In this document: positions 1 through 64,000 of the stretch, piece by piece
Layout of the letters: every line of letters begins with the position of its first letter
Numbering within the stretch: position 1 is the first letter of the stretch
Assembly: GCA_021325215.1 (NCBI GenBank)
Contig: JAJPHO010000097.1
Span: 1-64,000 of the forward strand
DNA from: Alphaproteobacteria bacterium
GTDB taxonomy: Bacteria; Pseudomonadota; Alphaproteobacteria; Rhodospirillales; Magnetospirillaceae
Length of the DNA stretch: 64,000 bases
Direction: 5' to 3'
Notes under the pieces: generated by a model
Told to the model about the DNA's origin: nothing
Database searches by the model: none
The model's input: the letters and a program-made list of their open reading frames with translations, nothing else
Program-made: the position numbers and the translations under genes

Positions 1-198
1 GTGCTCGGCGCGGTGAAGACCGAGTTCGGCAAATATGGCGAAGTGCTCGACAAGGTGCAGAAGAAGCTCAACGAGGCCTCGAACACCATCGACGAAGTGT
101 CGCGCCGCAAACGCGTCATCGACAGCAAGCTGCGCTCGGTCGACGCGCTGGATGCCGGGGCGGCGCAACTGCTGCTGGGCGAGCCGGAAGCAGACTGA
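1..198 (+). CDS. rmuC: RmuC C-terminus (partial)
   Basis: Only the last 65 codons are inside the window; the gene begins to the left. The visible tail is helical and charged. It contains FGKYGEVLDKVQKKL followed by ASNTID and a basic-acidic end (RRKRVIDSKLRSVD), which matches the C-terminal end of RmuC DNA-recombination proteins. RmuC proteins are coiled-coil, nuclease-like proteins that limit inversions at short inverted repeats. The downstream TRAP genes are separated by 94 bases, so an operon is not implied. The assignment rests on a short fragment. Confidence 0.7.
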   Translation: MLGAVKTEFGKYGEVLDKVQKKLNEASNTIDEVSRRKRVIDSKLRSVDALDAGAAQLLLGEPEAD

Positions 199-292
199 CT
201 ATACCAATTTCTCCTCGCTTTTTCCGCCGTCTGCGCCATCCTGTGGCCCGGGGTAGATGCGGTTGAAACTGCACGGAATTGCGGGAGGAAAC

Positions 293-1327
293 ATGACGAT
301 CCTGACCAGACGCGACTTCATGGCCGGCGCGGGTGCGGCTCTGGCGGCTTCTCCGATGGCGTTTCCCGGGCGCGCTTCCGCCGCCGATGCGCGCGAGCTG
401 AAGATTTCCCACCAATTCCCGGGCGGCACCGCCACCGAGGGCGATTTCCGCGACCGGCTGTGCCAGAAATTCGCCGGGCGCGTCGCCGAGCGCACCAACA
501 ATATGCTCAAATGTACGATCTATCCGGGATCGTCGCTGATGAAGACCAACGCCCAGTTCAGCGCGCTGCGCAAGGGTGCCCTGGATATGTCGCTGGTGCC
601 GCTGAACTATGCCGGCGGCGAGGTGGCCGAGACCAATGTCGGGCTTATCCCCGGTCTGGTCACCAATTACGAGCAGGGCATGAGCTGGAAGAGCAAGCCG
701 GTCGGCAAATATCTGTCCGACGTGCTGGCCGACAAGGGCGTGCTGTTCGTCAGCTGGATCTGGCAGGCCGGCGGCATCGCCAGCCGCGGCAAGCCGATCG
801 TCGATCCGGATGACGCCAAGGGCCTCAAGGTGCGCGGCGGTTCGCGCGAGATGGATCTGGTGCTGAAGCAGGCCGGCGCCACCGTGGTGACCATTCCCTC
901 GAACGAGATCTATGCCGACATGCAGACCGGCGTGCTGGACGCGGCGATGACCTCGTCCACCAGCCTGATTTCCTTCCGCCTCGAAGAGATCGCCAAGGGC
1001 CTGGGCAGCGGCCGCAATGCCGCCTATTGGTTCATGCTCGAACCGCTGCTGATGTCGAAGAGCGTGTTCGACGGCCTGCCCAAGGACATGCAGGACGTGA
1101 TCATGTCGGTCGGCGCCGAGATGGAGGCGTTCGGCGTGCAGAACGCCAAGGCCGACGATCAGGAGGTCGGCAATGTATACAAGAAGGCCGGCGCCGATGT
1201 GGTCGAGCTGACCCAGGCCAATGTCGCCAAATGGCAGGCCATCGCCAAAGACACCGCCTGGAAGGACTTCTCCGCCCGTTCGGAAAGCTGCGCCAAGCTG
1301 ATTCAGCTGGCCGAGCAGACGCTTTAA
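293..1327 (+). CDS. TRAP transporter substrate-binding protein (DctP family)
   Basis: Periplasmic solute receptor of a tripartite ATP-independent transporter, 344 aa. The ATG at 293 is preceded by GGGAGGA and gives a twin-arginine signal (RRDF at residues 6-9, then a hydrophobic stretch ending in ASA), so export by Tat is predicted. The mature part has the DctP fold signatures: a KVRGG element near residue 180, whose arginine normally binds a substrate carboxylate, and a stretch around ADMQTGVLDAA. The membrane subunits follow immediately, 1 base after the stop. The substrate is probably an organic acid anion but cannot be told from sequence alone. Confidence 0.92.
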   Translation: MTILTRRDFMAGAGAALAASPMAFPGRASAADARELKISHQFPGGTATEGDFRDRLCQKFAGRVAERTNNMLKCTIYPGSSLMKTNAQFSALRKGALDMSLVPLNYAGGEVAETNVGLIPGLVTNYEQGMSWKSKPVGKYLSDVLADKGVLFVSWIWQAGGIASRGKPIVDPDDAKGLKVRGGSREMDLVLKQAGATVVTIPSNEIYADMQTGVLDAAMTSSTSLISFRLEEIAKGLGSGRNAAYWFMLEPLLMSKSVFDGLPKDMQDVIMSVGAEMEAFGVQNAKADDQEVGNVYKKAGADVVELTQANVAKWQAIAKDTAWKDFSARSESCAKLIQLAEQTL

Positions 1328-1328
1328 C

Positions 1329-1823
1329 ATGACCACGCTGCTGCTCGGGGCGCACCGGGCGCTCGGCCTGTTGAACCGGTTGCTGATGGTGGCGGCGATG
1401 CTGGCCATCGTCGGCGCCGCGGGTGTGCTGACGCTCAGCGTCGTGCAGCGCTATTTCCTCAAGATCCCGACAGACTGGCAGGACGAGACCGCAGTCTTCC
1501 TGCTGGTCGGCGTCACCTTCCTGACCGGTGCCGCGGTGCAGGCGCGGCGCGGTCACGTCAGCATCGAGGCGGTATCGTCGCTGCTGTCGCCCAAGATCGA
1601 TTTGCTGCGCCAGCGGGTCGGCGATTTCATTTCCTTCCTGTTCTGCGCCTTCTTCGCCTGGAAGAGCTGGACCCTGCTGCATGAGGCGATCGTCGACGAT
1701 CAGACCACCTCCTCGACCTGGGGGCCGCCGCTGTGGATTCCCTATTCGGCGATGGCGGCGGGCATGACCCTGGTCGCGCTGCAATTGGCGCTGCAGGCCG
1801 CGCTGGGAGAGAAAGCCAAATGA
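1329..1823 (+). CDS. TRAP transporter small permease (DctQ family)
   Basis: 164-aa inner-membrane protein with four predicted transmembrane helices, at roughly residues 16-40, 50-70, 88-110 and 132-158. This is the normal size and topology of the small TRAP subunit. A RRGHVSIE element lies after helix 2, as is usual for DctQ. Its start lies 1 base after the binding-protein stop, and its stop overlaps the start of the large permease in an ATGA arrangement. The three genes therefore form one translationally coupled operon. Confidence 0.92.
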   Translation: MTTLLLGAHRALGLLNRLLMVAAMLAIVGAAGVLTLSVVQRYFLKIPTDWQDETAVFLLVGVTFLTGAAVQARRGHVSIEAVSSLLSPKIDLLRQRVGDFISFLFCAFFAWKSWTLLHEAIVDDQTTSSTWGPPLWIPYSAMAAGMTLVALQLALQAALGEKAK

Positions 1824-3130
1824 TCGGCATCTATTACGGACTGGCGACCCTCGCCGCCATGTTCGCCGGCATGCCGATCGCCTTCGCGCTGGGCTCGGTC
1901 GCCGTGCTGTTCATGATGATCTATATGCCGGCCTCCTCCCTCGATACGGTGACGCAGAACGTCTATGAGGAGCTGGCGTCGATCACCCTGCTGTCGATCC
2001 CGCTGTTCATCCTGAAAGGTGCGGCAATCGGCAAATCGCGCGCCGGCAAGGATCTCTATTCGGCGCTGCATGCCTGGATGCAACGGGTGCCGGGTGGTCT
2101 GGGCATCGCCAATGTGCTGGCCTGCGCCCTGTTCGCGGCGATGGCGGGCTCGAGCCCGGCGACCTGTTCGGCGATCGGCTCGGCGGGCATCCCGGAGATG
2201 CGCCAGCGCGGCTATTCGCCCGGCCTGGCTTCCGGCATCATCGCGGCGGGCGGAACGCTGGGCATCCTGCTGCCGCCCTCGATCACCATGATCCTCTATT
2301 CGGTTGCCGCCGAGCAGTCGCTCGGCCGGCTGTTCCTGGCCAGCATCATTCCCGGCGTGATGCTGATGCTGCTGTTCGCCGCCTATGCGGCCTGGCGCTT
2401 TACCCGCGACCAGCATCTGGCCGGCGAGAGCGCCTATGTCGAGCCGCCGGCGACCTGGCGCGACAAGGTACGGCTGCTGCCGCGCGTTGGTCCGTTCCTG
2501 ATCCTGCTGCTGGGCGTGATGGTGGCGCTCTATGGCGGTTACGCCACGCCATCGGAAACGGCGGGGCTGGGCGGGTTGCTGGCGCTTGGATTGGTGATCG
2601 GCGTCTACAGGATGTGGAAGCCGTCCGATTTGTCGCCGATCCTGTCGGCCACCATCCGCGAATCGACCATGCTGATGTTCATCATCGGCATGTCGCTGCT
2701 CTATTCCTACGTGATGAGCTATCTCCACATCAGCCAGTCGGCGGCGCAGTGGATCGTCGACCAGCATCTCTCGCGCTGGGCTCTGCTGAGCGCGATTCTG
2801 GTGCTGGTGGCGTGCCTGGGCTTCTTCCTGCCGCCGGTGTCGATCATCGTGATGACCGCCTCGATCATCCTGCCGCCGCTGAAAGCCGCCGGGTTCAACC
2901 TGGTGTGGTTCGGCGTGATCATGACCATCATCATGGAGATGGGGCTGATCCATCCGCCGGTCGGGCTCAATCTGTTCGTGATCCGGAATGTGGCGCCCGA
3001 CATCCCGCTCAAGCAGGTGATTTTGGGCGTTCTGCCGTTTGTTGGGCTGATGATGTTGGCGGTGGTGATCCTCTGCGTCTTCCCCGATCTGTCGCTGGTG
3101 ATGCCGGACTGGATATTGGGGAAGAAGTGA
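1820..3130 (+). CDS. TRAP transporter large permease (DctM family)
   Basis: 436-aa polytopic membrane protein, the sodium-coupled transport subunit of the TRAP system. The start at 1820 (MIGIYYGLAT) shares ATGA with the end of dctQ; a longer reading is possible but unneeded. Family signatures include GMPIAFALG near the N-terminus, AGSSPATCSAIGS around residues 110-122, GGTLGILLPPSI, and an EMGLIHPPVGLNLF element near residue 375. Length and hydropathy fit a complete DctM. No regulator gene lies beside the operon. Confidence 0.94.
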   Translation: MIGIYYGLATLAAMFAGMPIAFALGSVAVLFMMIYMPASSLDTVTQNVYEELASITLLSIPLFILKGAAIGKSRAGKDLYSALHAWMQRVPGGLGIANVLACALFAAMAGSSPATCSAIGSAGIPEMRQRGYSPGLASGIIAAGGTLGILLPPSITMILYSVAAEQSLGRLFLASIIPGVMLMLLFAAYAAWRFTRDQHLAGESAYVEPPATWRDKVRLLPRVGPFLILLLGVMVALYGGYATPSETAGLGGLLALGLVIGVYRMWKPSDLSPILSATIRESTMLMFIIGMSLLYSYVMSYLHISQSAAQWIVDQHLSRWALLSAILVLVACLGFFLPPVSIIVMTASIILPPLKAAGFNLVWFGVIMTIIMEMGLIHPPVGLNLFVIRNVAPDIPLKQVILGVLPFVGLMMLAVVILCVFPDLSLVMPDWILGKK

Positions 3131-3142
3131 CAGCTTCGCGGT

Positions 3143-4099
3143 TCAGAAATCGAGAAGAAGCCCGTCGCCCTGTTGCGTGGATTTGAAGCCATACATGGTG
3201 CCGAGGCTTTTCAGCAGCTCCTGAGGGTTGTCCAGGCGGAAACGTCCGGACACCTGAATGGCGGCGATCCTCGGGTCGGTGATCGAAATTCTGTGGGCGG
3301 AATGCCGGTTGAGTCTCTCCACCAGATTGGCCAATGTCACCCCTTCGGTGTCCAGCCAGCCTGTCCGCCAGTCAGGGGCGGAGGGATCGAAAGTGGTCGG
3401 CGCGCTCATCTGGCCGTTCGACAGCGTCGTCCGCTGTCCGGCGGTCAGGATCAGCTGGGTTCCGAACGCCATCAGCTTGACCCGGCCGCGATAGACGGCC
3501 AGTTCGACACCGTCGGCGCTGCGATTGACGTCGAAGGCGGTTCCTAGAACTCTGATTTCGGCCGAGCCAGCCAGAACTTCGAAAGGCCGGTCGGCGTCGT
3601 GCGCGACATCGAAATAGGCCTCGCCCCGCGACAAAGTGACGCGCCGTTCGGTGGCCCCCATTTGAACTCGGACTTGGCTGTTGCCATCGAGAGATAGGCT
3701 CGATCCCTCGGGCAGCGTCACGTCACGGCCATGATCGGCCTCGCTAGCGATCTCCATGACCGGCGCAAGAGCGCGCTCCCACAGGGGTCTCCAAACGATG
3801 CCGCCGACGAGCGCCAAAATGGATATTCCCGCCGCGATTTTCGAGGCCGACATCCCGAGGCGCCAACGCGGGGGAGCCGATTCTTCCCGAGCCGCCCATC
3901 GCATCGCATCGAGGATAGCGGGATCGCCGAGTTGACGCGCCACCGCGTCATAGGCAATCCGGTGCTGCGGGTCTTTTTCCAACCATTGGATGAAGTCTGC
4001 TTCGTCGGCTTCGTCGCCCAGGGCCCGCAGCGCGACCCAGCGCGATGCCTCGCGCAATTGAGCTTCATTCACCTCGGTCTCGGGGGGGGAATTCGTCAT
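3143..4099 (-). CDS. FecR-family anti-sigma/sigma regulator
   Basis: 318-aa inner-membrane regulator that couples a TonB receptor signal to its ECF sigma factor. It has an N-terminal DUF4880-type cytoplasmic part (residues ~15-60, including FIQWLEKDPQHRIAYD), one transmembrane segment at ~87-105, a periplasmic FecR domain (~120-220, with DGSSLSLDGNSQ-like and LGTAFDVNRS-like strands) and a C-terminal STN-like part (~245-318). The start overlaps the sigma-factor stop by 4 bases (ATGA). It is the third gene of the set receptor, sigma factor, FecR on the minus strand. Confidence 0.92.
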   Translation of the reverse strand: MTNSPPETEVNEAQLREASRWVALRALGDEADEADFIQWLEKDPQHRIAYDAVARQLGDPAILDAMRWAAREESAPPRWRLGMSASKIAAGISILALVGGIVWRPLWERALAPVMEIASEADHGRDVTLPEGSSLSLDGNSQVRVQMGATERRVTLSRGEAYFDVAHDADRPFEVLAGSAEIRVLGTAFDVNRSADGVELAVYRGRVKLMAFGTQLILTAGQRTTLSNGQMSAPTTFDPSAPDWRTGWLDTEGVTLANLVERLNRHSAHRISITDPRIAAIQVSGRFRLDNPQELLKSLGTMYGFKSTQQGDGLLLDF

Positions 4100-4599
4100 G
4101 AAGGGTTCCGGAGCGCCTCTTTCTTATGTGCTTTCGCGATTTCCTGGCGAATTTCTTCGACCGCGCGAACCATATGTTTTTTTACCGCTGCGTTGCTCAA
4201 TCCCACGGCTTGGCAGATTTCGCCGAGGCTCTGCCCATGCAGCCGCCGGCGGAGAAAAACCTCGCGCCGCAAACGCGGCATGCCGGCAATAATACGCTGC
4301 AGCTGTTCCACCCGCTGCCGATGCATGACGATGTCATCCGCCGCCGGCGCGTCGACAGCGATCTCGTCATCCAGCGCTTCCGTAGACGCGTCTCGCCTGT
4401 TGCGGAAATGATCCGACAGCAAATTGGCGGCGATGCGCAGGCAGAAGGCCGTGCTGTCGGCCACAGGGCGATCCTGGCCGTAATGGAGGAAGCGATAAAA
4501 GGTCTCTTGCACGAGATCTTCGCTGATCCAGTGATCGCCCACCCGTCGATTGATGAAACGGTACAGATTGTTTCGTAGCGCCATCAGATCGCTGGTCAT
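4096..4599 (-). CDS. FecI-type ECF RNA polymerase sigma factor
   Basis: 167 aa with region 2 at ~8-70 (LVQETFYRF, then FCLRIAANLLSDHFR) and region 4 at ~105-160 (PRLRREVFLRRRLHGQSLGEICQAVGLS, a helix-turn-helix). It is expected to direct transcription of the adjacent TonB receptor in response to FecR. The ATG at 4599 has no good ribosome-binding site. Instead it shares ATGA with the stop of a 19-codon upstream ORF that has a strong Shine-Dalgarno sequence, which suggests translational coupling. The stop overlaps fecR. It lies 75 bases downstream of the receptor gene. Confidence 0.92.
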   Translation of the reverse strand: MTSDLMALRNNLYRFINRRVGDHWISEDLVQETFYRFLHYGQDRPVADSTAFCLRIAANLLSDHFRNRRDASTEALDDEIAVDAPAADDIVMHRQRVEQLQRIIAGMPRLRREVFLRRRLHGQSLGEICQAVGLSNAAVKKHMVRAVEEIRQEIAKAHKKEALRNPS

Positions 4600-4655
4600 C
4601 TGGACAGTCCGCCGAATCCGGTCGAGAAGCCGCCGCCAGGGATACGAACGAACAT
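4596..4655 (-). CDS. putative 19-aa leader peptide coupled to sigma factor
   Basis: A short reading frame begins with ATG at 4655 behind GGGAGGT (4660-4666, minus strand). It encodes MFVRIPGGGFSTGFGGLSR and stops at 4596. Its TGA overlaps the sigma-factor ATG as ATGA. The sigma factor itself lacks a convincing ribosome-binding site, so this leader could feed ribosomes to it. No homology is recognised, and the small size means chance cannot be excluded. Confidence 0.4.
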   Translation of the reverse strand: MFVRIPGGGFSTGFGGLSR

Positions 4656-4674
4656 TGGGACCTCCCTGTCTTGG

Positions 4675-7575
4675 TCAATATTTGAACCGCACGCCGGCCA
4701 GAATGGATCTGCCATAATTGAAATAGCTGGCGAAACTGCCTCCCTTGGGGAATTGCCGCTGCGCCGCGTCCAGCACGTTAACACCCTCCAGCGTGAAGGA
4801 GAGGTTGTCGTTCAGTGAATAGCTGGCATTGAGGTTCAGTGTTCCGAAAGCCGAATTATTGACGTCGGAATAGCCGAAAGTACCGACCTGTTCGAGGACG
4901 TCGCCCGTCCAGCTATAGGTGGCCCGAAGCGCGTACGGCCCTTTCTCGTAGAAGCCGGTCAGATTGAAACTGTGTCTGGCCACGCCGGATACCGCGTCCT
5001 GGAAGGTTCGTCCGGTGGTTGTGTCGTGATAGAGCGCGTTCGAGCTGGTAAGGGTGAGATTGGCCAGCATTCCCAGGCCGTCGAAAGGTTCGGGCAGGAA
5101 GTGAAACAATTGCTGATAGGCGAGTTCGCCGCCCAGAATATGGGCGAAACCGCCATTGACCGGCGCTGACAGCAAGTAGGTAATGCCGTCGACGGCGAGG
5201 GGCGATAGCTGGTTGTAGATGAACGAGTTGACGTCCTTATAGAAGACGTCGCCGATCAGCGCGCTGTGCGGCGCGAAATACCATTCGACGGTGGCGTCAT
5301 AGGTCTTGGCCTCGTAAGGCGCCAGGTTGGGATTGCCGCCGCTGGCGACCGGAACCAGCGGATTGGCGTTGAGATTGATCGAGGGCGCGACCGACGTCAA
5401 AGAGGGGCGGGTGACGACCTTCGCCGCCGAGGCCCGAACCAGAAGGTCGTCGGTCACGTCGAGAACCAGGCTGGCCGACGGCAGAGCGTTGAAATAAGGA
5501 CGGTCATAACTCACCGGAACGATGGCGTTCGCGGCGGTGGTGGCGTGGCCGAAGGAGGTTTCGTCGGTCGAGGCGAAGCGGATACCGAGATCGCCGTGCA
5601 GCGGCATGCCGAAGAGCGAGGTTTCGACCTTGGTCATGGCGTAGCCGGCGGCGATGCGCTCCTTGACGATATAGGAGTTGCGCAGATCCGCGGGCTGCAG
5701 CGGGCCGTTGAGGAGGCTTTGCGGAAAGAACGCGTTGAAGAACCGGTTGGTGTCGGGAACCAGCCAGGTTTTCGGCACATTGGCCCCCGAACCGGCGAGA
5801 AAATTGCTGACCGGAAACGGATCGTAGAAATTGGCCGGGAAATATTGGCCGGCGACGCCGGCTGTCGGCTGGAGCGTGCGCGATTCGTAATCCCGTTCGC
5901 GCTCGCGCCATTTGAAGCCGAATTTGACATCGTCCAACGGCCCGAGATCGATCGGGTGTTCGACGTCGAACTGACCGGCATTTTCGGTGTCGGCCGAGGA
6001 ATGGCTCGACCATTCCAGGCGGCGCCCGGGGATGGCGGTCGTCGAAGTGAGGCTGCCGGTGAGGAAATCAACGCTGGGAAGCGAGTGATCGTCGGTCGGA
6101 ATGGTGAAGGAGACATTGCCATCGGGTCCCAGGATGCGGGACCGCCTGATCGGGTTCGGTGTCGTGCTGTCCGCCCGGGAATAGACGGCGTCGGTGGAAA
6201 TATGCCAGTCGTCGAGCTGGAAACGGGTGTTCCATCCGACCTGGGCGTTCTTATGCTCCAGCGTCGCTTCCTCTGTTTCGATCTGCACCGTGCTCGGCGC
6301 CGTGCCGGCGACGACGACACCGTTATGGACCACGGCCGTTCCGGGCAGTTCCGAGCCCGGTACCCAGTTCCAGTTATAGTCGGTGTCGTCATATTGCTGG
6401 ACCAGGCGGGTCAGAAAGACGTCGAGACTGGTTTCGAACTTGTCCGACGGCGCCCACTGCACCGAGCTGCTCAGCCCCGCGCTTTCGTCCTTCTGCTGTT
6501 CCAGTTCGGTGCGAAAACCTCCGGAATCGATGACGCTGGCCTGGTTCAGAGACGTGACGGTCCAGTTGGATTGCCAGATCTCATCCTGTCGGGTGGATCG
6601 TTCGGCGTAGGCGGGCGACAGCAGAATGCCGAAGGTCTTGGTTTCGTTGACCCAGTTGAACAGGCCGGAGAAATGAGGGTCGACGGCATCCGCCAACTGC
6701 GAGTAACTGCCCTCCAGCGAGCCGGTGGCGGTGGTCTTGCCCAGGTCAAGCGGTCGGAACGTCCTCACATTGACGATGCCGGCGATGCCCCCCTCGTCGA
6801 GATCGGCGGTCGGGCTCTTGATGACGTCGACGCCGGAGACCAGTTCGGACGGCAGGGTGTTGAAACGGAATTGCCGGCCTTCCGAGGTCACGCTGGTATT
6901 GCTGAGGCTGGTCCGGACCTCCTCATTCACGGCAAGGCTCCGGCCATTCATCGTGGTGACGGCGAAATCGGGCGGCAGGCCGCGGATGCTGACGAACAGC
7001 CCCTCGCCGCGGTCGCGCGTGATGCTGATGCCGGGTACATGTTCGAGGGCTTCGGCCACATTCTGGCTGGGAAACTTGCCGATATCCTCCGAACTGATCA
7101 CATCGATCACATTGTCGGCCTGGCGCTTGGCGTCCAGGGATTTTTCGACGCTCGCCGCGAAGCCGGTAATGACGAGTTCGTTGATATCGTCATTGGCGGG
7201 GGGCGGTGCCTGGCGCTCTCCGAGAGTAGGCGCCGGCGCCGGCGGGGTGGGGTTCTTGGCCGGTTTGACGAAGACTTTATCGCCGTCGAGCGAAAACTCC
7301 AATTGGGTGCCCTGCAGCAGTTTGGCCAACGCCTGTTCCAGCGTGACGCTTCCGCTTACGCCCTGCGTGCGTTTCCCCTCCACGGCGACACGGTCGACCA
7401 GCATCTGCATTCCGGTCGCGCGCGAAAAATCGGACAGCGCCCGGCTCAGCTCTTCCTCCGGAATGCTCAATTCGAACTGGCGCTGATCCGCGACGGCCGG
7501 CGCGGCAGCCAGCGACAAAAGCGCTGCGGTCAAGGCAGCCGAAATCCAAACGGGCGAGCGTCCATCGTCAGTCAC
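4675..7575 (-). CDS. TonB-dependent receptor with STN signalling domain
   Basis: 966-aa outer-membrane transducer. The GTG at 7575 has GAGGGG just upstream and gives a signal peptide ending near AVA-DQ (residue ~29). Domains: STN (~33-104), a proline-rich linker (~107-128), a TonB-box-like INELVITG (131-138), a plug (~145-270, with DVISSEDIGKFPSQNVAEAL typical of the Xanthomonas/Caulobacter receptor family), and a long beta-barrel ending in the aromatic VRFKY. The STN domain and the adjacent FecI/FecR genes show a transcription-regulating transducer. The ligand is unknown. This receptor family is often linked to glycans or other organic nutrients rather than iron. A divergent secreted PHP hydrolase gene lies upstream. 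Confidence 0.93.
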   Translation of the reverse strand: MTDDGRSPVWISAALTAALLSLAAAPAVADQRQFELSIPEEELSRALSDFSRATGMQMLVDRVAVEGKRTQGVSGSVTLEQALAKLLQGTQLEFSLDGDKVFVKPAKNPTPPAPAPTLGERQAPPPANDDINELVITGFAASVEKSLDAKRQADNVIDVISSEDIGKFPSQNVAEALEHVPGISITRDRGEGLFVSIRGLPPDFAVTTMNGRSLAVNEEVRTSLSNTSVTSEGRQFRFNTLPSELVSGVDVIKSPTADLDEGGIAGIVNVRTFRPLDLGKTTATGSLEGSYSQLADAVDPHFSGLFNWVNETKTFGILLSPAYAERSTRQDEIWQSNWTVTSLNQASVIDSGGFRTELEQQKDESAGLSSSVQWAPSDKFETSLDVFLTRLVQQYDDTDYNWNWVPGSELPGTAVVHNGVVVAGTAPSTVQIETEEATLEHKNAQVGWNTRFQLDDWHISTDAVYSRADSTTPNPIRRSRILGPDGNVSFTIPTDDHSLPSVDFLTGSLTSTTAIPGRRLEWSSHSSADTENAGQFDVEHPIDLGPLDDVKFGFKWRERERDYESRTLQPTAGVAGQYFPANFYDPFPVSNFLAGSGANVPKTWLVPDTNRFFNAFFPQSLLNGPLQPADLRNSYIVKERIAAGYAMTKVETSLFGMPLHGDLGIRFASTDETSFGHATTAANAIVPVSYDRPYFNALPSASLVLDVTDDLLVRASAAKVVTRPSLTSVAPSINLNANPLVPVASGGNPNLAPYEAKTYDATVEWYFAPHSALIGDVFYKDVNSFIYNQLSPLAVDGITYLLSAPVNGGFAHILGGELAYQQLFHFLPEPFDGLGMLANLTLTSSNALYHDTTTGRTFQDAVSGVARHSFNLTGFYEKGPYALRATYSWTGDVLEQVGTFGYSDVNNSAFGTLNLNASYSLNDNLSFTLEGVNVLDAAQRQFPKGGSFASYFNYGRSILAGVRFKY

Positions 7576-7820
7576 AATTGTCCCCTCAAGTAAGCGCGCC
7601 GGAAGCAGCACGGATACCTACTAAGACGGTGCTTCAGCTCGCAGGGAGACAAAGAAAATTATTAAGCTTTTGTGATGGGGATTAAAAAAATTCAGCATCT
7701 GTGGGTAATAAAAATATCATTATTTAACGCTACTAACCGCGTCATCTGTTGCCTATTTTCTCCGCTGCCTTTGATGCGTCGATTGATGCGCTTTATATTG
7801 TAGTCGAAGAGGGAATAGAG
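7576..7820. promoter_or_regulatory. AT-rich divergent control region, TonB receptor / PHP hydrolase
   Basis: 245 bases between two divergent genes, and the longest gene-free stretch in the window. The part from about 7655 to 7740 is strikingly AT-rich (runs such as ATTAAAAAAATTC and TAATAAAAATATC) within a GC-rich region. Promoters for both genes probably lie here. No perfect inverted repeat longer than a few bases was found. The leader of the receptor mRNA could be about 80-100 bases. Confidence 0.5.
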
Positions 7821-8990
7821 ATGCGCACGTTGCTTTTCGGTGTCGCCGTTTTGTTGGCCGGATCTTTGGGCGGTTCGGCGATGGGGGCGCTGGACGACAC
7901 GCCCCTCCCGATCGCCAGCCTTACGGGGGGCGTCTGGATGAAAGGCGATCTTCATGTGCATTCTCGACATAGCCAGGATTCGAGCAACAATCCCGTCGCC
8001 AAGATCATCGCCCTGGCGGAGACCGTCCATATGGATTACCTGCTGATCTCGGACCACGACAATCATGTGTATGGCGACGTCGCCCATCACACCTGGGCCG
8101 ATCCCGACTACAAATCGGACTCGGTCATCCTGCTCTATGGCGCGGAATGGACGACCCATCGCGGTCATGGCACGGCGATTTCCGACAAGCCCTATGATCA
8201 TCAGCAGCTTTATGACGTGCGCGATCAGCGCGATGCCAAGATTCTGGCGGTGAAAAAGGCTCTGGGCATCCATCTCTCCGCCAATCATCCGGCGGGGGGC
8301 AAGAACAATTACAGTATTTCCTATGACACGGTCGATTCGATCGAGGTGTGGAACTCGGCGGCTTGGCCGAAAAACGCCAGCTCAATGAAGGTTTGGGACG
8401 ATCTGCTCAAATCGGGCCGCAAGCTTACCGGCCGTGGCGGCAGTGATTCGCATCACGGCAAGCCCGACGCGCCCAACCAGGCGACGGCGCTCAGCGTTCA
8501 GGCGCCCATGAACAATGTCGGCACTCCGACGACCTGGATATACGCATCGGCGCGAACCGGCGCCGCCGCCGTCGCCGGTCTGACAGGCGGCCGGGTTTCG
8601 ATCAGCGCAAACCCTTACGCGCCGCGCGTCGAGTTCTATGCCGATCTCGATCAGGACGGTTTCATGGACATGATGATGGGCGACAACGCCAAGGCGACCG
8701 GCAAGCCCGTCACCTTCCGCGTCCTATTGACGGGAAACGTGGTGGCGGCCGCGACCTACACGGTCAGGGTGGTCAAGGATGGCGAGGTGTTTGGCGCCTA
8801 CCAGATGAATGGCGCCAAGCCCTCGGTCGATTTCACCGATACCCCGACCTCGACTGGGCGCAGCTATTACCGCGTCGAAGTCGAGGGGCCGCAAACCGCC
8901 TATCCGGAAGTTCCCGGATCATCGGCCTTGAGCGAGAAAATGGTTGGGCTTTCCAACCCGATCTTTTTCAATTTCGACCCGAATTTCTGA
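7821..8990 (+). CDS. secreted PHP-domain metallohydrolase (CehA/McbA-like)
   Basis: 389 aa. The ATG at 7821 follows GAGGGA and starts a signal peptide (cleavage near residue 22). A PHP metallohydrolase domain follows: GDLHVHSRHS (H45, H47), LLISDHDNH, a LYGAEWTTHRGHG element, HLSANHP, and a GGSDSHHGK motif with the last metal ligands. This motif order is that of CehA/McbA-type PHP proteins, which hydrolyse esters or carbamates or act on phosphoesters. The real substrate here is unknown. The C-terminal ~110 residues look like a beta-sandwich. It is divergent from the TonB receptor and convergent with the peptidase, so it may process the receptor's substrate. Confidence 0.8.
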   Translation: MRTLLFGVAVLLAGSLGGSAMGALDDTPLPIASLTGGVWMKGDLHVHSRHSQDSSNNPVAKIIALAETVHMDYLLISDHDNHVYGDVAHHTWADPDYKSDSVILLYGAEWTTHRGHGTAISDKPYDHQQLYDVRDQRDAKILAVKKALGIHLSANHPAGGKNNYSISYDTVDSIEVWNSAAWPKNASSMKVWDDLLKSGRKLTGRGGSDSHHGKPDAPNQATALSVQAPMNNVGTPTTWIYASARTGAAAVAGLTGGRVSISANPYAPRVEFYADLDQDGFMDMMMGDNAKATGKPVTFRVLLTGNVVAAATYTVRVVKDGEVFGAYQMNGAKPSVDFTDTPTSTGRSYYRVEVEGPQTAYPEVPGSSALSEKMVGLSNPIFFNFDPNF

Positions 8991-8996
8991 ACATTC

Positions 8997-11057
8997 TCAT
9001 TCGCTCAGTTCCTTCACGATCCGGTCGGCGTGATAGATCTTGTCGAGGGCTTCCTTGAGGGCGCCGGTGCTGACCGAGACGGCGCGGTTGGTGGCGCCGT
9101 CATAGCCGAAATCGCCGCCCAGCGACTGGATGTTGCCGTCGAAGATCAGCCCCACCACTTCGCCCTTCTTGTTGATCAGCGGCGAGCCGGAATTGCCGCC
9201 GATGATGTCGTTCGTGCTGGCGATGTCGAACACCTTGCCGAGGTCCAGCTTGTCCTTGGCTTCCAGCCAGCTTTGCGGCAGGGCGAAGGGCGCGGCGCCG
9301 GTGGCGCGGGTGAAGGCGCCGCCGATGCGGGTCAGCGGGTCGACATGGCCCTTGGCCTGGTCGTAGCCCTTGATCGCGCCATAGGAGATGCGCAGCGTGA
9401 AGGTGGCGTCGGGATAAACGGAAGTGCCCTCGGCCTTGAAGCGCGCCTTGGCGATCTCGGCATGGGCCTTCTGCAGCGGCGCGTCGACATTGTCTTCGTA
9501 GTCCTTGCGCACGGCGCGCAGATCCGAGTCGATCAGGCGGAAGAAAGCCAGCATCGGATCGGGATCGGCGGCGATCGTCGCCGGGTCCGCATCCAGCAGG
9601 GCCTTGCGCTTGTCGAGGTCGGCCAGCTTGCTGCCGTCGACCAGCTCTTCGGCGAGCTGCTTGGGCGATTTGGAACCGAACACTTTTTTGACGAAGGCAT
9701 CGTCAGGGCCGAGATTTTCGCGCAGCTTGGTCAGGGTGAAGGTCAGCGTCGCCTTGTCCAGCTCCGGATAGACCGGCGCGGTCGACAGCAGACGCTGCTT
9801 CAGGGCCGGGAAGGCGCTGTCGGTATATTCCTGAAGCCGCTCGGCATTCGGTTTTTTGCTTTCCTCGGCATGGCGGACCAGGCCGCGGGCGAAGGAATAG
9901 AGATCCGAGCGGAAGCCGTAGCCGCCCTCGGTGAAGACATAGCGGTCGCTCTTGGCGCGGAAGGCGGCCATCACCTTGGCGATGTCGGAGACGGCGCCGT
10001 CATAGGCTTTCTTCAGCTTCGGGTCGGAGCCGACCTTCTTGCTGAGTTCGGCCTCGCCCTTGACGTGGTTCGGGATGATCTGACTGTCGACCAGGGCGCG
10101 GAAGTGACCCTTGCGGGCCTTCAGCGAATTCTCGATGCCGAACAGCAGGCCGTTGGCGATGCGGGCATGCTCGGCGCTTTCGGCCGAGAACTGGGTCAGC
10201 ATGCCGCGCATTTCCGAGCCATAGATCAGGAAGCGGGGAATGGCGACGTCGCGCTGATAGGTCAGCTCGGACACCGTGTCCTGGCGGTCGGTATGGCCGG
10301 GATGGCCGACGGTGAAGACCAGCTCGCCATCCTGCGGTTCGCCCTTGGCATAGGGGAAGAAATTGGCGCTGGTGTCGAGCGGCTTGTCGTCCTGATAGAC
10401 GCGCACATAGGAGACGTCGAGGTCGTAGCGCGGGAATTCGAAATTGTCCGGATCGCCGCCGAAGAAGGCGATGTCCATCTCGGGCGCGAAGACCAGGCGG
10501 ACATCCTGATAGCGGCGGTATTTGTAGAGATCGTAGACGCCGCCCTGATAAAGTTCGACCACGTCGCAGCGCAAATTGGCGTCGTCGCCGGAACATTCCT
10601 TGGCGATGGCGGCTTTTTCAGCCTTGAGGGCCTGCGCGAAGGCGGCGTCGGCCTTGCCCTGGGTCGCGGCGGTGATGCGCGCGGTCACGTCGGAGATGCC
10701 GACCAGCTGGTTGACCTCGATCTCGGGGCATTTGATCTCGTCCTCCTGCTTGGAGGCGAGATAGCCCGAGGCGATGAAATCCTTCTGCGCGGTGGAGAGC
10801 TGTTCGATGCAGGAATGGGCGCAGTGATGGTTGGTCTGCACCAGCCCATGGGCCGAGACGAAGCTGGCCGAACAGCCGCCGGCCAGACGCACCGACGACA
10901 GGCGGGCATGGTCGAGCCAGGCCTGGTCGGCGGCGAAGTCGTAGGTCTTCTTGACGGCCTGGGTGGGGAAGTGGTCGAAGGTCCACATGCCTTCCTCGGC
11001 ATGCGCGCCGAGGGTTCCAGCCGCGACGAGGGCGGCGGTGAGAGCGATACGACGCAT
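8997..11057 (-). CDS. S46-family dipeptidyl-peptidase (DPP7/DPP11-like)
   Basis: 686-aa exported serine peptidase that removes dipeptides from the N-termini of oligopeptides. Signal peptide ~1-20, then the family N-terminus EGMWTFDHFP. The catalytic triad is visible: TNHHC (75-79) for histidine, FGGDPDNFEFPRYD for aspartate, and GNSGSP with S623. At the position that separates DPP7 from DPP11 the sequence has IFDG (G641), which by family knowledge suggests a hydrophobic rather than acidic P1 preference. The start at 11057 has AGGA upstream. Length matches the family (~700). It is convergent with the PHP gene. Confidence 0.93.
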   Translation of the reverse strand: MRRIALTAALVAAGTLGAHAEEGMWTFDHFPTQAVKKTYDFAADQAWLDHARLSSVRLAGGCSASFVSAHGLVQTNHHCAHSCIEQLSTAQKDFIASGYLASKQEDEIKCPEIEVNQLVGISDVTARITAATQGKADAAFAQALKAEKAAIAKECSGDDANLRCDVVELYQGGVYDLYKYRRYQDVRLVFAPEMDIAFFGGDPDNFEFPRYDLDVSYVRVYQDDKPLDTSANFFPYAKGEPQDGELVFTVGHPGHTDRQDTVSELTYQRDVAIPRFLIYGSEMRGMLTQFSAESAEHARIANGLLFGIENSLKARKGHFRALVDSQIIPNHVKGEAELSKKVGSDPKLKKAYDGAVSDIAKVMAAFRAKSDRYVFTEGGYGFRSDLYSFARGLVRHAEESKKPNAERLQEYTDSAFPALKQRLLSTAPVYPELDKATLTFTLTKLRENLGPDDAFVKKVFGSKSPKQLAEELVDGSKLADLDKRKALLDADPATIAADPDPMLAFFRLIDSDLRAVRKDYEDNVDAPLQKAHAEIAKARFKAEGTSVYPDATFTLRISYGAIKGYDQAKGHVDPLTRIGGAFTRATGAAPFALPQSWLEAKDKLDLGKVFDIASTNDIIGGNSGSPLINKKGEVVGLIFDGNIQSLGGDFGYDGATNRAVSVSTGALKEALDKIYHADRIVKELSE

Positions 11058-11188
11058 CTTTCATCCTGTGGGTGATTGTGACAAACAGACTCTCTGTCAT
11101 GATGCGCCAAGTGGTTCAAATGTCTAGTGGTCCTCCCCAAACGCTAGGCGTTTGGATAAGGAGGCCCACCAAGTTCAGGAGTAGAGCG

Positions 11189-12454
11189 GTGCGGTTCCTG
11201 CTGATCGTGTTGGTTTCCCTGCTTCTCGCCGCTCCGCTGGACGGGCGGGCCGAGCCCGATCCGCACCAGCTCGACGCGGCCCGCATCGCCGATCTCTATG
11301 CGGCCAAGACCGCCGACGCTCCGCCCCAGAACGCGGCCGAGAAGGAGGCCGAAAAGGATCTCAAGACCCTGTCGGCCGACATCGACCGCAGCGGCGACGA
11401 GCTGCTGGCCTCGCTGAACGCCAAGCTCGAGCCCTGGATGTGGTGGGTCGCCTGCGGCATCTGGGTGGTGTCGGTCTTCCTAGTCGGCCGCCTGATCGAA
11501 TTCACCTTCCGGCGTCTGTTCCCCGGCCGCGGCATCAGCTGGCTCGGGCGCATCTTCCGGGTGTTCTGCTATCTGATCTGCTCGCTGGTCGCCGTCTTCC
11601 TGTTCCTGCACGGCTTTGGCGCCAGCGCGCTGGCGCGGCCGGTGATCCGCATCGAGGGCAAGCTGATCCTGCTGGCGGCGGCCTTCGGCGTGGCCGACCT
11701 GGCCCTGGTGACGGTCAATATCGGCATCGACCGCTACCTGACCTCGACCGATCCTTCCGGCCAGCCGGTGGCGCGCAGCCCGCGCGTGCTGACCCTGCTG
11801 CCGCTGTTGCGCAATATCGCCATGGTAACCCTGGGCGGCGTGCTGGTGCTGATGGTGCTGGGGCAGTTCGGCGTCAATATCGCGCCGTTGCTGGCTGGCG
11901 CCGGCGTGGTCGGCGTGGCGGTCGGTTTCGGCTCTCAGAAGCTGGTGCAGGACGTCATCACCGGCGCCTTCATGCTGTTCGAGAACACGCTGGCGATCGG
12001 CGACACGGTGAAGATCGGCGATCATACCGGCACGGTCGAGGGCATGACCATCCGTACCCTGCGCTTACGCGACGTCAACGGCCAGCTGCACACGATCCCG
12101 TTCAGCTCGGTGACCACGGTCATCAATATGAGCCGCGATTTCGGCTATCACAATTTCGAGCTGCGGATTTCCTACGATTCGAACATCGACCGGGCGATGG
12201 AAGTGATCGCCGAGACGGTGACCGGCATGCAGAACGATCCCGACATGTGCGCCGACATCCTGGCGCCCGCCGATATCTACGGCGTGGCCCAGCTGGCCGA
12301 ATGGGCGGTGGTGCTGACCGGCGCGATCAAGACCCCGCCGGGCCGGCAATATGCGGTCGGACGCGCCTTCAACCGGCGCATCAAGGCCGCTTTCGACCGG
12401 GCGGGGATCAAGTTCGGCACACCGTTTCAGACGGTGCGTCTCCTCAAGGATTGA
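11189..12454 (+). CDS. MscS-family mechanosensitive ion channel
   Basis: 421 aa from GTG 11189 (AGGAG, spacing 7), which gives a signal peptide (VRFLLIVLVSLLLAAPL...RAEP). A periplasmic region follows, then several membrane helices. The pore helix is glycine/alanine-rich (APLLAGAGVVGVAVGFGSQ), followed by QDVITGAFMLFENTLAIGD and the beta domain (VKIGDHTGTVEGMTIRTLRLR) typical of MscS. The role is turgor release through the inner membrane. The last 11 bases overlap the convergent phosphatase gene. Confidence 0.92.
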   Translation: MRFLLIVLVSLLLAAPLDGRAEPDPHQLDAARIADLYAAKTADAPPQNAAEKEAEKDLKTLSADIDRSGDELLASLNAKLEPWMWWVACGIWVVSVFLVGRLIEFTFRRLFPGRGISWLGRIFRVFCYLICSLVAVFLFLHGFGASALARPVIRIEGKLILLAAAFGVADLALVTVNIGIDRYLTSTDPSGQPVARSPRVLTLLPLLRNIAMVTLGGVLVLMVLGQFGVNIAPLLAGAGVVGVAVGFGSQKLVQDVITGAFMLFENTLAIGDTVKIGDHTGTVEGMTIRTLRLRDVNGQLHTIPFSSVTTVINMSRDFGYHNFELRISYDSNIDRAMEVIAETVTGMQNDPDMCADILAPADIYGVAQLAEWAVVLTGAIKTPPGRQYAVGRAFNRRIKAAFDRAGIKFGTPFQTVRLLKD

Positions 12455-13238
12455 GCAGAGCCAGCGCCGCCTTGTGCGCGCGGGCGTCGCCGCCGGCGCA
12501 GAAGCGGCCGTCGGAATGCAGTGACAGCGGTTCGCCGTCCCAATCCGTGGCGACGCCGCCGGCGCCTTCGATGACCGGCACCAGCGGCAGATAATCATAG
12601 GGCTGCAGCGAGGCCTCGACCATCAGATCGACGAAGCCCGAGGCCAGCAGCCCGGCGGCATAGCAATCGGCGCCATAGCGCTGCAGCTTGACCGCGTTCT
12701 TCAGCTTGTCCCAGGCGGGGATTTCCGCGCCGTGGAACATGTCCGGCGTGGTGGCGTAGAGATAGGCCTTCGACAGATCGTCGCAGGGCCGGCACAGCAC
12801 GCGCTCGCCATTGAGCGTGGTCGGGCGGCCCGAGGCACCGACCCAGCGCTCGGCGGTGACCGGCTGGTCGATCACGCCCAGCACCGGCTTGCCCATATGC
12901 AGCAGGGCGATCAGGATGCCGAAGGATGGCTTGCCGGTGATGAAGGCCTTGGTGCCGTCGATCGGATCGAGCACCCACACCCATTCGGCGTCGAGATTCT
13001 CGGGGCCGTATTCCTCGCCCAGGATGCCGTGGTCGGGGGCATGCTGGTTGATCAGCTCGCGCATGATCGCCTCGGACTGGCGATCGGCGATGGTCACCGG
13101 GCTCGCATCCTTCTTATCCTCGATCTCGACCTTCTTGCGGAAATAGGACAGAACCACCGCGCCGGCCACATCGGCCATGCGGTTGGCGAGATCGACATAT
13201 TCGCTCGGTACCAGCACCTTGGCATTCCCCACAATCAC
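12444..13238 (-). CDS. hisN: inositol-phosphatase-family histidinol phosphatase (HisN-like)
   Basis: 264-aa member of the inositol monophosphatase superfamily. Metal and catalytic motifs are GILGEEYG (first acidic pair), WVLDPIDGTKAF and, near the C-terminus, PYDYLPLVPVIEGAGG. The PYDYLPLVPVIEGAGG variant and the size match the bacterial HisN type, which dephosphorylates histidinol phosphate in histidine synthesis. A general inositol phosphatase or CysQ-like activity is the alternative. The start is GTG at 13238, with a second GTG two codons later. It is divergent from pheA, with 51 bases between. Confidence 0.82.
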   Translation of the reverse strand: MIVGNAKVLVPSEYVDLANRMADVAGAVVLSYFRKKVEIEDKKDASPVTIADRQSEAIMRELINQHAPDHGILGEEYGPENLDAEWVWVLDPIDGTKAFITGKPSFGILIALLHMGKPVLGVIDQPVTAERWVGASGRPTTLNGERVLCRPCDDLSKAYLYATTPDMFHGAEIPAWDKLKNAVKLQRYGADCYAAGLLASGFVDLMVEASLQPYDYLPLVPVIEGAGGVATDWDGEPLSLHSDGRFCAGGDARAHKAALALLNP

Positions 13239-13289
13239 TTACTGCTATAGGGTGTCGCTCCCGCAACAAACAAAATCAAGTCCGGATCA

Positions 13290-14165
13290 ATGACGAAAGA
13301 AAATAGCGACGCCGAACGGTCCATCGCCTTCCAGGGAGAACTGGGGGCTTATTCCCATCTTGCCTGCACGGTGCTGTTTCCCGAGATGACGCCGCTGCCG
13401 TCGCCGGGCTTCGAAGACGCTTTTGCCGCCGTGGAGGACGGGCACGCCAAGCTGGCGCTGATTCCGGTCGAGAATTCGGTGGCCGGGCGCGTCGCCGACA
13501 TCCACCACATCCTGCCGGCCTCGCGGCTGCATATCATCGGCGAGTTCTTCCTGCCGGTGAACCATCACCTGCTGGCGATCCCGGGCACCAAGCTGTCCGA
13601 CATCCGCGAGGTGCGCAGCCATGTCCACGCCATCGGCCAGTGCCGCAAGTTCCTGCGCCAGAACGGCCTGAAGGCGGTGGTCGGGCACGACACCGCGGGC
13701 TGCGCCGCCGACGTGGCGCGCAATGGCGATAAATCCGTGGCCGCCATCGCCTCCGAGCTTTCGGGCAAGATCTATGGGCTGGAAAGCCTGGCGGTGAATA
13801 TCGAGGATGCCGGCCACAATACCACCCGCTTCCTGGTGATGTCGCGCGAGGCCAAGAGCTTCGATCCGCGCCTCGGTCCGGCGGTGACCAGCTTCGTCTT
13901 CCATGTGCGTAACGTGCCGGCCGCGCTCTACAAGGCGCTGGGCGGTTTCGCCACCAACGGCGTCAATATGACCAAGCTGGAAAGCTATCAGGTCAACGGC
14001 AACTTCACCGCGACCCAGTTCTACGCCGACATCGAGGGGCATCCCGAGCAGGCCAATGTCCGCCTGGCTTTGGAAGAGCTGGATTTCTTCTCGCGCGAGG
14101 TGCGGATTCTCGGCGTCTATCCGGCGCACCCTTACCGCTTCAAGGCGCGGCTGGCCGCGGACTAA
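13290..14165 (+). CDS. pheA: prephenate dehydratase
   Basis: 291 aa. Converts prephenate to phenylpyruvate in phenylalanine synthesis. The N-terminal catalytic domain (~10-190) has AFQGELGAYSH, LIPVENSVAGRV and the catalytic HNTTRFLV motif. A C-terminal ACT domain (~200-280) carries ALYKALGGFATNGVNMTKLES, the allosteric phenylalanine site; the usual ESRP reads ESYQ here. There is no chorismate-mutase part, so it is the stand-alone type. A short GC-rich repeat follows the stop. Confidence 0.95.
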   Translation: MTKENSDAERSIAFQGELGAYSHLACTVLFPEMTPLPSPGFEDAFAAVEDGHAKLALIPVENSVAGRVADIHHILPASRLHIIGEFFLPVNHHLLAIPGTKLSDIREVRSHVHAIGQCRKFLRQNGLKAVVGHDTAGCAADVARNGDKSVAAIASELSGKIYGLESLAVNIEDAGHNTTRFLVMSREAKSFDPRLGPAVTSFVFHVRNVPAALYKALGGFATNGVNMTKLESYQVNGNFTATQFYADIEGHPEQANVRLALEELDFFSREVRILGVYPAHPYRFKARLAAD

Positions 14166-14234
14166 AGCGGGATAGCCATCCCGCTCGGAGGAGCGTAGCG
14201 AACGACCCCGAGGGTGCGGGGTAGGCTACCCCGC
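14166..14234. repeat. REP-like block of hairpins between pheA and tetR
   Basis: The 69 bases between the convergent pheA and tetR genes are almost entirely inverted repeats. AGCGGGAT/ATCCCGCT (14166-14173 and 14178-14185) has a 4-base loop. GCGGGGTAG/CTACCCCGC (14216-14224 and 14226-14234) forms a near-perfect palindrome. Between them lies a looser CTCGG...CCGAG pairing around GGAGCGTAGCGAACGA. It could end transcription from both sides, though there is no T-run. The composition resembles dispersed REP elements of proteobacteria. No second copy was seen in the window. Confidence 0.6.
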
Positions 14235-14888
14235 CTACATACCATAACGACTCACAAGCAGCTCGACGGCCGTGCGGATCTGTTCTTCCAGGCAGGCCTT
14301 GTTCTGGCCGCGGCCGAACATGGCGCTGGCGTGGCAGTCGCCGGCCAGCATCGAGAGGAAGAGATTGGCCAGGAGGGGAGCCTCGCTCTCCTCCAGCCGC
14401 ATCAGGCCGCGGCGGGCGAGCGTGAGGAAATATTCGCCGACCTTCTGGCGCGTATAGGCCGGGCCGGCGGCGTAGAAGGCTTCGCCGATCTCGGGCTGGC
14501 GCGCGGCTTCGGCGGCGACCACCCGGTACATCGACAGCGCGTCCGGCGTCAGGATCATCTCGACGAAGCTGCGGGCCAGCGCGGTCAGGGCCTGACGCAG
14601 GTCGGAGATCTTTTCGGGCAGCTGGATGCGGCTGAACAGGATTTCGGTATGGCGGCGGATGATCGCCTCGAACAAGGCCCGCTTGCCCTCGAAATGGACA
14701 TAGATGGTGGCCTTGGAGACCCCGGCGCGCGCGGCGACGGCGTCCATGCTGGCCGCCTCGTAGCCGCTCTCCATGAAGATCTGCTTGGCGGCGGCGTAGA
14801 TCTGCTCGGCCTTACGTCCGCGCGAGCCGTTGGCGGAGCCGGTCGGCGAGGGATCGGATAATTTTGATGCGAGCGAAATTTTTGTCAT
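14235..14888 (-). CDS. TetR-family transcriptional regulator
   Basis: 217 aa from ATG 14888 (a TTG at 14897 is an alternative). The helix-turn-helix is SMDAVAARAGVSKATIYVHFEGKRALF, and the ligand domain includes LTPDALSMYRVVAAEAARQPEIGEAFY, resembling AcrR/TetR_C regulators. The 5' end lies inside the coding region of the upstream phosphotransferase gene on the same strand. No start codon exists after that gene's stop that would keep the DNA-binding domain intact, so the overlap of at least 77 bases is real. The target is unknown. Confidence 0.85.
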   Translation of the reverse strand: MTKISLASKLSDPSPTGSANGSRGRKAEQIYAAAKQIFMESGYEAASMDAVAARAGVSKATIYVHFEGKRALFEAIIRRHTEILFSRIQLPEKISDLRQALTALARSFVEMILTPDALSMYRVVAAEAARQPEIGEAFYAAGPAYTRQKVGEYFLTLARRGLMRLEESEAPLLANLFLSMLAGDCHASAMFGRGQNKACLEEQIRTAVELLVSRYGM

Positions 14889-16290
14889 TCCCTTCAATCA
14901 GGTCCCACGGCGCCGCCGCGGAGCTCGTCCGTTCCACCATCTCATGCACCGCCGCTTCGTAGGCATCCCACTTCGAGCGGTTGCGCCAATCCTCGTCCGT
15001 CAGCTTCCATTTCTTGTAGGCGACGGCATCGCGTTCTGCGAAGCGCTTATACTGTTCCTCTGGGGTAATATGGAGCCAAAATTTAGCCAGCACCATGCCG
15101 TGGTGTAAGAGCTGGTCTTCGAAATCGTTAATCTCGGCGTAGGCGCGCTCCCATTCCTCGGGACGCGCGAAGCCTTCGACCCGCTCGACCAGCAGGCGTC
15201 CGTACCAGCTGCGGTCATAGATCAGCATATGGCCGGCGCGCGGCAGATGGCGCCAGAAGCGCCACAGATAATGATGCGCCTTCTCCTCGTCGGTCGGGGC
15301 GGCGACCGGCACGACCTGGCGATGCCGGGCGTCGAGGGCGGCGGCGACGCGGCGGATCGCCCCGCCCTTGCCGGCGGCGTCCCAGCCCTCGAACAGGGCA
15401 ACCGACGAGATGCCCCGCTTGTGCGCCTCGCGCGCCAGCAGGGCGAGATCGGCACGGGCCTCCTGCAATTCCTGTTCGTAGCTGTTCTTGTCGACGGTCT
15501 GCGTCATGTCGAGCGCCGACAAGACGCTGGCCTTGAGCAGGGCGGGCTTGGCGGTCTTGACCGCCGGCCTCTTATGGGCGCGCAGGTCGAGCTGGCGCTC
15601 GAGGGCGTCATGCAGCGTCTGCAGCACCGTCAGGCTGCGGAACCGCTCGTCCGAGCCGTCCACGATGGCCCAGCGCGCATGGCTGGTGTCGGTGCGGCGG
15701 ATGGCGTGCTCGGCGGTCGCGATGAAGGACTCATAGCGCTTCCAGTTGCGCCAATCTTTTTTGGTGACCTTCCAGGCCTGCAGCGGGTCGGCTTCCAGCG
15801 CGGTCAGGCGCTTCTTCTGGCCCTTTTTATCGAGATGCATCCAGAATTTCAGGATCAGCGCGCCATCGTCGGCCAACAGGCGCTCGAAGGTCTTGATATG
15901 GTCCAGGCGATAATCGAATTCCGCGGTGCTGATCTCGCCATAGACATGCTGCAGGACCGGGCGGGAATACCACCCCGACAGGAAGAGGCCGATCTGCCCG
16001 CATTTCGGTAGGTCGCGCCAATAACGCCAGAAGGAGGGGCGTTCGCCTTCCTCCTGCGACGGGGCCTCGTAGGCACGCGTCACGATCCAATGGGGATCGA
16101 GCCATTCATTGATCAGGTTGACCGTCTCGGTCTTGCCCGCTCCGTCGACGCCGGCGAACAGCACGATGACCGGGAAGTCGGCCTGTCTCAGCTTTTCCTG
16201 CAGCGCCAGCAGATCGAGGCGCAATTTCCCCGCCGCGGCGTCGAACGCCTCGCGTGAGATTTTCGCCCCCAGTTCAGCTGTCTCGAACAT
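14812..16290 (-). CDS. pap: polyphosphate:AMP phosphotransferase (two-domain PPK2)
   Basis: 492-aa tandem PPK2 protein. It transfers phosphate from polyphosphate to AMP, making ADP. Domain 1 (~20-235) keeps a P-loop (GVDGAGK, 47-53), but its second motif reads LSGWYSR (104-110) instead of DRSWYGR. Domain 2 (~270-490) has both GWDAAGK (302-308) and DRSWYGR (359-365). Catalysis is therefore expected in the second domain, as known for class II PPK2 enzymes. The stop lies inside the start region of tetR. The start at 16290 has no strong ribosome-binding site. Confidence 0.93.
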   Translation of the reverse strand: MFETAELGAKISREAFDAAAGKLRLDLLALQEKLRQADFPVIVLFAGVDGAGKTETVNLINEWLDPHWIVTRAYEAPSQEEGERPSFWRYWRDLPKCGQIGLFLSGWYSRPVLQHVYGEISTAEFDYRLDHIKTFERLLADDGALILKFWMHLDKKGQKKRLTALEADPLQAWKVTKKDWRNWKRYESFIATAEHAIRRTDTSHARWAIVDGSDERFRSLTVLQTLHDALERQLDLRAHKRPAVKTAKPALLKASVLSALDMTQTVDKNSYEQELQEARADLALLAREAHKRGISSVALFEGWDAAGKGGAIRRVAAALDARHRQVVPVAAPTDEEKAHHYLWRFWRHLPRAGHMLIYDRSWYGRLLVERVEGFARPEEWERAYAEINDFEDQLLHHGMVLAKFWLHITPEEQYKRFAERDAVAYKKWKLTDEDWRNRSKWDAYEAAVHEMVERTSSAAAPWDLIEGNDKNFARIKIIRSLADRLRQRLART

Positions 16291-16409
16291 GAAAAAATCC
16301 TAGGCTTCTCAACGCATAGCTGCAACTCGTCTTTGACTCTGGATTGTTCTGCCCGACTATGCAAAATGTTGCCCGCTTCGAAAGGCGAAGCCCATCGGGA
16401 GGTACAAAA

Positions 16410-17420
16410 ATGACGGTTCGCGTTGCCATCAACGGTTTTGGTCGTATCGGGCGCCTGGTGTTCCGGGCCTTGGCCGAGTCGGGGCGAACCGATGTCACCG
16501 TGGTCGGGATCAACGATCTCGGCTCGCCGGAGGACAATGCCCACCTCCTGAAATATGATTCTGTGCACGGCATCTTCCCCGGCGACATCAAGGTCGAGGG
16601 CGACAAGATGTTCGTCGGCAAGCTGCCCGCCATCAAGGTCACCGCCGAGCGCGATCCGACCAAGCTGCCGTGGAAGGAACTGGGCGTCGACGTGGCGCTG
16701 GAATGCACCGGCATCTTCACGGCGCGCGCCAAGGCTGCGCTGCATCTCGAAGCCGGCGCCAAGCGCGTCCTGGTCTCGGCCCCGGCCGAAGGCGCCGATC
16801 TGACCGTCGTCTACGGCGTGAACCATCAGCTCCTCAAGCCCGAGCATCAGGTGATCTCGAACGGTTCGTGCACCACCAACTGCCTGGCGCCGGTCGCCAA
16901 GGTGCTGAACGATCTGGCCGGCATCAAGCACGGCTTCATGACCACCGTCCACTCCTATACCGGCGATCAGAACCTGGTCGACACCCTGCACAAGGATCGC
17001 CGCCGCGCCCGTGCCGGCGCCCTGTCGATGATCCCCAGCTCGACGGGTGCGGCCAAGGCGATCGGCCTGGTGATCCCCGAGCTGAACGGCAAGCTGGATG
17101 GCGTCTCGGTGCGCGTGCCGACCCCCAACGTGTCGATGATCGACCTCAAGGTCGTCACCAACCGCGCCGTCACCAAGGAAGAGATCCACGAGGCGATGAT
17201 CGCCGCCGCCAACGGCCCGCTGAAGGGCGTGCTGGGCGTCGAGAAGGAAGAGCTGGTCTCGTGCGACTTCAACCACAACCCGGCTTCGTCGACCTTCGAC
17301 CTGACCCAGACCAAGGTCATCGACGGCACCCTGGTGCGCGTCCTGTCCTGGTACGACAATGAGTGGGGCTTCTCCAACCGCATGTCGGACGTCGCCGCCC
17401 TCGTCGGCAAGCTGGGCTGA
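16410..17420 (+). CDS. gap: glyceraldehyde-3-phosphate dehydrogenase, type I
   Basis: 336 aa from ATG 16410 (GGGAGGT upstream). Oxidises glyceraldehyde-3-phosphate with NAD to 1,3-bisphosphoglycerate in glycolysis/Calvin-type metabolism. The NAD-binding INGFGRIGR is at the N-terminus, the active-site [10 protein letters not shown] carries C154, and the C-terminal [13 protein letters not shown] is complete. pgk follows after 5 bases. No tkt or fba lies on the other side. Confidence 0.97.
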
Positions 17421-17425
17421 GCCGG

Positions 17426-18616
17426 ATGGGCAGCTTCGCGTCGCTGGACGAGGCCGCGGTCGCGGGCAAGCGGGTGGTGCTGCGCACCGACCTCAATGTC
17501 CCGACCAAGGACGGCGTCATCACGGACCTGACCCGCATCGAGCGGGCCGCGACCACCATCAAGGAGCTGGCCGAGAAAGGAGCACGTGTCGTCGTGCTCT
17601 GCCATTTCGGCCGCCCCAAGGGCCATGAGGACAAATACAGCCAGAAGTTCCTGGTCGAGCCGTTGGCCAAGGCGATCGGCCGCCCGGTCGAATGGTCGGC
17701 CGAGGTGATCGGCGCGGATGCCGTCGCCAAGAGCAAGCTGCTGCCGAATGGCGGCGTGCTGCTGATGGAGAATGTCCGCTTTCACCCGGAAGAGGAAAAG
17801 AACGATCCGGCCTTCGCCAAGGGGCTGGCCGAGCTGGGCGATCTGTACGTCAACGACGCCTTCTCGGCGGCGCATCGCGCCCACGCTTCGACCGAGGGCA
17901 TGGCCAAGCTGCTGCCGCGCTATGCCGGCCGGCTGATGCAGGCCGAGCTCGAGGCGCTGGGCAAGGCGCTGGAGCATCCGAAGAAGCCGGTCGCGGCCCT
18001 GGTCGGCGGCGCCAAGGTATCGACCAAGCTGGACCTGCTCGGCAATCTGGTCGCTAAGGTCGATATGCTGATCATCGGCGGCGGCATGGCCAACACCTTC
18101 CTGTTCGCGCAGGGTCATGAGGTGGGCAAGTCGCTGTGCGAGAAGGATCTCGCCGACACGGCCCGCGACATCCTGGCCAAGGCCAAGGCGGCAAACTGCG
18201 AGATCGTTCTGCCGACCGACGTCGTGGTGGCCGGCGCCTTCGCCGCCCATGCCCCGAACAAGGCGGTTGCGGTAACCGAAGTTCCGGCCGATCAGATGAT
18301 CCTGGATGCCGGTCCGAAGAGCGCCGCGGACATCGCCAAGCGCCTGGAATCCTGCAAGACCCTGGTGTGGAACGGCCCGCTCGGCGCGTTCGAGATCGAG
18401 CCCTTCGATGCCGCCACCAACATCGTCGCGCAGGCGGCCGCCAAACTGACCGAAAAGGGCGGTTTGCTTACGGTTGCGGGTGGCGGAGACACGGTTTCTG
18501 CGCTGGCTCATGCCGGCGTCGAAGACAAGTTCTCCTACATTTCCACCGCCGGTGGAGCCTTTCTCGAATGGCTCGAAGGAAAAGAGCTGCCGGGGGTCGC
18601 CGCACTCTCCTCGTAA
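17426..18616 (+). CDS. pgk: phosphoglycerate kinase
   Basis: 396 aa from ATG 17426, 5 bases after gap. Converts 1,3-bisphosphoglycerate and ADP to 3-phosphoglycerate and ATP. N-terminal substrate-domain signatures [10 protein letters not shown] and CHFGRPKG, then [15 protein letters not shown]. The C-terminal nucleotide domain includes [30 protein letters not shown] and the final GGGDTVSAL. Length is normal. The start lies in an operon with gap. Only a weak ribosome-binding site (GCCGG) is visible, so translational coupling is likely. Confidence 0.97.
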
Positions 18617-18673
18617 GGCTTTTGTTAAGCTGTCGGACCGCATAGTCGGGCCGGGTTTAAAAGGGGATACGAG

Positions 18674-18913
18674 ATGGCGGATCAGGGGAGCGTATCGCGT
18701 CTGTCGAGTGGCGCAGTTTCCGGTTTTTCCGGTAACCGCACCATCGATGGAACGGCGCAATCCCGGTCCTCCGTCTCGGTTTCCGGCACTGCCGGACAAG
18801 GTGTGGGCCGCCGCGAAGTGCCCGACCGCAGCAACCGCCAGACGATCGATTTCGAAGGCCGTCAGCTGAACCGCGCCGCCCCTCGCGGAACCTATCTCAA
18901 CATCCTCGTCTGA
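18674..18913 (+). CDS. small hypothetical protein (79 aa)
   Basis: The ATG at 18674 is preceded by AAGGGGATACGAG, a usable ribosome-binding site. The product is rich in Ser, Gly, Arg and Thr, without a signal peptide or membrane segment. It is low-complexity at the N-terminus (SVSRLSSGAVSGFSG) and ends RGTYLNILV. It is probably disordered with a short hydrophobic tail. No family is recognised. It lies 57 bases after pgk on the same strand and may be co-transcribed. Confidence 0.55.
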   Translation: MADQGSVSRLSSGAVSGFSGNRTIDGTAQSRSSVSVSGTAGQGVGRREVPDRSNRQTIDFEGRQLNRAAPRGTYLNILV

Positions 18914-19105
18914 TTTTTTTCGATCTTTGCGGCCATAACGCTCCGCGATCGGCGCGATGCGTGTGCGCCTGCTTGACGACTGGCTGGATTTCTCTTCATA
19001 GTCGCGCCAGAAAGAGTCGTCGTGAATAAATAGTTGTAACAAAAATGACGTCCAAGACATCGCAAGTCGGCTGCTTTCTCCGTAGGCAAGGGCAGGAGGG
19101 GTGCG
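18914..19105. promoter_or_regulatory. 192-base leader region of the chemoreceptor gene
   Basis: No coding signal on either strand. A possible sigma-70-type pair is TTGACG at 18973-18978 with TCATAG at 18996-19001 (17-base spacer), but the -10 is weak. I see no clear flagellar sigma-28 element. AGGAGGGG just before 19106 is the ribosome-binding site for the chemoreceptor. Confidence 0.35.
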
Positions 19106-20782
19106 ATGTTGAATAAGCTGTCAATTTCCAGAAAACTCATTTTATTTGTCCCGGTCCTTCTGGGGGCGCTTTTCGTCATTTCTGCTGTTTCCCTTGTGCA
19201 ATTGCGCACCAGTCTGCTGAACGACCGCAAGGCCGATGTGCGCGGGCAGGTCGAGACGGCACAGGGCATCCTGGCCGATTGGCAGGCCCGGGAAGCATCC
19301 GGAGAATTGTCGCGCGACCAGGCGCAGAAGGCCGCGCGCGACCAGCTGTCGCGGGTGCGCTATGGCGACGGCGCCTATTTCTTCATTCAGACCCTGGATG
19401 GTATCTCCGTCCTGGCGCTGGACCGCTCGCAGGAAGGCAAAAGCCGCCTCGATGCCCTTGATTCGAAGGGCGTCCCCCTGGTCCGCGAGCAGATCGCGGC
19501 GGCGCGGGCCGGCGGCGGTTTCGTCACCTATCACGCGCCGCGCGCGGTGGGCGGCGAGGCGCTGCCGAAGATCTCTTACGCAAAATCCTTCGAACCCTGG
19601 GGCTGGGTGGTCGCGACCGGCGTCTATATCGAGGATGTCGACGCCATCTATGAGCGGCAGGTGGGGATTACCACCGGCATTGCCGCCGCGATTCTGGTGG
19701 TCACGCTGTTGGCCGTGCGGCTGATCGGCCGGTCGATCTCGCTGCCCCTGGCCGAGATGACCCAGCGCATGGGCCGTCTGGCCGAGGGTGATCATTCGAT
19801 CGACATTCCGAATATTGCCGACCGCCACGAGATCGGCCGCCTGGCCCGGGCCCTGGATGTGTTCAAGGCCAACCAGATCCGGGCCGCCGAGCTGGCCGAG
19901 GCGCAAAAGGCCGAGGCCGCCGCCAAGATCCGGCGCCAGGAACGCGTCGAATCGCTGATCGGCACCTTCTCCGAACAGTCCGAGCGCATGCTGCAGACGG
20001 TGATGAGCGCCGCCAGCCAGGTGCAGGACAATTCCGCCCGGCTGGCCGGCATGGCGGCCGACAGCCTCGAACGGATCGGCGCCGCCAATTCGGCGGCCGC
20101 CAACACCGACGGCAACGTCACCACCATCGCTGGCGCGGCCGAGGAATTGTCGGCGGCGGTGAGCGAGGTCAACCGCCAGGTGTCGCAATCGACCCAGGTG
20201 GCCGAGAAGGCGGTGATGGAGGCCGACCAGACCAACGCCACCATGCGCGAACTGACCGAAGCGGCCCAGCGCATCGGCACCATCATCACCGTCATTCAGG
20301 ATATCGCCGGCCAGACCAACCTGCTGGCGCTGAACGCCACCATCGAGGCGGCCCGCGCCGGCGAGGCCGGCAAGGGCTTTGCCGTCGTGGCCAGCGAGGT
20401 CAAGACGCTGGCCAACCAGACCACCCGCGCCACCGAGGAGATCCAGGCCCAGGTCGCCGGCATCCAGGCCGAGACCCACCGCGCGGTGGATGCCATCGAG
20501 GGAATCGGCCGCACGGTCGCCGAGATGCGGGCCATCGCCACCGCCATAGCATCCGCGATGGAGGAGCAGGGCGCCACCACCTCCGAGATCGCCCGCAATA
20601 TCGGCGAGGCCGCCGACGGCACCAGCCTGGTCTCGTCGAACATGGCCGGCGTCGCCTCGGCGGCCGAGAGCACCAGCACTGCCGCCGGCGAGCTGCGCAG
20701 CGCCTCGGACAATCTTCAGTCGGAGGCGAAAGGTCTGCACGCGAAAATGGAAACTTTTTTTTCTGACATTCGCAATGCGTGA
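19106..20782 (+). CDS. methyl-accepting chemotaxis protein with single Cache domain
   Basis: 558-aa transmembrane chemoreceptor. TM1 ~10-32; a periplasmic single-Cache (sCache_2) domain ~35-190, with [18 protein letters not shown] and [28 protein letters not shown]2 ~191-212; a HAMP domain ~213-265 ([29 protein letters not shown]); and a long signalling coiled coil with the conserved hairpin tip [21 protein letters not shown]. It senses a small molecule in the periplasm and signals to CheA; the ligand is unknown. No che genes are nearby. It has a strong ribosome-binding site (AGGAGGGG). Confidence 0.95.
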
Positions 20783-20793
20783 TCTGGATCACG
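20778..20793. promoter_or_regulatory. inverted repeat resembling a CRP/FNR-class site
   Basis: CGTGATCTGGATCACG is a perfect 6-4-6 inverted repeat that begins in the chemoreceptor's last codons. It matches the GTGA-N6-TCAC core of CRP/FNR-superfamily sites. It lies 146 bases before the dioxygenase start and could regulate that gene or act as a small hairpin at the end of the chemoreceptor mRNA. There is no following T-run. Confidence 0.35.
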
Positions 20794-20938
20794 GATCATC
20801 GAAGCGTAACTTGATATAAGCGGGGGTGTTCGCAAAACTGATCTAAATAAAACGAAAAGATGGGCGGCGGCGAGGCGATCCAAGGAAGGGTTCGAGTTTC
20901 GTCGTTTGATCGTGACCATTGATCCATAGGAGTTGGCC

Positions 20939-21838
20939 ATGAACATCGTCCCATTCGTCCATGCGGTTTCTTGGGGAAACCTGTCGAATCTGGCAAGCGC
21001 CCTGCGCGAATCCGAGATCGCGACGCTTCCCCAGGCCGATTATCTGCGGCTCGGCGGGGAATTAGCCGGCCGCTTCCCCGAACTGGCGGAAATCGGCGCG
21101 CATGTCCTGCATCAGTTGAACGGCCCGGCCGGCTTCTGCGTCATCGACGATCTGAACCGGCTGGACCTCCCGCCCGAGGCGGTCGCCGCCGCCTTCGTCA
21201 TGCTGTGCCACCAGATCGGCACGCCGAGCAGCCATAACGAAGAGCACAAGGTGGTGTGGGATGTCCGTGACCGTGGCGTCGGCGAGCGCGAGCGGACCTT
21301 CTCCGAACGCACCGGCGAGGCTCCGTTCCATACCGACAGCGCCTTCACCATCCGCCCCGAGGAATATTTCGGCCTCTACACCATCCACGCGGCGGAATGC
21401 GGCGGCGGCCTCAGCCGCATCATTCCGGCGGCCCGCCTGCTGGCGGCGATGAATGCCAGCGCCGAGGGGCGCCGCTTCCGCCAGGTGCTGGAACGTAATT
21501 TCTATCCCTTCAAGATCCCGCCGGCCTTCTCCAGCAGCGGCCGGGTCATCTTCGGCAAGATCATCGATAACGGCCAGCTGCGGTACCGGCACGATTGCAT
21601 CCGCCAGGGCATGGCGGAGGCGCCGGCGCGGGTGACGTCGGAAATGGCCGATGCCCTGGCCTGGTTCGATGCGCTGGTGGAGACCGGCGTGCCGCCGATC
21701 GAGATGGGTCTGGCGGCGGGGCAGGCGGTGTTCGTCAATAACCGCCGCGTGCTGCATGCGCGCTCCGATTATCAGGATGCCAGGCGGCACCTGCTGCGGG
21801 TCCGCATGCACGCGTTCGACGTTTCCGCGCCGAATTAG
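20939..21838 (+). CDS. TauD/TfdA-like Fe(II)/2-oxoglutarate dioxygenase
   Basis: 299 aa from ATG 20939 (AGGAG, spacing 6). Facial-triad iron ligands are visible as H131-x-D133 (APFHTDSAF) and a distal histidine at ~273 (RRVLHARS), followed by arginines (RRHLLRVRMH) that normally bind 2-oxoglutarate. The fold resembles TauD/CAS-like oxygenases, which hydroxylate small substrates. Neighbours do not reveal the substrate: a chemoreceptor lies upstream and ftsY is convergent, with a 4-base overlap. Confidence 0.85.
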   Translation: MNIVPFVHAVSWGNLSNLASALRESEIATLPQADYLRLGGELAGRFPELAEIGAHVLHQLNGPAGFCVIDDLNRLDLPPEAVAAAFVMLCHQIGTPSSHNEEHKVVWDVRDRGVGERERTFSERTGEAPFHTDSAFTIRPEEYFGLYTIHAAECGGGLSRIIPAARLLAAMNASAEGRRFRQVLERNFYPFKIPPAFSSSGRVIFGKIIDNGQLRYRHDCIRQGMAEAPARVTSEMADALAWFDALVETGVPPIEMGLAAGQAVFVNNRRVLHARSDYQDARRHLLRVRMHAFDVSAPN

Positions 21839-22770
21839 TCGGCCAAGCCGACCAGGCTGCGCGCGAAGGTGCGGGCGTCGAACGGCTGAAGGTCGTCGGC
21901 GCCCTCGCCGACGCCGATGGCGTGGACCGGCAGGCCGAACTTCTCGGCCAGGGCCACCACCACGCCGCCGCGCGCCGTGCCGTCCAGCTTGGTCATCACC
22001 AGGCCGGAGACCTGGGTCAGGTCCTTGAAGATCTCGACCTGGGCATGGGCGTTCTGGCCGACCGTGCTGTCCAGCACCAGCAGCACGTCGTGCGGGGCGG
22101 ACGGGTCCTGCTTTTTCAGCACGCGCACCATCTTCTGCAATTCGGCCATCAGATCGGCCTTGTTCTGCAGGCGGCCGGCGGTGTCGATCAGCAGCAGATC
22201 GTCGCCGCGCGCCGCCGATTCGGTCAGCGCGTCGAAAGCCAGGCCGGCCGCGTCGGCGCCCTGGGCGCGCGCCACCACGGGGCAATTGGTGCGGTCGCCC
22301 CACACTTTCAACTGCTCGACCGCGGCGGCGCGGAAGGTGTCGCCGGCGGCCATGGTCACCTTGAGGCCGCGGCCTTTGTAATATTTGGCCAGCTTGCCGA
22401 TGGTGGTGGTCTTGCCGCTGCCATTGACGCCGACCATCAGCACCACATGCGGCTTGCGCGCCGGATCGGGCGTCAGCGGCCTGGCGACGGGTTCGAGGAT
22501 CGCGGCGATTTCCTCGGCCAGCGCTTCCTTGATTTCCTCGGGCGAGATTTCCTGGTCGAAGCGGCTCTTGGCCAGGCGTTCAGTCACTTTGCGCGCGGTC
22601 GCGACGCCGAGATCGGCGGCGATCAGCAGCTCTTCCAGCTCCTCCAGCGCCTCGTCGTCGAGCTTGCGCTTGGTGAACAGGTCGCCGATGCCCTGGGCCA
22701 GGCGCGAGGAGGAACGGCTCAGGCCGGCCTTGATGCGGCCGAACCAGCTGGTCTTGGGCTCGATGGTCAC
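21835..22770 (-). CDS. ftsY: signal recognition particle receptor FtsY
   Basis: 311 aa from GTG 22770, which forms GTGA with the mtaB stop. An SRP-dependent targeting GTPase at the inner membrane. A short N-terminal region leads into the four-helix N domain (~15-95), and the G domain shows G1 GVNGSGKTTTIGKL, DTFRAAA, DTAGR and TKLDGTARGG, ending with GVGEGADDLQPFDA. The acidic A domain found in E. coli is nearly absent, as usual in alphaproteobacteria. It is the last gene of the dapF-mtaB-ftsY unit. Confidence 0.96.
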   Translation of the reverse strand: MTIEPKTSWFGRIKAGLSRSSSRLAQGIGDLFTKRKLDDEALEELEELLIAADLGVATARKVTERLAKSRFDQEISPEEIKEALAEEIAAILEPVARPLTPDPARKPHVVLMVGVNGSGKTTTIGKLAKYYKGRGLKVTMAAGDTFRAAAVEQLKVWGDRTNCPVVARAQGADAAGLAFDALTESAARGDDLLLIDTAGRLQNKADLMAELQKMVRVLKKQDPSAPHDVLLVLDSTVGQNAHAQVEIFKDLTQVSGLVMTKLDGTARGGVVVALAEKFGLPVHAIGVGEGADDLQPFDARTFARSLVGLAD

Positions 22771-24017
22771 GCTGCGATGGTTCCGATCAGATGGGTGTCG
22801 TCCTGACCGGTAACCGTGACGGTCTGTATGGTTCCCATGGGAACCGGCCGGTCGAGGCGGATGGGAAGGTAATGTTCGCAATGGCCGGCATCATCCTGTT
22901 CGACCAGCACGCTGGCGCTCTTGCCGATGCGGGCGGCGCGGAAGGCGGCCATGGCTTCGGAGCCCTTGGCGCGCAGGCGGGCGGCGCGCTCCTTGATCTC
23001 GGGGCCATGAACCTGCGGCATCTTGGCCGCCGGGGTGCCGGGGCGCACCGAATAGGGGAAGACATGCAGATGGGTCAGTCCGACTTCGTCGACCAGAGCG
23101 AGCGAGTTTTGGAACATCTCTTCGGTCTCGGTCGGGAAGCCGGCGATGATGTCGGCGCCCAGCGCCAGATCGGGGCGCAGGTCGCGCAGGCGCCTGGCCA
23201 TGGCGATCACGTCGTCGCGTAAGTGCCGGCGCTTCATGCGCTTCAGGATCATATCGTCGCCGGCCTGCACCGACAGATGGAAATGCGGCATCAGGCGCGG
23301 CTCTTCCGCCACCAACCGGATCAGGTCTTCGTCGATCTCGACCGGGTCGAGCGAGGATAGACGCAGGCGGGGCAGCTCCGGCACCTGGGCCAGCAGGCGG
23401 CGCACCGCCTGGCCGAGGGTCGGGGTGCCGGGCAGATCGGTGCCATAGCCGGTGATGTCGACGCCGGTCAGCACGATCTCGCCATAGCCGGCTTCGGTCA
23501 GCTGACGCACCTGATCGACCAGCGGTCCCAACGGCACGCTGCGGTTATTGCCGCGGCCGAACGGGATGATGCAGAAGGTGCAGCGATGGTCGCAGCCCTG
23601 CTGCACTTCGACGAAGGCCCGCGCCCGGCCGTCGAAGCCGCCGATCAGATGCTGGGCGGTTTCCTTGACCGTCATGATGTCGGCGACCGCCACCTTGCCC
23701 TCGGACGGGGTAAGATAGCTTTCCGCCTTCATCTTCTCGGAATTGCCGATCACCCGGTCGACCTCGGGCATCGCCGCATAGCGTTCCGGGTCGATCTGGG
23801 CGGCGCAGCCGGTGACGACGATCTTGGCCTCGGGGCGCTCGCGGCGCAGGCGGCGGATGGTCTGGCGCACCTGGCGCTCGGCTTCCTTGGTGACGGCGCA
23901 GCTGTTGATGACCACCGTGTCGGTCCAGCCGGCCGTGGTGGCGTGCCCCTTGATCACCTCGGATTCATAGGCGTTGAGGCGGCAGCCGAAGGTCAGGACT
24001 TCCGGAGCGGTCTTCAC
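22767..24017 (-). CDS. mtaB: tRNA t6A37 methylthiotransferase MtaB
   Basis: 416 aa from GTG 24017, overlapping the dapF stop as GTGA. A radical-SAM enzyme that methylthiolates N6-threonylcarbamoyladenosine at tRNA position 37. The UPF0004 domain cysteines are C12 (FGCRLN), C40 (NSCAVT) and C71 (TGCAAQ). The radical-SAM cluster is C142-x3-C146-x2-C149 ([16 protein letters not shown]). A TRAM-like end carries the ITVTGQDD-type strand. The first cluster motif GCRLN, not GCQMN, separates MtaB from MiaB. Confidence 0.94.
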
Positions 24018-24847
24018 GGCAGCACCCCGGAGAAAGCCAGGGCGACCGGCCCGGTCATCAGCACATGGCCGTTCTCCAGCCATTCGATGGTCAAAGTGCC
24101 GCCATCGAGGATGACGTCGGCCTTGCGTCCGGTCAGGCCGCGCCGGGCGGCGGCGACCAGGGTGGCGCAGGCGCCGGTGCCGCAGGCCAGGGTGATGCCG
24201 GCGCCGCGTTCCCACACCCGCATGCGGATGCGGCCATCGTCGAGCACCTGCGCCGCTTCGATATTGCAGCGCTCGGGGAACAGCGGATCATGTTCCAGCT
24301 TGGGGCCGAGTTCGGAGAGCGGCACCGCTTCGGCGTCCAGCACGAAGAACACCGCATGGGGATTGCCCATGCCGACCCCGACCGGATCGGACAGGCGGCC
24401 GGCCGAGACCGGCAGATGCAGCGTGTCGATGTCTTTCGCGAGCGGGATCTGGTCCCACTCCAGCCGGGCCGGGCCCATATCGACGGTGATGCGGTTCTCG
24501 CCGGCGGATTGCGCGGAGAGCAGACCGGCATGGGTCTCGATGGTGACGCCTGGGGCGCCGCTTTCGCCCATCAGCATCCAGGCGACGCAGCGGGTCGCAT
24601 TGCCGCAGGCCGAGACCTCGGAGCCGTCGGGATTGAAGATCGACATGAAGGCGTCGGCGCCCGGCTGGCGGGCCGGTCCGACCACGATCAGCTGGTCGCA
24701 GCCGATGCCGGTGCGGCGGTCGGCGATGCGCTTGGCCGCTTCGCCATCGATCTCCCACGGGCGCGACCGCGCATCGAGAACGACGAAATCGTTCCCGGCG
24801 CCGTGCATCTTGAGAAATGGGCGTCCGCTCGGACCAAGCTGATTCAT
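24014..24847 (-). CDS. dapF: diaminopimelate epimerase
   Basis: 277 aa. Interconverts LL- and meso-diaminopimelate for lysine and peptidoglycan synthesis. Two active-site cysteines are present in the expected pseudo-symmetric motifs: C81 (SACGNATRC) and C222 (LACGTGACA). The N-terminus [12 protein letters not shown] and [10 protein letters not shown] are family signatures. The stop overlaps mtaB by 4 bases (GTGA). A small membrane-protein gene lies 36 bases upstream on the same strand. Confidence 0.97.
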
Positions 24848-24883
24848 GCGCGCGTTATAGAAGTGCCTGTGGAAAAAAGCCAG

Positions 24884-25312
24884 TTAGATATGGTCATCCC
24901 TGCGCTGTGCGCCAGGCTTGTCCTTGCCTCTGCAGGTGAAGACCAGATCGTCGCCATCCCATTGCACGGTGACGTCGTCGCCGCCCTGCTCCTTGCAGGT
25001 TTCCAATTGCTGGCGCTTGGCCTCGACCCATTCCTCGACCGACTCGCTCTGGCTGTTCCAGGCACTGTGGATGCCGCCGATCAGCAGGAACACGCCGATG
25101 ACGATGGCGACGAAGGTCAGGAACGGCCCCGACAGGATGCCGATCTTGCGCAAGATCCACACCACCAGCAGCACCGGCAGCAGCGGGATCAGCAGCAGAA
25201 GCAGCAGGGGCGCGAAGGCCAGCGCCAGGGCGCCCATCCCGATTCCGATTCCGATCAGGGCGGCGAAGATGCCGATGAAGCCGGCTATGACGGCGCCGAT
25301 GAAGTGCAGCAT
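24884..25312 (-). CDS. small membrane protein, unknown (142 aa)
   Basis: The first ~85 residues form two or three very hydrophobic helices rich in Gly, Ile and Leu. The cytoplasmic or periplasmic tail (~86-142) is charged and contains two cysteines (ETCKEQ and FTCRG) that could form a disulfide. The family is not recognised. It sits between a CopD/HemJ-like gene (13 bases upstream) and dapF, and appears to be part of the same transcript. Confidence 0.75.
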   Translation of the reverse strand: MLHFIGAVIAGFIGIFAALIGIGIGMGALALAFAPLLLLLLIPLLPVLLVVWILRKIGILSGPFLTFVAIVIGVFLLIGGIHSAWNSQSESVEEWVEAKRQQLETCKEQGGDDVTVQWDGDDLVFTCRGKDKPGAQRRDDHI

Positions 25313-25325
25313 GCCCCGGATTGTC

Positions 25326-25730
25326 TCAGAACGGCTTGGCCGAGGCCAGCAGGACGATGGCGGCGATGGAGACCAGGGCGATATAGGGGCTGAAGCGCAG
25401 GAAGGCGGGCACCGCTTCGCCCTGGGCCAGGCGCCGCATGCCGCCCGTCTGCATGCCGTGCAGCGCCGACAGGATCAGCACGAAGACCAGCTTGACCGGC
25501 AGCCAGCCCGACGAGAACCAATTGCCGGACAGGCCGATGATGATCCCCAAGATCCAGACGGCGCCTAGCGCCGGCCCGGTGACGAACCTGTCCCAGCGGC
25601 GGATGGAGGCCAGCCGCGCCGCGGCGGGCGGTTTGGCGACGGTGAACGAGCTCAGCAGGACGCCGATGATCACCAGGGCGGCGGCGGTCATGTGCAGGAT
25701 CTTCAGCAGGGTGTAATCGGGCATCGTCAT
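25326..25730 (-). CDS. CopD/HemJ-like four-helix membrane protein
   Basis: 134 aa, four predicted transmembrane helices. Histidines lie in helix 1 (LKILHMTAA) and at the end of helix 3 (LSALHGMQTGG), and the end is ASAKPF. The pattern is that of the CopD/HemJ clan (copper import or haem-linked protoporphyrinogen oxidation), but it is too short and divergent for a confident assignment. The start lies 1 base after the DUF3817 stop. Confidence 0.65.
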   Translation of the reverse strand: MTMPDYTLLKILHMTAAALVIIGVLLSSFTVAKPPAAARLASIRRWDRFVTGPALGAVWILGIIIGLSGNWFSSGWLPVKLVFVLILSALHGMQTGGMRRLAQGEAVPAFLRFSPYIALVSIAAIVLLASAKPF

Positions 25731-25731
25731 C

Positions 25732-26004
25732 TCATTCCGAGGGAAGGGAGCGCAGGGCGAACAGGGCCCCGAAAGGAATCAATCCGGCCGCCGCCAGGCG
25801 AAGGGCGCGGCGGCGCGGCCAATCCTGCTCGATCGCGAGGCGGCTGACCAGCCGGACATAGGCGAGGAAGGCGATGCCGTGCAGCGGGCCGAGGATCAGC
25901 ACCGGTTCCGCGATGCCGGCCAGATGCTTCAGCGGCACCGCGACGAAGAGCAGTAGCAGGAAGGATAGTCCTTCGATCAGGGCCACGATGCGCAGCAGGC
26001 GCAT
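25732..26004 (-). CDS. DUF3817-family membrane protein
   Basis: 90 aa with about three membrane helices. The signature RIVALIEGLSFLLLL at the N-terminus and GPLHGIAFLAYV in the middle match DUF3817 proteins, which have no assigned function. The start ATG (26004) shares one base with the stop of the 64-aa gene before it, so translation is coupled. It lies within the regulator/membrane-protein cassette upstream of dapF. Confidence 0.82.
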   Translation of the reverse strand: MRLLRIVALIEGLSFLLLLFVAVPLKHLAGIAEPVLILGPLHGIAFLAYVRLVSRLAIEQDWPRRRALRLAAAGLIPFGALFALRSLPSE

Positions 26005-26198
26005 CAGCCGACATCCTTGAGCAGCTTTTCGACATCGGCCAGGCGGGCGGAAATCTCGGCGAGCAGGGCGGCGTTCTGTTCCTGCTGTTTCGCCAGCTGG
26101 GAGGCGGCGGCGTATTTCATTTTGAAGATCGCGACGATCGCGCCGATCGCTGCGATGGTGAGGACGAAGAAGAACGTGCCGTTGATGGGATTATTCAT
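26004..26198 (-). CDS. 64-aa membrane-anchored coiled-coil protein
   Basis: One N-terminal transmembrane helix (~8-26, FFFVLTIAAIGAIVAIF), then a heptad-like helix (QLAKQQEQNAALLAEISARLADVEKLLKD). The family is not recognised. The start overlaps the winged-helix regulator's stop by 8 bases, and its stop overlaps the DUF3817 start. The tight packing argues that it is a real gene and that these products work together. Confidence 0.72.
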   Translation of the reverse strand: MNNPINGTFFFVLTIAAIGAIVAIFKMKYAAASQLAKQQEQNAALLAEISARLADVEKLLKDVG

Positions 26199-26505
26199 GG
26201 GATTCTCCCAGGGTGCGGGCCGCCTCGGAGACGAAGGCGGGGGTGAGGGGGATGCCGAAGGGAACGACCTCGAAATAATTCAGCGCCTTGCCGTCGGCCG
26301 AGACTTCCGGCCGGCTGGTGACCAGGCCGGCCTCTTCCAGTTTCTTGAGATGCAGGTGCAGCAAGGGCCGGCTGATGCCGATGTCGCGGGCGAGCTGGCT
26401 GACATAAGCGCGCCCCTGTTCGTGCAAAGCGGCCACGATCCGCAGGCGGTGCGGATTGGCGAGGGCGGCCAGGGCCGCGAGGAGTTGATCGCCGGGTCGG
26501 GTCAT
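26191..26505 (-). CDS. winged-helix (ArsR-like) transcriptional regulator
   Basis: 104 aa from ATG 26505. Winged helix: ALANPHRLRIVAAL, YVSQLARDIGISRPLLHLHLKKLEEAGLV (recognition helix) and the wing KALNYFEVVPF. There are no ArsR metal-binding cysteines, so it is not a classic metal sensor. No Shine-Dalgarno is visible, so it may be translated from a short leader. It heads a gene run on the minus strand and is divergent from guaA. Confidence 0.82.
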   Translation of the reverse strand: MTRPGDQLLAALAALANPHRLRIVAALHEQGRAYVSQLARDIGISRPLLHLHLKKLEEAGLVTSRPEVSADGKALNYFEVVPFGIPLTPAFVSEAARTLGESHE

Positions 26506-26523
26506 GTGTAAGAAAAAACTGAC

Positions 26524-26537
26524 ATATGATATCGTAT
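26524..26537. promoter_or_regulatory. candidate operator of the winged-helix regulator
   Basis: ATATGATATCGTAT is a 14-base inverted repeat with one mismatched pair, centred on GATATC. It lies 18 bases before the regulator start. It is AT-rich in a GC-rich setting and could hold both a -10 element and an autoregulatory site. It is also 80 bases upstream of guaA. Confidence 0.4.
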
Positions 26538-26616
26538 TCTGACAAGAGACTCTTTCTTGTGATCGGGGGATGTCTTCGCTAAAGTCCGGCGCCATCCAAC
26601 CGGAGGGCTCCCCCAC

Positions 26617-28170
26617 ATGACCGACCGCATCCTCATTATCGACTTTGGCTCGCAATTCACGCAGCTCATTGCGCGCCGAGTCCGCGAGGCCGGGGTCTAT
26701 TCGGAAATCCATCCCTTCAACAAGGTGACGGCCGAGACCGTCAAGGAATTCGGCCCCAAGGGCATCATCCTGTCGGGCGGTCCGGCCTCGGTGACCGAAG
26801 CCGCGTCGCCCCGCGTGCCGGCCGGCGTGTTCGATCACGGCGTGCCGATTCTCGGCGTCTGCTATGGCCAGCAGGCCATGTGCGCGCAGCTGGGCGGCGC
26901 GGTGTCGACCAGCGATCACCGCGAATTCGGCCGCTCCTTCCTGCAGGTGGAAAAGAATTGCGCCCTGTTCGACGGCGTCTGGCAGGTCGGCGGGCGCGAG
27001 CAGGTGTGGATGAGCCATGGCGACCGCGTCACCGCGATCCCGCCGGGTTTCTCGGTGGTCGGCCAGTCCGAGGGCGCGCCCTTCGCCGCCATCGCCGACG
27101 AAAGCCGCAAGATGTACGGCATCCAGTTCCATGCCGAGGTGGTGCACACCCCCGACGGCGCCAAGCTCTATTCCAATTTCGTCCATAAGATCTGCGGCTG
27201 CGCCGGCGATTGGACCATGGCCGCTTTCAAGGAGCAGGCCATCCAGGCCGTGCGCCAGCAGGTCGGCTCGGGCCGGGTGATCTGCGGCCTGTCGGGCGGC
27301 GTGGACAGCTCGGTCGTCGCGGTGCTGCTGCACGAGGCGATCGGCGACCAGCTGACCTGCGTCTATGTCGATCACGGCCTGATGCGCGCCGGCGAGTCCG
27401 AGCAGGTGGTCAGCCTGTTCCGCGACCGCTTCAACATCAAGCTGGTGCATAACGACGCGTCCGACCTGTTCCTCGGCAAACTGGCCGGCAAGACCGACCC
27501 CGAGGAAAAGCGCAAGATCATCGGCGCCACCTTCATCGACGTGTTCGAGGCCGAGGCCAAGAAGATCGGCGGCGCCGACTTCCTCGCCCAGGGCACGCTC
27601 TACCCGGACGTGATCGAATCGGTCAGCTTCACCGGCGGCCCGTCGGTGACCATCAAGTCGCACCACAATGTCGGCGGCCTGCCGGCCCGCATGAACATGA
27701 AGCTGGTCGAACCCTTGCGCGAACTGTTCAAGGACGAGGTCCGCGCTCTGGGCCGCGAACTCGGCCTGCCCGACGAGATGGTCGGCCGCCATCCCTTCCC
27801 CGGCCCGGGCCTGGCGATCCGCATTCCCGGCCAGGAGATCACCCGCGAGAAGCTGGACATCCTGCGCGCGGCGGATGCGATCTATCTGCAGGAAATCCGC
27901 AATGCCGGCCTCTATGACGCGATCTGGCAGGCCTTCGTGGTGCTGCTGCCGGTGCGCACCGTCGGCGTGATGGGCGACGGCCGCACCTACGATTATGCCT
28001 GCGCGATCCGCGCGGTCACCTCGACCGACGGCATGACGGCGGATTTCTATCCCTTCCCGCACGAATTCCTCGGCCGCGTCGCCACCCGCATCATCAACGA
28101 GGTACGCGGCATCAACCGGGTGACCTACGACATCACGTCGAAGCCGCCGGGCACCATCGAGTGGGAATAA
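26617..28170 (+). CDS. guaA: GMP synthase (glutamine-hydrolysing)
   Basis: 517 aa. Aminates XMP to GMP. The N-terminal class I glutamine amidotransferase (~1-195) has catalytic C82 in GVCYGQQAM and [10 protein letters not shown]. The ATP pyrophosphatase domain (~200-390) has the PP-loop LSGGVDSSV. The C-terminal dimerisation domain ends [12 protein letters not shown] 26617 follows CCGGAGGG. Length is normal. A small unknown gene follows after 10 bases. Confidence 0.98.
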
Positions 28171-28180
28171 GGGGCGCGTC

Positions 28181-28369
28181 ATGCCTAAGAAATTGCTGGG
28201 CCGGTTTCGGCATATCAATCACGGTCAGGTCATCGAGGATGGCCGCGAGGTCGAGTTCAAGATCGAAACGAAATCGGGAGATTTCGTGACGCTCCAGATG
28301 CTCGTTTCCGAGCTGGAGGGCGTCATCGCCTTTCTCGACAATCTGCGCATCAAGGCGGGCGGCGAATAG
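28181..28369 (+). CDS. small hypothetical protein downstream of guaA (62 aa)
   Basis: ATG 28181 has AAGGGG upstream. The product has no membrane segment. It looks like a small alpha/beta protein with strands REVEFKIETKSGDFVTLQMLV and a helix ELEGVIAFLDNL. The acidic helix and the strand order recall small binding or regulatory subunits, but no family is recognised. Only 10 bases separate it from guaA, so it is likely co-transcribed. Confidence 0.65.
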   Translation: MPKKLLGRFRHINHGQVIEDGREVEFKIETKSGDFVTLQMLVSELEGVIAFLDNLRIKAGGE

Positions 28370-28425
28370 GCGATGCCGCCCGCCCCGCCGTCTCTGCCAC
28401 TCTCCGCGGTGACGACGGCCGAAAG

Positions 28426-29472
28426 CTATTTCCGAGCTTCGTCCGAGGTCTTGCCCAGCTCTGCGGCGAGCACCGCCCTCAGGATATCTTCGGATCGCCG
28501 CTGGCCGTAACCCCGGCCGTAAGCGCTTGACGTTACGGCGACCACCAGGTCCAGCGTCCGGACGACGTAAATCTTGTTGCCGCCATTGCCCGACGCGAAG
28601 GATACCGGCACATCGGTATCCCCGATCCTCTGCGTCTTGAAATACCAGAAATAACCATAGCCATCGGCATAGGGATCGACGGCGGAAATGACGACTTTGG
28701 GCGTCAAAGCGTCCTGAACCCAGTGTGCGCTGATGACGGGGCGTCCCTCGAACACCCCCTTATCGAGCACGAGCTGGCCGATCTTGGCGAAGTCGCGGGC
28801 GGTCAGGGACAAGTTGCCCTGGCCCTTGAAATCACCGGCCGCATCCGCCTGCCATGACCAGTTCTTGATTTCAAGCGGCCGAAACAGTGCTTGTTCGGCA
28901 AAGGCTTGGAGGGTCTCCCCGACCGCCTTTTGCACGACCAGGCCCGCCAAATGGGCTGTGACCGAATTGTAGCGGTAGACGTCACCCGGCGGATCGGAGC
29001 GCGGCAAGGCCAGGATGAATCTGTGCGGGTCCGGCGAGTCGTCGAGCTTGTCCTCGTTGCCCGGCGAATTCGGGTCGGCGTCGAACGCCGCGAGACCGGA
29101 CCGCATGGTCAGAACGTCCTTGAGCGGAACATCGCCAATAGCGGTTCCCTTAGCCTCCGGCCAATAACGCTCGACCGGATCGTCGACGGAGTTGATCTTC
29201 CCGGTGTCCAGGGCCGCGCCGACCAGAAGCGCGGTAATGCTCTTTCCGGCGGAGCGCAGGTCATGAAGGTCGCTCTCCGTCTCGCCGTTGTAATAGCGCT
29301 CGGCGACAAGCCGGCCATGCTGGAGGACCACGACGGCCCTGAGATCGGGATGCGCGTCCTGGTTCCAGCGGGCGAGCACGTCGGACAGCGGGATCGGCTG
29401 CCCGGCCGCCGCGCAGGCCGAAACGGCAAGACAGGTTACGGCCGACCAGCGGGCGATGAAGCGTATGGGCAT
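28426..29472 (-). CDS. serine hydrolase, beta-lactamase/6-aminohexanoate-dimer hydrolase-like
   Basis: 348 aa, exported. The signal ends in LAVSAC (C20), a possible lipobox. Class C beta-lactamase fold with S74-x-x-K77 (SAGK), then YRYNS at 166-170, the NylB-type form of the tyrosine motif, and ASGNGGNKIYV late in the sequence. NylB-like proteins hydrolyse amides or esters; the substrate here is unknown. It lies downstream of a hairpin that may end the SDR/F420 operon on the same strand. Confidence 0.82.
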   Translation of the reverse strand: MPIRFIARWSAVTCLAVSACAAAGQPIPLSDVLARWNQDAHPDLRAVVVLQHGRLVAERYYNGETESDLHDLRSAGKSITALLVGAALDTGKINSVDDPVERYWPEAKGTAIGDVPLKDVLTMRSGLAAFDADPNSPGNEDKLDDSPDPHRFILALPRSDPPGDVYRYNSVTAHLAGLVVQKAVGETLQAFAEQALFRPLEIKNWSWQADAAGDFKGQGNLSLTARDFAKIGQLVLDKGVFEGRPVISAHWVQDALTPKVVISAVDPYADGYGYFWYFKTQRIGDTDVPVSFASGNGGNKIYVVRTLDLVVAVTSSAYGRGYGQRRSEDILRAVLAAELGKTSDEARK

Positions 29473-29569
29473 GAGCAGCCTGGAGCTCGGAAACTGACGG
29501 TCCGCTCCAGCTTAGCCCACCGGAAGCGTCTTGTAACTTTGCAACATGGCGTGCTCGATCGACCTAACC

Positions 29570-29603
29570 GGCCGCGTCCACCACCTCGGCGGGGGACGCG
29601 GCC
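29570..29603. terminator. GC-rich hairpin after the SDR/F420 operon
   Basis: GGCCGCGTCC (29570-29579) pairs perfectly with GGACGCGGCC (29594-29603) across a 14-base loop. Flanking TAACCGG (29565-29571) and CCGGTTA (29621-29627) form a wider inverted repeat. It lies just past the end of the minus-strand F420-type gene and before the serine hydrolase start. No T-run follows, so termination efficiency is uncertain. Confidence 0.5.
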
Positions 29604-29624
29604 GATCGGCCGATATGACGCCGG

Positions 29625-30227
29625 TTACGGCTCCTTCCTGAACAGATCCTGGAAGATGAGCGGGCCCCAGACGCGGTCGCGCGCGTGAACCAGCGCACCA
29701 CCCTCGCCGAGCGTTCCCAGCGTGACGGGGGCGAAGCCGAGTTGTTTGGCCAGGGCCGCCACGGGAGCGATCGCATCTTCATCGTCGCTCGACAGAAAGA
29801 CGACCCGATGGCCGCCCTCGACGGCCGGGTCGGCGGCGAGTTTGGCGGCGATCAGATGATTGAAGCCTTTCACATATTTGGCGCCGGTGAACGCCTTCGC
29901 GGCGAAGGCGGAGGACGGCAGACCGTCCAGCTCCTCAGGGGGAACGCCGAACGTATTCATCGCGTCGATGATCGTCTTGCCGTGCCAGTTCGGCAGGGCC
30001 TTCGCAACCTCGCGATGCTCGCCGAACGGGACCGCCAGGATGATCGTCCCGGCCTCGACGGCATCCCGCAGCGACCTGGCGATGACCGTGGGGCCGATCG
30101 TCCGGGCCTGCGGCGCCAACGCCTCGGCCGGCCGGCGGCTCGCAACGGCCACCGCCATGTTCCTGCGGGCGAAGGCCCGGGCGAGGGCCTGGCCGATCGC
30201 GCCGAATCCTATGATCGCATAGCTCAT
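29625..30227 (-). CDS. NADPH-F420 reductase-like dinucleotide-binding oxidoreductase
   Basis: 200 aa from ATG 30227 (GGAG upstream). A Rossmann N-terminus (YAIIGFGAIGQALARAFARR) is followed by IILAVPFGEHREVAKALPNW and IIDAMNTFG, as in the F420-dependent NADP reductase family. In proteobacteria such proteins usually use NADPH, not F420, and the substrate is unknown. It follows the SDR gene by 13 bases, and both probably form one operon divergent from the LysR gene at 31131. Confidence 0.85.
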   Translation of the reverse strand: MSYAIIGFGAIGQALARAFARRNMAVAVASRRPAEALAPQARTIGPTVIARSLRDAVEAGTIILAVPFGEHREVAKALPNWHGKTIIDAMNTFGVPPEELDGLPSSAFAAKAFTGAKYVKGFNHLIAAKLAADPAVEGGHRVVFLSSDDEDAIAPVAALAKQLGFAPVTLGTLGEGGALVHARDRVWGPLIFQDLFRKEP

Positions 30228-30240
30228 GATATGTCTCCGT

Positions 30241-30975
30241 TCAGATGGCCGAGAAGCCGCCATCGACGGACAAGTCCACGCCGTTCACGAAGCTCGACTC
30301 GTCCGAGGCGAGAAACAGCGCGGCCGCGGCGATTTCCTCGGGCTGCCCCATGGTTCCCCGCGGGATCAGGGATTCGAACATCCGCTTCGCCTCCTCGGTG
30401 AGAACCTGGTCCTGCATCGGCGTGGCGATCGGGCCCGGGCTCAGGACGTTCACCCGGATATTCCGGCCCTTCAGTTCGTTGAGCCAGGTGCGTGCGAAGG
30501 AACGCAACGCCGCCTTGCTCGCCGCATAGACGCCGTAGCCGGGAAACCCTTTCACCGAGGCGACCGACCCGGTCATGAAGATCGATCCGCCATCGTTGAA
30601 CAGCGGCAACGCCTTCTGAACCGTGAACAGGGTGCCGCGCGTATTCAGGCCGAAGATGGTGTCGAAATGCTGCTCGGTAATCTCGCCCAGCGGCACCGCT
30701 TCGCCCCAGCCGGCGTTCGCATAGAGGATGTCGATCTTGCCCTTTTCCCGTTTGACCGTGTCGAACAGGCGGTCGAGGTCGTCGAGATTGGACGCGTCGC
30801 CGCGCACGCCGGTCACGTTCCGGCCGATCTGCCTGACGGCCTCGTCGAGCGTCTCTTGCCGTCGGCCCGTGATGAAAACATAAGCGCCCTCTTCGACGAA
30901 CCGCAGGGCGCTGGCCAGCGCCATGCCGCTCGATCCGCCCGTAATGACCGCAACCTTACCGTCAAGCTTTCCCAT
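30241..30975 (-). CDS. short-chain dehydrogenase/reductase
   Basis: 244 aa from ATG 30975. Classical SDR: cofactor motif TGGSSGMA (the third glycine of TGxxxGxG is alanine), YANAGWGE, SVASVKG with catalytic serine, YGVYAASKAA with Tyr and Lys, and a C-terminal DSSFVNGVDLSVDGGF. It probably reduces a carbonyl or oxidises an alcohol with NAD(P). First gene of a two-gene operon with the F420-type protein, divergent from a LysR gene. Confidence 0.9.
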   Translation of the reverse strand: MGKLDGKVAVITGGSSGMALASALRFVEEGAYVFITGRRQETLDEAVRQIGRNVTGVRGDASNLDDLDRLFDTVKREKGKIDILYANAGWGEAVPLGEITEQHFDTIFGLNTRGTLFTVQKALPLFNDGGSIFMTGSVASVKGFPGYGVYAASKAALRSFARTWLNELKGRNIRVNVLSPGPIATPMQDQVLTEEAKRMFESLIPRGTMGQPEEIAAAALFLASDESSFVNGVDLSVDGGFSAI

Positions 30976-31130
30976 GATTTGTCCTTTCTCAGCCTCCGTC
31001 TCTGGAGACCCTCGAGATAGGTCCGCCGCCGCCGGGTGTTGAGTGCGGAAACGTGCACATCGGTGGTGCGAAAGCGATCCGGCTGTGGCGAAATAGGCTA
31101 TGATACGAGCTTTGAAAGGGGCGCCATGCG
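30976..31130. promoter_or_regulatory. divergent SDR / LysR control region
   Basis: 155 bases. TATGAT at 31099-31104 is a good -10 for the LysR gene. The stretch around 31040-31075 has repeats of GTGCGGAAA/GTGCGAAAG flanking GTGCACATCGG, which could hold a LysR T-N11-A type site. The SDR start has only a weak ribosome-binding site. Confidence 0.4.
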
Positions 31131-32039
31131 GTGCCGGATCGCACCATGATCGACTGGGATGACGTTCGCTACTTTCTGGGTGTCGCACGCGGAGGCTCGG
31201 TGCGGGCCGCCGCCGAGCGCCTCGGTGTGAACCATTCGACCGTGCTGCGGCGCATCGCCCAGCTCGAGGAGCGCCTCGGGGTGCACATGTTCGAGAAGCT
31301 GCCTTCAGGCTACAGCCTGACGGCGGCGGGTGAGGAGGTCCTCGAATTCGCGGAGCAGATGGAAGCGTCGTCCCACCAGCTGGAGACGCGCATCTTCGGG
31401 CGCGATCAGAGCGTGCGCGGGCTTTTGCGGGTAACGCTGGCGCCGCCGCTGGTGACACACCTGCTGATGCCGGACTTCGCCGATTTCGCGCGTCTGCATC
31501 CGGACATCGAGATGGATATCCTGTCGTCCGGCGAGCTTGCCAATCTGACGAACCGCGAGGCCGACGTCGCGATACGCGTCGTCTATGACCGCAAAACCCT
31601 GCCGCTTAATCTGCACGGCCTGAAGGGGCCGGATATCTTCGGCGGTATCTATATGTCCCGCGATCTGCTGGCCGCGTGGCGGGCAGGCGCGTCCGATCCC
31701 ATCCGCTGGATCGTCATAAGCATTCATGGCATCCCGGACTGGGCCCACGAGGGTGAGGTCCGCACCGCGGGGGTCCCGTTTCGCACCACGGATGCCGGGA
31801 CGCAGATCGTCGCCGTCCGGGCTGGGCTCGGACTCACGACATTGCCCTGCTTCGTCGGAGATGCCGACCCCTTGCTCGTGAGGGTGCCCGGCACCCGCCT
31901 GCATCAGTATGGAAGCCTCTGGCTCCTCACCCAGGGGGAGACACGTAAGACGAAGCGCGTGCGCCTCTTCACGGAGTTCGCCTCCCACAGGCTTGCCGGG
32001 TACGCTCCGCTTCTTGCGGGTCTCTCCCGCAACGGTTGA
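31131..32039 (+). CDS. LysR-family transcriptional regulator (next to SDR operon)
   Basis: 302 aa from GTG 31131 (AAAGGGG 10 bases before; ATG 31146 is an alternative). N-terminal winged helix GGSVRAAAERLGVNHSTVLRRIAQLEERLG, a linker helix, then a co-inducer domain (~95-295, with TLAPPLVTHLLMPDFADFARLHPDIEM). It is divergent from the SDR/F420 operon, so it most likely controls that operon. Inducer unknown. Confidence 0.9.
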   Translation: MPDRTMIDWDDVRYFLGVARGGSVRAAAERLGVNHSTVLRRIAQLEERLGVHMFEKLPSGYSLTAAGEEVLEFAEQMEASSHQLETRIFGRDQSVRGLLRVTLAPPLVTHLLMPDFADFARLHPDIEMDILSSGELANLTNREADVAIRVVYDRKTLPLNLHGLKGPDIFGGIYMSRDLLAAWRAGASDPIRWIVISIHGIPDWAHEGEVRTAGVPFRTTDAGTQIVAVRAGLGLTTLPCFVGDADPLLVRVPGTRLHQYGSLWLLTQGETRKTKRVRLFTEFASHRLAGYAPLLAGLSRNG

Positions 32040-32078
32040 GTATCTGTTAGGCTCGGTGCAAACCCGAAGAGGAAGACC

Positions 32079-33029
32079 ATGCCGAAACGTCTATCTGCCG
32101 CCGTCGCCGCCCTGGCCAGCCTGTTTGTTTCGCTCGCCGCTGCGGCGGCCGACATTTCCGCGCCGGCCTGCACGGCGACCGGAACGCCGCCGATCCAAAC
32201 CGTCGAACCCGTCACCGAGCGGCCGTCCTGCAAGGATGGCAAGGTGCTGTCGTTCGATCAGGCCGGGGTGACGCGCTATGCCTGCCTCAATCTGGGGGAC
32301 GGGGCCGCGAAATTACCCATGATCGTCTATCTGCACGGTTCGCTGACGACGCCCGACAGCCTTTACCTGGCCGGGCGCGATCTGTTCGCGCTGAGCCGCG
32401 ACTATCCGCTGTCGACCCATCCCGGTATCAAGGGCTTCATCCTGCTGTCGCCGGAAGGCCGGCGCGCCCAGCCGTGGGAAGGGGAGGGTGCCCATACCGG
32501 AACCGGCTTCCATTGGGACGAATGGCAACGTGATCCGGCGACCAATCTCGACGTGCAGGCGATCGACCATTTCATCGACGAGGTGGTGGCGACCGGCGCC
32601 GTCGATGAGAAGCAGATCTATGTGTTCGGCTGGAGCAACGGCGCGAACATGGCGGTGCTGTACGGCGCCTGGCGTTCCGAGCGCATCGCCGCGGTGGCCC
32701 AATATGCCGGCACCGATCCGTGGCAGCGCCCGCCCTGTCCGGTGGATATGCCGTCCGGACGGCGGGTGCCGCTCACGCTGATGCGGAATATGTGCGACGC
32801 GCTGGCCCAATGCCCCGCCACCAGCAGCTGGAGCAGCACGCTGGAAGGCCTGAACTGGCCGTTCCAGCGTGTCGACCTCGCTCTGCGCGGCCGGAAGACG
32901 GCGCCGACCACGCAATGCGTCCAATCCTGCGGCAAGGCGCGCGGCCTGTACGAGCATATCCGCTGGCCGCAGAAAGAGGTGCTGGCCGACGACATGCTTG
33001 CCTTCTTCAAGGCGAACGCCTTGCCGTGA
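32079..33029 (+). CDS. secreted alpha/beta hydrolase (depolymerase/esterase-like)
   Basis: 316 aa with a signal peptide (~1-24, cleaved at AAA-AD). Alpha/beta hydrolase with PMIVYLHGSL (oxyanion strand) and the nucleophile elbow FGWSNGANMA. Several cysteines (PAC, PSC, YAC, NMC, AQC, QSC) suggest disulfides in the mature form. It resembles polyhydroxybutyrate depolymerase/feruloyl-esterase-like secreted enzymes; the substrate is unknown. It stands alone between a LysR gene and a convergent HMGL-like gene. Confidence 0.78.
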   Translation: MPKRLSAAVAALASLFVSLAAAAADISAPACTATGTPPIQTVEPVTERPSCKDGKVLSFDQAGVTRYACLNLGDGAAKLPMIVYLHGSLTTPDSLYLAGRDLFALSRDYPLSTHPGIKGFILLSPEGRRAQPWEGEGAHTGTGFHWDEWQRDPATNLDVQAIDHFIDEVVATGAVDEKQIYVFGWSNGANMAVLYGAWRSERIAAVAQYAGTDPWQRPPCPVDMPSGRRVPLTLMRNMCDALAQCPATSSWSSTLEGLNWPFQRVDLALRGRKTAPTTQCVQSCGKARGLYEHIRWPQKEVLADDMLAFFKANALP

Positions 33030-33033
33030 CCGC

Positions 33034-34341
33034 TCAGCCCTTGTTCTGGTCCGGTACGAGCGCGCGCTTATAAAGCTTGAGCAGTTCCGCAGGCTCGTCA
33101 TAGGCGATCCGCTGCCCGTCGCGCAGGTCGCGGCGCATCAGCCGGACCATGCGCTTGGTGACGTCTTCCGGGAAATCGCTTTGCGGCTGGCCGGTCACCT
33201 CGGCCAGGCGGCCGGCGATCACCGCCGGGTCGCTGACCACCGGGCAGATGCGATAGCGGTAGGTGCCGCCGATCTTTTCGGGGATGAGGTCCATCGGGCG
33301 GTCGGGGATCTGGCGGAAGAAGCTGAGCGGCAGGCGATAGGCGTTGTGGCCGAGGATCGGCAGATCGTCCGGCACCTGCTGCTCTTCGTCGAGGATCTGC
33401 AGGCGGGTGGCCAGCGGCAGCAGCCGGTTGAGCTTGTATTGGCGCATGTTTTCGTTGCCGACCCGCACCAGGTTCGCGATCAGCTCGCCCAACGAGGCAT
33501 GGCCGATGATCGCGGCGCGCTTCGGCAGGCCGCCCCAGATGCCGTCGGCGCCGTTGAGCAGCGCCTCGATCACGCTGGCATTCTCGAAGCCGGCGCCGCT
33601 GTGCATATGCACCAGCAGCTTGAGGGGTGGCGGCAGAAATTGGCGCGCCGCCGCCACATAGGCTCCGACCTGGAACGGCATATAGGTGCCGCGGTCATCC
33701 TCGAAGCTGACGCCCTCGATCGGCTGCCGGGCCAGCAGCGCCAGGATCTCGAAGGTCTGGTCGGGATTTTCGGCGAAGGCGTCGCAGCCATCGACGATGT
33801 TGATCAGGATGCGCGGCTTGCCGCCATGCTCGCCTTTGATGGTGTCCATCAGCCACTGAATGCTGACCGGAATGCTGCGGAGGAGCTCCTCGAAAGTGTA
33901 CTGACCCTCCATGCCCTCCTTGCTGAGATAGATCTCGTGCAGCGTGTTCGGCACCGTGTAGTCGCGCAGCTTGAGCATCGAGGGGCTGGGCTTGAACACG
34001 CCGTCCGCATTCACCAGGCCGATGTCGGTGAAGGCGTAGCAGCCGGTCATGTCGTATTTCCGATCGCGCAGATGGATCATGAAGTCGTCATCGACCTCCA
34101 GCGACTCCGGCTGGGAATAATCGAGCGTGCCGAGCAGAATGTTGCTGAAGCCGAAATCCCGGACCTGCGGCAGGATCGCCAGCTTGTCGGCCAGCGTCTG
34201 ACCGACGCGCGACCCGACAGGGTTCTCGCGGAGCGACAAATCGATGAAGAAAGGTTCGATGGTGCGCAGGAAATCGACCTTGCGGTCGGCTGCGGCGAGG
34301 TGACCGCGCGCGGCAGCCGCGGCTTCTTGGAATGAACTCAT
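33034..34341 (-). CDS. HMGL-like (DRE-TIM metallolyase fold) protein, unknown
   Basis: 435 aa from ATG 34341 (GTG 34389 is possible). Motifs of the pyruvate carboxyltransferase/HMG-CoA lyase superfamily are visible: FFIDLSLRENPVG near residue 32 (in place of the usual DTLRDG), LLVHMHSGAGFENASVIEALLNGADGIWGGL (H-x-H metal site and GAD), and a C-terminal helical region (~340-435). The DTLRDG motif is degenerate, so ordinary lyase chemistry is doubtful. It is divergent from a flavin reductase gene. Confidence 0.6.
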   Translation of the reverse strand: MSSFQEAAAAARGHLAAADRKVDFLRTIEPFFIDLSLRENPVGSRVGQTLADKLAILPQVRDFGFSNILLGTLDYSQPESLEVDDDFMIHLRDRKYDMTGCYAFTDIGLVNADGVFKPSPSMLKLRDYTVPNTLHEIYLSKEGMEGQYTFEELLRSIPVSIQWLMDTIKGEHGGKPRILINIVDGCDAFAENPDQTFEILALLARQPIEGVSFEDDRGTYMPFQVGAYVAAARQFLPPPLKLLVHMHSGAGFENASVIEALLNGADGIWGGLPKRAAIIGHASLGELIANLVRVGNENMRQYKLNRLLPLATRLQILDEEQQVPDDLPILGHNAYRLPLSFFRQIPDRPMDLIPEKIGGTYRYRICPVVSDPAVIAGRLAEVTGQPQSDFPEDVTKRMVRLMRRDLRDGQRIAYDEPAELLKLYKRALVPDQNKG

Positions 34342-34420
34342 GGACGGAAGACTCTCAAGATGCAGGGAAACGCAGGAGGCGGTCGCCACCCGCGGCGAGT
34401 CTACTAAAACGTGCAGATGG

Positions 34421-34439
34421 ACGGGAGTGAATTTCCCGT
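34421..34439. promoter_or_regulatory. inverted repeat upstream of flavin reductase
   Basis: ACGGGA and TCCCGT (34421-34426 and 34434-34439) are exact inverted halves with a 7-base spacer. The repeat lies 36 bases before the flavin reductase start, between two divergent genes. It may be a regulator site. Confidence 0.3.
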
Positions 34440-34475
34440 TTCATTGATCCGCGCTGATGGTAAACCGGAGGGGCC

Positions 34476-35084
34476 ATGCACAGCTTCGATCCGCGCCAGG
34501 GGCACGGCCTCCGCCACGACCCTTTCTACTCGATCGTCGGGCCCCGCCCGATCGGCTGGATTTCGTCACGCGACCGGGATGGAAGGGCCAATCTGGCGCC
34601 TTACAGTTTCTTCAACGCCTTTTGCGACGAGCCCTACATCCTAGGCTTCTGCAGCTTTGGGCGGAAGGATACGGTGTCCAATGTCACCGACACCGGCGAG
34701 TTCGTCTGGAACCTGGCGACCCGGCCTCTCGCGGAACGGATGAACGCGACCTCGGCCCATGTCGCCCATGAGATCGACGAGTTCGAGCTGGCCGGCCTGA
34801 CCAAGGCGCCCGGACTCCGCGTCGGCGCCTGGCGGGTGGCCGAGAGCCCGGTCAATTTCGAATGCGTGGTGACGCAGATCCTGCAGCTTGAGGATTCCCT
34901 CGGAGCGAAGACGCCGGCCTGGATGGTGTTTGGCGAAGTGGTCCAGGTGCATATCGACGAACGCCTGATCGTCGATGGCGTGTACAAGACGCCGCTGGCG
35001 CAGCCGATCCTGCGGGCGGGCGGCGCCGGCGACTATGTCGAGGTTCGCCAGGACGCGATCTTCTCGATGAAGATGCCCGACTAG
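34476..35084 (+). CDS. flavin reductase domain protein
   Basis: 202 aa from ATG 34476 (GGAGGGG upstream). Flavin-reductase-like FMN-binding split barrel: PRPIGWISSRD, NLAPYSFFNAFCDEPYILGFC, KDTVSNV and GEFVWNLATR are typical. It probably reduces flavin with NAD(P)H for a partner oxygenase or acts alone on a flavin-bound substrate. No monooxygenase gene is adjacent. The end overlaps the convergent LysR gene by 4 bases. Confidence 0.88.
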   Translation: MHSFDPRQGHGLRHDPFYSIVGPRPIGWISSRDRDGRANLAPYSFFNAFCDEPYILGFCSFGRKDTVSNVTDTGEFVWNLATRPLAERMNATSAHVAHEIDEFELAGLTKAPGLRVGAWRVAESPVNFECVVTQILQLEDSLGAKTPAWMVFGEVVQVHIDERLIVDGVYKTPLAQPILRAGGAGDYVEVRQDAIFSMKMPD

Positions 35085-35989
35085 TGTCCCGTCGAAACCT
35101 CTTTCGCTATATCGGATACCAGGCCGCGCAGCCAGCGGTGCGCCGGATCGTTGCGGTAGCGCACATGCCAGGCCATCTCGACCGGGAAGGTTCCCAGATC
35201 GACCGGCGGCGGCAGCACCTTGACCCGCGGATCGTTGGCGAGGCGGCGGCAGATCAGCTTCGGCAGCGTCGTGCAGTAATCGGTGACCGCGATCATTTCC
35301 GGCACCGCCAGAAAATGGGTTACCGAAACGGCGACCTCGCGCTTGAGGCCGCGCTGCTGCAGGGCCTGGAACAAGCCGGCGCGCATGCGTCCGGGCGGCA
35401 GTACATTGACATGTTTCATCCGCTCGTACTGTTCGCGCGAAATGCTGTCGCCGATCTCAGGATGATCGGCCCGCACGACGCAGGCCAGGCCCTCATCCAT
35501 CACATGCTGCACCACCAGATTGTCCGGCGGATCGGTCACGCGGCCCAGCACCATCGCCGTGGTGCCGGACATCACGCCGGTCTCGACCAGATCGTTGCCG
35601 TAAGGGGTGAAGCGCAGCCTGATGCCCGGCGCGATCTCGCCCAGCCGCGCGACGATGGCCGGCATCAGCACGAACTCGACATAGGAATTGGGGGCGATGG
35701 TCATGACCCGGTCGGCTTGGGCGGGATCGAACTCCTGCTGGCCCAGTACCGCGTCGTCGAGTTTCGCCAATGCTTCGGCGATGGAGGGGGCTAGTTCCAG
35801 GGCCGTCTGCGTCGGCTGGATGCCGTAGCGTTCGCGGATGAATAGCGGGTCCTTGAGCATGGTGCGCAGGCGGGACAGCGCGTTCGACAAGGCGGGCTGC
35901 GTGATGCCCAGGCGCTCGGCGGCGCGGGTGACGTTCCGCTCCTCCATCAGGGTGACGAAAACCGGCAGCAGATTCAGGTCGTACCGCAT
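35081..35989 (-). CDS. LysR-family regulator (NodD/LeuO-like)
   Basis: 302 aa. N-terminal HTH NVTRAAERLGITQPALSNALSRLRTMLKDPLF and IQPTQTALELAP are of the NodD/LeuO/SyrM subgroup, with a shorter C-terminal domain containing VRADHPEIG and the final arginine-rich helix. It is divergent from the DJ-1/PfpI gene, with an inverted repeat overlapping its own start codon, so it may autoregulate and control that gene. Confidence 0.9.
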   Translation of the reverse strand: MRYDLNLLPVFVTLMEERNVTRAAERLGITQPALSNALSRLRTMLKDPLFIRERYGIQPTQTALELAPSIAEALAKLDDAVLGQQEFDPAQADRVMTIAPNSYVEFVLMPAIVARLGEIAPGIRLRFTPYGNDLVETGVMSGTTAMVLGRVTDPPDNLVVQHVMDEGLACVVRADHPEIGDSISREQYERMKHVNVLPPGRMRAGLFQALQQRGLKREVAVSVTHFLAVPEMIAVTDYCTTLPKLICRRLANDPRVKVLPPPVDLGTFPVEMAWHVRYRNDPAHRWLRGLVSDIAKEVSTGH

Positions 35990-36015
35990 AAGACATACAT
36001 ATCATGAATGTCTTA
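35989..36015. promoter_or_regulatory. LysR operator between LysR and DJ-1/PfpI genes
   Basis: Inverted repeat TAAGACAT (35989-35996) and ATGTCTTA (36008-36015) with an 11-base spacer, the geometry expected for a LysR site (T-N11-A type). It overlaps the LysR start codon and lies 82 bases before the DJ-1 start, so repression of lysR and activation of the divergent gene is a natural reading. Confidence 0.6.
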
Positions 36016-36097
36016 AATAAGAGAAATAAAGTTCTAGAATATGTCGCCGGAGAGCAAGGTTGGCCCATCGAAACCAACCAAGCCAATGGAGGCTGGA

Positions 36098-36895
36098 ATG
36101 AGCAAAGGTAAGGTTCTTGTGATCGGGTCCAATGCTACCCGGATCGAAATTCAGGGCGGTGGCTGGGCTGCTACCGGTCAATATCTCAACGAAACCGTCG
36201 AACCCGCCATGGCGGTGGCCGACGCGGGCTACGAGATCGTGCTGGCGACCCCCGACGGCACCAAGCCGCATATCGACCCGGTGTCGGATTCGGCCAAATA
36301 TTTCGGCAATGACGAGGCCGAGTATCAGCGCGGCAAGGCGTTCTTCGCCACTTATCCCGCGATGAACCAGGTCCGCACGCTGGCTTCGGTGATCGAGGAG
36401 GGGCTGGATAATTATGTGGGCGTGTTCGTTCCCGGCGGTCAGGCCCCGGGTGTCGATCTGATGCAGGATGCCGAACTGGGCATCATCCTGCGCCACTTCC
36501 ACCAGCGGGCCAAGCCGACGGCGCTGCTGTGCCATGGCCCGATCGCGGTTGCCGCGGCGCTGCCGCATGCCCGCGAATTCCGCGCCGCGCTGATCGCCGG
36601 CGATGCCGCCAAGGCGGCCGAATGGGCCAAGGGCTGGCAATATACCGGCTACAGGATGACGGTCTTCTCCAACAGCGAGGAAAAAATCGTCGAGGAGCAT
36701 GTCCTGAATGCCAAGCTCCACTTCAATGTGGCCGACGCCCTGGAAATCGCCGGAGGCGAGGTGATCACCGGCACGGTCGATTTCGCGCCGAACGTGATCG
36801 AGGACCGCGAACTGATTACCGGCCAGAATCCGAGCTCGGACCGTCCGCTGGCCGCGAAGTTCGTCGCCGCGCTGGACCGCTCCGTGGCGGCTTGA
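36098..36895 (+). CDS. DJ-1/PfpI-family protein (Hsp31-like)
   Basis: 265 aa from ATG 36098 (GGAGG, spacing 5; an upstream ATG at 36041 is weaker). Type 1 glutamine-amidotransferase-like fold with the nucleophile elbow ALLCHGP (C145) and an acidic partner in the N-terminal half (PGGQAPGVD). Related Hsp31-like proteins act as glyoxalases, deglycases or chaperones; the role here is inferred as electrophile or stress protection. The divergent LysR gene and palindrome suggest induction. Confidence 0.83.
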   Translation: MSKGKVLVIGSNATRIEIQGGGWAATGQYLNETVEPAMAVADAGYEIVLATPDGTKPHIDPVSDSAKYFGNDEAEYQRGKAFFATYPAMNQVRTLASVIEEGLDNYVGVFVPGGQAPGVDLMQDAELGIILRHFHQRAKPTALLCHGPIAVAAALPHAREFRAALIAGDAAKAAEWAKGWQYTGYRMTVFSNSEEKIVEEHVLNAKLHFNVADALEIAGGEVITGTVDFAPNVIEDRELITGQNPSSDRPLAAKFVAALDRSVAA

Positions 36896-36959
36896 CCCTG
36901 GTTACCTGCGGCCCGTTTCGGCGGGAACGGGCCGCAGATAGTCGGCGGGTGTACGCCGG

Positions 36960-38255
36960 TCAGCGCAGCGGCTTGAACGCCGCCCGCAGATCCTCGACCA
37001 GGGTGTCGGGCTGTTCCCAGGCGGCGAAATGACCGCCCTTGGCCTGCTTCTTGTAATAGATCAGGTTGGGGAAAGCGGCCTGCACCCAGCTCTTCGGCGC
37101 CTGGTACAGTTCGTCCGGGAAGGCGCTGACGGCAACCGGGATGGTGATCCCCTTCGGCGCGAAGAAGGCCAGCTTGTTCTCCCAATAGAGCCGCGCCGAC
37201 GATATGCCGGTACCGGTCAGCCAATAGAGCGTGATGTTGTCCAGCACGTCGTCGCGGGTCAGGCCCTCGCTCTTTCCGTCGAACACCCGGGCGATCAGCT
37301 CGTAGCTGCGCGCGTCGTGATCGATCATCCACGAGGCCAGGCCGACCGGCGAATCCTCGATGCCGTACAAGGTCTGCGGACGGGCCGACATCTCCAGGGC
37401 ATAGGACAGGCCGTGCTTGTAGAAGAAGTCGAGCTGCTCATAGGCATGCCGCTCGTCCGCCGGCAATCCGGCCGGCGCCGGTCCGCCCGCCTGCAGCGCC
37501 CTGCCGATCCCGGCGGGAACCGTGGCCGGCATGTTGGTGTGGATGCCCTTCAGTTCCGGCGGAGCCTGCACGGCCATCTGCTCGGTGACCGCATCGCCCC
37601 AATCGCCGCCCTGGGCGACGAAGCTGGTATAGCCGAGGCGGCGCATCAGCTCGGTCCAGGCGCGGGCGATGTGCTGCGGGTCCCAGCCGGTCTCGCCGGG
37701 CTTGCCCGAGAAGCCATAGCCGGGCAGCGACGGAATGATCACATCGAAGGAGTCCGCGGCGCTGCCGCCATGGGCGGTCGGGTTGGTCAGCGGATCGATG
37801 ATCTTCAGCTGCTCGATGACCGAGCCGGGCCAGCCATGGGTGATGATGACCGGCATGGCGTGCGGGTTCTTCGAGCGGACATGGATGAAATGGATGTCGA
37901 CGCCGTCGATATTGGTCACGAATTGCGGCAGGGCGTTCAGCTTGGCCTCGGTTTTGCGCCAGTCATAGCCGTTCGCCCAATAGTCGGCGAGCTTGCGCAT
38001 GGTCTCCAGCTGCACGCCCTGGCTGGCGTCGTTCACCAGCTCGCGGTCGGGCCAGCGCGTCGCCAGGATGCGGTTGCGCAGATCGGCCAGGGCCTCGTCC
38101 GAGGCATGGAACTCGAACGGGCGGATCAAGGTGTCGCGGACGACATGCTCTTGCGCGGGAGCCCTCTCTGCGGCCTGCACGGTAACGGGCTGAGAGAACA
38201 TCAGGCCGCTGGCCAGGGCGGAGGCGGCGAACAGCAGCTTTGTACGGTTGGTCAT
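36960..38255 (-). CDS. exported epoxide hydrolase (EHN-type)
   Basis: 431 aa from ATG 38255 (GAGG upstream). Signal peptide ~1-29 ending QAA-ER. An N-terminal EHN domain (RPFEFHASDEALADLRNRI, ~40-140) is followed by an alpha/beta hydrolase core: ITHGWPGS (oxyanion loop), AQGGDWGD with the nucleophile Asp, and a late GGHFAAWEQP with the catalytic His. It opens epoxides to diols by the alkyl-enzyme route. Export to the periplasm is unusual for this family. It is divergent from an OhrR-type regulator with shared operator repeats. Confidence 0.9.
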   Translation of the reverse strand: MTNRTKLLFAASALASGLMFSQPVTVQAAERAPAQEHVVRDTLIRPFEFHASDEALADLRNRILATRWPDRELVNDASQGVQLETMRKLADYWANGYDWRKTEAKLNALPQFVTNIDGVDIHFIHVRSKNPHAMPVIITHGWPGSVIEQLKIIDPLTNPTAHGGSAADSFDVIIPSLPGYGFSGKPGETGWDPQHIARAWTELMRRLGYTSFVAQGGDWGDAVTEQMAVQAPPELKGIHTNMPATVPAGIGRALQAGGPAPAGLPADERHAYEQLDFFYKHGLSYALEMSARPQTLYGIEDSPVGLASWMIDHDARSYELIARVFDGKSEGLTRDDVLDNITLYWLTGTGISSARLYWENKLAFFAPKGITIPVAVSAFPDELYQAPKSWVQAAFPNLIYYKKQAKGGHFAAWEQPDTLVEDLRAAFKPLR

Positions 38256-38284
38256 GACTGAAAACCTCATGGGCTGGTTAAAAA

Positions 38285-38310
38285 CGCATACGATTAGATC
38301 GTGTGCGATT
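38285..38310. promoter_or_regulatory. operator repeat 1 between epoxide hydrolase and OhrR-type gene
   Basis: CGCATACGA (38285-38293) and TCGTGTGCG (38299-38307) pair with one mismatch. The right half extends as ATCGTGTGCGATT, which matches site 2 (ATCGTATACGATT) at 11 of 13 positions. It lies 30 bases upstream of the epoxide hydrolase start and probably binds the same regulator. Confidence 0.6.
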
Positions 38311-38352
38311 GAAATATGCCTTCAAAAAGATCGAGTCAAGGTCTTCCGATTT

Positions 38353-38366
38353 AATCGTATACGATT
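38353..38366. promoter_or_regulatory. operator repeat 2, perfect palindrome
   Basis: AATCGTATACGATT is a perfect 14-base palindrome 37 bases before the regulator start, followed by TTATATAGGAGG, which contains a likely -10 and a Shine-Dalgarno-like sequence. Its position suggests autorepression by the OhrR-type protein. Confidence 0.65.
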
Positions 38367-38403
38367 TATATAGGAGGGGCGATGTCAACGCCCGGAGGTT
38401 CCC

Positions 38404-38844
38404 ATGCCCCCCAAACTGTCCAATTTTCTGTGTTTCGCGGTCTATTCGGCCAATCTGGCCTTCGGCCGCGCCTATAAGCCGCTGCTCGACGCGGTTGGCC
38501 TGACCTATACCCAGTACATCACTCTGGTGGCCCTTAATGAGGATGACGACCAGACCGTGAAAGCGCTGGGCGAGAAGCTGTTCCTGGAATCCAACACTTT
38601 GACGCCGATCCTCAAGAAGCTGGAATCGATGGGCTATATCCGCCGCCAGCGCGATGCCGAGGATGAGCGCCAGGTGCGGATCAGCCTGACCCCTGTCGGG
38701 CGCAAGCTGGTGGAAAACGATCTCGGCGCGCCGCTGACCGAAGCCATCGGCCTGGGCGACGACTTCCCGGCCGTGCAGCAGACCGTGGCCAAGGTGCGCG
38801 ACAATCTGCTGGCGCATATACCGGCACCGAACAAGGCGGACTGA
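38404..38844 (+). CDS. OhrR-type MarR regulator (one-cysteine peroxide sensor)
   Basis: 146 aa MarR protein. The N-terminus FLCFAVYSANLAFGRAYKPLL places C10, Y14 and Y24 with the same spacing as the sensing Cys and its two tyrosine partners in Bacillus OhrR (C15, Y19, Y29). C10 is the only cysteine, so it is the one-Cys type, which is inactivated by organic hydroperoxides. The winged helix LGEKLFLESNTLTPILKKLESMGYIRRQRDAEDERQV is complete. There is no ohr gene nearby; the divergent gene is an exported epoxide hydrolase. Confidence 0.9.
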   Translation: MPPKLSNFLCFAVYSANLAFGRAYKPLLDAVGLTYTQYITLVALNEDDDQTVKALGEKLFLESNTLTPILKKLESMGYIRRQRDAEDERQVRISLTPVGRKLVENDLGAPLTEAIGLGDDFPAVQQTVAKVRDNLLAHIPAPNKAD

Positions 38845-38864
38845 CAGGGTAGGGGGAACCCGAC

Positions 38865-39767
38865 ATGGATAATCGCGCGGGTGAGATGATGGTGTTCGTG
38901 CGGGTGGTCGAGGCGGGCAGCTTCTCGGAAGCGGCGCGGCTGCTGCATATGACGCCGTCCACCGTTTCCAAGCTGATCGCGCGGCTGGAGGAACGGGTCG
39001 GCGTCCGGCTGATCGAGCGCTCGACCCGGCGTCTGTCGCTGACCAAGGAAGGCCAGTTCTATTACGAGCGAAGCCAGGAATTGCTGGCCGAGCTCGACGA
39101 GACCGAACAGCAATTGGCGCAAGGCGGCAGCCGGCCGCACGGGGTGGTGCGTGTCAATGCCTCGGTGACGTTCGGCGTCCGGGCGTTGGAGCCTCTGCTG
39201 CCCGGTTTCTGGGAAGCCTATCCGGACATCGTCGTCGACCTGTCGCTGTCGGACGAAATCGTCGACCTCTATCTCGACCGCACCGACATCGCGTTCCGCG
39301 TCGGCAAGCTGCAGGATTCCAACCTGATCGCCCGCAAGATCGGAACGGCCCGCCGGAAGATCGTCGGGTCTCCGGCCTATCTCGCCAGGATGGGCGTGCC
39401 GCAGACGCCCGACGATCTGCTCCATCACAATTGTCTCGGCTTCAACTTCCGCCGCGCAGCCGCTGTCTGGCCGCTGCGCGAGAACGGGCTGATCGTCGAG
39501 CGCATGCTGAGCGGCACGCTGATGGCCAATAACGGCGAGACGGTCGGACGCATGGCCTTGGCCGGGGTCGGGCTCGGCCGGCTGGGCGATTATCATGTGC
39601 GCGGCTATATCGAGCGCGGCGAGCTGATCGAGGTGCTGGGCGACAGCGCCATCACCGATTCCGAGGATATCCACGCGCTTTATCGCGGCACCCAGCATAT
39701 GCCGCAGCGGGTGCGCGCCTTCCTCGATTACATGGTGCCGCGCCTGCAACACTATCTGGAAGGTTGA
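38865..39767 (+). CDS. LysR-family regulator (CrgA/DmlR-like)
   Basis: 300 aa. HTH GSFSEAARLLHMTPSTVSKLIARLEERVGVRLIERSTRRL, then a co-inducer domain with RVNASVTFGVRALEPLLPGFWEAYPDI and DYMVPRLQHYLEG at the end, of the CrgA subgroup. It lies 20 bases after the OhrR-type gene on the same strand and 149 bases before the alkene reductase gene. It could regulate the reductase or share the OhrR transcript. Confidence 0.9.
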   Translation: MDNRAGEMMVFVRVVEAGSFSEAARLLHMTPSTVSKLIARLEERVGVRLIERSTRRLSLTKEGQFYYERSQELLAELDETEQQLAQGGSRPHGVVRVNASVTFGVRALEPLLPGFWEAYPDIVVDLSLSDEIVDLYLDRTDIAFRVGKLQDSNLIARKIGTARRKIVGSPAYLARMGVPQTPDDLLHHNCLGFNFRRAAAVWPLRENGLIVERMLSGTLMANNGETVGRMALAGVGLGRLGDYHVRGYIERGELIEVLGDSAITDSEDIHALYRGTQHMPQRVRAFLDYMVPRLQHYLEG

Positions 39768-39881
39768 TCGGCCGGGCGGCGGCACCACCTATCTGTGAAA
39801 TGAATTACAAGAAGCTGTGCTGGGAGGACGGCTAATCAACGGCGGCGGCGGGTGATATCTCTCCCGTCGTCGAAATTCCTT

Positions 39882-39894
39882 AGAGCCAGGCTCT
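39882..39894. promoter_or_regulatory. palindrome upstream of alkene reductase
   Basis: AGAGCC-A-GGCTCT is a perfect 13-base inverted repeat 22 bases before the reductase start. It may bind a regulator of the reductase, for example the LysR protein just upstream. Confidence 0.35.
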
Positions 39895-39916
39895 TACCAC
39901 CACAAGGATTCATGCA

Positions 39917-41026
39917 ATGTCGAGCAAGTCTGAGGCCGAGTTGTTCTCGCCCACCAAAATCGGGGCCATCGAGGTCGCCAACCGCATCGCGATGGCGCCG
40001 TTGACCCGGGCGCGTGCGGACATGGAAGGCGTGCATTCGCCCATGGCCATCGAATATTACCGCCAGCGCGCGTCGGCCGGCCTGATCATCACCGAAGCCA
40101 CCAACATCTCGCGCCAGGGGCGCGGTTATGCGCTGACCCCGGGCATCTATACCGACGCCCATGTCGCGGCCTGGAAGCCGGTCGTCGAGGCCGTCCATGC
40201 GGCCGGCGGCAAGATCGTCATGCAGCTGTGGCATGTCGGCCGCATCTCGCATGTCAGCCTGCAGAAGGATGGCGCCGCCCCGGTCGCGCCGTCGGCGATC
40301 CAGGCCGGCGACATGGTTTTCACGCTGGACGGCATGCAGCGCCCGTCCCTGCCGCGCGCTCTCGAAACCGACGAGATCCCCGGCATCATCGAGGATTACC
40401 GCAACGCCGCCCGCAAGGCGAAGGAAGCGGGCTTCGACGGCGTCGAGGTGCATTCGGCCAATAATTATCTGCTGGAGCAATTCATCCGCGACAGCACCAA
40501 CAAGCGCACGGATCGTTACGGCGGCTCGATCGAGAACCGCACCCGCCTGCCGATCGAAGTGGTGACCGCCGTCGCCGAGATCTGGGGCGCCGACCGCGTC
40601 GGCGTGCGCCTGTCGCCCATCACCCGCGCGGTCGGCGATACCCCGCTCGACAGCACGCCGCAAGAGACCTATGGCTATCTGGCGGCGCAGCTCGGCGAGC
40701 TGGGGCTGGCCTATATCCATTGCATCGAGGGCCAGACCCGCGGTCCCAATGCCGTGGCGGATTTCGATTTCAAGGCGCTGCACAAGGCGTTCGGCGGCAA
40801 ATACATGGCCAATAACAGCTACACCCGCGAGCTGGCCATCGAAGCGGCCTCTTCGTCGGGCCATGCCGACATGGTCGCCTTCGGCCGTCCGTTCATCGGC
40901 AATCCGGATCTGGTCGAGCGCCTGCGCCGCAATGCGCCGCTGGTCGACGCGCCGGTCGCCACCTATTACGGCGGCGGCGCCGAGGGCTATATCGACTTCA
41001 AGCCGCTGGAGACCGCGGCGGAATAG
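39917..41026 (+). CDS. old yellow enzyme-family alkene reductase (NemA-like)
   Basis: 369-aa FMN protein that reduces activated C=C bonds of electrophiles such as enones, maleimides and nitro compounds. N-terminal ELFSPTKIGAIEVANRIAMAPLTRARA, QLWHVGRISH, then the substrate His/Asn pair in VEVHSANNYLLEQF, DRYGGSIENR, and C-terminal AFGRPFIGNPDLVERL. AAGGA precedes the ATG. The last 29 bases overlap the convergent beta-propeller gene. Confidence 0.95.
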   Translation: MSSKSEAELFSPTKIGAIEVANRIAMAPLTRARADMEGVHSPMAIEYYRQRASAGLIITEATNISRQGRGYALTPGIYTDAHVAAWKPVVEAVHAAGGKIVMQLWHVGRISHVSLQKDGAAPVAPSAIQAGDMVFTLDGMQRPSLPRALETDEIPGIIEDYRNAARKAKEAGFDGVEVHSANNYLLEQFIRDSTNKRTDRYGGSIENRTRLPIEVVTAVAEIWGADRVGVRLSPITRAVGDTPLDSTPQETYGYLAAQLGELGLAYIHCIEGQTRGPNAVADFDFKALHKAFGGKYMANNSYTRELAIEAASSSGHADMVAFGRPFIGNPDLVERLRRNAPLVDAPVATYYGGGAEGYIDFKPLETAAE

Positions 41027-41654
41027 GCCGCTTTACCGTACGCAACTTGCCGCTTCTTCCGCCACCGCAGAAGAAGCGGTCCTTGCCGTCGGATTCGAGC
41101 CCCGACACCGTGATGCCGGGCGGCATGTCGAGCTGCTCCAGCACGTCTCCAGTGTCGGGATCGATGCGGCGCAGATCGCTCCGCTCATCCTCCAAAGTAC
41201 CGTGCCACAGCTGGCCTTCGACCCAGGTCACCCCGGTGACGAAGCGGCTGGATTCGATGGTGCGCAGGATTTTTCCGCTGTCCGGGTCGATCTGATGGAT
41301 CTTGCGGCCGCGATATTGTCCGACCCACAGCGATCCTTCTGCCCAGGCCAGCCCGGAATTGTCGCCTTCGCCGCCGGGGGTGGGGATGGTGGCGAGCACC
41401 TGGCCGCTGGCCGGGTCGATCTTGCGGATCAGATTATCGGCGATCTGGAACAGATGCTTTCCGTCGAACGCGGTTCCGGCATGGGCCGGCACGTCGAGCG
41501 AGCGCCTGCGTTTGCCGCTGTCCGGGTCGAGCGCGTCGAGCCGCGTGCCGGCGGCGACCCAGACATTCTCGCCATCATAGGAGACGCCGTGCACCTGCTC
41601 GGTTTTGTCGAGCGGGCCATATTCGGCGATGACGTCGGCTACGGATCGTTTCAT
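40998..41654 (-). CDS. beta-propeller protein, unknown
   Basis: 218 aa without a signal peptide. Four to five beta-propeller blades show the repeat D.DSGK (LDPDSGKRRRSL, IDPASGQVLATI, IDPDSGKILRTI, IDPDTGDVLEQL), similar to YVTN/Vgb-type proteins and to domains labelled glutamine-cyclotransferase-like. A C-terminal FFCGGGRSGK is unusual. No catalytic residues are recognised. It follows the TPR-HTH regulator gene by 9 bases on the same strand. Confidence 0.75.
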   Translation of the reverse strand: MKRSVADVIAEYGPLDKTEQVHGVSYDGENVWVAAGTRLDALDPDSGKRRRSLDVPAHAGTAFDGKHLFQIADNLIRKIDPASGQVLATIPTPGGEGDNSGLAWAEGSLWVGQYRGRKIHQIDPDSGKILRTIESSRFVTGVTWVEGQLWHGTLEDERSDLRRIDPDTGDVLEQLDMPPGITVSGLESDGKDRFFCGGGRSGKLRTVKRPIPPRSPAA

Positions 41655-41663
41655 GGGGTCACC

Positions 41664-42869
41664 TTACGCATCCGGCAGCGGCGCCGGGAGTAACAACATC
41701 GTCGCGAATCCGGGCAGCGGCGGCGTCAGCCAGCGGCGCGCCCGCCCGCGTCCATAGGACTGCACCTTGCCGTCCTCGGCCAGGGCTTCGAGCGTCCGCT
41801 GCACGGTGCGCTGACTGGTCCCGAGCGCCAGCGCCAGGGCGGAGCTGGACCAGGCTTCGCCATCGGCGAGAAAGGCCAGCAGCGTCGCATGGCGTTCTTC
41901 GATCGGGCGGGCCAGCACGGCGATCTCCCCTGCTCGCGGCGTCAGGGCGAAGCCCCGGCGGGTCGCCTCGATGCCGGCCAACGGAGCGAGGGCCGCGCGC
42001 AGCCGGCCGATCTCGACCCGCAGCCGGGCGCGGTGCGACTCGTCCGCGTGCCTGGCCCGGAACGCCGCGAACAGCAGCTCCTCCCGCGATACATCTCCAG
42101 GCCAGGCCTCGCCGAGCGCGCGGGCCAGGGCGAACAGCACCGGGCGCGTCGCCAACGGGATCAGCGTTTCGCCCTGCCTGACCGCATGACGGCAGGCATC
42201 GACCACCAGCGCCGAAGAATTCAGCAGCGTTTCGACCTCGTCGAGCAGAAGCGGGCGCCCCGCCAGCCTTGCTGCGGGAGACGACAACAGGCGGGCGGCG
42301 GCTTCGATTTCCGCCGTCAAAGCGGGGATGCCGGCCTGTCGCGCCGCTTGAGCCGCCCGGGCGATGGCACCGCGTGCGGCGCCCACCTGCACGCGGCGCA
42401 TGGCGATGCCGGCGACCGCCAATTCATGGGCGGCACACAGGGCGGGAGGAAACAGCGCGGCATCGATATCTGCCAGTTTGCGTTCGGCCTCGTCGAGGCG
42501 GCCGATCAGCAGCAGGCGGCGGATGTCCAGATGGCGGGCATAAGCGGCGTTGACCCGATCGCCATGCCGGTCGAGGGTTTCCCGGGCCGCATTCAGTGCC
42601 GTTTCCGGCCAGCCCAGATCGCGCGACGCCAGGGCGATCTCCGCCTCGGCGACGGCGCAGCGGGCGCGGGACACCGGCTCGCGCGGGCCGAAAGCGCGGG
42701 CTGCCCGGCGCAGCAGCGGGCGCGCCCGGCCGAAATCGCCCAGCCGCGCCATGGCGATGCCGCGCAGGGCCAGCGCCGCGCCGTCATCGCGCAGCGCCAC
42801 CCAGTTCAGCGCCGCCAGCGGGTCGCCCGCCGCCAGCGCCTGGGCCGCTTCGGCGATCACGGTGTCCAT
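41664..42869 (-). CDS. TPR-like helical protein with C-terminal HTH (putative regulator)
   Basis: 401 aa. The N-terminal ~200 residues are alanine-rich helical repeats, TPR-like (GDPLAALNWVALRDDGAALALRGIAMARLGDFGRARPLLRRAARAFG). The C-terminus carries a winged-helix (ATLLAFLADGEAWSSSALALALGTSQRTVQRTLEALAEDGKVQSYGRGRARRW). It is probably a transcription factor sensing a ligand or partner through its repeats. It is divergent from DUF899/DUF2182 and precedes the beta-propeller gene. Confidence 0.78.
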   Translation of the reverse strand: MDTVIAEAAQALAAGDPLAALNWVALRDDGAALALRGIAMARLGDFGRARPLLRRAARAFGPREPVSRARCAVAEAEIALASRDLGWPETALNAARETLDRHGDRVNAAYARHLDIRRLLLIGRLDEAERKLADIDAALFPPALCAAHELAVAGIAMRRVQVGAARGAIARAAQAARQAGIPALTAEIEAAARLLSSPAARLAGRPLLLDEVETLLNSSALVVDACRHAVRQGETLIPLATRPVLFALARALGEAWPGDVSREELLFAAFRARHADESHRARLRVEIGRLRAALAPLAGIEATRRGFALTPRAGEIAVLARPIEERHATLLAFLADGEAWSSSALALALGTSQRTVQRTLEALAEDGKVQSYGRGRARRWLTPPLPGFATMLLLPAPLPDA

Positions 42870-42959
42870 CGGAATCCCGCCACCTTTGTCACTCCCGCCA
42901 TTTCCGGGGCGGCGCTCACTCTAGCGCATGACCATCAACCCCCAAAGGGAGCGACGATT

Positions 42960-43733
42960 ATGACGATGATGACCAAGCACCGGACCGGAACCCGGGAAGA
43001 ATGGCTGGCGGCCCGCCTCGATCTGCTGGCCGAGGAAAAGGCGCTGACCCGGCAAAGCGACGAACTGGCCCGGCGCCGCCAGGAACTGCCCTGGGTCCGG
43101 GTCGATCAGGATTACCGTTTCGATACCGAACAGGGCCCGGTTTCGCTGAAGGATCTGTTCCAGGGCCGCTCGCAGCTTCTGGTCTACCATTTCATGTTCG
43201 GGCCGGACTACAAGGCGGGCTGCCCGTCCTGCTCGATGATCGCCGACGGATTCAGCGGCTTCGCGGTCCATCTGGCCAATCACGACGTGACCCTGACCGC
43301 CGTGTCGCGCGCGCCGCTCGCCAAGCTGCTGGCGTACCGGCAGCGCATGGGGTGGACCTTCCCCTGGGCCTCGTCCGAAGGCGGCGCCTTCAATTACGAT
43401 TTCAACGTTTCGATTTCCGAAGAGCAGCAGCGCGATGGCAGCGCCGAGTATAATTATCAGCGCCGCGGCCATGCGATGACCCAGGTGGAACTGCCGCCGG
43501 TGGTCGGCCAGTTCGCCGCCATGTGCGGCACCGACGCCCCGACCTATGTGCGCGACCGGCCGGGACTGAGCGCCTTCGTGCTGCGCGACGGCGAGGTCTA
43601 CCACACCTATTCCACCTATGCCCGCGGCCTGGACGGGCTGTGGGGTGCCTATCAATGGCTCGACCGTGCTCCGCTCGGCCGCAACGAAAGCGGCGGAGTC
43701 TGGTGGCGGCGCCATGACGAATATGGCGGGTAA
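42960..43733 (+). CDS. DUF899-family thioredoxin-fold protein
   Basis: 257 aa from ATG 42960 (GGGAG upstream). DUF899 signatures: ELPWVRVDQDYRFDTEQGPVSL, LVYHFMFGPDYKAGCPSCSMIADGF with a CxxC at C88-C91, and late HTYSTYARGLDGLWGAYQWLDRAP. The fold is thioredoxin-like and a redox function is inferred; none is established. It precedes a DUF2182 membrane-protein gene by 5 bases. Confidence 0.88.
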   Translation: MTMMTKHRTGTREEWLAARLDLLAEEKALTRQSDELARRRQELPWVRVDQDYRFDTEQGPVSLKDLFQGRSQLLVYHFMFGPDYKAGCPSCSMIADGFSGFAVHLANHDVTLTAVSRAPLAKLLAYRQRMGWTFPWASSEGGAFNYDFNVSISEEQQRDGSAEYNYQRRGHAMTQVELPPVVGQFAAMCGTDAPTYVRDRPGLSAFVLRDGEVYHTYSTYARGLDGLWGAYQWLDRAPLGRNESGGVWWRRHDEYGG

Positions 43734-43738
43734 CCGTC

Positions 43739-44341
43739 ATGGACGGGATGTCGATGTGGATGAGGATGCCCGGCCAGAGCTGGCCGGGCGCCGAAGCCGG
43801 GTTCATCCTCATGTGGGCGGGAATGATGGTGCCGATGATGCTGCCGTCATTTCTGCCCCTGCTGTGGCGGCTGCGCCATTCGCCCTGGCGGGCGGCGCAG
43901 CTGGCCGCCGGCTATTTTACCGTCTGGACCGCGATCGGCGCGGTCTTGTTCCCGCCGGGTGTCGTCGTTGCGGAGGCGGCGATGCGCTGGCCGGCCGCGA
44001 TGCCCTTCGTTAGCGGGATCGTCGTGCTGGCGGCGGGCGCGCTGCAATTCACCGCCTGGAAGAGACGGCACCTAGACTGCCTGCGGGCCGTGCCGTCCGG
44101 CACCGAAGGAGCCTGGCGGCAGGGAGTGCGGCTTGGCCTGCATTGCAGCTGCGGCTGTGCCGGATGGACGGCGATCCTGCTAGCCATCGGCATGATGGAT
44201 CTTGGGGCGATGACGGCGGTGACCGTCGCCATGACCGCCGAAAGGCTGGTCCCGGCGGGCGGGCTCACCGCGCGCACCACCGGGGCCGCCGCTGTTGTAA
44301 CCGGCGCGGCGATGATCGTCCTCAGCCTTGGCCCTTCCTGA
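43739..44341 (+). CDS. DUF2182-family membrane protein
   Basis: 200 aa, about six hydrophobic segments. Methionine-rich MDGMSMWMRMPGQSW at the N-terminus and FILMWAGMMVPMMLP are DUF2182 signatures. A cysteine/histidine cluster GLHCSCGCAGW lies in the middle. Such Met/Cys/His content suggests metal (perhaps copper) binding, which is not proven. It follows DUF899 by 5 bases. The end overlaps the convergent LysR gene by 20 bases. Confidence 0.85.
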   Translation: MDGMSMWMRMPGQSWPGAEAGFILMWAGMMVPMMLPSFLPLLWRLRHSPWRAAQLAAGYFTVWTAIGAVLFPPGVVVAEAAMRWPAAMPFVSGIVVLAAGALQFTAWKRRHLDCLRAVPSGTEGAWRQGVRLGLHCSCGCAGWTAILLAIGMMDLGAMTAVTVAMTAERLVPAGGLTARTTGAAAVVTGAAMIVLSLGPS

Positions 44342-45224
44342 CGAAGTCCACGAAGGCCCGCAGCGGCGCCGGCATGTGCCGCCGGCCCGCATAATAGAGG
44401 AACGGTCCTGGAAATTCCTGCCACCAGGGTTCCAGAACCGGTTCCAAGAGACCGCCGTCGAGCTGGGGGCGGATCATGTCCTCGAAAATATGAATGATGC
44501 CGACCCCGGCGACCGCCGCGCCGATGGCGAGGTCGATCGAGCTGCCGGGCCGCACCAGCAGCGGAGCGGGGGGATCGACGCGGATCGTTTCGCCGTCCTT
44601 TTCGAAATCCCAGCTCGGCTTAGCGCCGCCGGCGAACTGGCCGCGCAGGCAGGCATGGTCCAGCAGGTCGCGGGGATGGAGCGGGCGGCCGCGCTCGGCC
44701 ATATAGGACGGCGCCGCGGCGGTGGCGAAGCGTTGGGTCCGCGGGCCGATCGGGATAGCGATCATGTCCTGCTCCAGCCGCTCGTCATAACGGATGCCGG
44801 CGTCGCAGCCGGCCGCCAGCAGGTCGACGAAGCTGTCCTCGACCACCACTTCCAGCCGGATGTCGGGATAGAGCTTGAGGAAGGGCGGGATCAGCGGGGC
44901 CAGGATGATGCGCGCGGCGCTGGCCGGAACATTGAGCCGCAGCGTGCCGGCGGGCCGGCCGCGAAAGGCGTTCAGCACGTCGAAGGCCGCTTCCATCTCG
45001 TCCAGCACCGGCGTCAACCGCTCGATCAGCCGCTGGCCCGCTTCGGTCGGGGTGACGCTGCGGGTGGTGCGGTTGAGCAGGCGCAATTCCAGCCGCGCTT
45101 CGAGACGCGCCACCGCGGCGCTGAGGCCGGAGGCGGAGACGCCGCTGATCCGCGCCGCATCGCGGAAGCCTTTGGCGCGCGCCACCGACAGGAAGGCGGC
45201 GAGATCGTTGAAATCCGGGCTCAT
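44322..45224 (-). CDS. LysR-family regulator (next to aldo/keto reductase)
   Basis: 300 aa. HTH KGFRDAARISGVSASGLSAAVARLEARLELRLLNRTTRSV, then a co-inducer domain beginning GTLRLNVPASAARIILAPLIPPF. It is divergent from the aldo/keto reductase gene at 45324. A TGTTCG...CGAACA inverted repeat sits directly before its start codon. Confidence 0.9.
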   Translation of the reverse strand: MSPDFNDLAAFLSVARAKGFRDAARISGVSASGLSAAVARLEARLELRLLNRTTRSVTPTEAGQRLIERLTPVLDEMEAAFDVLNAFRGRPAGTLRLNVPASAARIILAPLIPPFLKLYPDIRLEVVVEDSFVDLLAAGCDAGIRYDERLEQDMIAIPIGPRTQRFATAAAPSYMAERGRPLHPRDLLDHACLRGQFAGGAKPSWDFEKDGETIRVDPPAPLLVRPGSSIDLAIGAAVAGVGIIHIFEDMIRPQLDGGLLEPVLEPWWQEFPGPFLYYAGRRHMPAPLRAFVDFVRKGQG

Positions 45225-45242
45225 TGTTCGTCCTTTCGAACA
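45225..45242. promoter_or_regulatory. inverted repeat before LysR start
   Basis: TGTTCG (45225-45230) and CGAACA (45237-45242) are exact inverted halves with a 6-base spacer, directly abutting the LysR start codon. The location fits an autoregulatory site shared with the divergent reductase gene. Confidence 0.4.
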
Positions 45243-45323
45243 GCCCGTGCAGATTAGGCCCGATTATCAAACGGAGCAATCGCGGCCATAGTCCCGTCAC
45301 CCCCTTTTCGACGGAGACCTCCG

Positions 45324-46175
45324 ATGTCCCACAGCACCTTTTCCTTGGCCGGCCGCGCCATCAACCGCATGGGCTATGGCGCCATGCAGCTGGCCGGTCC
45401 GCATGTGTTCGGTCCGCCCAAGGACCATGCCGGCGCCCTGGCCGTTCTGCGCGAGGCGCTGCGGCTGGGCGTCAACCATATCGACACCAGCGATTTCTAC
45501 GGCCCGCATGTCACCAACCGGCTGATCCGCGAGGCGCTGTCGCCTTATCCGGACGATCTGCTGATCGTCACCAAGCTGGGCGCGGTGCGCGGCGCGGACG
45601 GTGCCTGGCTTCCGGCCCAGGAGCCCGAGGATTACGCCCGCGGAATCGAGGACAATCTGCGCAATCTCGGGCTCGACGCGCTGGACCTGGTCAATCTGCG
45701 CATCATGGGCGATATCCATGCGCCGTCCGAAGGCTCGATCGCCCGCCAGGTCGAGGCGGCGGCGGAGCTGCAGCGCAAAGGCCTGATCCGCCATGTCGGT
45801 CTCAGCAACGTCACCTCGGCGCAGGTGGCCGAGGCGCGCCCCATCACCGAGATCGTCTGCGTGCAGAACCACTACAATCTGGTCCACCGCGCCGACGATG
45901 CGCTGGTCGACGAGCTGGCGGAAGCCGGCATCGCCTATGTGCCGTTCTTCCCGCTGGGCGGCTTCACCCCGATCCAGTCCGGCGGACTGTCCAAGATCGC
46001 CGTCCGGCTGACGGTCACGCCGATGCAGCTGGCGCTGGCCTGGCTGCTGCACCGCGCGCCCAATATCCTGCTGATTCCCGGCACCTCGTCCGTCGCCCAT
46101 CTGCGCGAGAACGTCGCCGCCGCCGATCTGGTTCTGGATGCGGAAACCCTGGCCGAGCTGGAAAACCTGGCCTGA
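45324..46175 (+). CDS. aldo/keto reductase (YdbC-like)
   Basis: 283 aa. AKR barrel with NHIDTSDFYGP (Asp and Tyr), LLIVTKLGA (Lys) and GLIRHVGLSNVTS. The usual catalytic histidine segment reads ALDLVNLRIMG, so the histidine is absent, as in E. coli YdbC-type pyridoxal/aldehyde reductases. Function: NADPH-dependent carbonyl reduction, substrate unknown. Convergent with the receiver gene; the stops nearly touch (46175/46176). Confidence 0.88.
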   Translation: MSHSTFSLAGRAINRMGYGAMQLAGPHVFGPPKDHAGALAVLREALRLGVNHIDTSDFYGPHVTNRLIREALSPYPDDLLIVTKLGAVRGADGAWLPAQEPEDYARGIEDNLRNLGLDALDLVNLRIMGDIHAPSEGSIARQVEAAAELQRKGLIRHVGLSNVTSAQVAEARPITEIVCVQNHYNLVHRADDALVDELAEAGIAYVPFFPLGGFTPIQSGGLSKIAVRLTVTPMQLALAWLLHRAPNILLIPGTSSVAHLRENVAAADLVLDAETLAELENLA

Positions 46176-46532
46176 TCAGACGCCGGCCGCCAGCGCCTTG
46201 TCGATAGCCTGGCGCAGATCGGCCTGCATGAAGGGTTTGGTCAGGGTGATGTGGTCGCTATAGGCCGGGTCCAGCCCGGCGGAGCCGTAGCCGCTGGCGA
46301 AGATCACCGGCACGCCCCGCTTCTCCAGCAGCTCGGCGACCGGATAGGAGGCCCGCCCGTCGAGATTGATGTCGAGGATGGCGAGGTCGATCCGTTCGAG
46401 GCGGGCCGATTCCATCGCCTGCGGCAGGCGCAGGGCCAGACCGGCCACCTCGTAGCCGAGGTCGGTCAGCATGTCCTCGATCATCAGGGCGATGCTCATC
46501 TCGTCCTCGACCACCAGGATACGGGCGCTCAT
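46176..46532 (-). CDS. single-domain response regulator (FATGUY-like)
   Basis: 118-aa receiver domain without an output domain. Acidic pocket EDE at 9-11, phosphoacceptor in LAILDINLDG and LTKPF. The stretch VPVIFASGYGSAGL resembles the FATGUY motif of alphaproteobacterial receivers such as Sma0114, with Ser for Thr. These usually pair with HWE/HisKA_2 kinases; no kinase gene is adjacent, so this is an orphan here. Confidence 0.88.
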   Translation of the reverse strand: MSARILVVEDEMSIALMIEDMLTDLGYEVAGLALRLPQAMESARLERIDLAILDINLDGRASYPVAELLEKRGVPVIFASGYGSAGLDPAYSDHITLTKPFMQADLRQAIDKALAAGV

Positions 46533-46609
46533 GGTGTCACGGGCTCCTCGTCATAAATGCTGACCGGCGCTGTGCGGCGAGGGGGCAAATTCCGTTCCTT
46601 CCGATGCCG

Positions 46610-47020
46610 TCAGGAGGCCTCTTCCAATCGCGCGGCGGCGGCATACCGGGCGCGGGCCTGTTTGATTTCGGCGTGATGGCTTTCCGCCCAGCGCGCCAGC
46701 ACGGACAGGGGAACCACCAGCGACCGGCCCAATTCGGTCAGGGCATATTCGGTGCTGGGCGGCGTGGTCGGGTGGACGGTGCGGCTGATCAGCCCGTCCT
46801 CCTGCAATTCGCGCAGGGTCTGGGTCAGCATGCGCTGCGAGATGTCGGGAATGGCGCGGCGCAGCTCGCCGAACCGGTGCGACCGCTCGGCCAGGGTGGA
46901 GATCACCAGCGTGCTCCATTTGTCGCCGATCCGGTCCAGCACGTCGCGGATCGGACAGGTGTCCGGCAGGGCCTTCTGGTCGCGGTAGCGCTCGGCGGTC
47001 AAGGGCGTGTCTTCGCTCAT
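46610..47020 (-). CDS. HxlR-family regulator (QorR/YtfH-like)
   Basis: 136 aa from ATG 47020 (GAGG upstream). HxlR winged helix: [59 protein letters not shown]. The conserved cysteine C22 of this family can sense electrophiles or oxidants. It is divergent from a QorB/YtfG-like NAD(P)H oxidoreductase gene, the same pairing as E. coli ytfH/ytfG. Confidence 0.92.
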
Positions 47021-47089
47021 GGTTACCTCGGTGTTCCTATCTGCGGGCAAGCTGCCTTCTTTACGGCGCGCTCGCAGGGCTTATTTTAT

Positions 47090-47130
47090 CCATAGTCTCA
47101 AAAAGAGACCAGCATTCAATTTGACTATGG
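47090..47130. promoter_or_regulatory. nested inverted repeats in the HxlR / QorB-like intergenic region
   Basis: CCATAGTC (47090-47097) pairs exactly with GACTATGG (47123-47130). Inside, GTCTC (47095-47099) pairs with GAGAC (47105-47109) across AAAAA. The region covers the probable promoter of the oxidoreductase gene, and the HxlR protein is the likely ligand. Confidence 0.55.
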
Positions 47131-47138
47131 AGTATCCG

Positions 47139-48035
47139 ATGTCTACCCCCGATCTTCTCGTTACCGGCGCCGGCGGCCAGCTCGGCCAGCGCGTTCTGCA
47201 TCATCTGACCGACAGCTTGAAAATCCCGGCCGGGCGCATCGCCGCCGCCACCCGCAAGCCCGAGAGCCTGGCCGCCTGGGCGGCGCAGGGCGTTGCGTTG
47301 CGGCGCGCCGATTTCGATGAGCCGGCCTCTCTGGAGCAGGCCTTCGCCGGCATTTCGCGGCTGCTGCTGATCAGCACCGATGCGCTCGACCGGCCCGGCC
47401 ATCGCCTGGCCCAGCACCGCGCCGCCATCGCCGCCGCCGCCAAGGCCGGTGTGTCGCATGTCGTCTACACCTCGATGCCGAAGCCCGAGACTTCCGCGGT
47501 GCTGTTCGCCCCCGACCATGCCGGCACCGAAGCGGCTTTGGCCGCCAGCGCCCTGCCGGAATGGACCGTGCTGCGCAACAATTGGTATTTCGAGAATCTG
47601 TTCTTCAGCCTGCCGTCGGCCCTCGGCTCGGGAAGCTGGTACAGCGCCGCCGGCGAGGGGCGCATCGCCCATATCGGCCGCGACGACCTGGCGCGCGCCG
47701 CCGCCGCTGCCCTGGCGGGTGCCGTGACGGGGAAGAGCACCCTGACCCTGACCGGCGCCAAGGCTTACAGCACCGCCGAGATCGCCGCCCTGGTGACGAA
47801 GACCGTCGGCCGTCCGCTGGCGGTGGTGCCGGTGCCGGTCGAGGGATTGGTGCAGGGTATGATCGCGCATGGGCTGCCGGAAGGGCTGGCCCGCACCTTC
47901 GCGTCGTTCGACACCAACACCGCGCAAGGCGGGCTGGCCGACATTACCGGCGATTATCGCGCTTTGACGGGAAGCGAGCCGCAGGGGTTCGAGGACTGGC
48001 TGGCGGCGAACAAGGCGGTCCTGGCTGCCCTGTGA
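47139..48035 (+). CDS. NmrA/QorB-like NAD(P)H-binding oxidoreductase
   Basis: 298 aa from ATG 47139 (GGAG upstream). Atypical SDR of the QorB/YtfG type: NADP motif VTGAGGQLGQRVL at the start, a TADFDEPASLEQAF-like region, VVYTSMPKPE, and LRNNWYFENL. It reduces quinones with NADPH in E. coli; the substrate here is inferred. Divergent from the HxlR regulator. Confidence 0.9.
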   Translation: MSTPDLLVTGAGGQLGQRVLHHLTDSLKIPAGRIAAATRKPESLAAWAAQGVALRRADFDEPASLEQAFAGISRLLLISTDALDRPGHRLAQHRAAIAAAAKAGVSHVVYTSMPKPETSAVLFAPDHAGTEAALAASALPEWTVLRNNWYFENLFFSLPSALGSGSWYSAAGEGRIAHIGRDDLARAAAAALAGAVTGKSTLTLTGAKAYSTAEIAALVTKTVGRPLAVVPVPVEGLVQGMIAHGLPEGLARTFASFDTNTAQGGLADITGDYRALTGSEPQGFEDWLAANKAVLAAL

Positions 48036-48252
48036 GAGCAGATGGGCGCATTCCTTCAAAAAGGGGGAGTGCGTCTCCGCCATCGGCCGGTTCGTCCTTG
48101 ATCAGCTCTCTCGCCCCCTTCCGTTATGCGAAAATTCCCCGCCGAACGGGAGTTAAACTATCGCAGACACGGAAAAGTCACAGGGAATCGCGGCGAACTT
48201 CCGGCGGGACGCGTGTTTTGGCTGCGAGGCGGGGGAGCAGGAGTTTCGCACG
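48036..48252. other. 217-base intergenic region before DUF2231
   Basis: No convincing gene. CGCATTCC (48047-48054) and GGAGTGCG (48066-48073) can pair (one G-U), giving a weak hairpin 12 bases after the oxidoreductase stop that may be a terminator without a T-run. The rest is unremarkable. AGGAG lies just before 48253. Confidence 0.35.
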
Positions 48253-48675
48253 ATGTCCGATCCCGCGTCCCGGCGGCCGATCCATCCCTACCTGATTCCG
48301 TTTCCCATCGCCTGCTTCGCGGGCGCTCTGCTGACCGACATCGCCTATTGGGGCACGGCGGAGATGATGTGGGCGGATTTCTCCGCCTGGCTGGTCACCG
48401 TCGGGCTGATCCTCGCCGTTGTGGCGGCGATCGCCGGCCTGATCGACTTCCTGTCCCGCCAGGCCATCCGCCGGCGGCAGCCGGCCTGGTTCCATGCGAC
48501 GGGAAACGCGATCGTACTGCTGCTGGCCCTCTTCAATACGCTGGTGCATAGCCGCGACGCCTGGACCTCGGTGGTGCCGTTCGGGGTGATCCTGTCCGCC
48601 GCGACCGTGGCGGTGCTGGCCTTCACCGGCTGGATGGGCTGGACGCTGGTCCATGATCCGGAGGTGGCCGAATGA
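48253..48675 (+). CDS. DUF2231-family membrane protein
   Basis: 140 aa with four transmembrane helices. Signature RPIHPYLIPFPIACFAGALLTDIAYW and TGNAIVLLLALFNTLVHSRDAW. DUF2231 proteins have no assigned function; conserved histidines (H11, H81) in or near helices could bind haem or metal. The stop overlaps the next gene (ATGA), so it is coupled to the PQQ-type dehydrogenase lipoprotein. Confidence 0.87.
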   Translation: MSDPASRRPIHPYLIPFPIACFAGALLTDIAYWGTAEMMWADFSAWLVTVGLILAVVAAIAGLIDFLSRQAIRRRQPAWFHATGNAIVLLLALFNTLVHSRDAWTSVVPFGVILSAATVAVLAFTGWMGWTLVHDPEVAE

Positions 48676-49988
48676 CCCGCCGGACCGGATGGCTGCTCGC
48701 CGCCGCCCTGCTGGCGCTGGCGGGCTGCGACGATGACGACACCACCGATCCGCAGAGCCAGATCGGCCCCAACCCCGTCCTGCCCGAGATCCGGCAATAT
48801 CTGTTTCCGCCGATGCATCTCGCCGAGATCGCCGGGTGGAAGGAGGGGGAAGCCCCCATTGTGCCGCAAGGCCTGAAAATCGAGGCGCTGGCGACCGGGC
48901 TGCAGCATCCGCGCGCGCTGTACGTGCTGCCCAACGGCGACATCCTGGTCAGCGAATCGAAGGCGCCCTATCCCCAGCCGATCAGGCGGCCCAAGGATCT
49001 GGTGATGGGCTGGATCGAGTCGATGGTGACCTCGGCCGGCAAGACCGGTTCCGCCAACCGCATCTCGATCCTGCGGGAGAACCCGGACGGGCACGGTACC
49101 TCGGTCGACGCGCCGTTCATCGAGCATCTCAATTCGCCGTTCGGCGTGACGCTGGTCGGCAACGACCTCTATGTCGCGCAATCGGGCTCGATCGTGCATT
49201 TTCCCTACACCGAGGGAGAAACCCGGATCGACGCCAAACCGGCTCTGCTGACCGAGATTCCCGGCGGCCCGATCGACCATCACTGGACCAAGAGCCTGCT
49301 GGCCAGCCCCGACGGATCGAAGCTCTATGTCGGGATCGGCTCGAACAGCAATATCACCGAGAACGGCATGGAGGCCGAGAAGAACCGGGCCGATATCCTC
49401 GAGGTCGACCGCGGCACCGGCAATTTCCGCGTCTTCGCCAGCGGCTTGCGCAATCCCAATGCGATGAGCTGGGACCCGCAAAGCGGCGCCATGTGGACGG
49501 TGGTCAACGAGCGCGACGAAATCGGCCCCAACCTGGTCCCCGACTATCTGACCTCGGTCCAGGACGGCGCCTTTTACGGGTGGCCCTATTCCTATTACGG
49601 CCAGCATCTCGATCCGCGCGTGCGGCCCCAGCGGCCGGACCTGGTGGCCCAGGCGATCGCGCCGGATTATGCGCTCAGTTCACATGTGGCGCCGCTCGGC
49701 CTCGCTTTCGCCGAAGGCAGCAGCCTGCCCGACAAATACAAAGCCGGCGCCTTCGTCGGCGAGCATGGCAGCTGGAACCGCATACAACTCAATGGCTACA
49801 AGGTGGTCTTCGTGCCCTTCGCCGATGGCAAGCCCGCCGGCAAAGCCGAGGATGTGGTGACCGGCTTCCTCGGCCCCGACGGCAAGGCGCGCGGCCGGCC
49901 GGTCGGGCTGGCCTTCGACAAAATGGGCGCGCTGCTGATCGCCGACGATGTCGGCAATACCGTCTGGCGTGTCAGCGCGGCGCAATAA
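48672..49988 (+). CDS. PQQ-dependent sugar dehydrogenase-like lipoprotein
   Basis: 438 aa from ATG 48672. Lipoprotein signal LLALAGC (C19, followed by D, which in E. coli can mark inner-membrane retention). The six-bladed propeller of the GDH/sorbosone-dehydrogenase family shows QGLKIEALATGLQHPRALYVLPNGDILVSE, PFGVTLVGNDLYVA, SGLRNPNAMSWDP and late GEHGSWNR. It oxidises sugars or aldehydes with PQQ in the periplasm; substrate unknown. Coupled to the DUF2231 membrane protein. Confidence 0.88.
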   Translation: MTRRTGWLLAAALLALAGCDDDDTTDPQSQIGPNPVLPEIRQYLFPPMHLAEIAGWKEGEAPIVPQGLKIEALATGLQHPRALYVLPNGDILVSESKAPYPQPIRRPKDLVMGWIESMVTSAGKTGSANRISILRENPDGHGTSVDAPFIEHLNSPFGVTLVGNDLYVAQSGSIVHFPYTEGETRIDAKPALLTEIPGGPIDHHWTKSLLASPDGSKLYVGIGSNSNITENGMEAEKNRADILEVDRGTGNFRVFASGLRNPNAMSWDPQSGAMWTVVNERDEIGPNLVPDYLTSVQDGAFYGWPYSYYGQHLDPRVRPQRPDLVAQAIAPDYALSSHVAPLGLAFAEGSSLPDKYKAGAFVGEHGSWNRIQLNGYKVVFVPFADGKPAGKAEDVVTGFLGPDGKARGRPVGLAFDKMGALLIADDVGNTVWRVSAAQ

Positions 49989-50055
49989 GCCGCTTGAAGA
50001 CGGGCGCTCCTTGTCCGATTGATGGGACAACCATCAAGAAGGGGAGGAGAACGCC

Positions 50056-51141
50056 TTGTTTCGCACTTTCATGTTTACCGTGACGATGCTGGCCGCGGTG
50101 GCGGCCGGAGCCGCGGAGCCGCCCGATCCGCATGCGATCCTGGCCGAGTATGGCAAGATCGTTTCGGACCACGGCATCGACGAAGCCCGCGCGGTCGAGA
50201 TCGGCGGTATCAAGCAATGGATCACCGTGCGCGGGCGCGACCGCGACAATCCGATCCTGCTGCTGATCCATGGCGGTCCGGCGGCGCCCGATCTGCCCAA
50301 CCGCTATCTGTTCGAACCGTCCTGGGCCGATTACTTCACCGTGGTCGAATGGGACCAGCGCGGCAGCGGCAAGACCTTCGAGCTGAACGATTCCGCCGCC
50401 GTGGCGCCGACCATGAGCAAGGAACGGATGATCGAGGATGCCGAGGAACTGGTCGATTATCTCCGCCAGACCTACCGGCGCGACAAGATCTTCGTGATGG
50501 GCCATTCCTGGGGCAGCCTGGTCGGGCTGTCGCTGGCCCAGCGGCGCCCGGACCGGCTCTACGCCTATATCGGCGTCGGGCAGATCATCGCCATGAAGCA
50601 GGGCGAGAAGGTCAGCTATGACTGGACCCTGGCCCAGGCGCGCAAGGCGGGTAATGCCGAGGCGGTCAAGGAGCTGACCGCGATCGCCCCCTATCCCGAG
50701 GCCGACGGTTCGGTCCCGCTCGACAAGCTGGGCACCGAACGCAAATGGTCGATCGTGTTCGGCGGCCTGATCCATGGCCGGTCCAGCTATGACCCGCTGG
50801 AGAACACCGAAAAGATCTCACCCGATTATAGCTGGGCCGATTACAAGGCGATCGACCAGGGCAGCGCCTTCACCCTGCCCAAGCTGCTGGATGAGCTGAT
50901 GAATACCGACTTCACCGGCGTGACCCGGCTCGATTGCCCGGTGCTGATGTTCGCCGGACGCACCGACTACACCACCCCGTCGCCGCTGATCGAGCGCTGG
51001 TACGCTGCGGTGACGGCGCCGGCGAAGAAGCTGGTCTGGTTCGAGCAATCCTCGCACATGATTTATGAGGAAGAGCCCGGTCGCTTTCTGGTTCACCTGG
51101 TGCAGGACGTTCTGCCGCTCAGTGGGCGGCCAGCGCCCTGA
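50056..51141 (+). CDS. exported alpha/beta hydrolase (proline iminopeptidase-like)
   Basis: 361 aa from TTG 50056, which has GGAGGAG 7 bases upstream; ATG 50071 is an alternative. Signal peptide ~1-20. Alpha/beta core with LLLIHGGPAAP (oxyanion), WDQRGSGKT, nucleophile elbow MGHSWGSLVG, and late SSHMIYEEEP. HGGP and WDQRGSG are typical of proline iminopeptidase-type (S33) hydrolases. The end overlaps the convergent LytTR gene by 23 bases. Confidence 0.85.
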   Translation: MFRTFMFTVTMLAAVAAGAAEPPDPHAILAEYGKIVSDHGIDEARAVEIGGIKQWITVRGRDRDNPILLLIHGGPAAPDLPNRYLFEPSWADYFTVVEWDQRGSGKTFELNDSAAVAPTMSKERMIEDAEELVDYLRQTYRRDKIFVMGHSWGSLVGLSLAQRRPDRLYAYIGVGQIIAMKQGEKVSYDWTLAQARKAGNAEAVKELTAIAPYPEADGSVPLDKLGTERKWSIVFGGLIHGRSSYDPLENTEKISPDYSWADYKAIDQGSAFTLPKLLDELMNTDFTGVTRLDCPVLMFAGRTDYTTPSPLIERWYAAVTAPAKKLVWFEQSSHMIYEEEPGRFLVHLVQDVLPLSGRPAP

Positions 51142-52024
51142 CCACTTCGGCCCTGCGGCTGGCCGACAGAGGGGCGGAGTCGCGATTGTCGAATTCGACG
51201 CGGCTCTCGCCCAGCTCGGTGCGGGTGATGCCCTTGACCCGGCGCATATTGACCAGCGCCGAACGGTGGGTGCGGATGAAGGCCATGTCGGCCAGTTTGG
51301 CCTCGATGTCCTTCAAGGGCTGGCGCAGCAGCCGTTCCTGGCCGCGCACATGCAGGGCGACGTAATTGCCCTGCGCCTCGATCCAATCGATTTCGCCGGC
51401 GCGCACCAGCACGTCGCCTTCCTTGCCCGGCACCAGAAAGGCCGGTTCGGCGTTGGAGGCGGCGGGCTGGGCGATATCCTTCGGCGGGGTGCGCATGCCG
51501 CGGCGCCACAAGGCGGCCATCCCGACCGCCAGGAACAGGGTCAGCAGGTCCTTGCGATATTCGTAGAACAGATTGCCCGGCCCGAAATCGAAGGAATAGG
51601 CATCGCCGGCCAGCGCGTGGACCGGATAGCGCAGCCCGGCCATCAGGCCGACATGCACCGCCGAACAGACGATGCTGGTGACCAAATAGGTTCCCAGCCG
51701 GGCGAGCGGACCCAGGCCGCGCGCCGCGACCTTGTCGTCCCACGGCAGCAGCAGGGCGAAGGTGACGGCCCAGCCGACCCAGCTGGTCAATTCCCAGCAA
51801 TAGGGTCTCCAGCGCGCCAGGTGACTGCCATTGCGGTCGAGGTCGAAATGGATCGACACCGCATTGATCAGGCAGGCGGCCAGGATCACGCCGCTGCAGA
51901 TGACATATTGCGATAGGATGGGCCGGCCGGAAAAGAATCGCAGAATGGCGGGTCGGGTCTCGTTCGTCACGCGTAAGGCCTCGTTCGTCCCTCGAACCGC
52001 CGGGTCCATCCCATCGGGACCCAT
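51119..52024 (-). CDS. LytTR-domain membrane regulator
   Basis: 301 aa. About four transmembrane helices at ~35-180 (an MHYT-like or 7TMR-type sensor is not recognised), then a LytTR DNA-binding domain at ~205-300 (VLVRAGEIDWIEAQGNYVALHVRGQERLLRQPLKDIEAKL, FIRTHRSALVNMRRV). A membrane-bound direct regulator is inferred. The start is uncertain (52024, 52009 or a GTG further in). Divergent from the flavoprotein gene at 52081. Confidence 0.88.
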   Translation of the reverse strand: MGPDGMDPAVRGTNEALRVTNETRPAILRFFSGRPILSQYVICSGVILAACLINAVSIHFDLDRNGSHLARWRPYCWELTSWVGWAVTFALLLPWDDKVAARGLGPLARLGTYLVTSIVCSAVHVGLMAGLRYPVHALAGDAYSFDFGPGNLFYEYRKDLLTLFLAVGMAALWRRGMRTPPKDIAQPAASNAEPAFLVPGKEGDVLVRAGEIDWIEAQGNYVALHVRGQERLLRQPLKDIEAKLADMAFIRTHRSALVNMRRVKGITRTELGESRVEFDNRDSAPLSASRRAEVVRALAAH

Positions 52025-52080
52025 GCCGGCGAAAGCCAGAGTAGCGTCTCCTCCAGCGAATTTGAAGAAAGGGCAGGGGC

Positions 52081-53826
52081 ATGCGCAGACGGGATCTTTT
52101 CAAAGCGGTGGCGGGACTGGCGATGATTCCGGTGATGGGGGTGCGGGCCCTGGCCGCTCCGTTCCGCCGGGTGCGCCCGGGCGACGCCGCCTGGCCGAAA
52201 GCGTCCGACTGGGAAGCCTTGCGCAAACAGGTCGGCGAAGCGCTGATCCGCCCCGAACCGCTGCACGGACCCTATGACAATCCCTTCAATATCGGCGACC
52301 AGGCTGCCGGCACCCAGGTGTCGGGCTGGCTGAACGCCTGGAAGCCCGGCATCAGCGCCTATGCGGTGAAGGCGCGCGGCGGCGAGGATGTCGCGGCGGC
52401 GGTGGATTTCGCCCGCCGTCATAAGTTGCGCCTGGTGGTGAAGGGCGGAGCGCACAGCTATCAGGGCACCTCGAACGCGCCGGACTCGCTGCTGGTGTGG
52501 ACCCGCGCGATGAACCGGGTCCAACTGATCGACGGCTTCACGCCGGAAGGCTGCAGCGATGCGCCGGTGCCGGCGGTGTCGGTCGAAGCGGGCGCGATGT
52601 GGATCGACGTCTATGACGCGGTGACCACCAAGGGCGGGCGCTACGCCCAGGGCGGCGGCTGCACCACGGTGGGCGTCGCCGGCCATGTGCAGAGCGGCGG
52701 CTTCGGCTCTTTCTCGAAGCGTTGGGGCACCGCCGCCGGCAGCGTGCTGGAAGCCGAGATCGTTACCGCCGACGGCACGCTGCGCCGCGTCAATAAATGC
52801 CGCGACCCCGAGCTGTTCTGGGGCATCAAGGGCGGTGGCGGCGGCAGTCTCGGCGTGGTGACCAGGCTGATCCTGCGCACCCACGACCTGCCCGAGTTCT
52901 TCGGCGGCGCCTTCGCCACCATCCGCGCCAATTCCGACGAAGCCTATCGCCGGCTGATCACGCGCTTCTTCGATTTCTATGCCGAAGCTTTATACAACCC
53001 GCATTGGGGCGAGCAGGCCAGGCTGCGCGGCGACAACCGCCTGGAAATCAGCATGGTCTGCCAGGGATTGACGGCCGAGGAAGCCAAGGCGGTATGGAAG
53101 CCGTTTCTCGACTGGCTGGCCGCTTCGCCGGGCGATTACGGCTTCGACGAGGATTTCTGGGCCGGCGCTTCGGTCGCGCGCGCCTGGTGGGATGCCGAGG
53201 CCCGCCGCAAGCGCGGTTCGACGGCGATGGTCTCCGACGACCGCCCCGGCGCTTCGGCGGCCCATGTCTGGTGGCGCGGCGATCAGGAGCAGTGCAGCGT
53301 GTTCCTCTATGGCTATGAATCGCTGTGGCTGCCGGGTTCGCTGCTGGACTCCGCGCGCCGCCCAGCCCTGGTCGAGGCGCTGATGGCCGCCAGCCGGCAC
53401 AAGAAGGTCGAGTTGCATTTCAACAAGGGCCTGGGCGGCGGCGATGTCGAAATGGCGGCGCTGGCCCGCGACACCGCGACCAATCCGGAAGCGGCGGACG
53501 CCTTCGCTTTGGCGATCATTGCCGATGGCGGCCCGTCGCGTTTTCCCGGCATGCCCGACGCCAGGGACGAGGAAAAGGCGCGCCAAGCCGCCGCGGCGGT
53601 CGATGCGGCGACGGCGATCCTGGCGCCGCTTGCCCCGGCCGGCGGCTCCTATGTCTCGGAGAGCAACTTCTTCAACAAGAGCTGGGCCAGATCGTTCTGG
53701 GGCAGCAATTATCCCCGGCTGCTGGCGGCCAAGCGCCGCTACGACCCCGACGGCCTATTCTTCGTCCATCACGGGGTCGGGTCCGAGGATTGGAGCGCGG
53801 ACGGCTTTACGCGAGACGCGACTTGA
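52081..53826 (+). CDS. Tat-exported bicovalent FAD oxidoreductase (BBE-like)
   Basis: 581 aa. N-terminal RRRDLF Tat motif. PCMH-type FAD domain (~90-270) with KGGAHSYQGTS (H125) and GGGCTTVGVAGH (C194), the residues that attach FAD to both His and Cys in berberine-bridge-type oxidases. The C-terminus has the BBE domain (NFFNKSWARSFWGSNYP...YDPDGLFFVHHG). Oxidises an unknown (poly)hydroxyl substrate, presumably in the periplasm. Divergent from LytTR. Confidence 0.9.
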   Translation: MRRRDLFKAVAGLAMIPVMGVRALAAPFRRVRPGDAAWPKASDWEALRKQVGEALIRPEPLHGPYDNPFNIGDQAAGTQVSGWLNAWKPGISAYAVKARGGEDVAAAVDFARRHKLRLVVKGGAHSYQGTSNAPDSLLVWTRAMNRVQLIDGFTPEGCSDAPVPAVSVEAGAMWIDVYDAVTTKGGRYAQGGGCTTVGVAGHVQSGGFGSFSKRWGTAAGSVLEAEIVTADGTLRRVNKCRDPELFWGIKGGGGGSLGVVTRLILRTHDLPEFFGGAFATIRANSDEAYRRLITRFFDFYAEALYNPHWGEQARLRGDNRLEISMVCQGLTAEEAKAVWKPFLDWLAASPGDYGFDEDFWAGASVARAWWDAEARRKRGSTAMVSDDRPGASAAHVWWRGDQEQCSVFLYGYESLWLPGSLLDSARRPALVEALMAASRHKKVELHFNKGLGGGDVEMAALARDTATNPEAADAFALAIIADGGPSRFPGMPDARDEEKARQAAAAVDAATAILAPLAPAGGSYVSESNFFNKSWARSFWGSNYPRLLAAKRRYDPDGLFFVHHGVGSEDWSADGFTRDAT

Positions 53827-54997
53827 TCCGGATCTCTCCTTCAAGGGTGCGATGGACCGGGCAGCGGCCGGCGATGGCCAGCAGCTTGTCCCGGTCCTCC
53901 TGCGACAGGTCGCCTTCCAGTGTGATCTCGCGCGTCATCTCGGTGAATTCACCGCCTTCGCCCTGAATCTTGGCCATCCGTAGCGCGACGCCGATCCGCT
54001 CGACCGGGATTTCCTTGCGCTCGGCATACATGCGCAGCGTGATCGAGGTGCAGGCGCCCAAGGCACCCAGCAGATAATCGAACGGGCCCGGTCCGGAATC
54101 GTCGCCGCCGATGTCGGCCGGCTCGCTGGCCTTCAGATGATGGCGTCCGGCGCGCACTGCGTTGGCATAGCGGCCGGTGCGGGTCTCTGTCACCGTCACC
54201 AGGCCGGGTTCGAGCGGAGCCTCCTGCGCCGTTTCCGCCTCCGGCAGGAAGCGCGAGGCCCAGGCGGCGATGATGTCGGCGGCATAGACCGCGTCGGCGC
54301 GCTTGCGCAGCAGATGGTCGGCGGTGTCCAGCGAGACGAAGCTCTTGGGATGGCGGGCGGCGGCGAAGATGGCGTTGGCGTTCTCGATCCCGACCGTGTC
54401 GTCGAGCGGGGCGTGGCAGACCAGCAGCGCCTTGTTCATGCCGGCCAGTGCGCCCAGGAAGTCCTGGCTGATGACATCGTCGAGGAACTGCTTTTTGATG
54501 GTGAAGGGACGTCCCGCCAGCATGACCTGGGCGATGCCGTTCTTCTCGATTTCGTCGATGCTGCCGGTGAACAGATGGGTGATGTGGCCGGCCGAGGAGG
54601 GCGCGGCCATGGTGGCGATGCCGACCGCTTCCGGCACCTTCGGTCCGGCCGCCAGCACGGCGGCGCCGCCCAGGCTGTGGCCGATCAGCAGCGACGGCGC
54701 GCGGTGGTTCTTGCGCAGATAATCGACGGCGGCCAGCAGGTCTTCGACGTTGGATGAGAAATTGGTGTTGGCGAATTCGCCTTCGCTGCTGCCGATGCCG
54801 GTGAAGTCGAAGCGCAGCACGGCGATGCCCTGCGATGTCAGCCGTTCGGCGACGCGCTGCGCGGCGAAGATGTCCTTGCCGCAAGTGAAGCAATGGGCGA
54901 ACAGCGCGAAAGCGCGCGGACGCTCGGGCAGGTCCAGGCGTGCGGCGAGCATCTGCCCCGAATGGCCTGGAAACTCGATCTTCCTGCTGTCGCTCAT
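53807..54997 (-). CDS. alpha/beta-hydrolase-OsmC fusion protein
   Basis: 396 aa. N-terminal alpha/beta hydrolase (~1-250): FAHCFTCGKD, RFDFTGIGSSEG, nucleophile elbow LIGHSLGGAA. C-terminal OsmC-like domain (~265-396): GPGPFDYLLGALGACTSITLRMYAERK and the second cysteine region AGRCPVHRTL. OsmC proteins reduce organic peroxides using the two cysteines. The fusion is known in proteobacteria. Convergent with the flavoprotein, overlapping by 20 bases. Confidence 0.93.
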   Translation of the reverse strand: MSDSRKIEFPGHSGQMLAARLDLPERPRAFALFAHCFTCGKDIFAAQRVAERLTSQGIAVLRFDFTGIGSSEGEFANTNFSSNVEDLLAAVDYLRKNHRAPSLLIGHSLGGAAVLAAGPKVPEAVGIATMAAPSSAGHITHLFTGSIDEIEKNGIAQVMLAGRPFTIKKQFLDDVISQDFLGALAGMNKALLVCHAPLDDTVGIENANAIFAAARHPKSFVSLDTADHLLRKRADAVYAADIIAAWASRFLPEAETAQEAPLEPGLVTVTETRTGRYANAVRAGRHHLKASEPADIGGDDSGPGPFDYLLGALGACTSITLRMYAERKEIPVERIGVALRMAKIQGEGGEFTEMTREITLEGDLSQEDRDKLLAIAGRCPVHRTLEGEIRIKSRLA

Positions 54998-55054
54998 CTT
55001 CTCCCCCGGCTACTCTTTATCCATATGAGATCAAACAATAAGGATCAGCCTGGG

Positions 55055-56299
55055 ATGTTGTCACGCCGCCTGTTTCTCGGAACCGCCGCCGCCTCGCCCG
55101 CCGCGGCTCTCGCCCTTGGCCAAGCGGCTCCCGCCTCGGCGGCGGAGACCGGGCTGTCCAGCATCACCGGGGATGCCAAGCCGATCGGCGCCGATGAGCG
55201 CCGCGCCCGCATCGCCAAGCTGCAGGATCTGATGGGGCGCCAGAAGATCGGCGCGCTGCTGGTCGAATCCGGCTCCTCGCTCGATTATTTCACCGGCATC
55301 CGCTGGTGGCGCTCCGAGCGCACCACCGCCGCGGTGATCCCGGCCAAGGGCGAGGTGATCGTGGTGACGCCGGCCTTCGAAGAACCCTCGATCCGCGAAA
55401 CTCTGCAGATCGGCGGCGACGTGCGGCCGTGGAACGAGCATGAGAGCCCGTTCCAGCGCCTGGCCGAAGCGCTGCACGACCGGGGGGCTATGACGGTGGC
55501 GGTCGAGCCGACCACCCGCTTCTTCATCATCGACCGGCTGCGCCAGGCTGCGCCTCATCTCAAGATCGTGTCCGGCGACGCGCTGATCCGCGCCTGCCGT
55601 ATGCACAAATCGCCGGCCGAGCTGGCTCTGCTGCGCATCGCCAATCAGGTCACTTTGCAGGCGATCCAATATGCGCACGGCAAGGTCGTGGCCGGCATGA
55701 AGGCGACCGGGATCGGCGCCCTGATCACCGAGGCCACCGCGGCGCTGGGCGGCGAGCCCGACGACGCGCTGGTGCTGCTCAACGAAGCCAGCGCCTATCC
55801 GCACGGCTCGCACAAGCCGCAGGAAATCCGCGACGGCTCGACCGTGCTGGTCGATGTCGGCTGCAAGGTGCATGGCTATCAGTCCGACATTTCCCGCACC
55901 TGGGTGTTCGGCACGCCGTCCGACAAGCAGCGCAAGATGTGGGACACCGTGCGGCGCGGCCAGCAGATCGCCTTCGAGACGGCCAAGCTGGGCGTCAAAT
56001 GCGGCGCCATCGACGATGCGGTGCGCGCCTTCTATGAAAAGGAAGGCTGGGGGCCGGGCTATCATCTGCCGGGCCTGCCGCACCGTACCGGCCATGGCAT
56101 CGGCATGGACGGCCATGAATCGCCCTATCTGGTGCATGGCGACGACACGCCGTTGGAACCCGGCATGTGCTTCTCCGACGAACCCGGCCTTTATGTGCCC
56201 GGCGAATTCGGCATCCGCCTTGAGGATTGCTGGGTTATGACCGAGTCGGGGCCGCAGGGCTTCACCTCTTTCGCGAGGTCGATCGATGACCCGGTCTAA
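55055..56299 (+). CDS. exported M24-family aminopeptidase (Xaa-Pro type)
   Basis: 414 aa from ATG 55055 (AAGGA ~10 bases before; ATG 55025 possible). Tat-like signal SRRLFLGTAAA. Creatinase-type N-domain, then the pita-bread domain with metal ligands in VLVDVGCKVHGYQSDISRTW, PHRTGHGIGMDGHE, FSDEPGLY and IRLEDCW. Removes N-terminal residues next to proline, or acts as a creatinase-like hydrolase. The stop overlaps DUF72 by 14 bases. Confidence 0.92.
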   Translation: MLSRRLFLGTAAASPAAALALGQAAPASAAETGLSSITGDAKPIGADERRARIAKLQDLMGRQKIGALLVESGSSLDYFTGIRWWRSERTTAAVIPAKGEVIVVTPAFEEPSIRETLQIGGDVRPWNEHESPFQRLAEALHDRGAMTVAVEPTTRFFIIDRLRQAAPHLKIVSGDALIRACRMHKSPAELALLRIANQVTLQAIQYAHGKVVAGMKATGIGALITEATAALGGEPDDALVLLNEASAYPHGSHKPQEIRDGSTVLVDVGCKVHGYQSDISRTWVFGTPSDKQRKMWDTVRRGQQIAFETAKLGVKCGAIDDAVRAFYEKEGWGPGYHLPGLPHRTGHGIGMDGHESPYLVHGDDTPLEPGMCFSDEPGLYVPGEFGIRLEDCWVMTESGPQGFTSFARSIDDPV

Positions 56300-57035
56300 T
56301 ACCAAAATCCGCATCGGCATCGGCGGCTGGACCTTCGAGCCCTGGCGCGGAACCTTCTATCCCGAGAAACTGACGCAAAAGCGTGAATTGGAATATGCCT
56401 CCGGCAAGCTCGGCTCGATCGAGGTCAACGGCACCTATTACAGCCTGATGAAGCCGGACAGCTTCAGGAAATGGCACGACGAGACCCCTGCCGATTTCAT
56501 CTTCAGCCTGAAGGCGACGAAGTTCTGCACCAACCGAAAGGTCTTGGCGACCGCCGGTGAATCGATCGAGCGATTCATCATGAGCGGGGTGCTGGAGCTG
56601 AAGGACAAGCTGGGCCCGATCAACTGGCAGTTCATGGGCACCAAGAAATTCGATCCCGAGGATTTCGGCGCCTTCCTCAAATTGCTGCCGAAATCGGTCG
56701 AGGGGCGCTCGCTGCGCCATGCCGTCGAAGTGCGCCATGAGAGCTTCCAGACGCCGGAATTCTACGAGATGGCCCGCCGGCACGAGGTGGCGATCATCCA
56801 GGCCGGCGATTCAAAATTTCCCGAGATCGAAGAAGCGACGGCGCCTTTCGCCTATGTCCGCATCATGGGCACGCGCGAGGACGAGCCGAAGGGCTATTCC
56901 GAAGCCGAGCTGGACGCCTGGGCCGAGCGGGCCAAGGGCTGGGCCGCCGACGGGCGCGACGTGTTCTTCTACGTGATCAGCGGCGCCAAGCAGCATAACC
57001 CGGCGGCGGCGATGGCACTGATCGAGAGGATTTGA
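56286..57035 (+). CDS. DUF72-family protein
   Basis: 249 aa. DUF72 barrel: IRIGIGGWTFEPWRGTFYPEKL, SIEVNGTYYSLMKPDSFRKWHDETPADFIFSLKATKFCTN and LRHAVEVRHESF are all typical. The function of this TIM-barrel-like family is not established. The ATG at 56286 lies within the M24 gene, so translation is coupled. Confidence 0.93.
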   Translation: MTRSNTKIRIGIGGWTFEPWRGTFYPEKLTQKRELEYASGKLGSIEVNGTYYSLMKPDSFRKWHDETPADFIFSLKATKFCTNRKVLATAGESIERFIMSGVLELKDKLGPINWQFMGTKKFDPEDFGAFLKLLPKSVEGRSLRHAVEVRHESFQTPEFYEMARRHEVAIIQAGDSKFPEIEEATAPFAYVRIMGTREDEPKGYSEAELDAWAERAKGWAADGRDVFFYVISGAKQHNPAAAMALIERI

Positions 57036-57036
57036 C

Positions 57037-57426
57037 CTAGGCCGGGCGCCTTTGGCGTGATGCCATGACGAGGGCGACGCCCAGGCTTACGCCATAGCCC
57101 CACAGCAGCCAGGCGGCGCCGAGCCGCACGATCGTTTCGTCGGCGCCATAGAGGCCATGCATCCATCGCAGGGCCGCGCCGTCGATCATCATGGCGACGG
57201 CGCCGACCACGCTGACACCCTGCATCAATTGATCGGTGGTCAGCCGGGCGAAGCGCTGGATCAGCCAGACGCTGGCCCAGGCCATCGGCAGGGTGGTGAG
57301 AAAGCCGATATTCCCTTGCAGCGGATCGGAGAATGCGCCGGGCGCGAAGCGGATATAAGCGGTAGCGACCACCCAGAGGGCGAGACTCAGCAGCACCAGG
57401 CGAACGGTCTGGGATCGGGTTGGCAT
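57037..57426 (-). CDS. four-helix membrane protein (DUF5367-like, tentative)
   Basis: 129 aa from ATG 57426 (GGGAGGT upstream). Four predicted membrane helices, with LVLLSLALWVVATAYIRFAPGAF at the N-terminus. The pattern resembles DUF5367 proteins, a weak assignment. It is divergent from a TetR-family gene and has a perfect 20-base palindrome 16 bases before its start, so it is very likely the regulated target. Confidence 0.72.
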   Translation of the reverse strand: MPTRSQTVRLVLLSLALWVVATAYIRFAPGAFSDPLQGNIGFLTTLPMAWASVWLIQRFARLTTDQLMQGVSVVGAVAMMIDGAALRWMHGLYGADETIVRLGAAWLLWGYGVSLGVALVMASRQRRPA

Positions 57427-57441
57427 GCGAACCTCCCTGCA

Positions 57442-57461
57442 TATGTAGCATGTGCTACATA
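57442..57461. promoter_or_regulatory. TetR operator 1, perfect 20-base palindrome
   Basis: TATGTAGCATGTGCTACATA reads the same on both strands except the central 2 bases. It lies directly before the membrane-protein gene. A second site with the same halves is 9 bases away. Confidence 0.75.
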
Positions 57462-57469
57462 GTATGAAT

Positions 57470-57487
57470 TTGTAGTGGGTGCTACAA
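57470..57487. promoter_or_regulatory. TetR operator 2
   Basis: TTGTAGTGGGTGCTACAA has perfect 6-base outer halves and shares the TGTAG...CTACA core with site 1. It ends 6 bases before the TetR start and overlaps its ribosome-binding site, so binding would block TetR expression itself. Confidence 0.7.
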
Positions 57488-57493
57488 GGGGCG

Positions 57494-58066
57494 ATGCGCG
57501 CCAAACGGATGGATATCGCCGAGAGAATCGCCGACAGCCTGCTCGATTGCGGGGTGGCGCAAATTCCGCTGCGCGAACTTGCCGCCCGGCTCTGCACCAG
57601 CGACCGCATGCTGCTCTATTATTTCTCGGACAAAAGCGATCTGATCCGCTGTTCGCTGGGCATCGTCTCCACCCGGCTGACGACCCTGCTGGCGGAAGCT
57701 TTACCGGAGGGGCGCATGGTGCCGGCGGCTTTGGCGGAGGCCGCGCTGAGCCTGCTGTTGTCCGACAGTGCGGCGCCCTTCATGGCTGTGTGGGGTGATC
57801 TGGTCGCCTGGGCGGGGCGCGGCGAAGAGCCGTTCCGCTCGGTGGCGGAGTCCATCATGGCGGGCTGGCAGGCGTGGACGGAAAGCCGCCTCGACGGCGT
57901 GGACGAGGCTGAGAAACCAGCGCTCGCCTCGGCGATCCTGATCTTGCTGGAAGGCGCGCGTCAGGTAGAGGCGATCCGGCCGGGCTCTGCTCGCGGCGCC
58001 GTCCGGATATTGATGGCCGGATTTGACCGCAAGGAGCGGAGTGCGGCAGAGTCGGCATCGTTTTAG
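57494..58066 (+). CDS. TetR-family transcriptional regulator
   Basis: 190 aa from ATG 57494. HTH: GVAQIPLRELAARLCTSDRMLLYYFSDKSDLIRCSL, a variant in which the usual ATIY segment reads RMLLYYF. The C-terminal helical domain ends QVEAIRPGSARGAVRILMAGF. It is autoregulated and represses the divergent membrane protein by the twin palindromes. ada follows after 14 bases on the same strand and may be co-transcribed. Confidence 0.88.
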   Translation: MRAKRMDIAERIADSLLDCGVAQIPLRELAARLCTSDRMLLYYFSDKSDLIRCSLGIVSTRLTTLLAEALPEGRMVPAALAEAALSLLLSDSAAPFMAVWGDLVAWAGRGEEPFRSVAESIMAGWQAWTESRLDGVDEAEKPALASAILILLEGARQVEAIRPGSARGAVRILMAGFDRKERSAAESASF

Positions 58067-58080
58067 AGAAGGGGCATCCG

Positions 58081-59166
58081 ATGACCAAAAGGATCAGAAA
58101 GATGCTGTCTCAACCGATCTCTCCGACTGAAACCGATCCCCGCTGGCAGGCGGTGCGCGAGCGCGATGCCGGCCGGGACGGAACTTTCGTCTATGCCGTA
58201 CGCACCACCGGCGTCTATTGCCGCCCGGCCTGCCCGTCGCGGCTGCCAAAGCCGGCCAATGTCGAATTCTTCGACGGCCCCGCCGCTGCCGAGGCCGCGG
58301 GCTACCGCGCCTGTCAGCGCTGCAAGCCCAAGCAGGCCCCGCTGGCCACCCGCCAGGCCGAACTCGTCGCGGCGGCCTGCCGCACCATCGAGCAGGCCGA
58401 GGAATTGCCCAATCTCGATCAACTGGCCGAACGGGCCGGTCTCAGCCCGTTCCATTTTCACCGCGTGTTCAAGGCGGTGACCGGGCTGACCCCGAAAGAC
58501 TACGCCGCCGCCCATCGCGGCAAGCGTATGCGTGAGGAACTGGCCGGTGCGGGCAGCGTCACCGATGCGCTGTATGGGGCGGGTTTCAATTCCAGCGGCC
58601 GTTTCTATGAAGCCGCCGACAAGCTGCTCGGCATGAAGCCCGGCGCCTATCGCAAGGGCGGGGCCAAGGCCGAGATCCGCTTCGCCGTCGGGCAATGCAG
58701 CCTGGGCGCCATTCTGGTGGCGCAGAGCGAGCGGGGCATTTGCGCCATCCTGCTCGATGATGATCCGGATGCGCTGGTGCGCGACCTGCAGGACCGCTTC
58801 CCCAATGCCGCGCTGATCGGCGGCGATGCGGAGTTCGAGGAACTGGTCGCCAAGGTGGTCGGCTTCGTCGAGGCGCCTGGCCTCGGGCTCGATCTGCCGC
58901 TCGACGTGCAGGGCACCGCGTTCCAGGAACGGGTCTGGCAAGCCTTGCGCGGCATTCCCGCCGGGCAGACCGTCAGCTATGCCGAGATCGCCGAGGCGAT
59001 CGGCTCGCCCAATGCGGTCCGCGCCGTGGCGGGAGCCTGCGCCGCCAACAAGATCGCGGTGGCGATTCCCTGCCACCGCGTGGTGCGCACCGACGGCGAA
59101 TTGTCCGGCTATCGCTGGGGTGTGGAGCGCAAGCGGGTGCTGATCGAACGGGAGAAGCGGGCGTGA
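58081..59166 (+). CDS. ada: Ada-type methylated-DNA repair/transcription activator
   Basis: 361 aa. N-terminal Ada zinc domain with C47 (GVYCRPACPS), C51 and YRACQRCKP; an AraC-type HTH at ~95-185 (NLDQLAERAGLSPFHFHRVFKAVTGLTPK); C-terminal O6-alkylguanine methyltransferase with PCHRV (C331). It repairs alkylated DNA and activates its regulon after methylation. AAGGGG precedes the ATG (58102 is an alternative). The stop overlaps the next gene (GTGA). Confidence 0.95.
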   Translation: MTKRIRKMLSQPISPTETDPRWQAVRERDAGRDGTFVYAVRTTGVYCRPACPSRLPKPANVEFFDGPAAAEAAGYRACQRCKPKQAPLATRQAELVAAACRTIEQAEELPNLDQLAERAGLSPFHFHRVFKAVTGLTPKDYAAAHRGKRMREELAGAGSVTDALYGAGFNSSGRFYEAADKLLGMKPGAYRKGGAKAEIRFAVGQCSLGAILVAQSERGICAILLDDDPDALVRDLQDRFPNAALIGGDAEFEELVAKVVGFVEAPGLGLDLPLDVQGTAFQERVWQALRGIPAGQTVSYAEIAEAIGSPNAVRAVAGACAANKIAVAIPCHRVVRTDGELSGYRWGVERKRVLIEREKRA

Positions 59167-59834
59167 CCCTGGAAGCCGATCTCGACTCCCAAGGTTGCGC
59201 CGTCATCGAGAAATTGCTGTCCCCGGAAGAGTGCCGCAAAGTCGCGGCACTCTATCCCGAGGACCGGTTTTTCCGCTCGACGGTGCATATGGCGCGGCAT
59301 GGCTTTGGTCTGGGGGAATATCGCTATTTCCGCTATCCGCTGCCGGACCGGCTGGCCGAACTGCGCACCACCCTCTATCGCCGCCTGGCGCCGGTCGCCA
59401 ACAGCTGGAACGAGCGGATGGGGATCGGCCGGCGCTATCCCGCCGAGCATGCCGATTTCCTGGCCGAATGCCACGCGGCGGGGCAGCTTCGCCCGACGCC
59501 GCTGCTGCTGCGCTACGGGCCGGGCGACTATAATTGCCTGCATCAGGATCTTTACGGTGAGATGGTCTTCCCGCTGCAGGTCGCCATCCTGCTGTCGGAA
59601 CCGGGCGAGGATTTCCGCGGCGGCGAATTCGTCCTGACCGAGCAGCGTCCCCGCATGCAGAGCCGCGCCGAAGTGGTGCCGCTGCGCCAGGGCGACGCCG
59701 TCGCCTTCGCCGTCAACCAGCGCCCGTCACGCGGTTCGCGCGGCGATTATCGCGTCACCATGCGGCACGGCGTCAGCCGGATTCGGACGGGGAACCGGCA
59801 CACCTTGGGTATCATTTTTCACGATGCTCTTTGA
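59163..59834 (+). CDS. 2OG-Fe(II) oxygenase coupled to ada
   Basis: 223 aa from GTG 59163 (GTGA overlap with ada). Fe(II)/2-oxoglutarate oxygenase: H-x-D motif in LHQDLYGEMVFPLQV, distal histidine in VTMRHGVSRI, and the 2-oxoglutarate arginine in GNRHTLGIIFHDA. N-terminal EKLLSPEECRKVAALYP resembles prolyl-hydroxylase-like proteins (COG3826-type). It is not AlkB, which has a different motif arrangement. The link to ada suggests a DNA-damage role. Confidence 0.85.
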   Translation: MTLEADLDSQGCAVIEKLLSPEECRKVAALYPEDRFFRSTVHMARHGFGLGEYRYFRYPLPDRLAELRTTLYRRLAPVANSWNERMGIGRRYPAEHADFLAECHAAGQLRPTPLLLRYGPGDYNCLHQDLYGEMVFPLQVAILLSEPGEDFRGGEFVLTEQRPRMQSRAEVVPLRQGDAVAFAVNQRPSRGSRGDYRVTMRHGVSRIRTGNRHTLGIIFHDAL

Positions 59835-59861
59835 TCTCGACGCCCGGCCGATCTTTCCTCT

Positions 59862-59885
59862 ATACTGAACCAAATGGTTCAGTAT
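59862..59885. promoter_or_regulatory. ArsR operator spanning the start codon
   Basis: Perfect inverted repeat of 24 bases: ATACTGAACCA (59862-59872), central AA, TGGTTCAGTAT (59875-59885). The ATG at 59874 is in the centre, and TATACT (59861-59866) is a likely -10. Transcription from this -10 would begin at or near the ATG, giving a leaderless mRNA repressed directly by ArsR. Confidence 0.75.
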
Positions 59886-60239
59886 GTAGCCACTCACCTG
59901 GATGCCACGTTCGCCGCGCTCTCGGATGCCACCCGGCGCGGCGTTCTGGAGCAGCTCGGCCGCGCGGACGCTTCGATCACGGACCTCGCCGAGATGTTTC
60001 GCATGACCCTCACGGGCATGAAGAAGCACATCGCCGTCCTGGAACGGGCCGGGCTGGTCATCACGGAAAAGATCGGCCGCGTGCGGACCTGCAGGCTTGG
60101 CCTGGGCGGACTTGAGGAAGAAGCGGCGTGGATCGAGCAATACCGCCAGGTCTGGGACGCGCGCTTCGATGCATTGGACACGATTGTCGATGAGTTGAAA
60201 CGGCAGGAGAACATCGATGGACAAACGAGCGGACAATGA
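59874..60239 (+). CDS. ArsR-family regulator (SRPBCC-associated)
   Basis: 121 aa. Winged helix LDATFAALSDATRRGVLEQLGRADASITDLAEMFRMTLTGMKKHIAVLERAGLVITEKIGRVRTCRL; no metal-binding CxC, so of the non-metal ArsR subgroup. No Shine-Dalgarno, with the start within the operator. The end overlaps the SRPBCC gene by 23 bases, so the two are co-translated; this pairing is common. Confidence 0.9.
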   Translation: MVQYVATHLDATFAALSDATRRGVLEQLGRADASITDLAEMFRMTLTGMKKHIAVLERAGLVITEKIGRVRTCRLGLGGLEEEAAWIEQYRQVWDARFDALDTIVDELKRQENIDGQTSGQ

Positions 60240-60717
60240 GACCGCCCCGGTGCGGAACCGCACGACGGTGGAACGGAAATCCGAGCGCGAGCTGGTCGTC
60301 AGGCGAAGCTTCGACGGCCCGGTGCATGTCGTATTCCGGGCATGGACCACGCCCGAACTGATGAAACGGTGGTGGGTGCCGAAATCGGCGCCGATATCCC
60401 TGTTTTCCTGCGAGATGGATGTTCGCACCGGCGGCCGGTACCGCTTCGAGTTCAGCACGGAGGCCTCGCAGTCCGTGGCGTTCTTCGGCCGCTATATCGA
60501 GGTCGTGCCGAATGCGCGCCTGGTCTGGACCAATGAGGAAAGCGACGATGGCGCCGTCACGACGGTGACCTTCGAGGAAAAGGACGGCAAGACACTGATG
60601 GTCCTGCACGAACTTTATCCCTCGAAGGAAGCTCTCGAGCGCTCCATCGCCGAGATGGATGAGGGGATGCAGGAATCGTACGACCAGCTGGACGAGCTTC
60701 TCGGTTCCTTGGCGTGA
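60217..60717 (+). CDS. SRPBCC/AHSA1-domain protein
   Basis: 166 aa. Hydrophobic ligand-binding SRPBCC fold: VVRRSFDGPVHVVFRAWTTPELMKRWWVP, DVRTGGRYRFEF, FFGRYIEVVPNARLVWTNE and the final MQESYDQLDELL. Homologues bind small hydrophobic molecules; the role is unknown. It overlaps and is co-regulated with the ArsR gene, whose ligand may relate. Confidence 0.92.
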   Translation: MDKRADNETAPVRNRTTVERKSERELVVRRSFDGPVHVVFRAWTTPELMKRWWVPKSAPISLFSCEMDVRTGGRYRFEFSTEASQSVAFFGRYIEVVPNARLVWTNEESDDGAVTTVTFEEKDGKTLMVLHELYPSKEALERSIAEMDEGMQESYDQLDELLGSLA

Positions 60718-60786
60718 CTTGCTGGTGTGGCTTGGCGACCGCACAGGTCCGATGCCTTGTGGAACTCGACAAAACAGCCTAGAATT

Positions 60787-60800
60787 TCAAACTAGTTTGA
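60787..60800. promoter_or_regulatory. palindrome before phd/vapC
   Basis: TCAAACTAGTTTGA is a perfect 14-base palindrome 18 bases before the antitoxin start. A typical location for an antitoxin autoregulatory site; TTTGATATTTT next to it may contain the -10. Confidence 0.6.
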
Positions 60801-60818
60801 TATTTTGGTCTGTCTGCC

Positions 60819-61058
60819 GTGATCATTGTCGGTGCCTTCGAGGCTAAAACCCATCTCTCTTCCCTGCTGGACAAGGTTGCCGCGGGGGAGGAGGTCGTCA
60901 TCACCAAACATGGCAAGGCCGTGGCCCGGCTGGTTGGAGCGCAGGCGTTCGACCGGGCTCGCGCGCAGGAGGCTTTCGAGCAGTTGAAGGCCTTGCGCAA
61001 AACGACGACTTTGGCGGGTCTTTCCTGGAAGGAATTGCGCGATGAGGGGCGCCGTTGA
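60819..61058 (+). CDS. Phd/YefM-family antitoxin
   Basis: 79 aa from GTG 60819. Phd N-terminus: GAFEAKTHLSSLLDKVAAGEEVVITKHGKAVARLV, DNA-binding and antitoxin dimer motif; the C-terminal tail ARAQEAFEQLKALRKTTTLAGLSWKEL should bind the toxin. The stop overlaps the toxin start (TTGA). Neutralises the VapC toxin. Confidence 0.92.
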   Translation: MIIVGAFEAKTHLSSLLDKVAAGEEVVITKHGKAVARLVGAQAFDRARAQEAFEQLKALRKTTTLAGLSWKELRDEGRR

Positions 61059-61468
61059 GTGCCTGCGTGATCGACGCTTCGATAGCGCTCAGCTGGTGTT
61101 TCGAAGACGAGGCGACACCCGAGACCGATCGGTTGTTCGAGTGTGTCCGGGACGAAGGTGCGGTCGTGCCGGGGCTCTGGCACCTGGAACTGGGAAACGT
61201 TCTTCTCCAGGCCGAGAAGCGTAAGCGTATTACCATGGAAGATGTGGCGACTCGGCTCCGTCTGATCTCGGTCCTGCCGATCAGGATCGATCCGGAAACC
61301 TCGGCCAAGGCATGGCAGGACACGCTGAGCCTCGCCCGGGTCGAGGGGCTGACGATTTACGACGCGGCTTATCTGGAGCTGGCGATCCGGTCAGGACTGC
61401 CATTGCTAACCAAGGATGAGCAATTAGCTCAGGCCGCGCGGCGGCGTGGCGTCGCCATCCATCCCTGA
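61055..61468 (+). CDS. VapC-family PIN-domain toxin
   Basis: 137 aa from TTG 61055, overlapping the antitoxin by 4 bases. PIN ribonuclease acidic residues D7 (VIDASIAL), E45 (WHLELGNVL), D103 (TIYDAAYLELA) and D121 (LTKDEQL) are all present, so activity is expected. The antitoxin is a Phd type. Three further proteins of the area show no mobile signs. Confidence 0.92.
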   Translation: MSACVIDASIALSWCFEDEATPETDRLFECVRDEGAVVPGLWHLELGNVLLQAEKRKRITMEDVATRLRLISVLPIRIDPETSAKAWQDTLSLARVEGLTIYDAAYLELAIRSGLPLLTKDEQLAQAARRRGVAIHP

Positions 61469-61613
61469 GACGTCCGGTCCGCCCCGATTGTCCCTTATGG
61501 TTGAGATGGAAACGTTACCCCTGCCGGAAGGCGGAGTGACGGCGAAGCGGCGGCTTGGCGGGGCTTTCAAAAATGTGCCACACTCCGTCCGGGATTGAAT
61601 TGGGGAACAAGAT

Positions 61614-63068
61614 TTGAGCCTGGTGAGCGAGACCACCGCGATGGACGGTGAGGCGTGTATTGACGGCGGATCGGGCGAAAATCCGACGCTGAAACGGGCC
61701 CTCGGGCCATTCGCTCTTACCATGATCGGCGTGAGTTCGGTGGTCGGCGCGGGCATCTTCGTGCTGTCGGGCGTCACTGCGGCGCAGAATACCGGCCCGG
61801 CCATCACCCTGTCTTATGTCATCGCCGCCCTGGGCGTTCTGATCGTCGCCCTCTGCTATAGCGAGCTGGCGGCGATGATGCCGGTGGCGGGCAGTTCCTA
61901 CACCTATGTGCGCGAAAGCCTGGGCCTGTTTCCGGCCTGGCTGATCGGCTGGGCGATGCTGCTGGAATATCTGGTCACCGCCTCGACCGTCGCGGTCGGC
62001 TGGTCAGGCTATCTGGTCGGCATGCTCGGCCATATGGGCATCGTCCTGCCGCAAAAACTGACCGAGGTGCCGGTCACCATGTCCGAGGACATGGTGTTCA
62101 CCGTGACCGGCAGCTACGGCAACCTGCCCGCCGTGCTCGCCACCCTGTCGCTGACCGCGCTGCTGGCGATCGGCGTCAAGGAAACCGCGCGTTTCAACGC
62201 GTTTCTAGTGTTCTGCAAGGTCAGCGTCATCATCATGGTGGTGGCGGTCGGCGTCTTCTATATCGACCCCACGCTGTGGGAACCCTTCGTGCCGGAGAAT
62301 AACGGCCAATGGGGCCATTTCGTCTGGTCGGGCGTCGCGCGCGGCGCGGGGCTGGCGGTGTGGACCTATACCGGCTTCGAGACGATCTCGACCTGCGCCC
62401 AGGAAACCAAGAACCCCAAGCGCGACCTCGCCATCGGCATGGTGGCGACCATGGTCATCTGTACGACCCTCTACCTGACGGTCAGCCTGGTGATGACGGG
62501 CCTGGTGTCCTACAAGGAACTGGACGTGTCCGATCCGATCCTGGTGGCGCTGTCGCGGATCGGCGAAAAATGGTCGTGGCTGCTGACCGTGGTGTCGATC
62601 GGCACCCTGATCGGCATCAGCGGCACCCTGCTGTTCACGCTCTATCCGCAGATCCGCGTGTTCTACATCATGGCCGTCGACAAGCAGATGCCCAAGAGCT
62701 TCGCCAAGGTGCACCCGAAATACCGCACCCCGATCGTCGCCACCTGGTTTACCGGCATCGTCTGCTCGATCGTCGCCTTCCTGGTGCCGCTCGACGTGCT
62801 GTCGGAACTGGTGTCGATGGGCACCATGCTGGCCTTCGGCTCGGTCTGCGCCTCGGTGATCATTTTCCGCCGCCAGCAGCCGGACCGCGAACGGCCGTTC
62901 AAGGTCCCGTTCACGCCCTTCCTGCCGGCCCTCGGCGTCCTGTTCTGTTTCGGGCTGATGCTCAACATGGCGCGGCGCTCGTGGATTCAGCTGGTCGCCT
63001 GGATGATCATCGGCGCCGTCATCTACCTCATCAACCGCCGCAAGCTCGGCGCAGCCGCCGCGAAGTAA
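61614..63068 (+). CDS. APC-family amino acid permease (cationic-amino-acid type)
   Basis: 484 aa from TTG 61614 (GGGGA, spacing 7; ATG 61641 is an alternative). Twelve or more transmembrane helices. N-terminal LGPFALTMIGVSSVVGAGIFVLSG is the APC substrate-binding helix, and CYSELAAMMPVAGSSYTYVRESLG and GFETISTCAQETKNPKRDL are typical of the cationic-amino-acid-transporter (CAT/YfnA) branch. The substrate is inferred. The next gene begins directly after the stop. Confidence 0.93.
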   Translation: MSLVSETTAMDGEACIDGGSGENPTLKRALGPFALTMIGVSSVVGAGIFVLSGVTAAQNTGPAITLSYVIAALGVLIVALCYSELAAMMPVAGSSYTYVRESLGLFPAWLIGWAMLLEYLVTASTVAVGWSGYLVGMLGHMGIVLPQKLTEVPVTMSEDMVFTVTGSYGNLPAVLATLSLTALLAIGVKETARFNAFLVFCKVSVIIMVVAVGVFYIDPTLWEPFVPENNGQWGHFVWSGVARGAGLAVWTYTGFETISTCAQETKNPKRDLAIGMVATMVICTTLYLTVSLVMTGLVSYKELDVSDPILVALSRIGEKWSWLLTVVSIGTLIGISGTLLFTLYPQIRVFYIMAVDKQMPKSFAKVHPKYRTPIVATWFTGIVCSIVAFLVPLDVLSELVSMGTMLAFGSVCASVIIFRRQQPDRERPFKVPFTPFLPALGVLFCFGLMLNMARRSWIQLVAWMIIGAVIYLINRRKLGAAAAK

Positions 63069-63986
63069 ATGGCCCGTCTCCGGGCCGATCTGTCGCTTTT
63101 CCTGGCGGCATTCATTTGGGGCACCGCCTTCGTCGCGCAGAAGACGGCGGTCGCCACCATCGGGCCGCTGTTGTTCCTCGGCTGCCGGTTCCTGATCTCC
63201 ACCGCGCTGCTGGCGCCGCTGGCTTTCCGCGAATCGCAAAAGCGGGAAGACGCGCTGACCGGCTCCGACTGGAAGCTGGCGCTGATGGTCGGGCTCAGCC
63301 TGTTCGGCGGCATGGCCATCCAGCAGATCGGCATCGTCTCGACCAGCGCCACCAATGCCGGTTTCCTCACCGCCATCTATGTGGTGATGGTGCCGGTGGT
63401 GGCTTTCGTCCTACATCGCAGCCGGGCCAGCCTGACCGTCATCGCTTCCTGCTGCGTGTCGCTGTCCGGCGCCTGGCTGTTGGAGCAGGGCGGGGAGAGT
63501 ACCGCCTGGGGCATGGGCGACGCGCTGGTGCTGGTCTCCGACCTGTTCCAGGCGCTGCAGATCATTCTGGTGGAGCGTTTCCTAGCCCGGCACAGCCGGC
63601 CGCTGCTGCTGTCCTTCCTGCAATATGCGGTGATCACCGTGCTGGCCTTCGCCGGCGCTTTCGTCTTCGAGCCGATCTCGCTGTCCGGCATCTGGGACGT
63701 GATGCCGTCGATCCTCTATGCCGGCGTGCTGTCGGGCGGCGTCGCCTTCACCCTGCAGATTGTCGCCCAGCGCCATACGCCCGCGGCCGAGGCGGCCATC
63801 ATCATGTCGCTGGAAAGCGTGTTCGCCGCCTTGTCCGGCGCCTGGCTGCTGGGCGACCGCCTGGGAATGGTCGGAATGATCGGCTGCGCGCTGATCCTGG
63901 CCGGCGTGCTGCTGGTGCAATTGGTCCCGTTGCTGCGGCGGAATAGGCTTGAACCGGAAGCCTCGCCGCCGCAGGATGCTCCGTAA
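63069..63986 (+). CDS. EamA/DMT-family transporter
   Basis: 305 aa with ten predicted transmembrane helices in two EamA repeats: LSLFLAAFIWGTAFVAQKTAV, TNAGFLTAIYVVMVPVVAFV and the second repeat ending HTPAAEAAIIMSLESVFAALSGAWLLGDRLG. Probably exports amino acids or metabolites. It starts directly after the permease stop, so both are co-transcribed. The last 14 bases of the window show nothing. Confidence 0.93.
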   Translation: MARLRADLSLFLAAFIWGTAFVAQKTAVATIGPLLFLGCRFLISTALLAPLAFRESQKREDALTGSDWKLALMVGLSLFGGMAIQQIGIVSTSATNAGFLTAIYVVMVPVVAFVLHRSRASLTVIASCCVSLSGAWLLEQGGESTAWGMGDALVLVSDLFQALQIILVERFLARHSRPLLLSFLQYAVITVLAFAGAFVFEPISLSGIWDVMPSILYAGVLSGGVAFTLQIVAQRHTPAAEAAIIMSLESVFAALSGAWLLGDRLGMVGMIGCALILAGVLLVQLVPLLRRNRLEPEASPPQDAP

Positions 63987-64000
63987 TTAATCAACCATGG

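Follow-up and report, generated by a model that had tools for sequence, protein, structure and literature searches.

Probable OhrR-type control of a putatively exported EHN-family epoxide hydrolase in an alphaproteobacterium, with an ohr gene elsewhere in the genome behind the same three-site array

The OhrR response has so far been described mainly through Ohr. OhrR-type control of a hydrolase is not new, since EstR-EstC and the repressor adjoining cpo precede the locus described here (PMC5201249 and PMC3107159, both in excerpt). The nearest precedent is EstR-EstC of Agrobacterium tumefaciens, in which cumene hydroperoxide induces via Cys16. There, the genes of an OhrR paralogue and of an alpha/beta hydrolase diverge, both promoters are overlain by more than one operator, and the N-terminal sensing cysteine is accompanied by two tyrosines (PMC5201249, excerpted text). 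In Sinorhizobium meliloti, the OhrR-like repressor SMc01945 adjoins the secreted-enzyme gene cpo (SMc01944) instead of ohr (PMC3107159, excerpted text). In the same species the gene SMa2023 is controlled by its neighbour SydR, an OhrR-like redox repressor that has a sensing cysteine and two operator sites (PMC11633110, excerpted text).

We analysed a 64-kb stretch of DNA (hereafter the window) in which an ohrR-type gene is divergent from an EHN-family epoxide hydrolase gene (Table 1). The divergent genes of EstR-EstC recur here, as do the sensing residues and, as predicted sites, operators over both promoters, but EstR has a second cysteine (Cys114), its two operators (GTTATCGCGATAAC and a homologue) differ from the window sites, and EstC is a demonstrated esterase; an ohr-type cassette is not described in the excerpts of that paper (PMC5201249). 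The cpo product, likened to the window enzyme by description alone, differs from it in being described as a secreted peroxidase (PMC3107159, in excerpt), and SydR differs from the window OhrR in its two cysteines, its sites (TATCGCGATA) and its best inducer, NaOCl (PMC11633110, in excerpt). The classical OhrR-ohr systems of the one-Cys B. subtilis and two-Cys X. campestris types share the protein family and the set of sensing Cys and Tyr residues with the window, and most array-bearing relatives examined share their divergent arrangement with ohr; the classical operator is TACAATT-AATTGTA, whereas the window has a three-site array of AATCGnATnCGATT with EHN as the first gene. EHN (microsomal-type) epoxide hydrolases of solved structure (5f4z, 4i19, 1qo7) have the same domain and aligned active-site residues as the window enzyme, which differs from them in its signal-like N-terminal segment and its place behind an OhrR-type array. 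Cif, too, is an exported epoxide hydrolase, and it has a repressor of its own, CifR. CifR is a TetR-type, epoxide-responsive regulator, unlike the window OhrR. In the literature searched, much of it in excerpt, an EHN target, a three-site cassette and exchanged cassette targets were not found. The excerpted parts of six papers make no mention of an EHN enzyme under OhrR (PMC7141136, PMC8226930, PMC10458429, PMC11975290, PMC4360819, PMC5372718). In the excerpts examined for co-mentions of OhrR and epoxide hydrolase, the latter was FosB or stood within a reference title, and the operator strings matched only papers unrelated by title.

Table 1 Features of the ohrR-EHN locus in the 64-kb window.
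Feature	Position	Strand	Description
EHN-family epoxide hydrolase gene	36960..38255 (ORF open to 38270)	-	431 aa; signal-like N-terminal segment; divergent from ohrR
Putative operator C	38282..38295		28 bp ahead of EHN start codon
Putative operator B	38297..38310		just downstream of proposed EHN -10; 15 bp from C, 56 bp from A
Proposed EHN -10	38311..38316	-	TATTTC; by eye; 17 bp from -35
Proposed EHN -35	38334..38339	-	TTGACT; by eye
Weak -35-like element of ohrR	38344-38349	+	TTCCGA; by eye
Putative operator A	38353..38366		perfect palindrome AATCGTATACGATT; within proposed ohrR promoter spacer
Proposed ohrR -10	38367..38372	+	TATATA; by eye; 17-bp spacer to -35-like element contains site A
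ohrR-type gene, MarR family	38404..38844	+	146 aa; one-Cys OhrR; C10, Y14, Y24, Y35

Among solved proteins the regulator was closest to OhrR, aligning with X. campestris OhrR (PDB 2pfb, E = 1.7e-28, residues 4-109) and with B. subtilis OhrR (1z91, E = 1.1e-25, residues 4-117). In the 2pfb alignment C10, Y14, Y24 and Y35 all stand opposite a Cys or Tyr of the X. campestris protein, and the C/Y/Y/Y pattern at these places was present in 47/47 aligned OhrR-like rows; Ser occupies the Cys place in the crystallised chains 1z91 (B. subtilis) and 2pex. In X. campestris OhrR, the sensing residue is Cys22 and the important tyrosine pair is Tyr36/Tyr47 (PMC5201249, in excerpt). Counted from C10, Y24 is 14 and Y35 is 25 residues further on, the same distances that separate Tyr36 and Tyr47 from Cys22, and because of this spacing we equate the documented pair with Y24 and Y35. 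An earlier reading of this DNA from the sequence alone had listed C10, Y14, Y24 and a single cysteine, all of which are present, as the OhrR redox centre, and had thereby overlooked Y35, one of the two documented tyrosines. Since C10 is the sole cysteine and the C-terminal resolving cysteine of the two-Cys class is absent, the regulator falls in the one-Cys OhrR class. The OhrR model of NCBIfam was its top match, yet the score was under the cut-off (115 vs 200 bits), as was that of the ohr-linked OhrR of the same genome (172.9 bits).

The family identity that the sequence-only reading had given to the divergent gene is borne out by Pfam matches to EHN (134 bits, 2.9e-39) and Abhydrolase_1 (45 bits) and by alignment with the solved epoxide hydrolases 5f4z (4.3e-89), 1qo7 (1.1e-50) and 4i19. 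Besides the EHN domain and the alpha/beta hydrolase fold, the protein retains D218, Y285, Y357, E382 and H409 at the aligned positions, which we take to be the catalytic residues (Asp-His-acid and two Tyr). Its likely start is the second ATG (38255, giving 431 residues; ribosome site judged by eye). The first 28 residues are signal-peptide-like, with a 13-mer hydropathy of 1.93 and a VQA-A end (by eye), and the N-termini of the linked relatives look Sec- or Tat-like, except for that of L064, whose ORF start is too far upstream. These features suggest that the hydrolase is probably exported.

Three predicted operators lie in the gap between the two genes, not two as first reported. The predicted operator sequence at these sites is the one given above, and the classical TACAATT-AATTGTA operator was not found at them. 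The spacing is A-56-B-15-C, and in the nine first-found relatives it is 57 and 15. Single-site matches in the window (3 found vs 0.79 expected, with 3/100 shuffles reaching 3) are weak evidence, and it was therefore the spaced array that was tested, against control loci, shuffled DNA and Markov sequences. Exactly one array was present in the whole window, the one described. Both promoters in Table 1 were proposed by eye; L067 has the same -10 hexamer (TATTTC) and spacing as the proposed EHN promoter, and a strict consensus sigma-70 scan detected no promoter, including these elements.

Under a fixed rule (each site with at most 2 mismatches to ATCGnATnCGAT; A-B 53-57; B-C 15), the array was present in 28/47 OhrR-like loci, a proportion that is not a population figure because similarity to the window protein was the criterion by which these loci were chosen. 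The remaining 19/47 lacked the strict array, among them L142 and L153, which this rule leaves without a full array. The 75 control loci (0.67 Mb), 71 of which are EHN loci that lack this OhrR, contained no array, and neither did any of 235 mononucleotide shuffles or 235 first-order Markov sequences. These results indicate that the spaced three-site array is not due to chance. The recognition-helix stretch of the window, LFLESNTLTPILKK, recurred unchanged in 19 of the other 27 array loci, which makes 20 of 28 in all. It was also carried by five of the 19 loci without the strict array (L135, L155, L156, L157, L160), where the same operator motif was present as a single site or as one or two pairs. 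A class-wide search with the B-C pair matched 26/385 genomes (reversed control, 2). Of 17 matched places inspected, 7 adjoined Ohr, OhrR or an array-type hydrolase, two of them (L201, L208) without the strict array; the other 10 had no such gene adjoining and were rejected as chance-like.

In the 28 array loci, the gene that comes first after site C was ohr in 21, an alpha/beta hydrolase in three, a DipZ/thioredoxin-like gene in three and EHN in one, the window. The alpha/beta hydrolases (L143, L163, L203) have Tat-like N-termini. Of the DipZ/thioredoxin-like genes, L139 encodes DipZ, and those of L144 and L159, which match DipZ only partly, encode thioredoxin-like relatives of its C-terminal part with signal-like N-termini. 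In two Azospirillum brasilense loci a second array lies ahead of an alpha/beta hydrolase gene that comes after ohr. The EHN start is 28 bp behind site C, compared with 25-52 bp where the array drives ohr (21 genes, whose starts were extrapolated from protein matches); with such similar distances, EHN occupies the usual place of ohr. Since EHN follows, at a similar distance, the array that in relatives mostly stands ahead of ohr, the OhrR-type sensor probably controls the exported-type EHN hydrolase.

The genome (4.88 Mb) encodes three clearly OhrR-type proteins, in the window and on contigs C33 and C141, with the next MarR match at 1.5e-8. The C33 gene adjoins ohr with a TACAATT-like, classical-looking operator (L021; by eye). 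The C141 gene adjoins a GST gene and an alpha/beta hydrolase gene whose product has a Tat-like N-terminus, and an element there, TTATCATGATAA, recalls the EstR operator (by eye). The helix stretch is LQLDSGTLTPLLKR in the C33 protein and LFLEPSTMTPMLKR in the C141 protein, and the three-site array was not found at either locus. Each of the three paralogues has its own helix and its own kind of site, which would fit insulated regulons.

No Ohr gene was found within the window; an OsmC match at 53807-54997 was rejected as a local ohr, being a hydrolase-OsmC fusion. The genome has four OsmC-domain genes. One of them, on contig C37, encodes an Ohr above the TIGR03561 cut-off (113.7 vs 88.85 bits), carries the full three-site array (spacings 54 and 15) and has no adjacent ohrR. 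Loose matches to the B-C pair (at most 3 mismatches; 269 on each strand of the genome, control 3) are common and therefore carry no weight, and only places with 0-1 mismatches and full spacing were counted. Across the genome the B-C pair was matched best on C37 (0 mismatches) and next best in the window (1), and we therefore read the regulon as split, with ohr putatively controlled in trans. The ohr tree did not support the C37 gene as a displaced neighbour of the window ohrR: it grouped with other array-type ohr genes and not with the Microvirga ohr (quick tree, long branch). In G353, G577 and G653, which belong to one genus, an ohr with its own array lies apart from an ohrR accompanied by a hydrolase or DipZ-type gene with the array; this array-bearing arrangement is an independent case of a putative regulon split.

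We consider it likely that the window is one half of a split OhrR regulon, in which three-site OhrR control would cover ohrR and EHN here and, in trans, ohr on C37, with release by C10 oxidation. From the protein families and from the array, its conservation and its positions, we infer the following course of binding, induction, export, substrate use and trans control. Reduced OhrR would occupy all three spaced palindromes of the gap between the two genes: site A, in the ohrR promoter, would provide autorepression, and sites B and C lie across the start region of the proposed EHN promoter. An organic hydroperoxide would oxidise C10 and OhrR would leave the DNA; as there is no resolving cysteine, this oxidation probably proceeds via a mixed disulfide with a small thiol, or via overoxidation. 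Release would derepress ohrR, the gene of the putatively exported EHN hydrolase and the C37 ohr together, upon which Ohr would reduce hydroperoxides in the cytoplasm and the EHN enzyme would open epoxides arising with them, outside the inner membrane.

A serious rival concerns the signal. The target of the OhrR-like SydR responds far more to hypochlorite than to hydroperoxides (PMC11633110, in excerpt), and for this reason hypochlorite or a reactive electrophile might instead be the main signal of the redox-sensing regulator, with EHN handling the products of that stress. However, what the cassette drives is ohr at 21 of the 28 array loci; three ohr proteins, two of them array-driven, all scored above the NCBIfam Ohr cut-off. 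We regard a main signal of this other kind as unlikely.

A second rival accepts control by OhrR and questions the enzyme, which might be no epoxide hydrolase in life and might act as an esterase or on some other substrate, like EstC. The Agrobacterium EstC, the target of an OhrR paralogue, has esterase activity (PMC5201249, in excerpt). Alpha/beta hydrolases of other families also occur behind the array. What makes this reading unlikely is the EHN domain together with the Asp, two Tyr, Glu and His that line up with those of solved epoxide hydrolases. Esterases rarely have an Asp as their nucleophile.

The relation of EHN to ohr was examined in other genomes. A scan gave 174 EHN relatives, of which the best 80 were used. 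Among these 80, a close OhrR was present at 9 loci (three of Rhizobium, six of Pandoraea), an Ohr-like gene was nearby in 16, and no OhrR-like match was found in the DNA around 71. The pairing of OhrR with EHN thus occurs in other genomes, and ohr stands between the two in all nine linked loci (gene order ohrR, ohr, EHN); in the three Rhizobium loci msrB comes after EHN. That reading held that the sensor is no longer linked to ohr and serves epoxide opening only. In its favour, EHN alone is divergent from ohrR in the window, where, as it had claimed for the vicinity, no ohr was found, and in L143, L163, L139 and L144 a hydrolase or DipZ-type gene follows the array with no ohr match in the flanking DNA. 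As an observation that would speak against it, it had also named an ohr elsewhere with the same sites, together with an epoxide hydrolase that is not induced; the C37 ohr answers to the first half of this. "Instead of ohr" is thus true only locally. Given the C37 ohr under the same array and the nine of nine OhrR-linked loci (best 80 of 174) in which EHN follows ohr, a loss of the link to ohr appears quite improbable, and EHN looks like an addition to the hydroperoxide response and not a replacement of ohr. Of the earlier interpretation, the part that the sequence supports is an OhrR-type sensor that probably controls EHN.

A wider proposal, which we hold with about even confidence, is that one subfamily of one-Cys OhrR proteins, marked by a recognition helix of its own, works with a cassette of three operators in fixed arrangement as an exchangeable "peroxide promoter". 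The gene downstream would have been replaced repeatedly, among ohr, EHN, further alpha/beta hydrolases of export type and DipZ-type thioredoxins, and one genome may carry several cassettes in trans. In the window, the organic-hydroperoxide response would then branch directly into epoxide hydrolysis outside the inner membrane. Lipid peroxidation gives epoxides together with hydroperoxides. The locus suggests that epoxides and peroxides may be handled in one response. If this is true, a cassette co-controlling Ohr and an epoxide hydrolase would be a second arm of the OhrR response, and the EHN proteins of soil and root bacteria would gain a likely signal and substrate class. The conserved array finds candidate regulon members from DNA alone, without a neighbouring regulator, and orphan ohr genes were found in this way.

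The pair is rare. Within the family, EHN at E 1e-40 was present in 1/55 genomes (its own) and OhrR relatives at E 1e-20 in 7/55; within the order, OhrR at E 1e-40 was present in 3/317. In ten plasmid records among the best 40 matches for both proteins, the best EHN was never within 90 kb of the best OhrR. The OhrR tree placed two Microvirga proteins nearest to the window OhrR (96/84), and at both of their loci the array drives ohr; the EHN label takes three changes on this tree, and the starred branches force three, with gains and losses not told apart. The EHN tree comprised 57 of the 80 loci together with the window, L133 and L137. That a mobile EHN gene merely settled beside ohrR without regulation by OhrR is highly improbable: EHN occurs sporadically and its tree does not resemble the OhrR tree, but its start lies in the place of ohr in relatives, 28 bp behind site C, the array is intact, and the label needs the three changes just given. 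In L133, a Microvirga plasmid record, a weaker EHN (57 percent) lies beside ohrR, on the opposite side from the array-driven ohr.

Neighbouring genes were compared in 80 loci of the epoxide hydrolase (EHN) family, the best 80 of 174 relatives. A relative of the alpha/beta hydrolase encoded on contig C141 of the window's own genome lay near the EHN gene in 19/80 loci, and kin of a gene taken as glyoxalase-like in 18/80. Because of these two kinds of neighbour, there are hints that EHN genes may belong to a broader detoxification cluster. A DJ-1/PfpI-like gene was nearby in 6 of the 80 loci, in the locus DNA examined. Records named Bacteroidetes included close EHN kin. NCBIfam rejected the window's OsmC-domain fusion as an Ohr.

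The OhrR paralogue on C141 (58 percent) has no ohr partner. Its divergent neighbours are a GST gene and the alpha/beta hydrolase gene, whose product carries a putative Tat-like N-terminus, and the element TTATCATGATAA appears to resemble the operator of EstR, the Agrobacterium tumefaciens OhrR paralogue.

Arrays of three predicted OhrR operators were also observed in other settings. The second array in Azospirillum brasilense immediately precedes the alpha/beta hydrolase gene, and the two arrays of L203 are interleaved and run in opposite directions. A full array preceded an orphan ohr in three genomes of one genus (L204, L206 and L207); no adjoining ohrR was present within the 6 kb examined per locus, and the next gene after ohr encodes a product of 567 or 568 aa. 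In L144 and L159, the usual ohr position immediately behind the array was taken by thioredoxin-like proteins, kin of the DipZ C-terminal part with N-termini that look signal-like.

Coordinates of features in the window and in related loci
Locus	Feature	Position
Window	DJ-1/PfpI (HchA-like) gene, convergent with EHN	36041-36895
Window	Alpha/beta hydrolase-OsmC domain fusion	53807-54997
L022 (C141)	Second OhrR paralogue lacking an ohr partner, with neighbours	6457-8663
L136, L164 (A. brasilense)	Second three-site array, between ohr and alpha/beta hydrolase gene	about 4280-4360
L203	Two arrays, flanked by OhrR-like gene and alpha/beta hydrolase	2987-3069
L134 (Sinorhizobium fredii NGR234 plasmid pNGR234b)	Two Ohr genes close to single OhrR	4384-4776, 7585-7977
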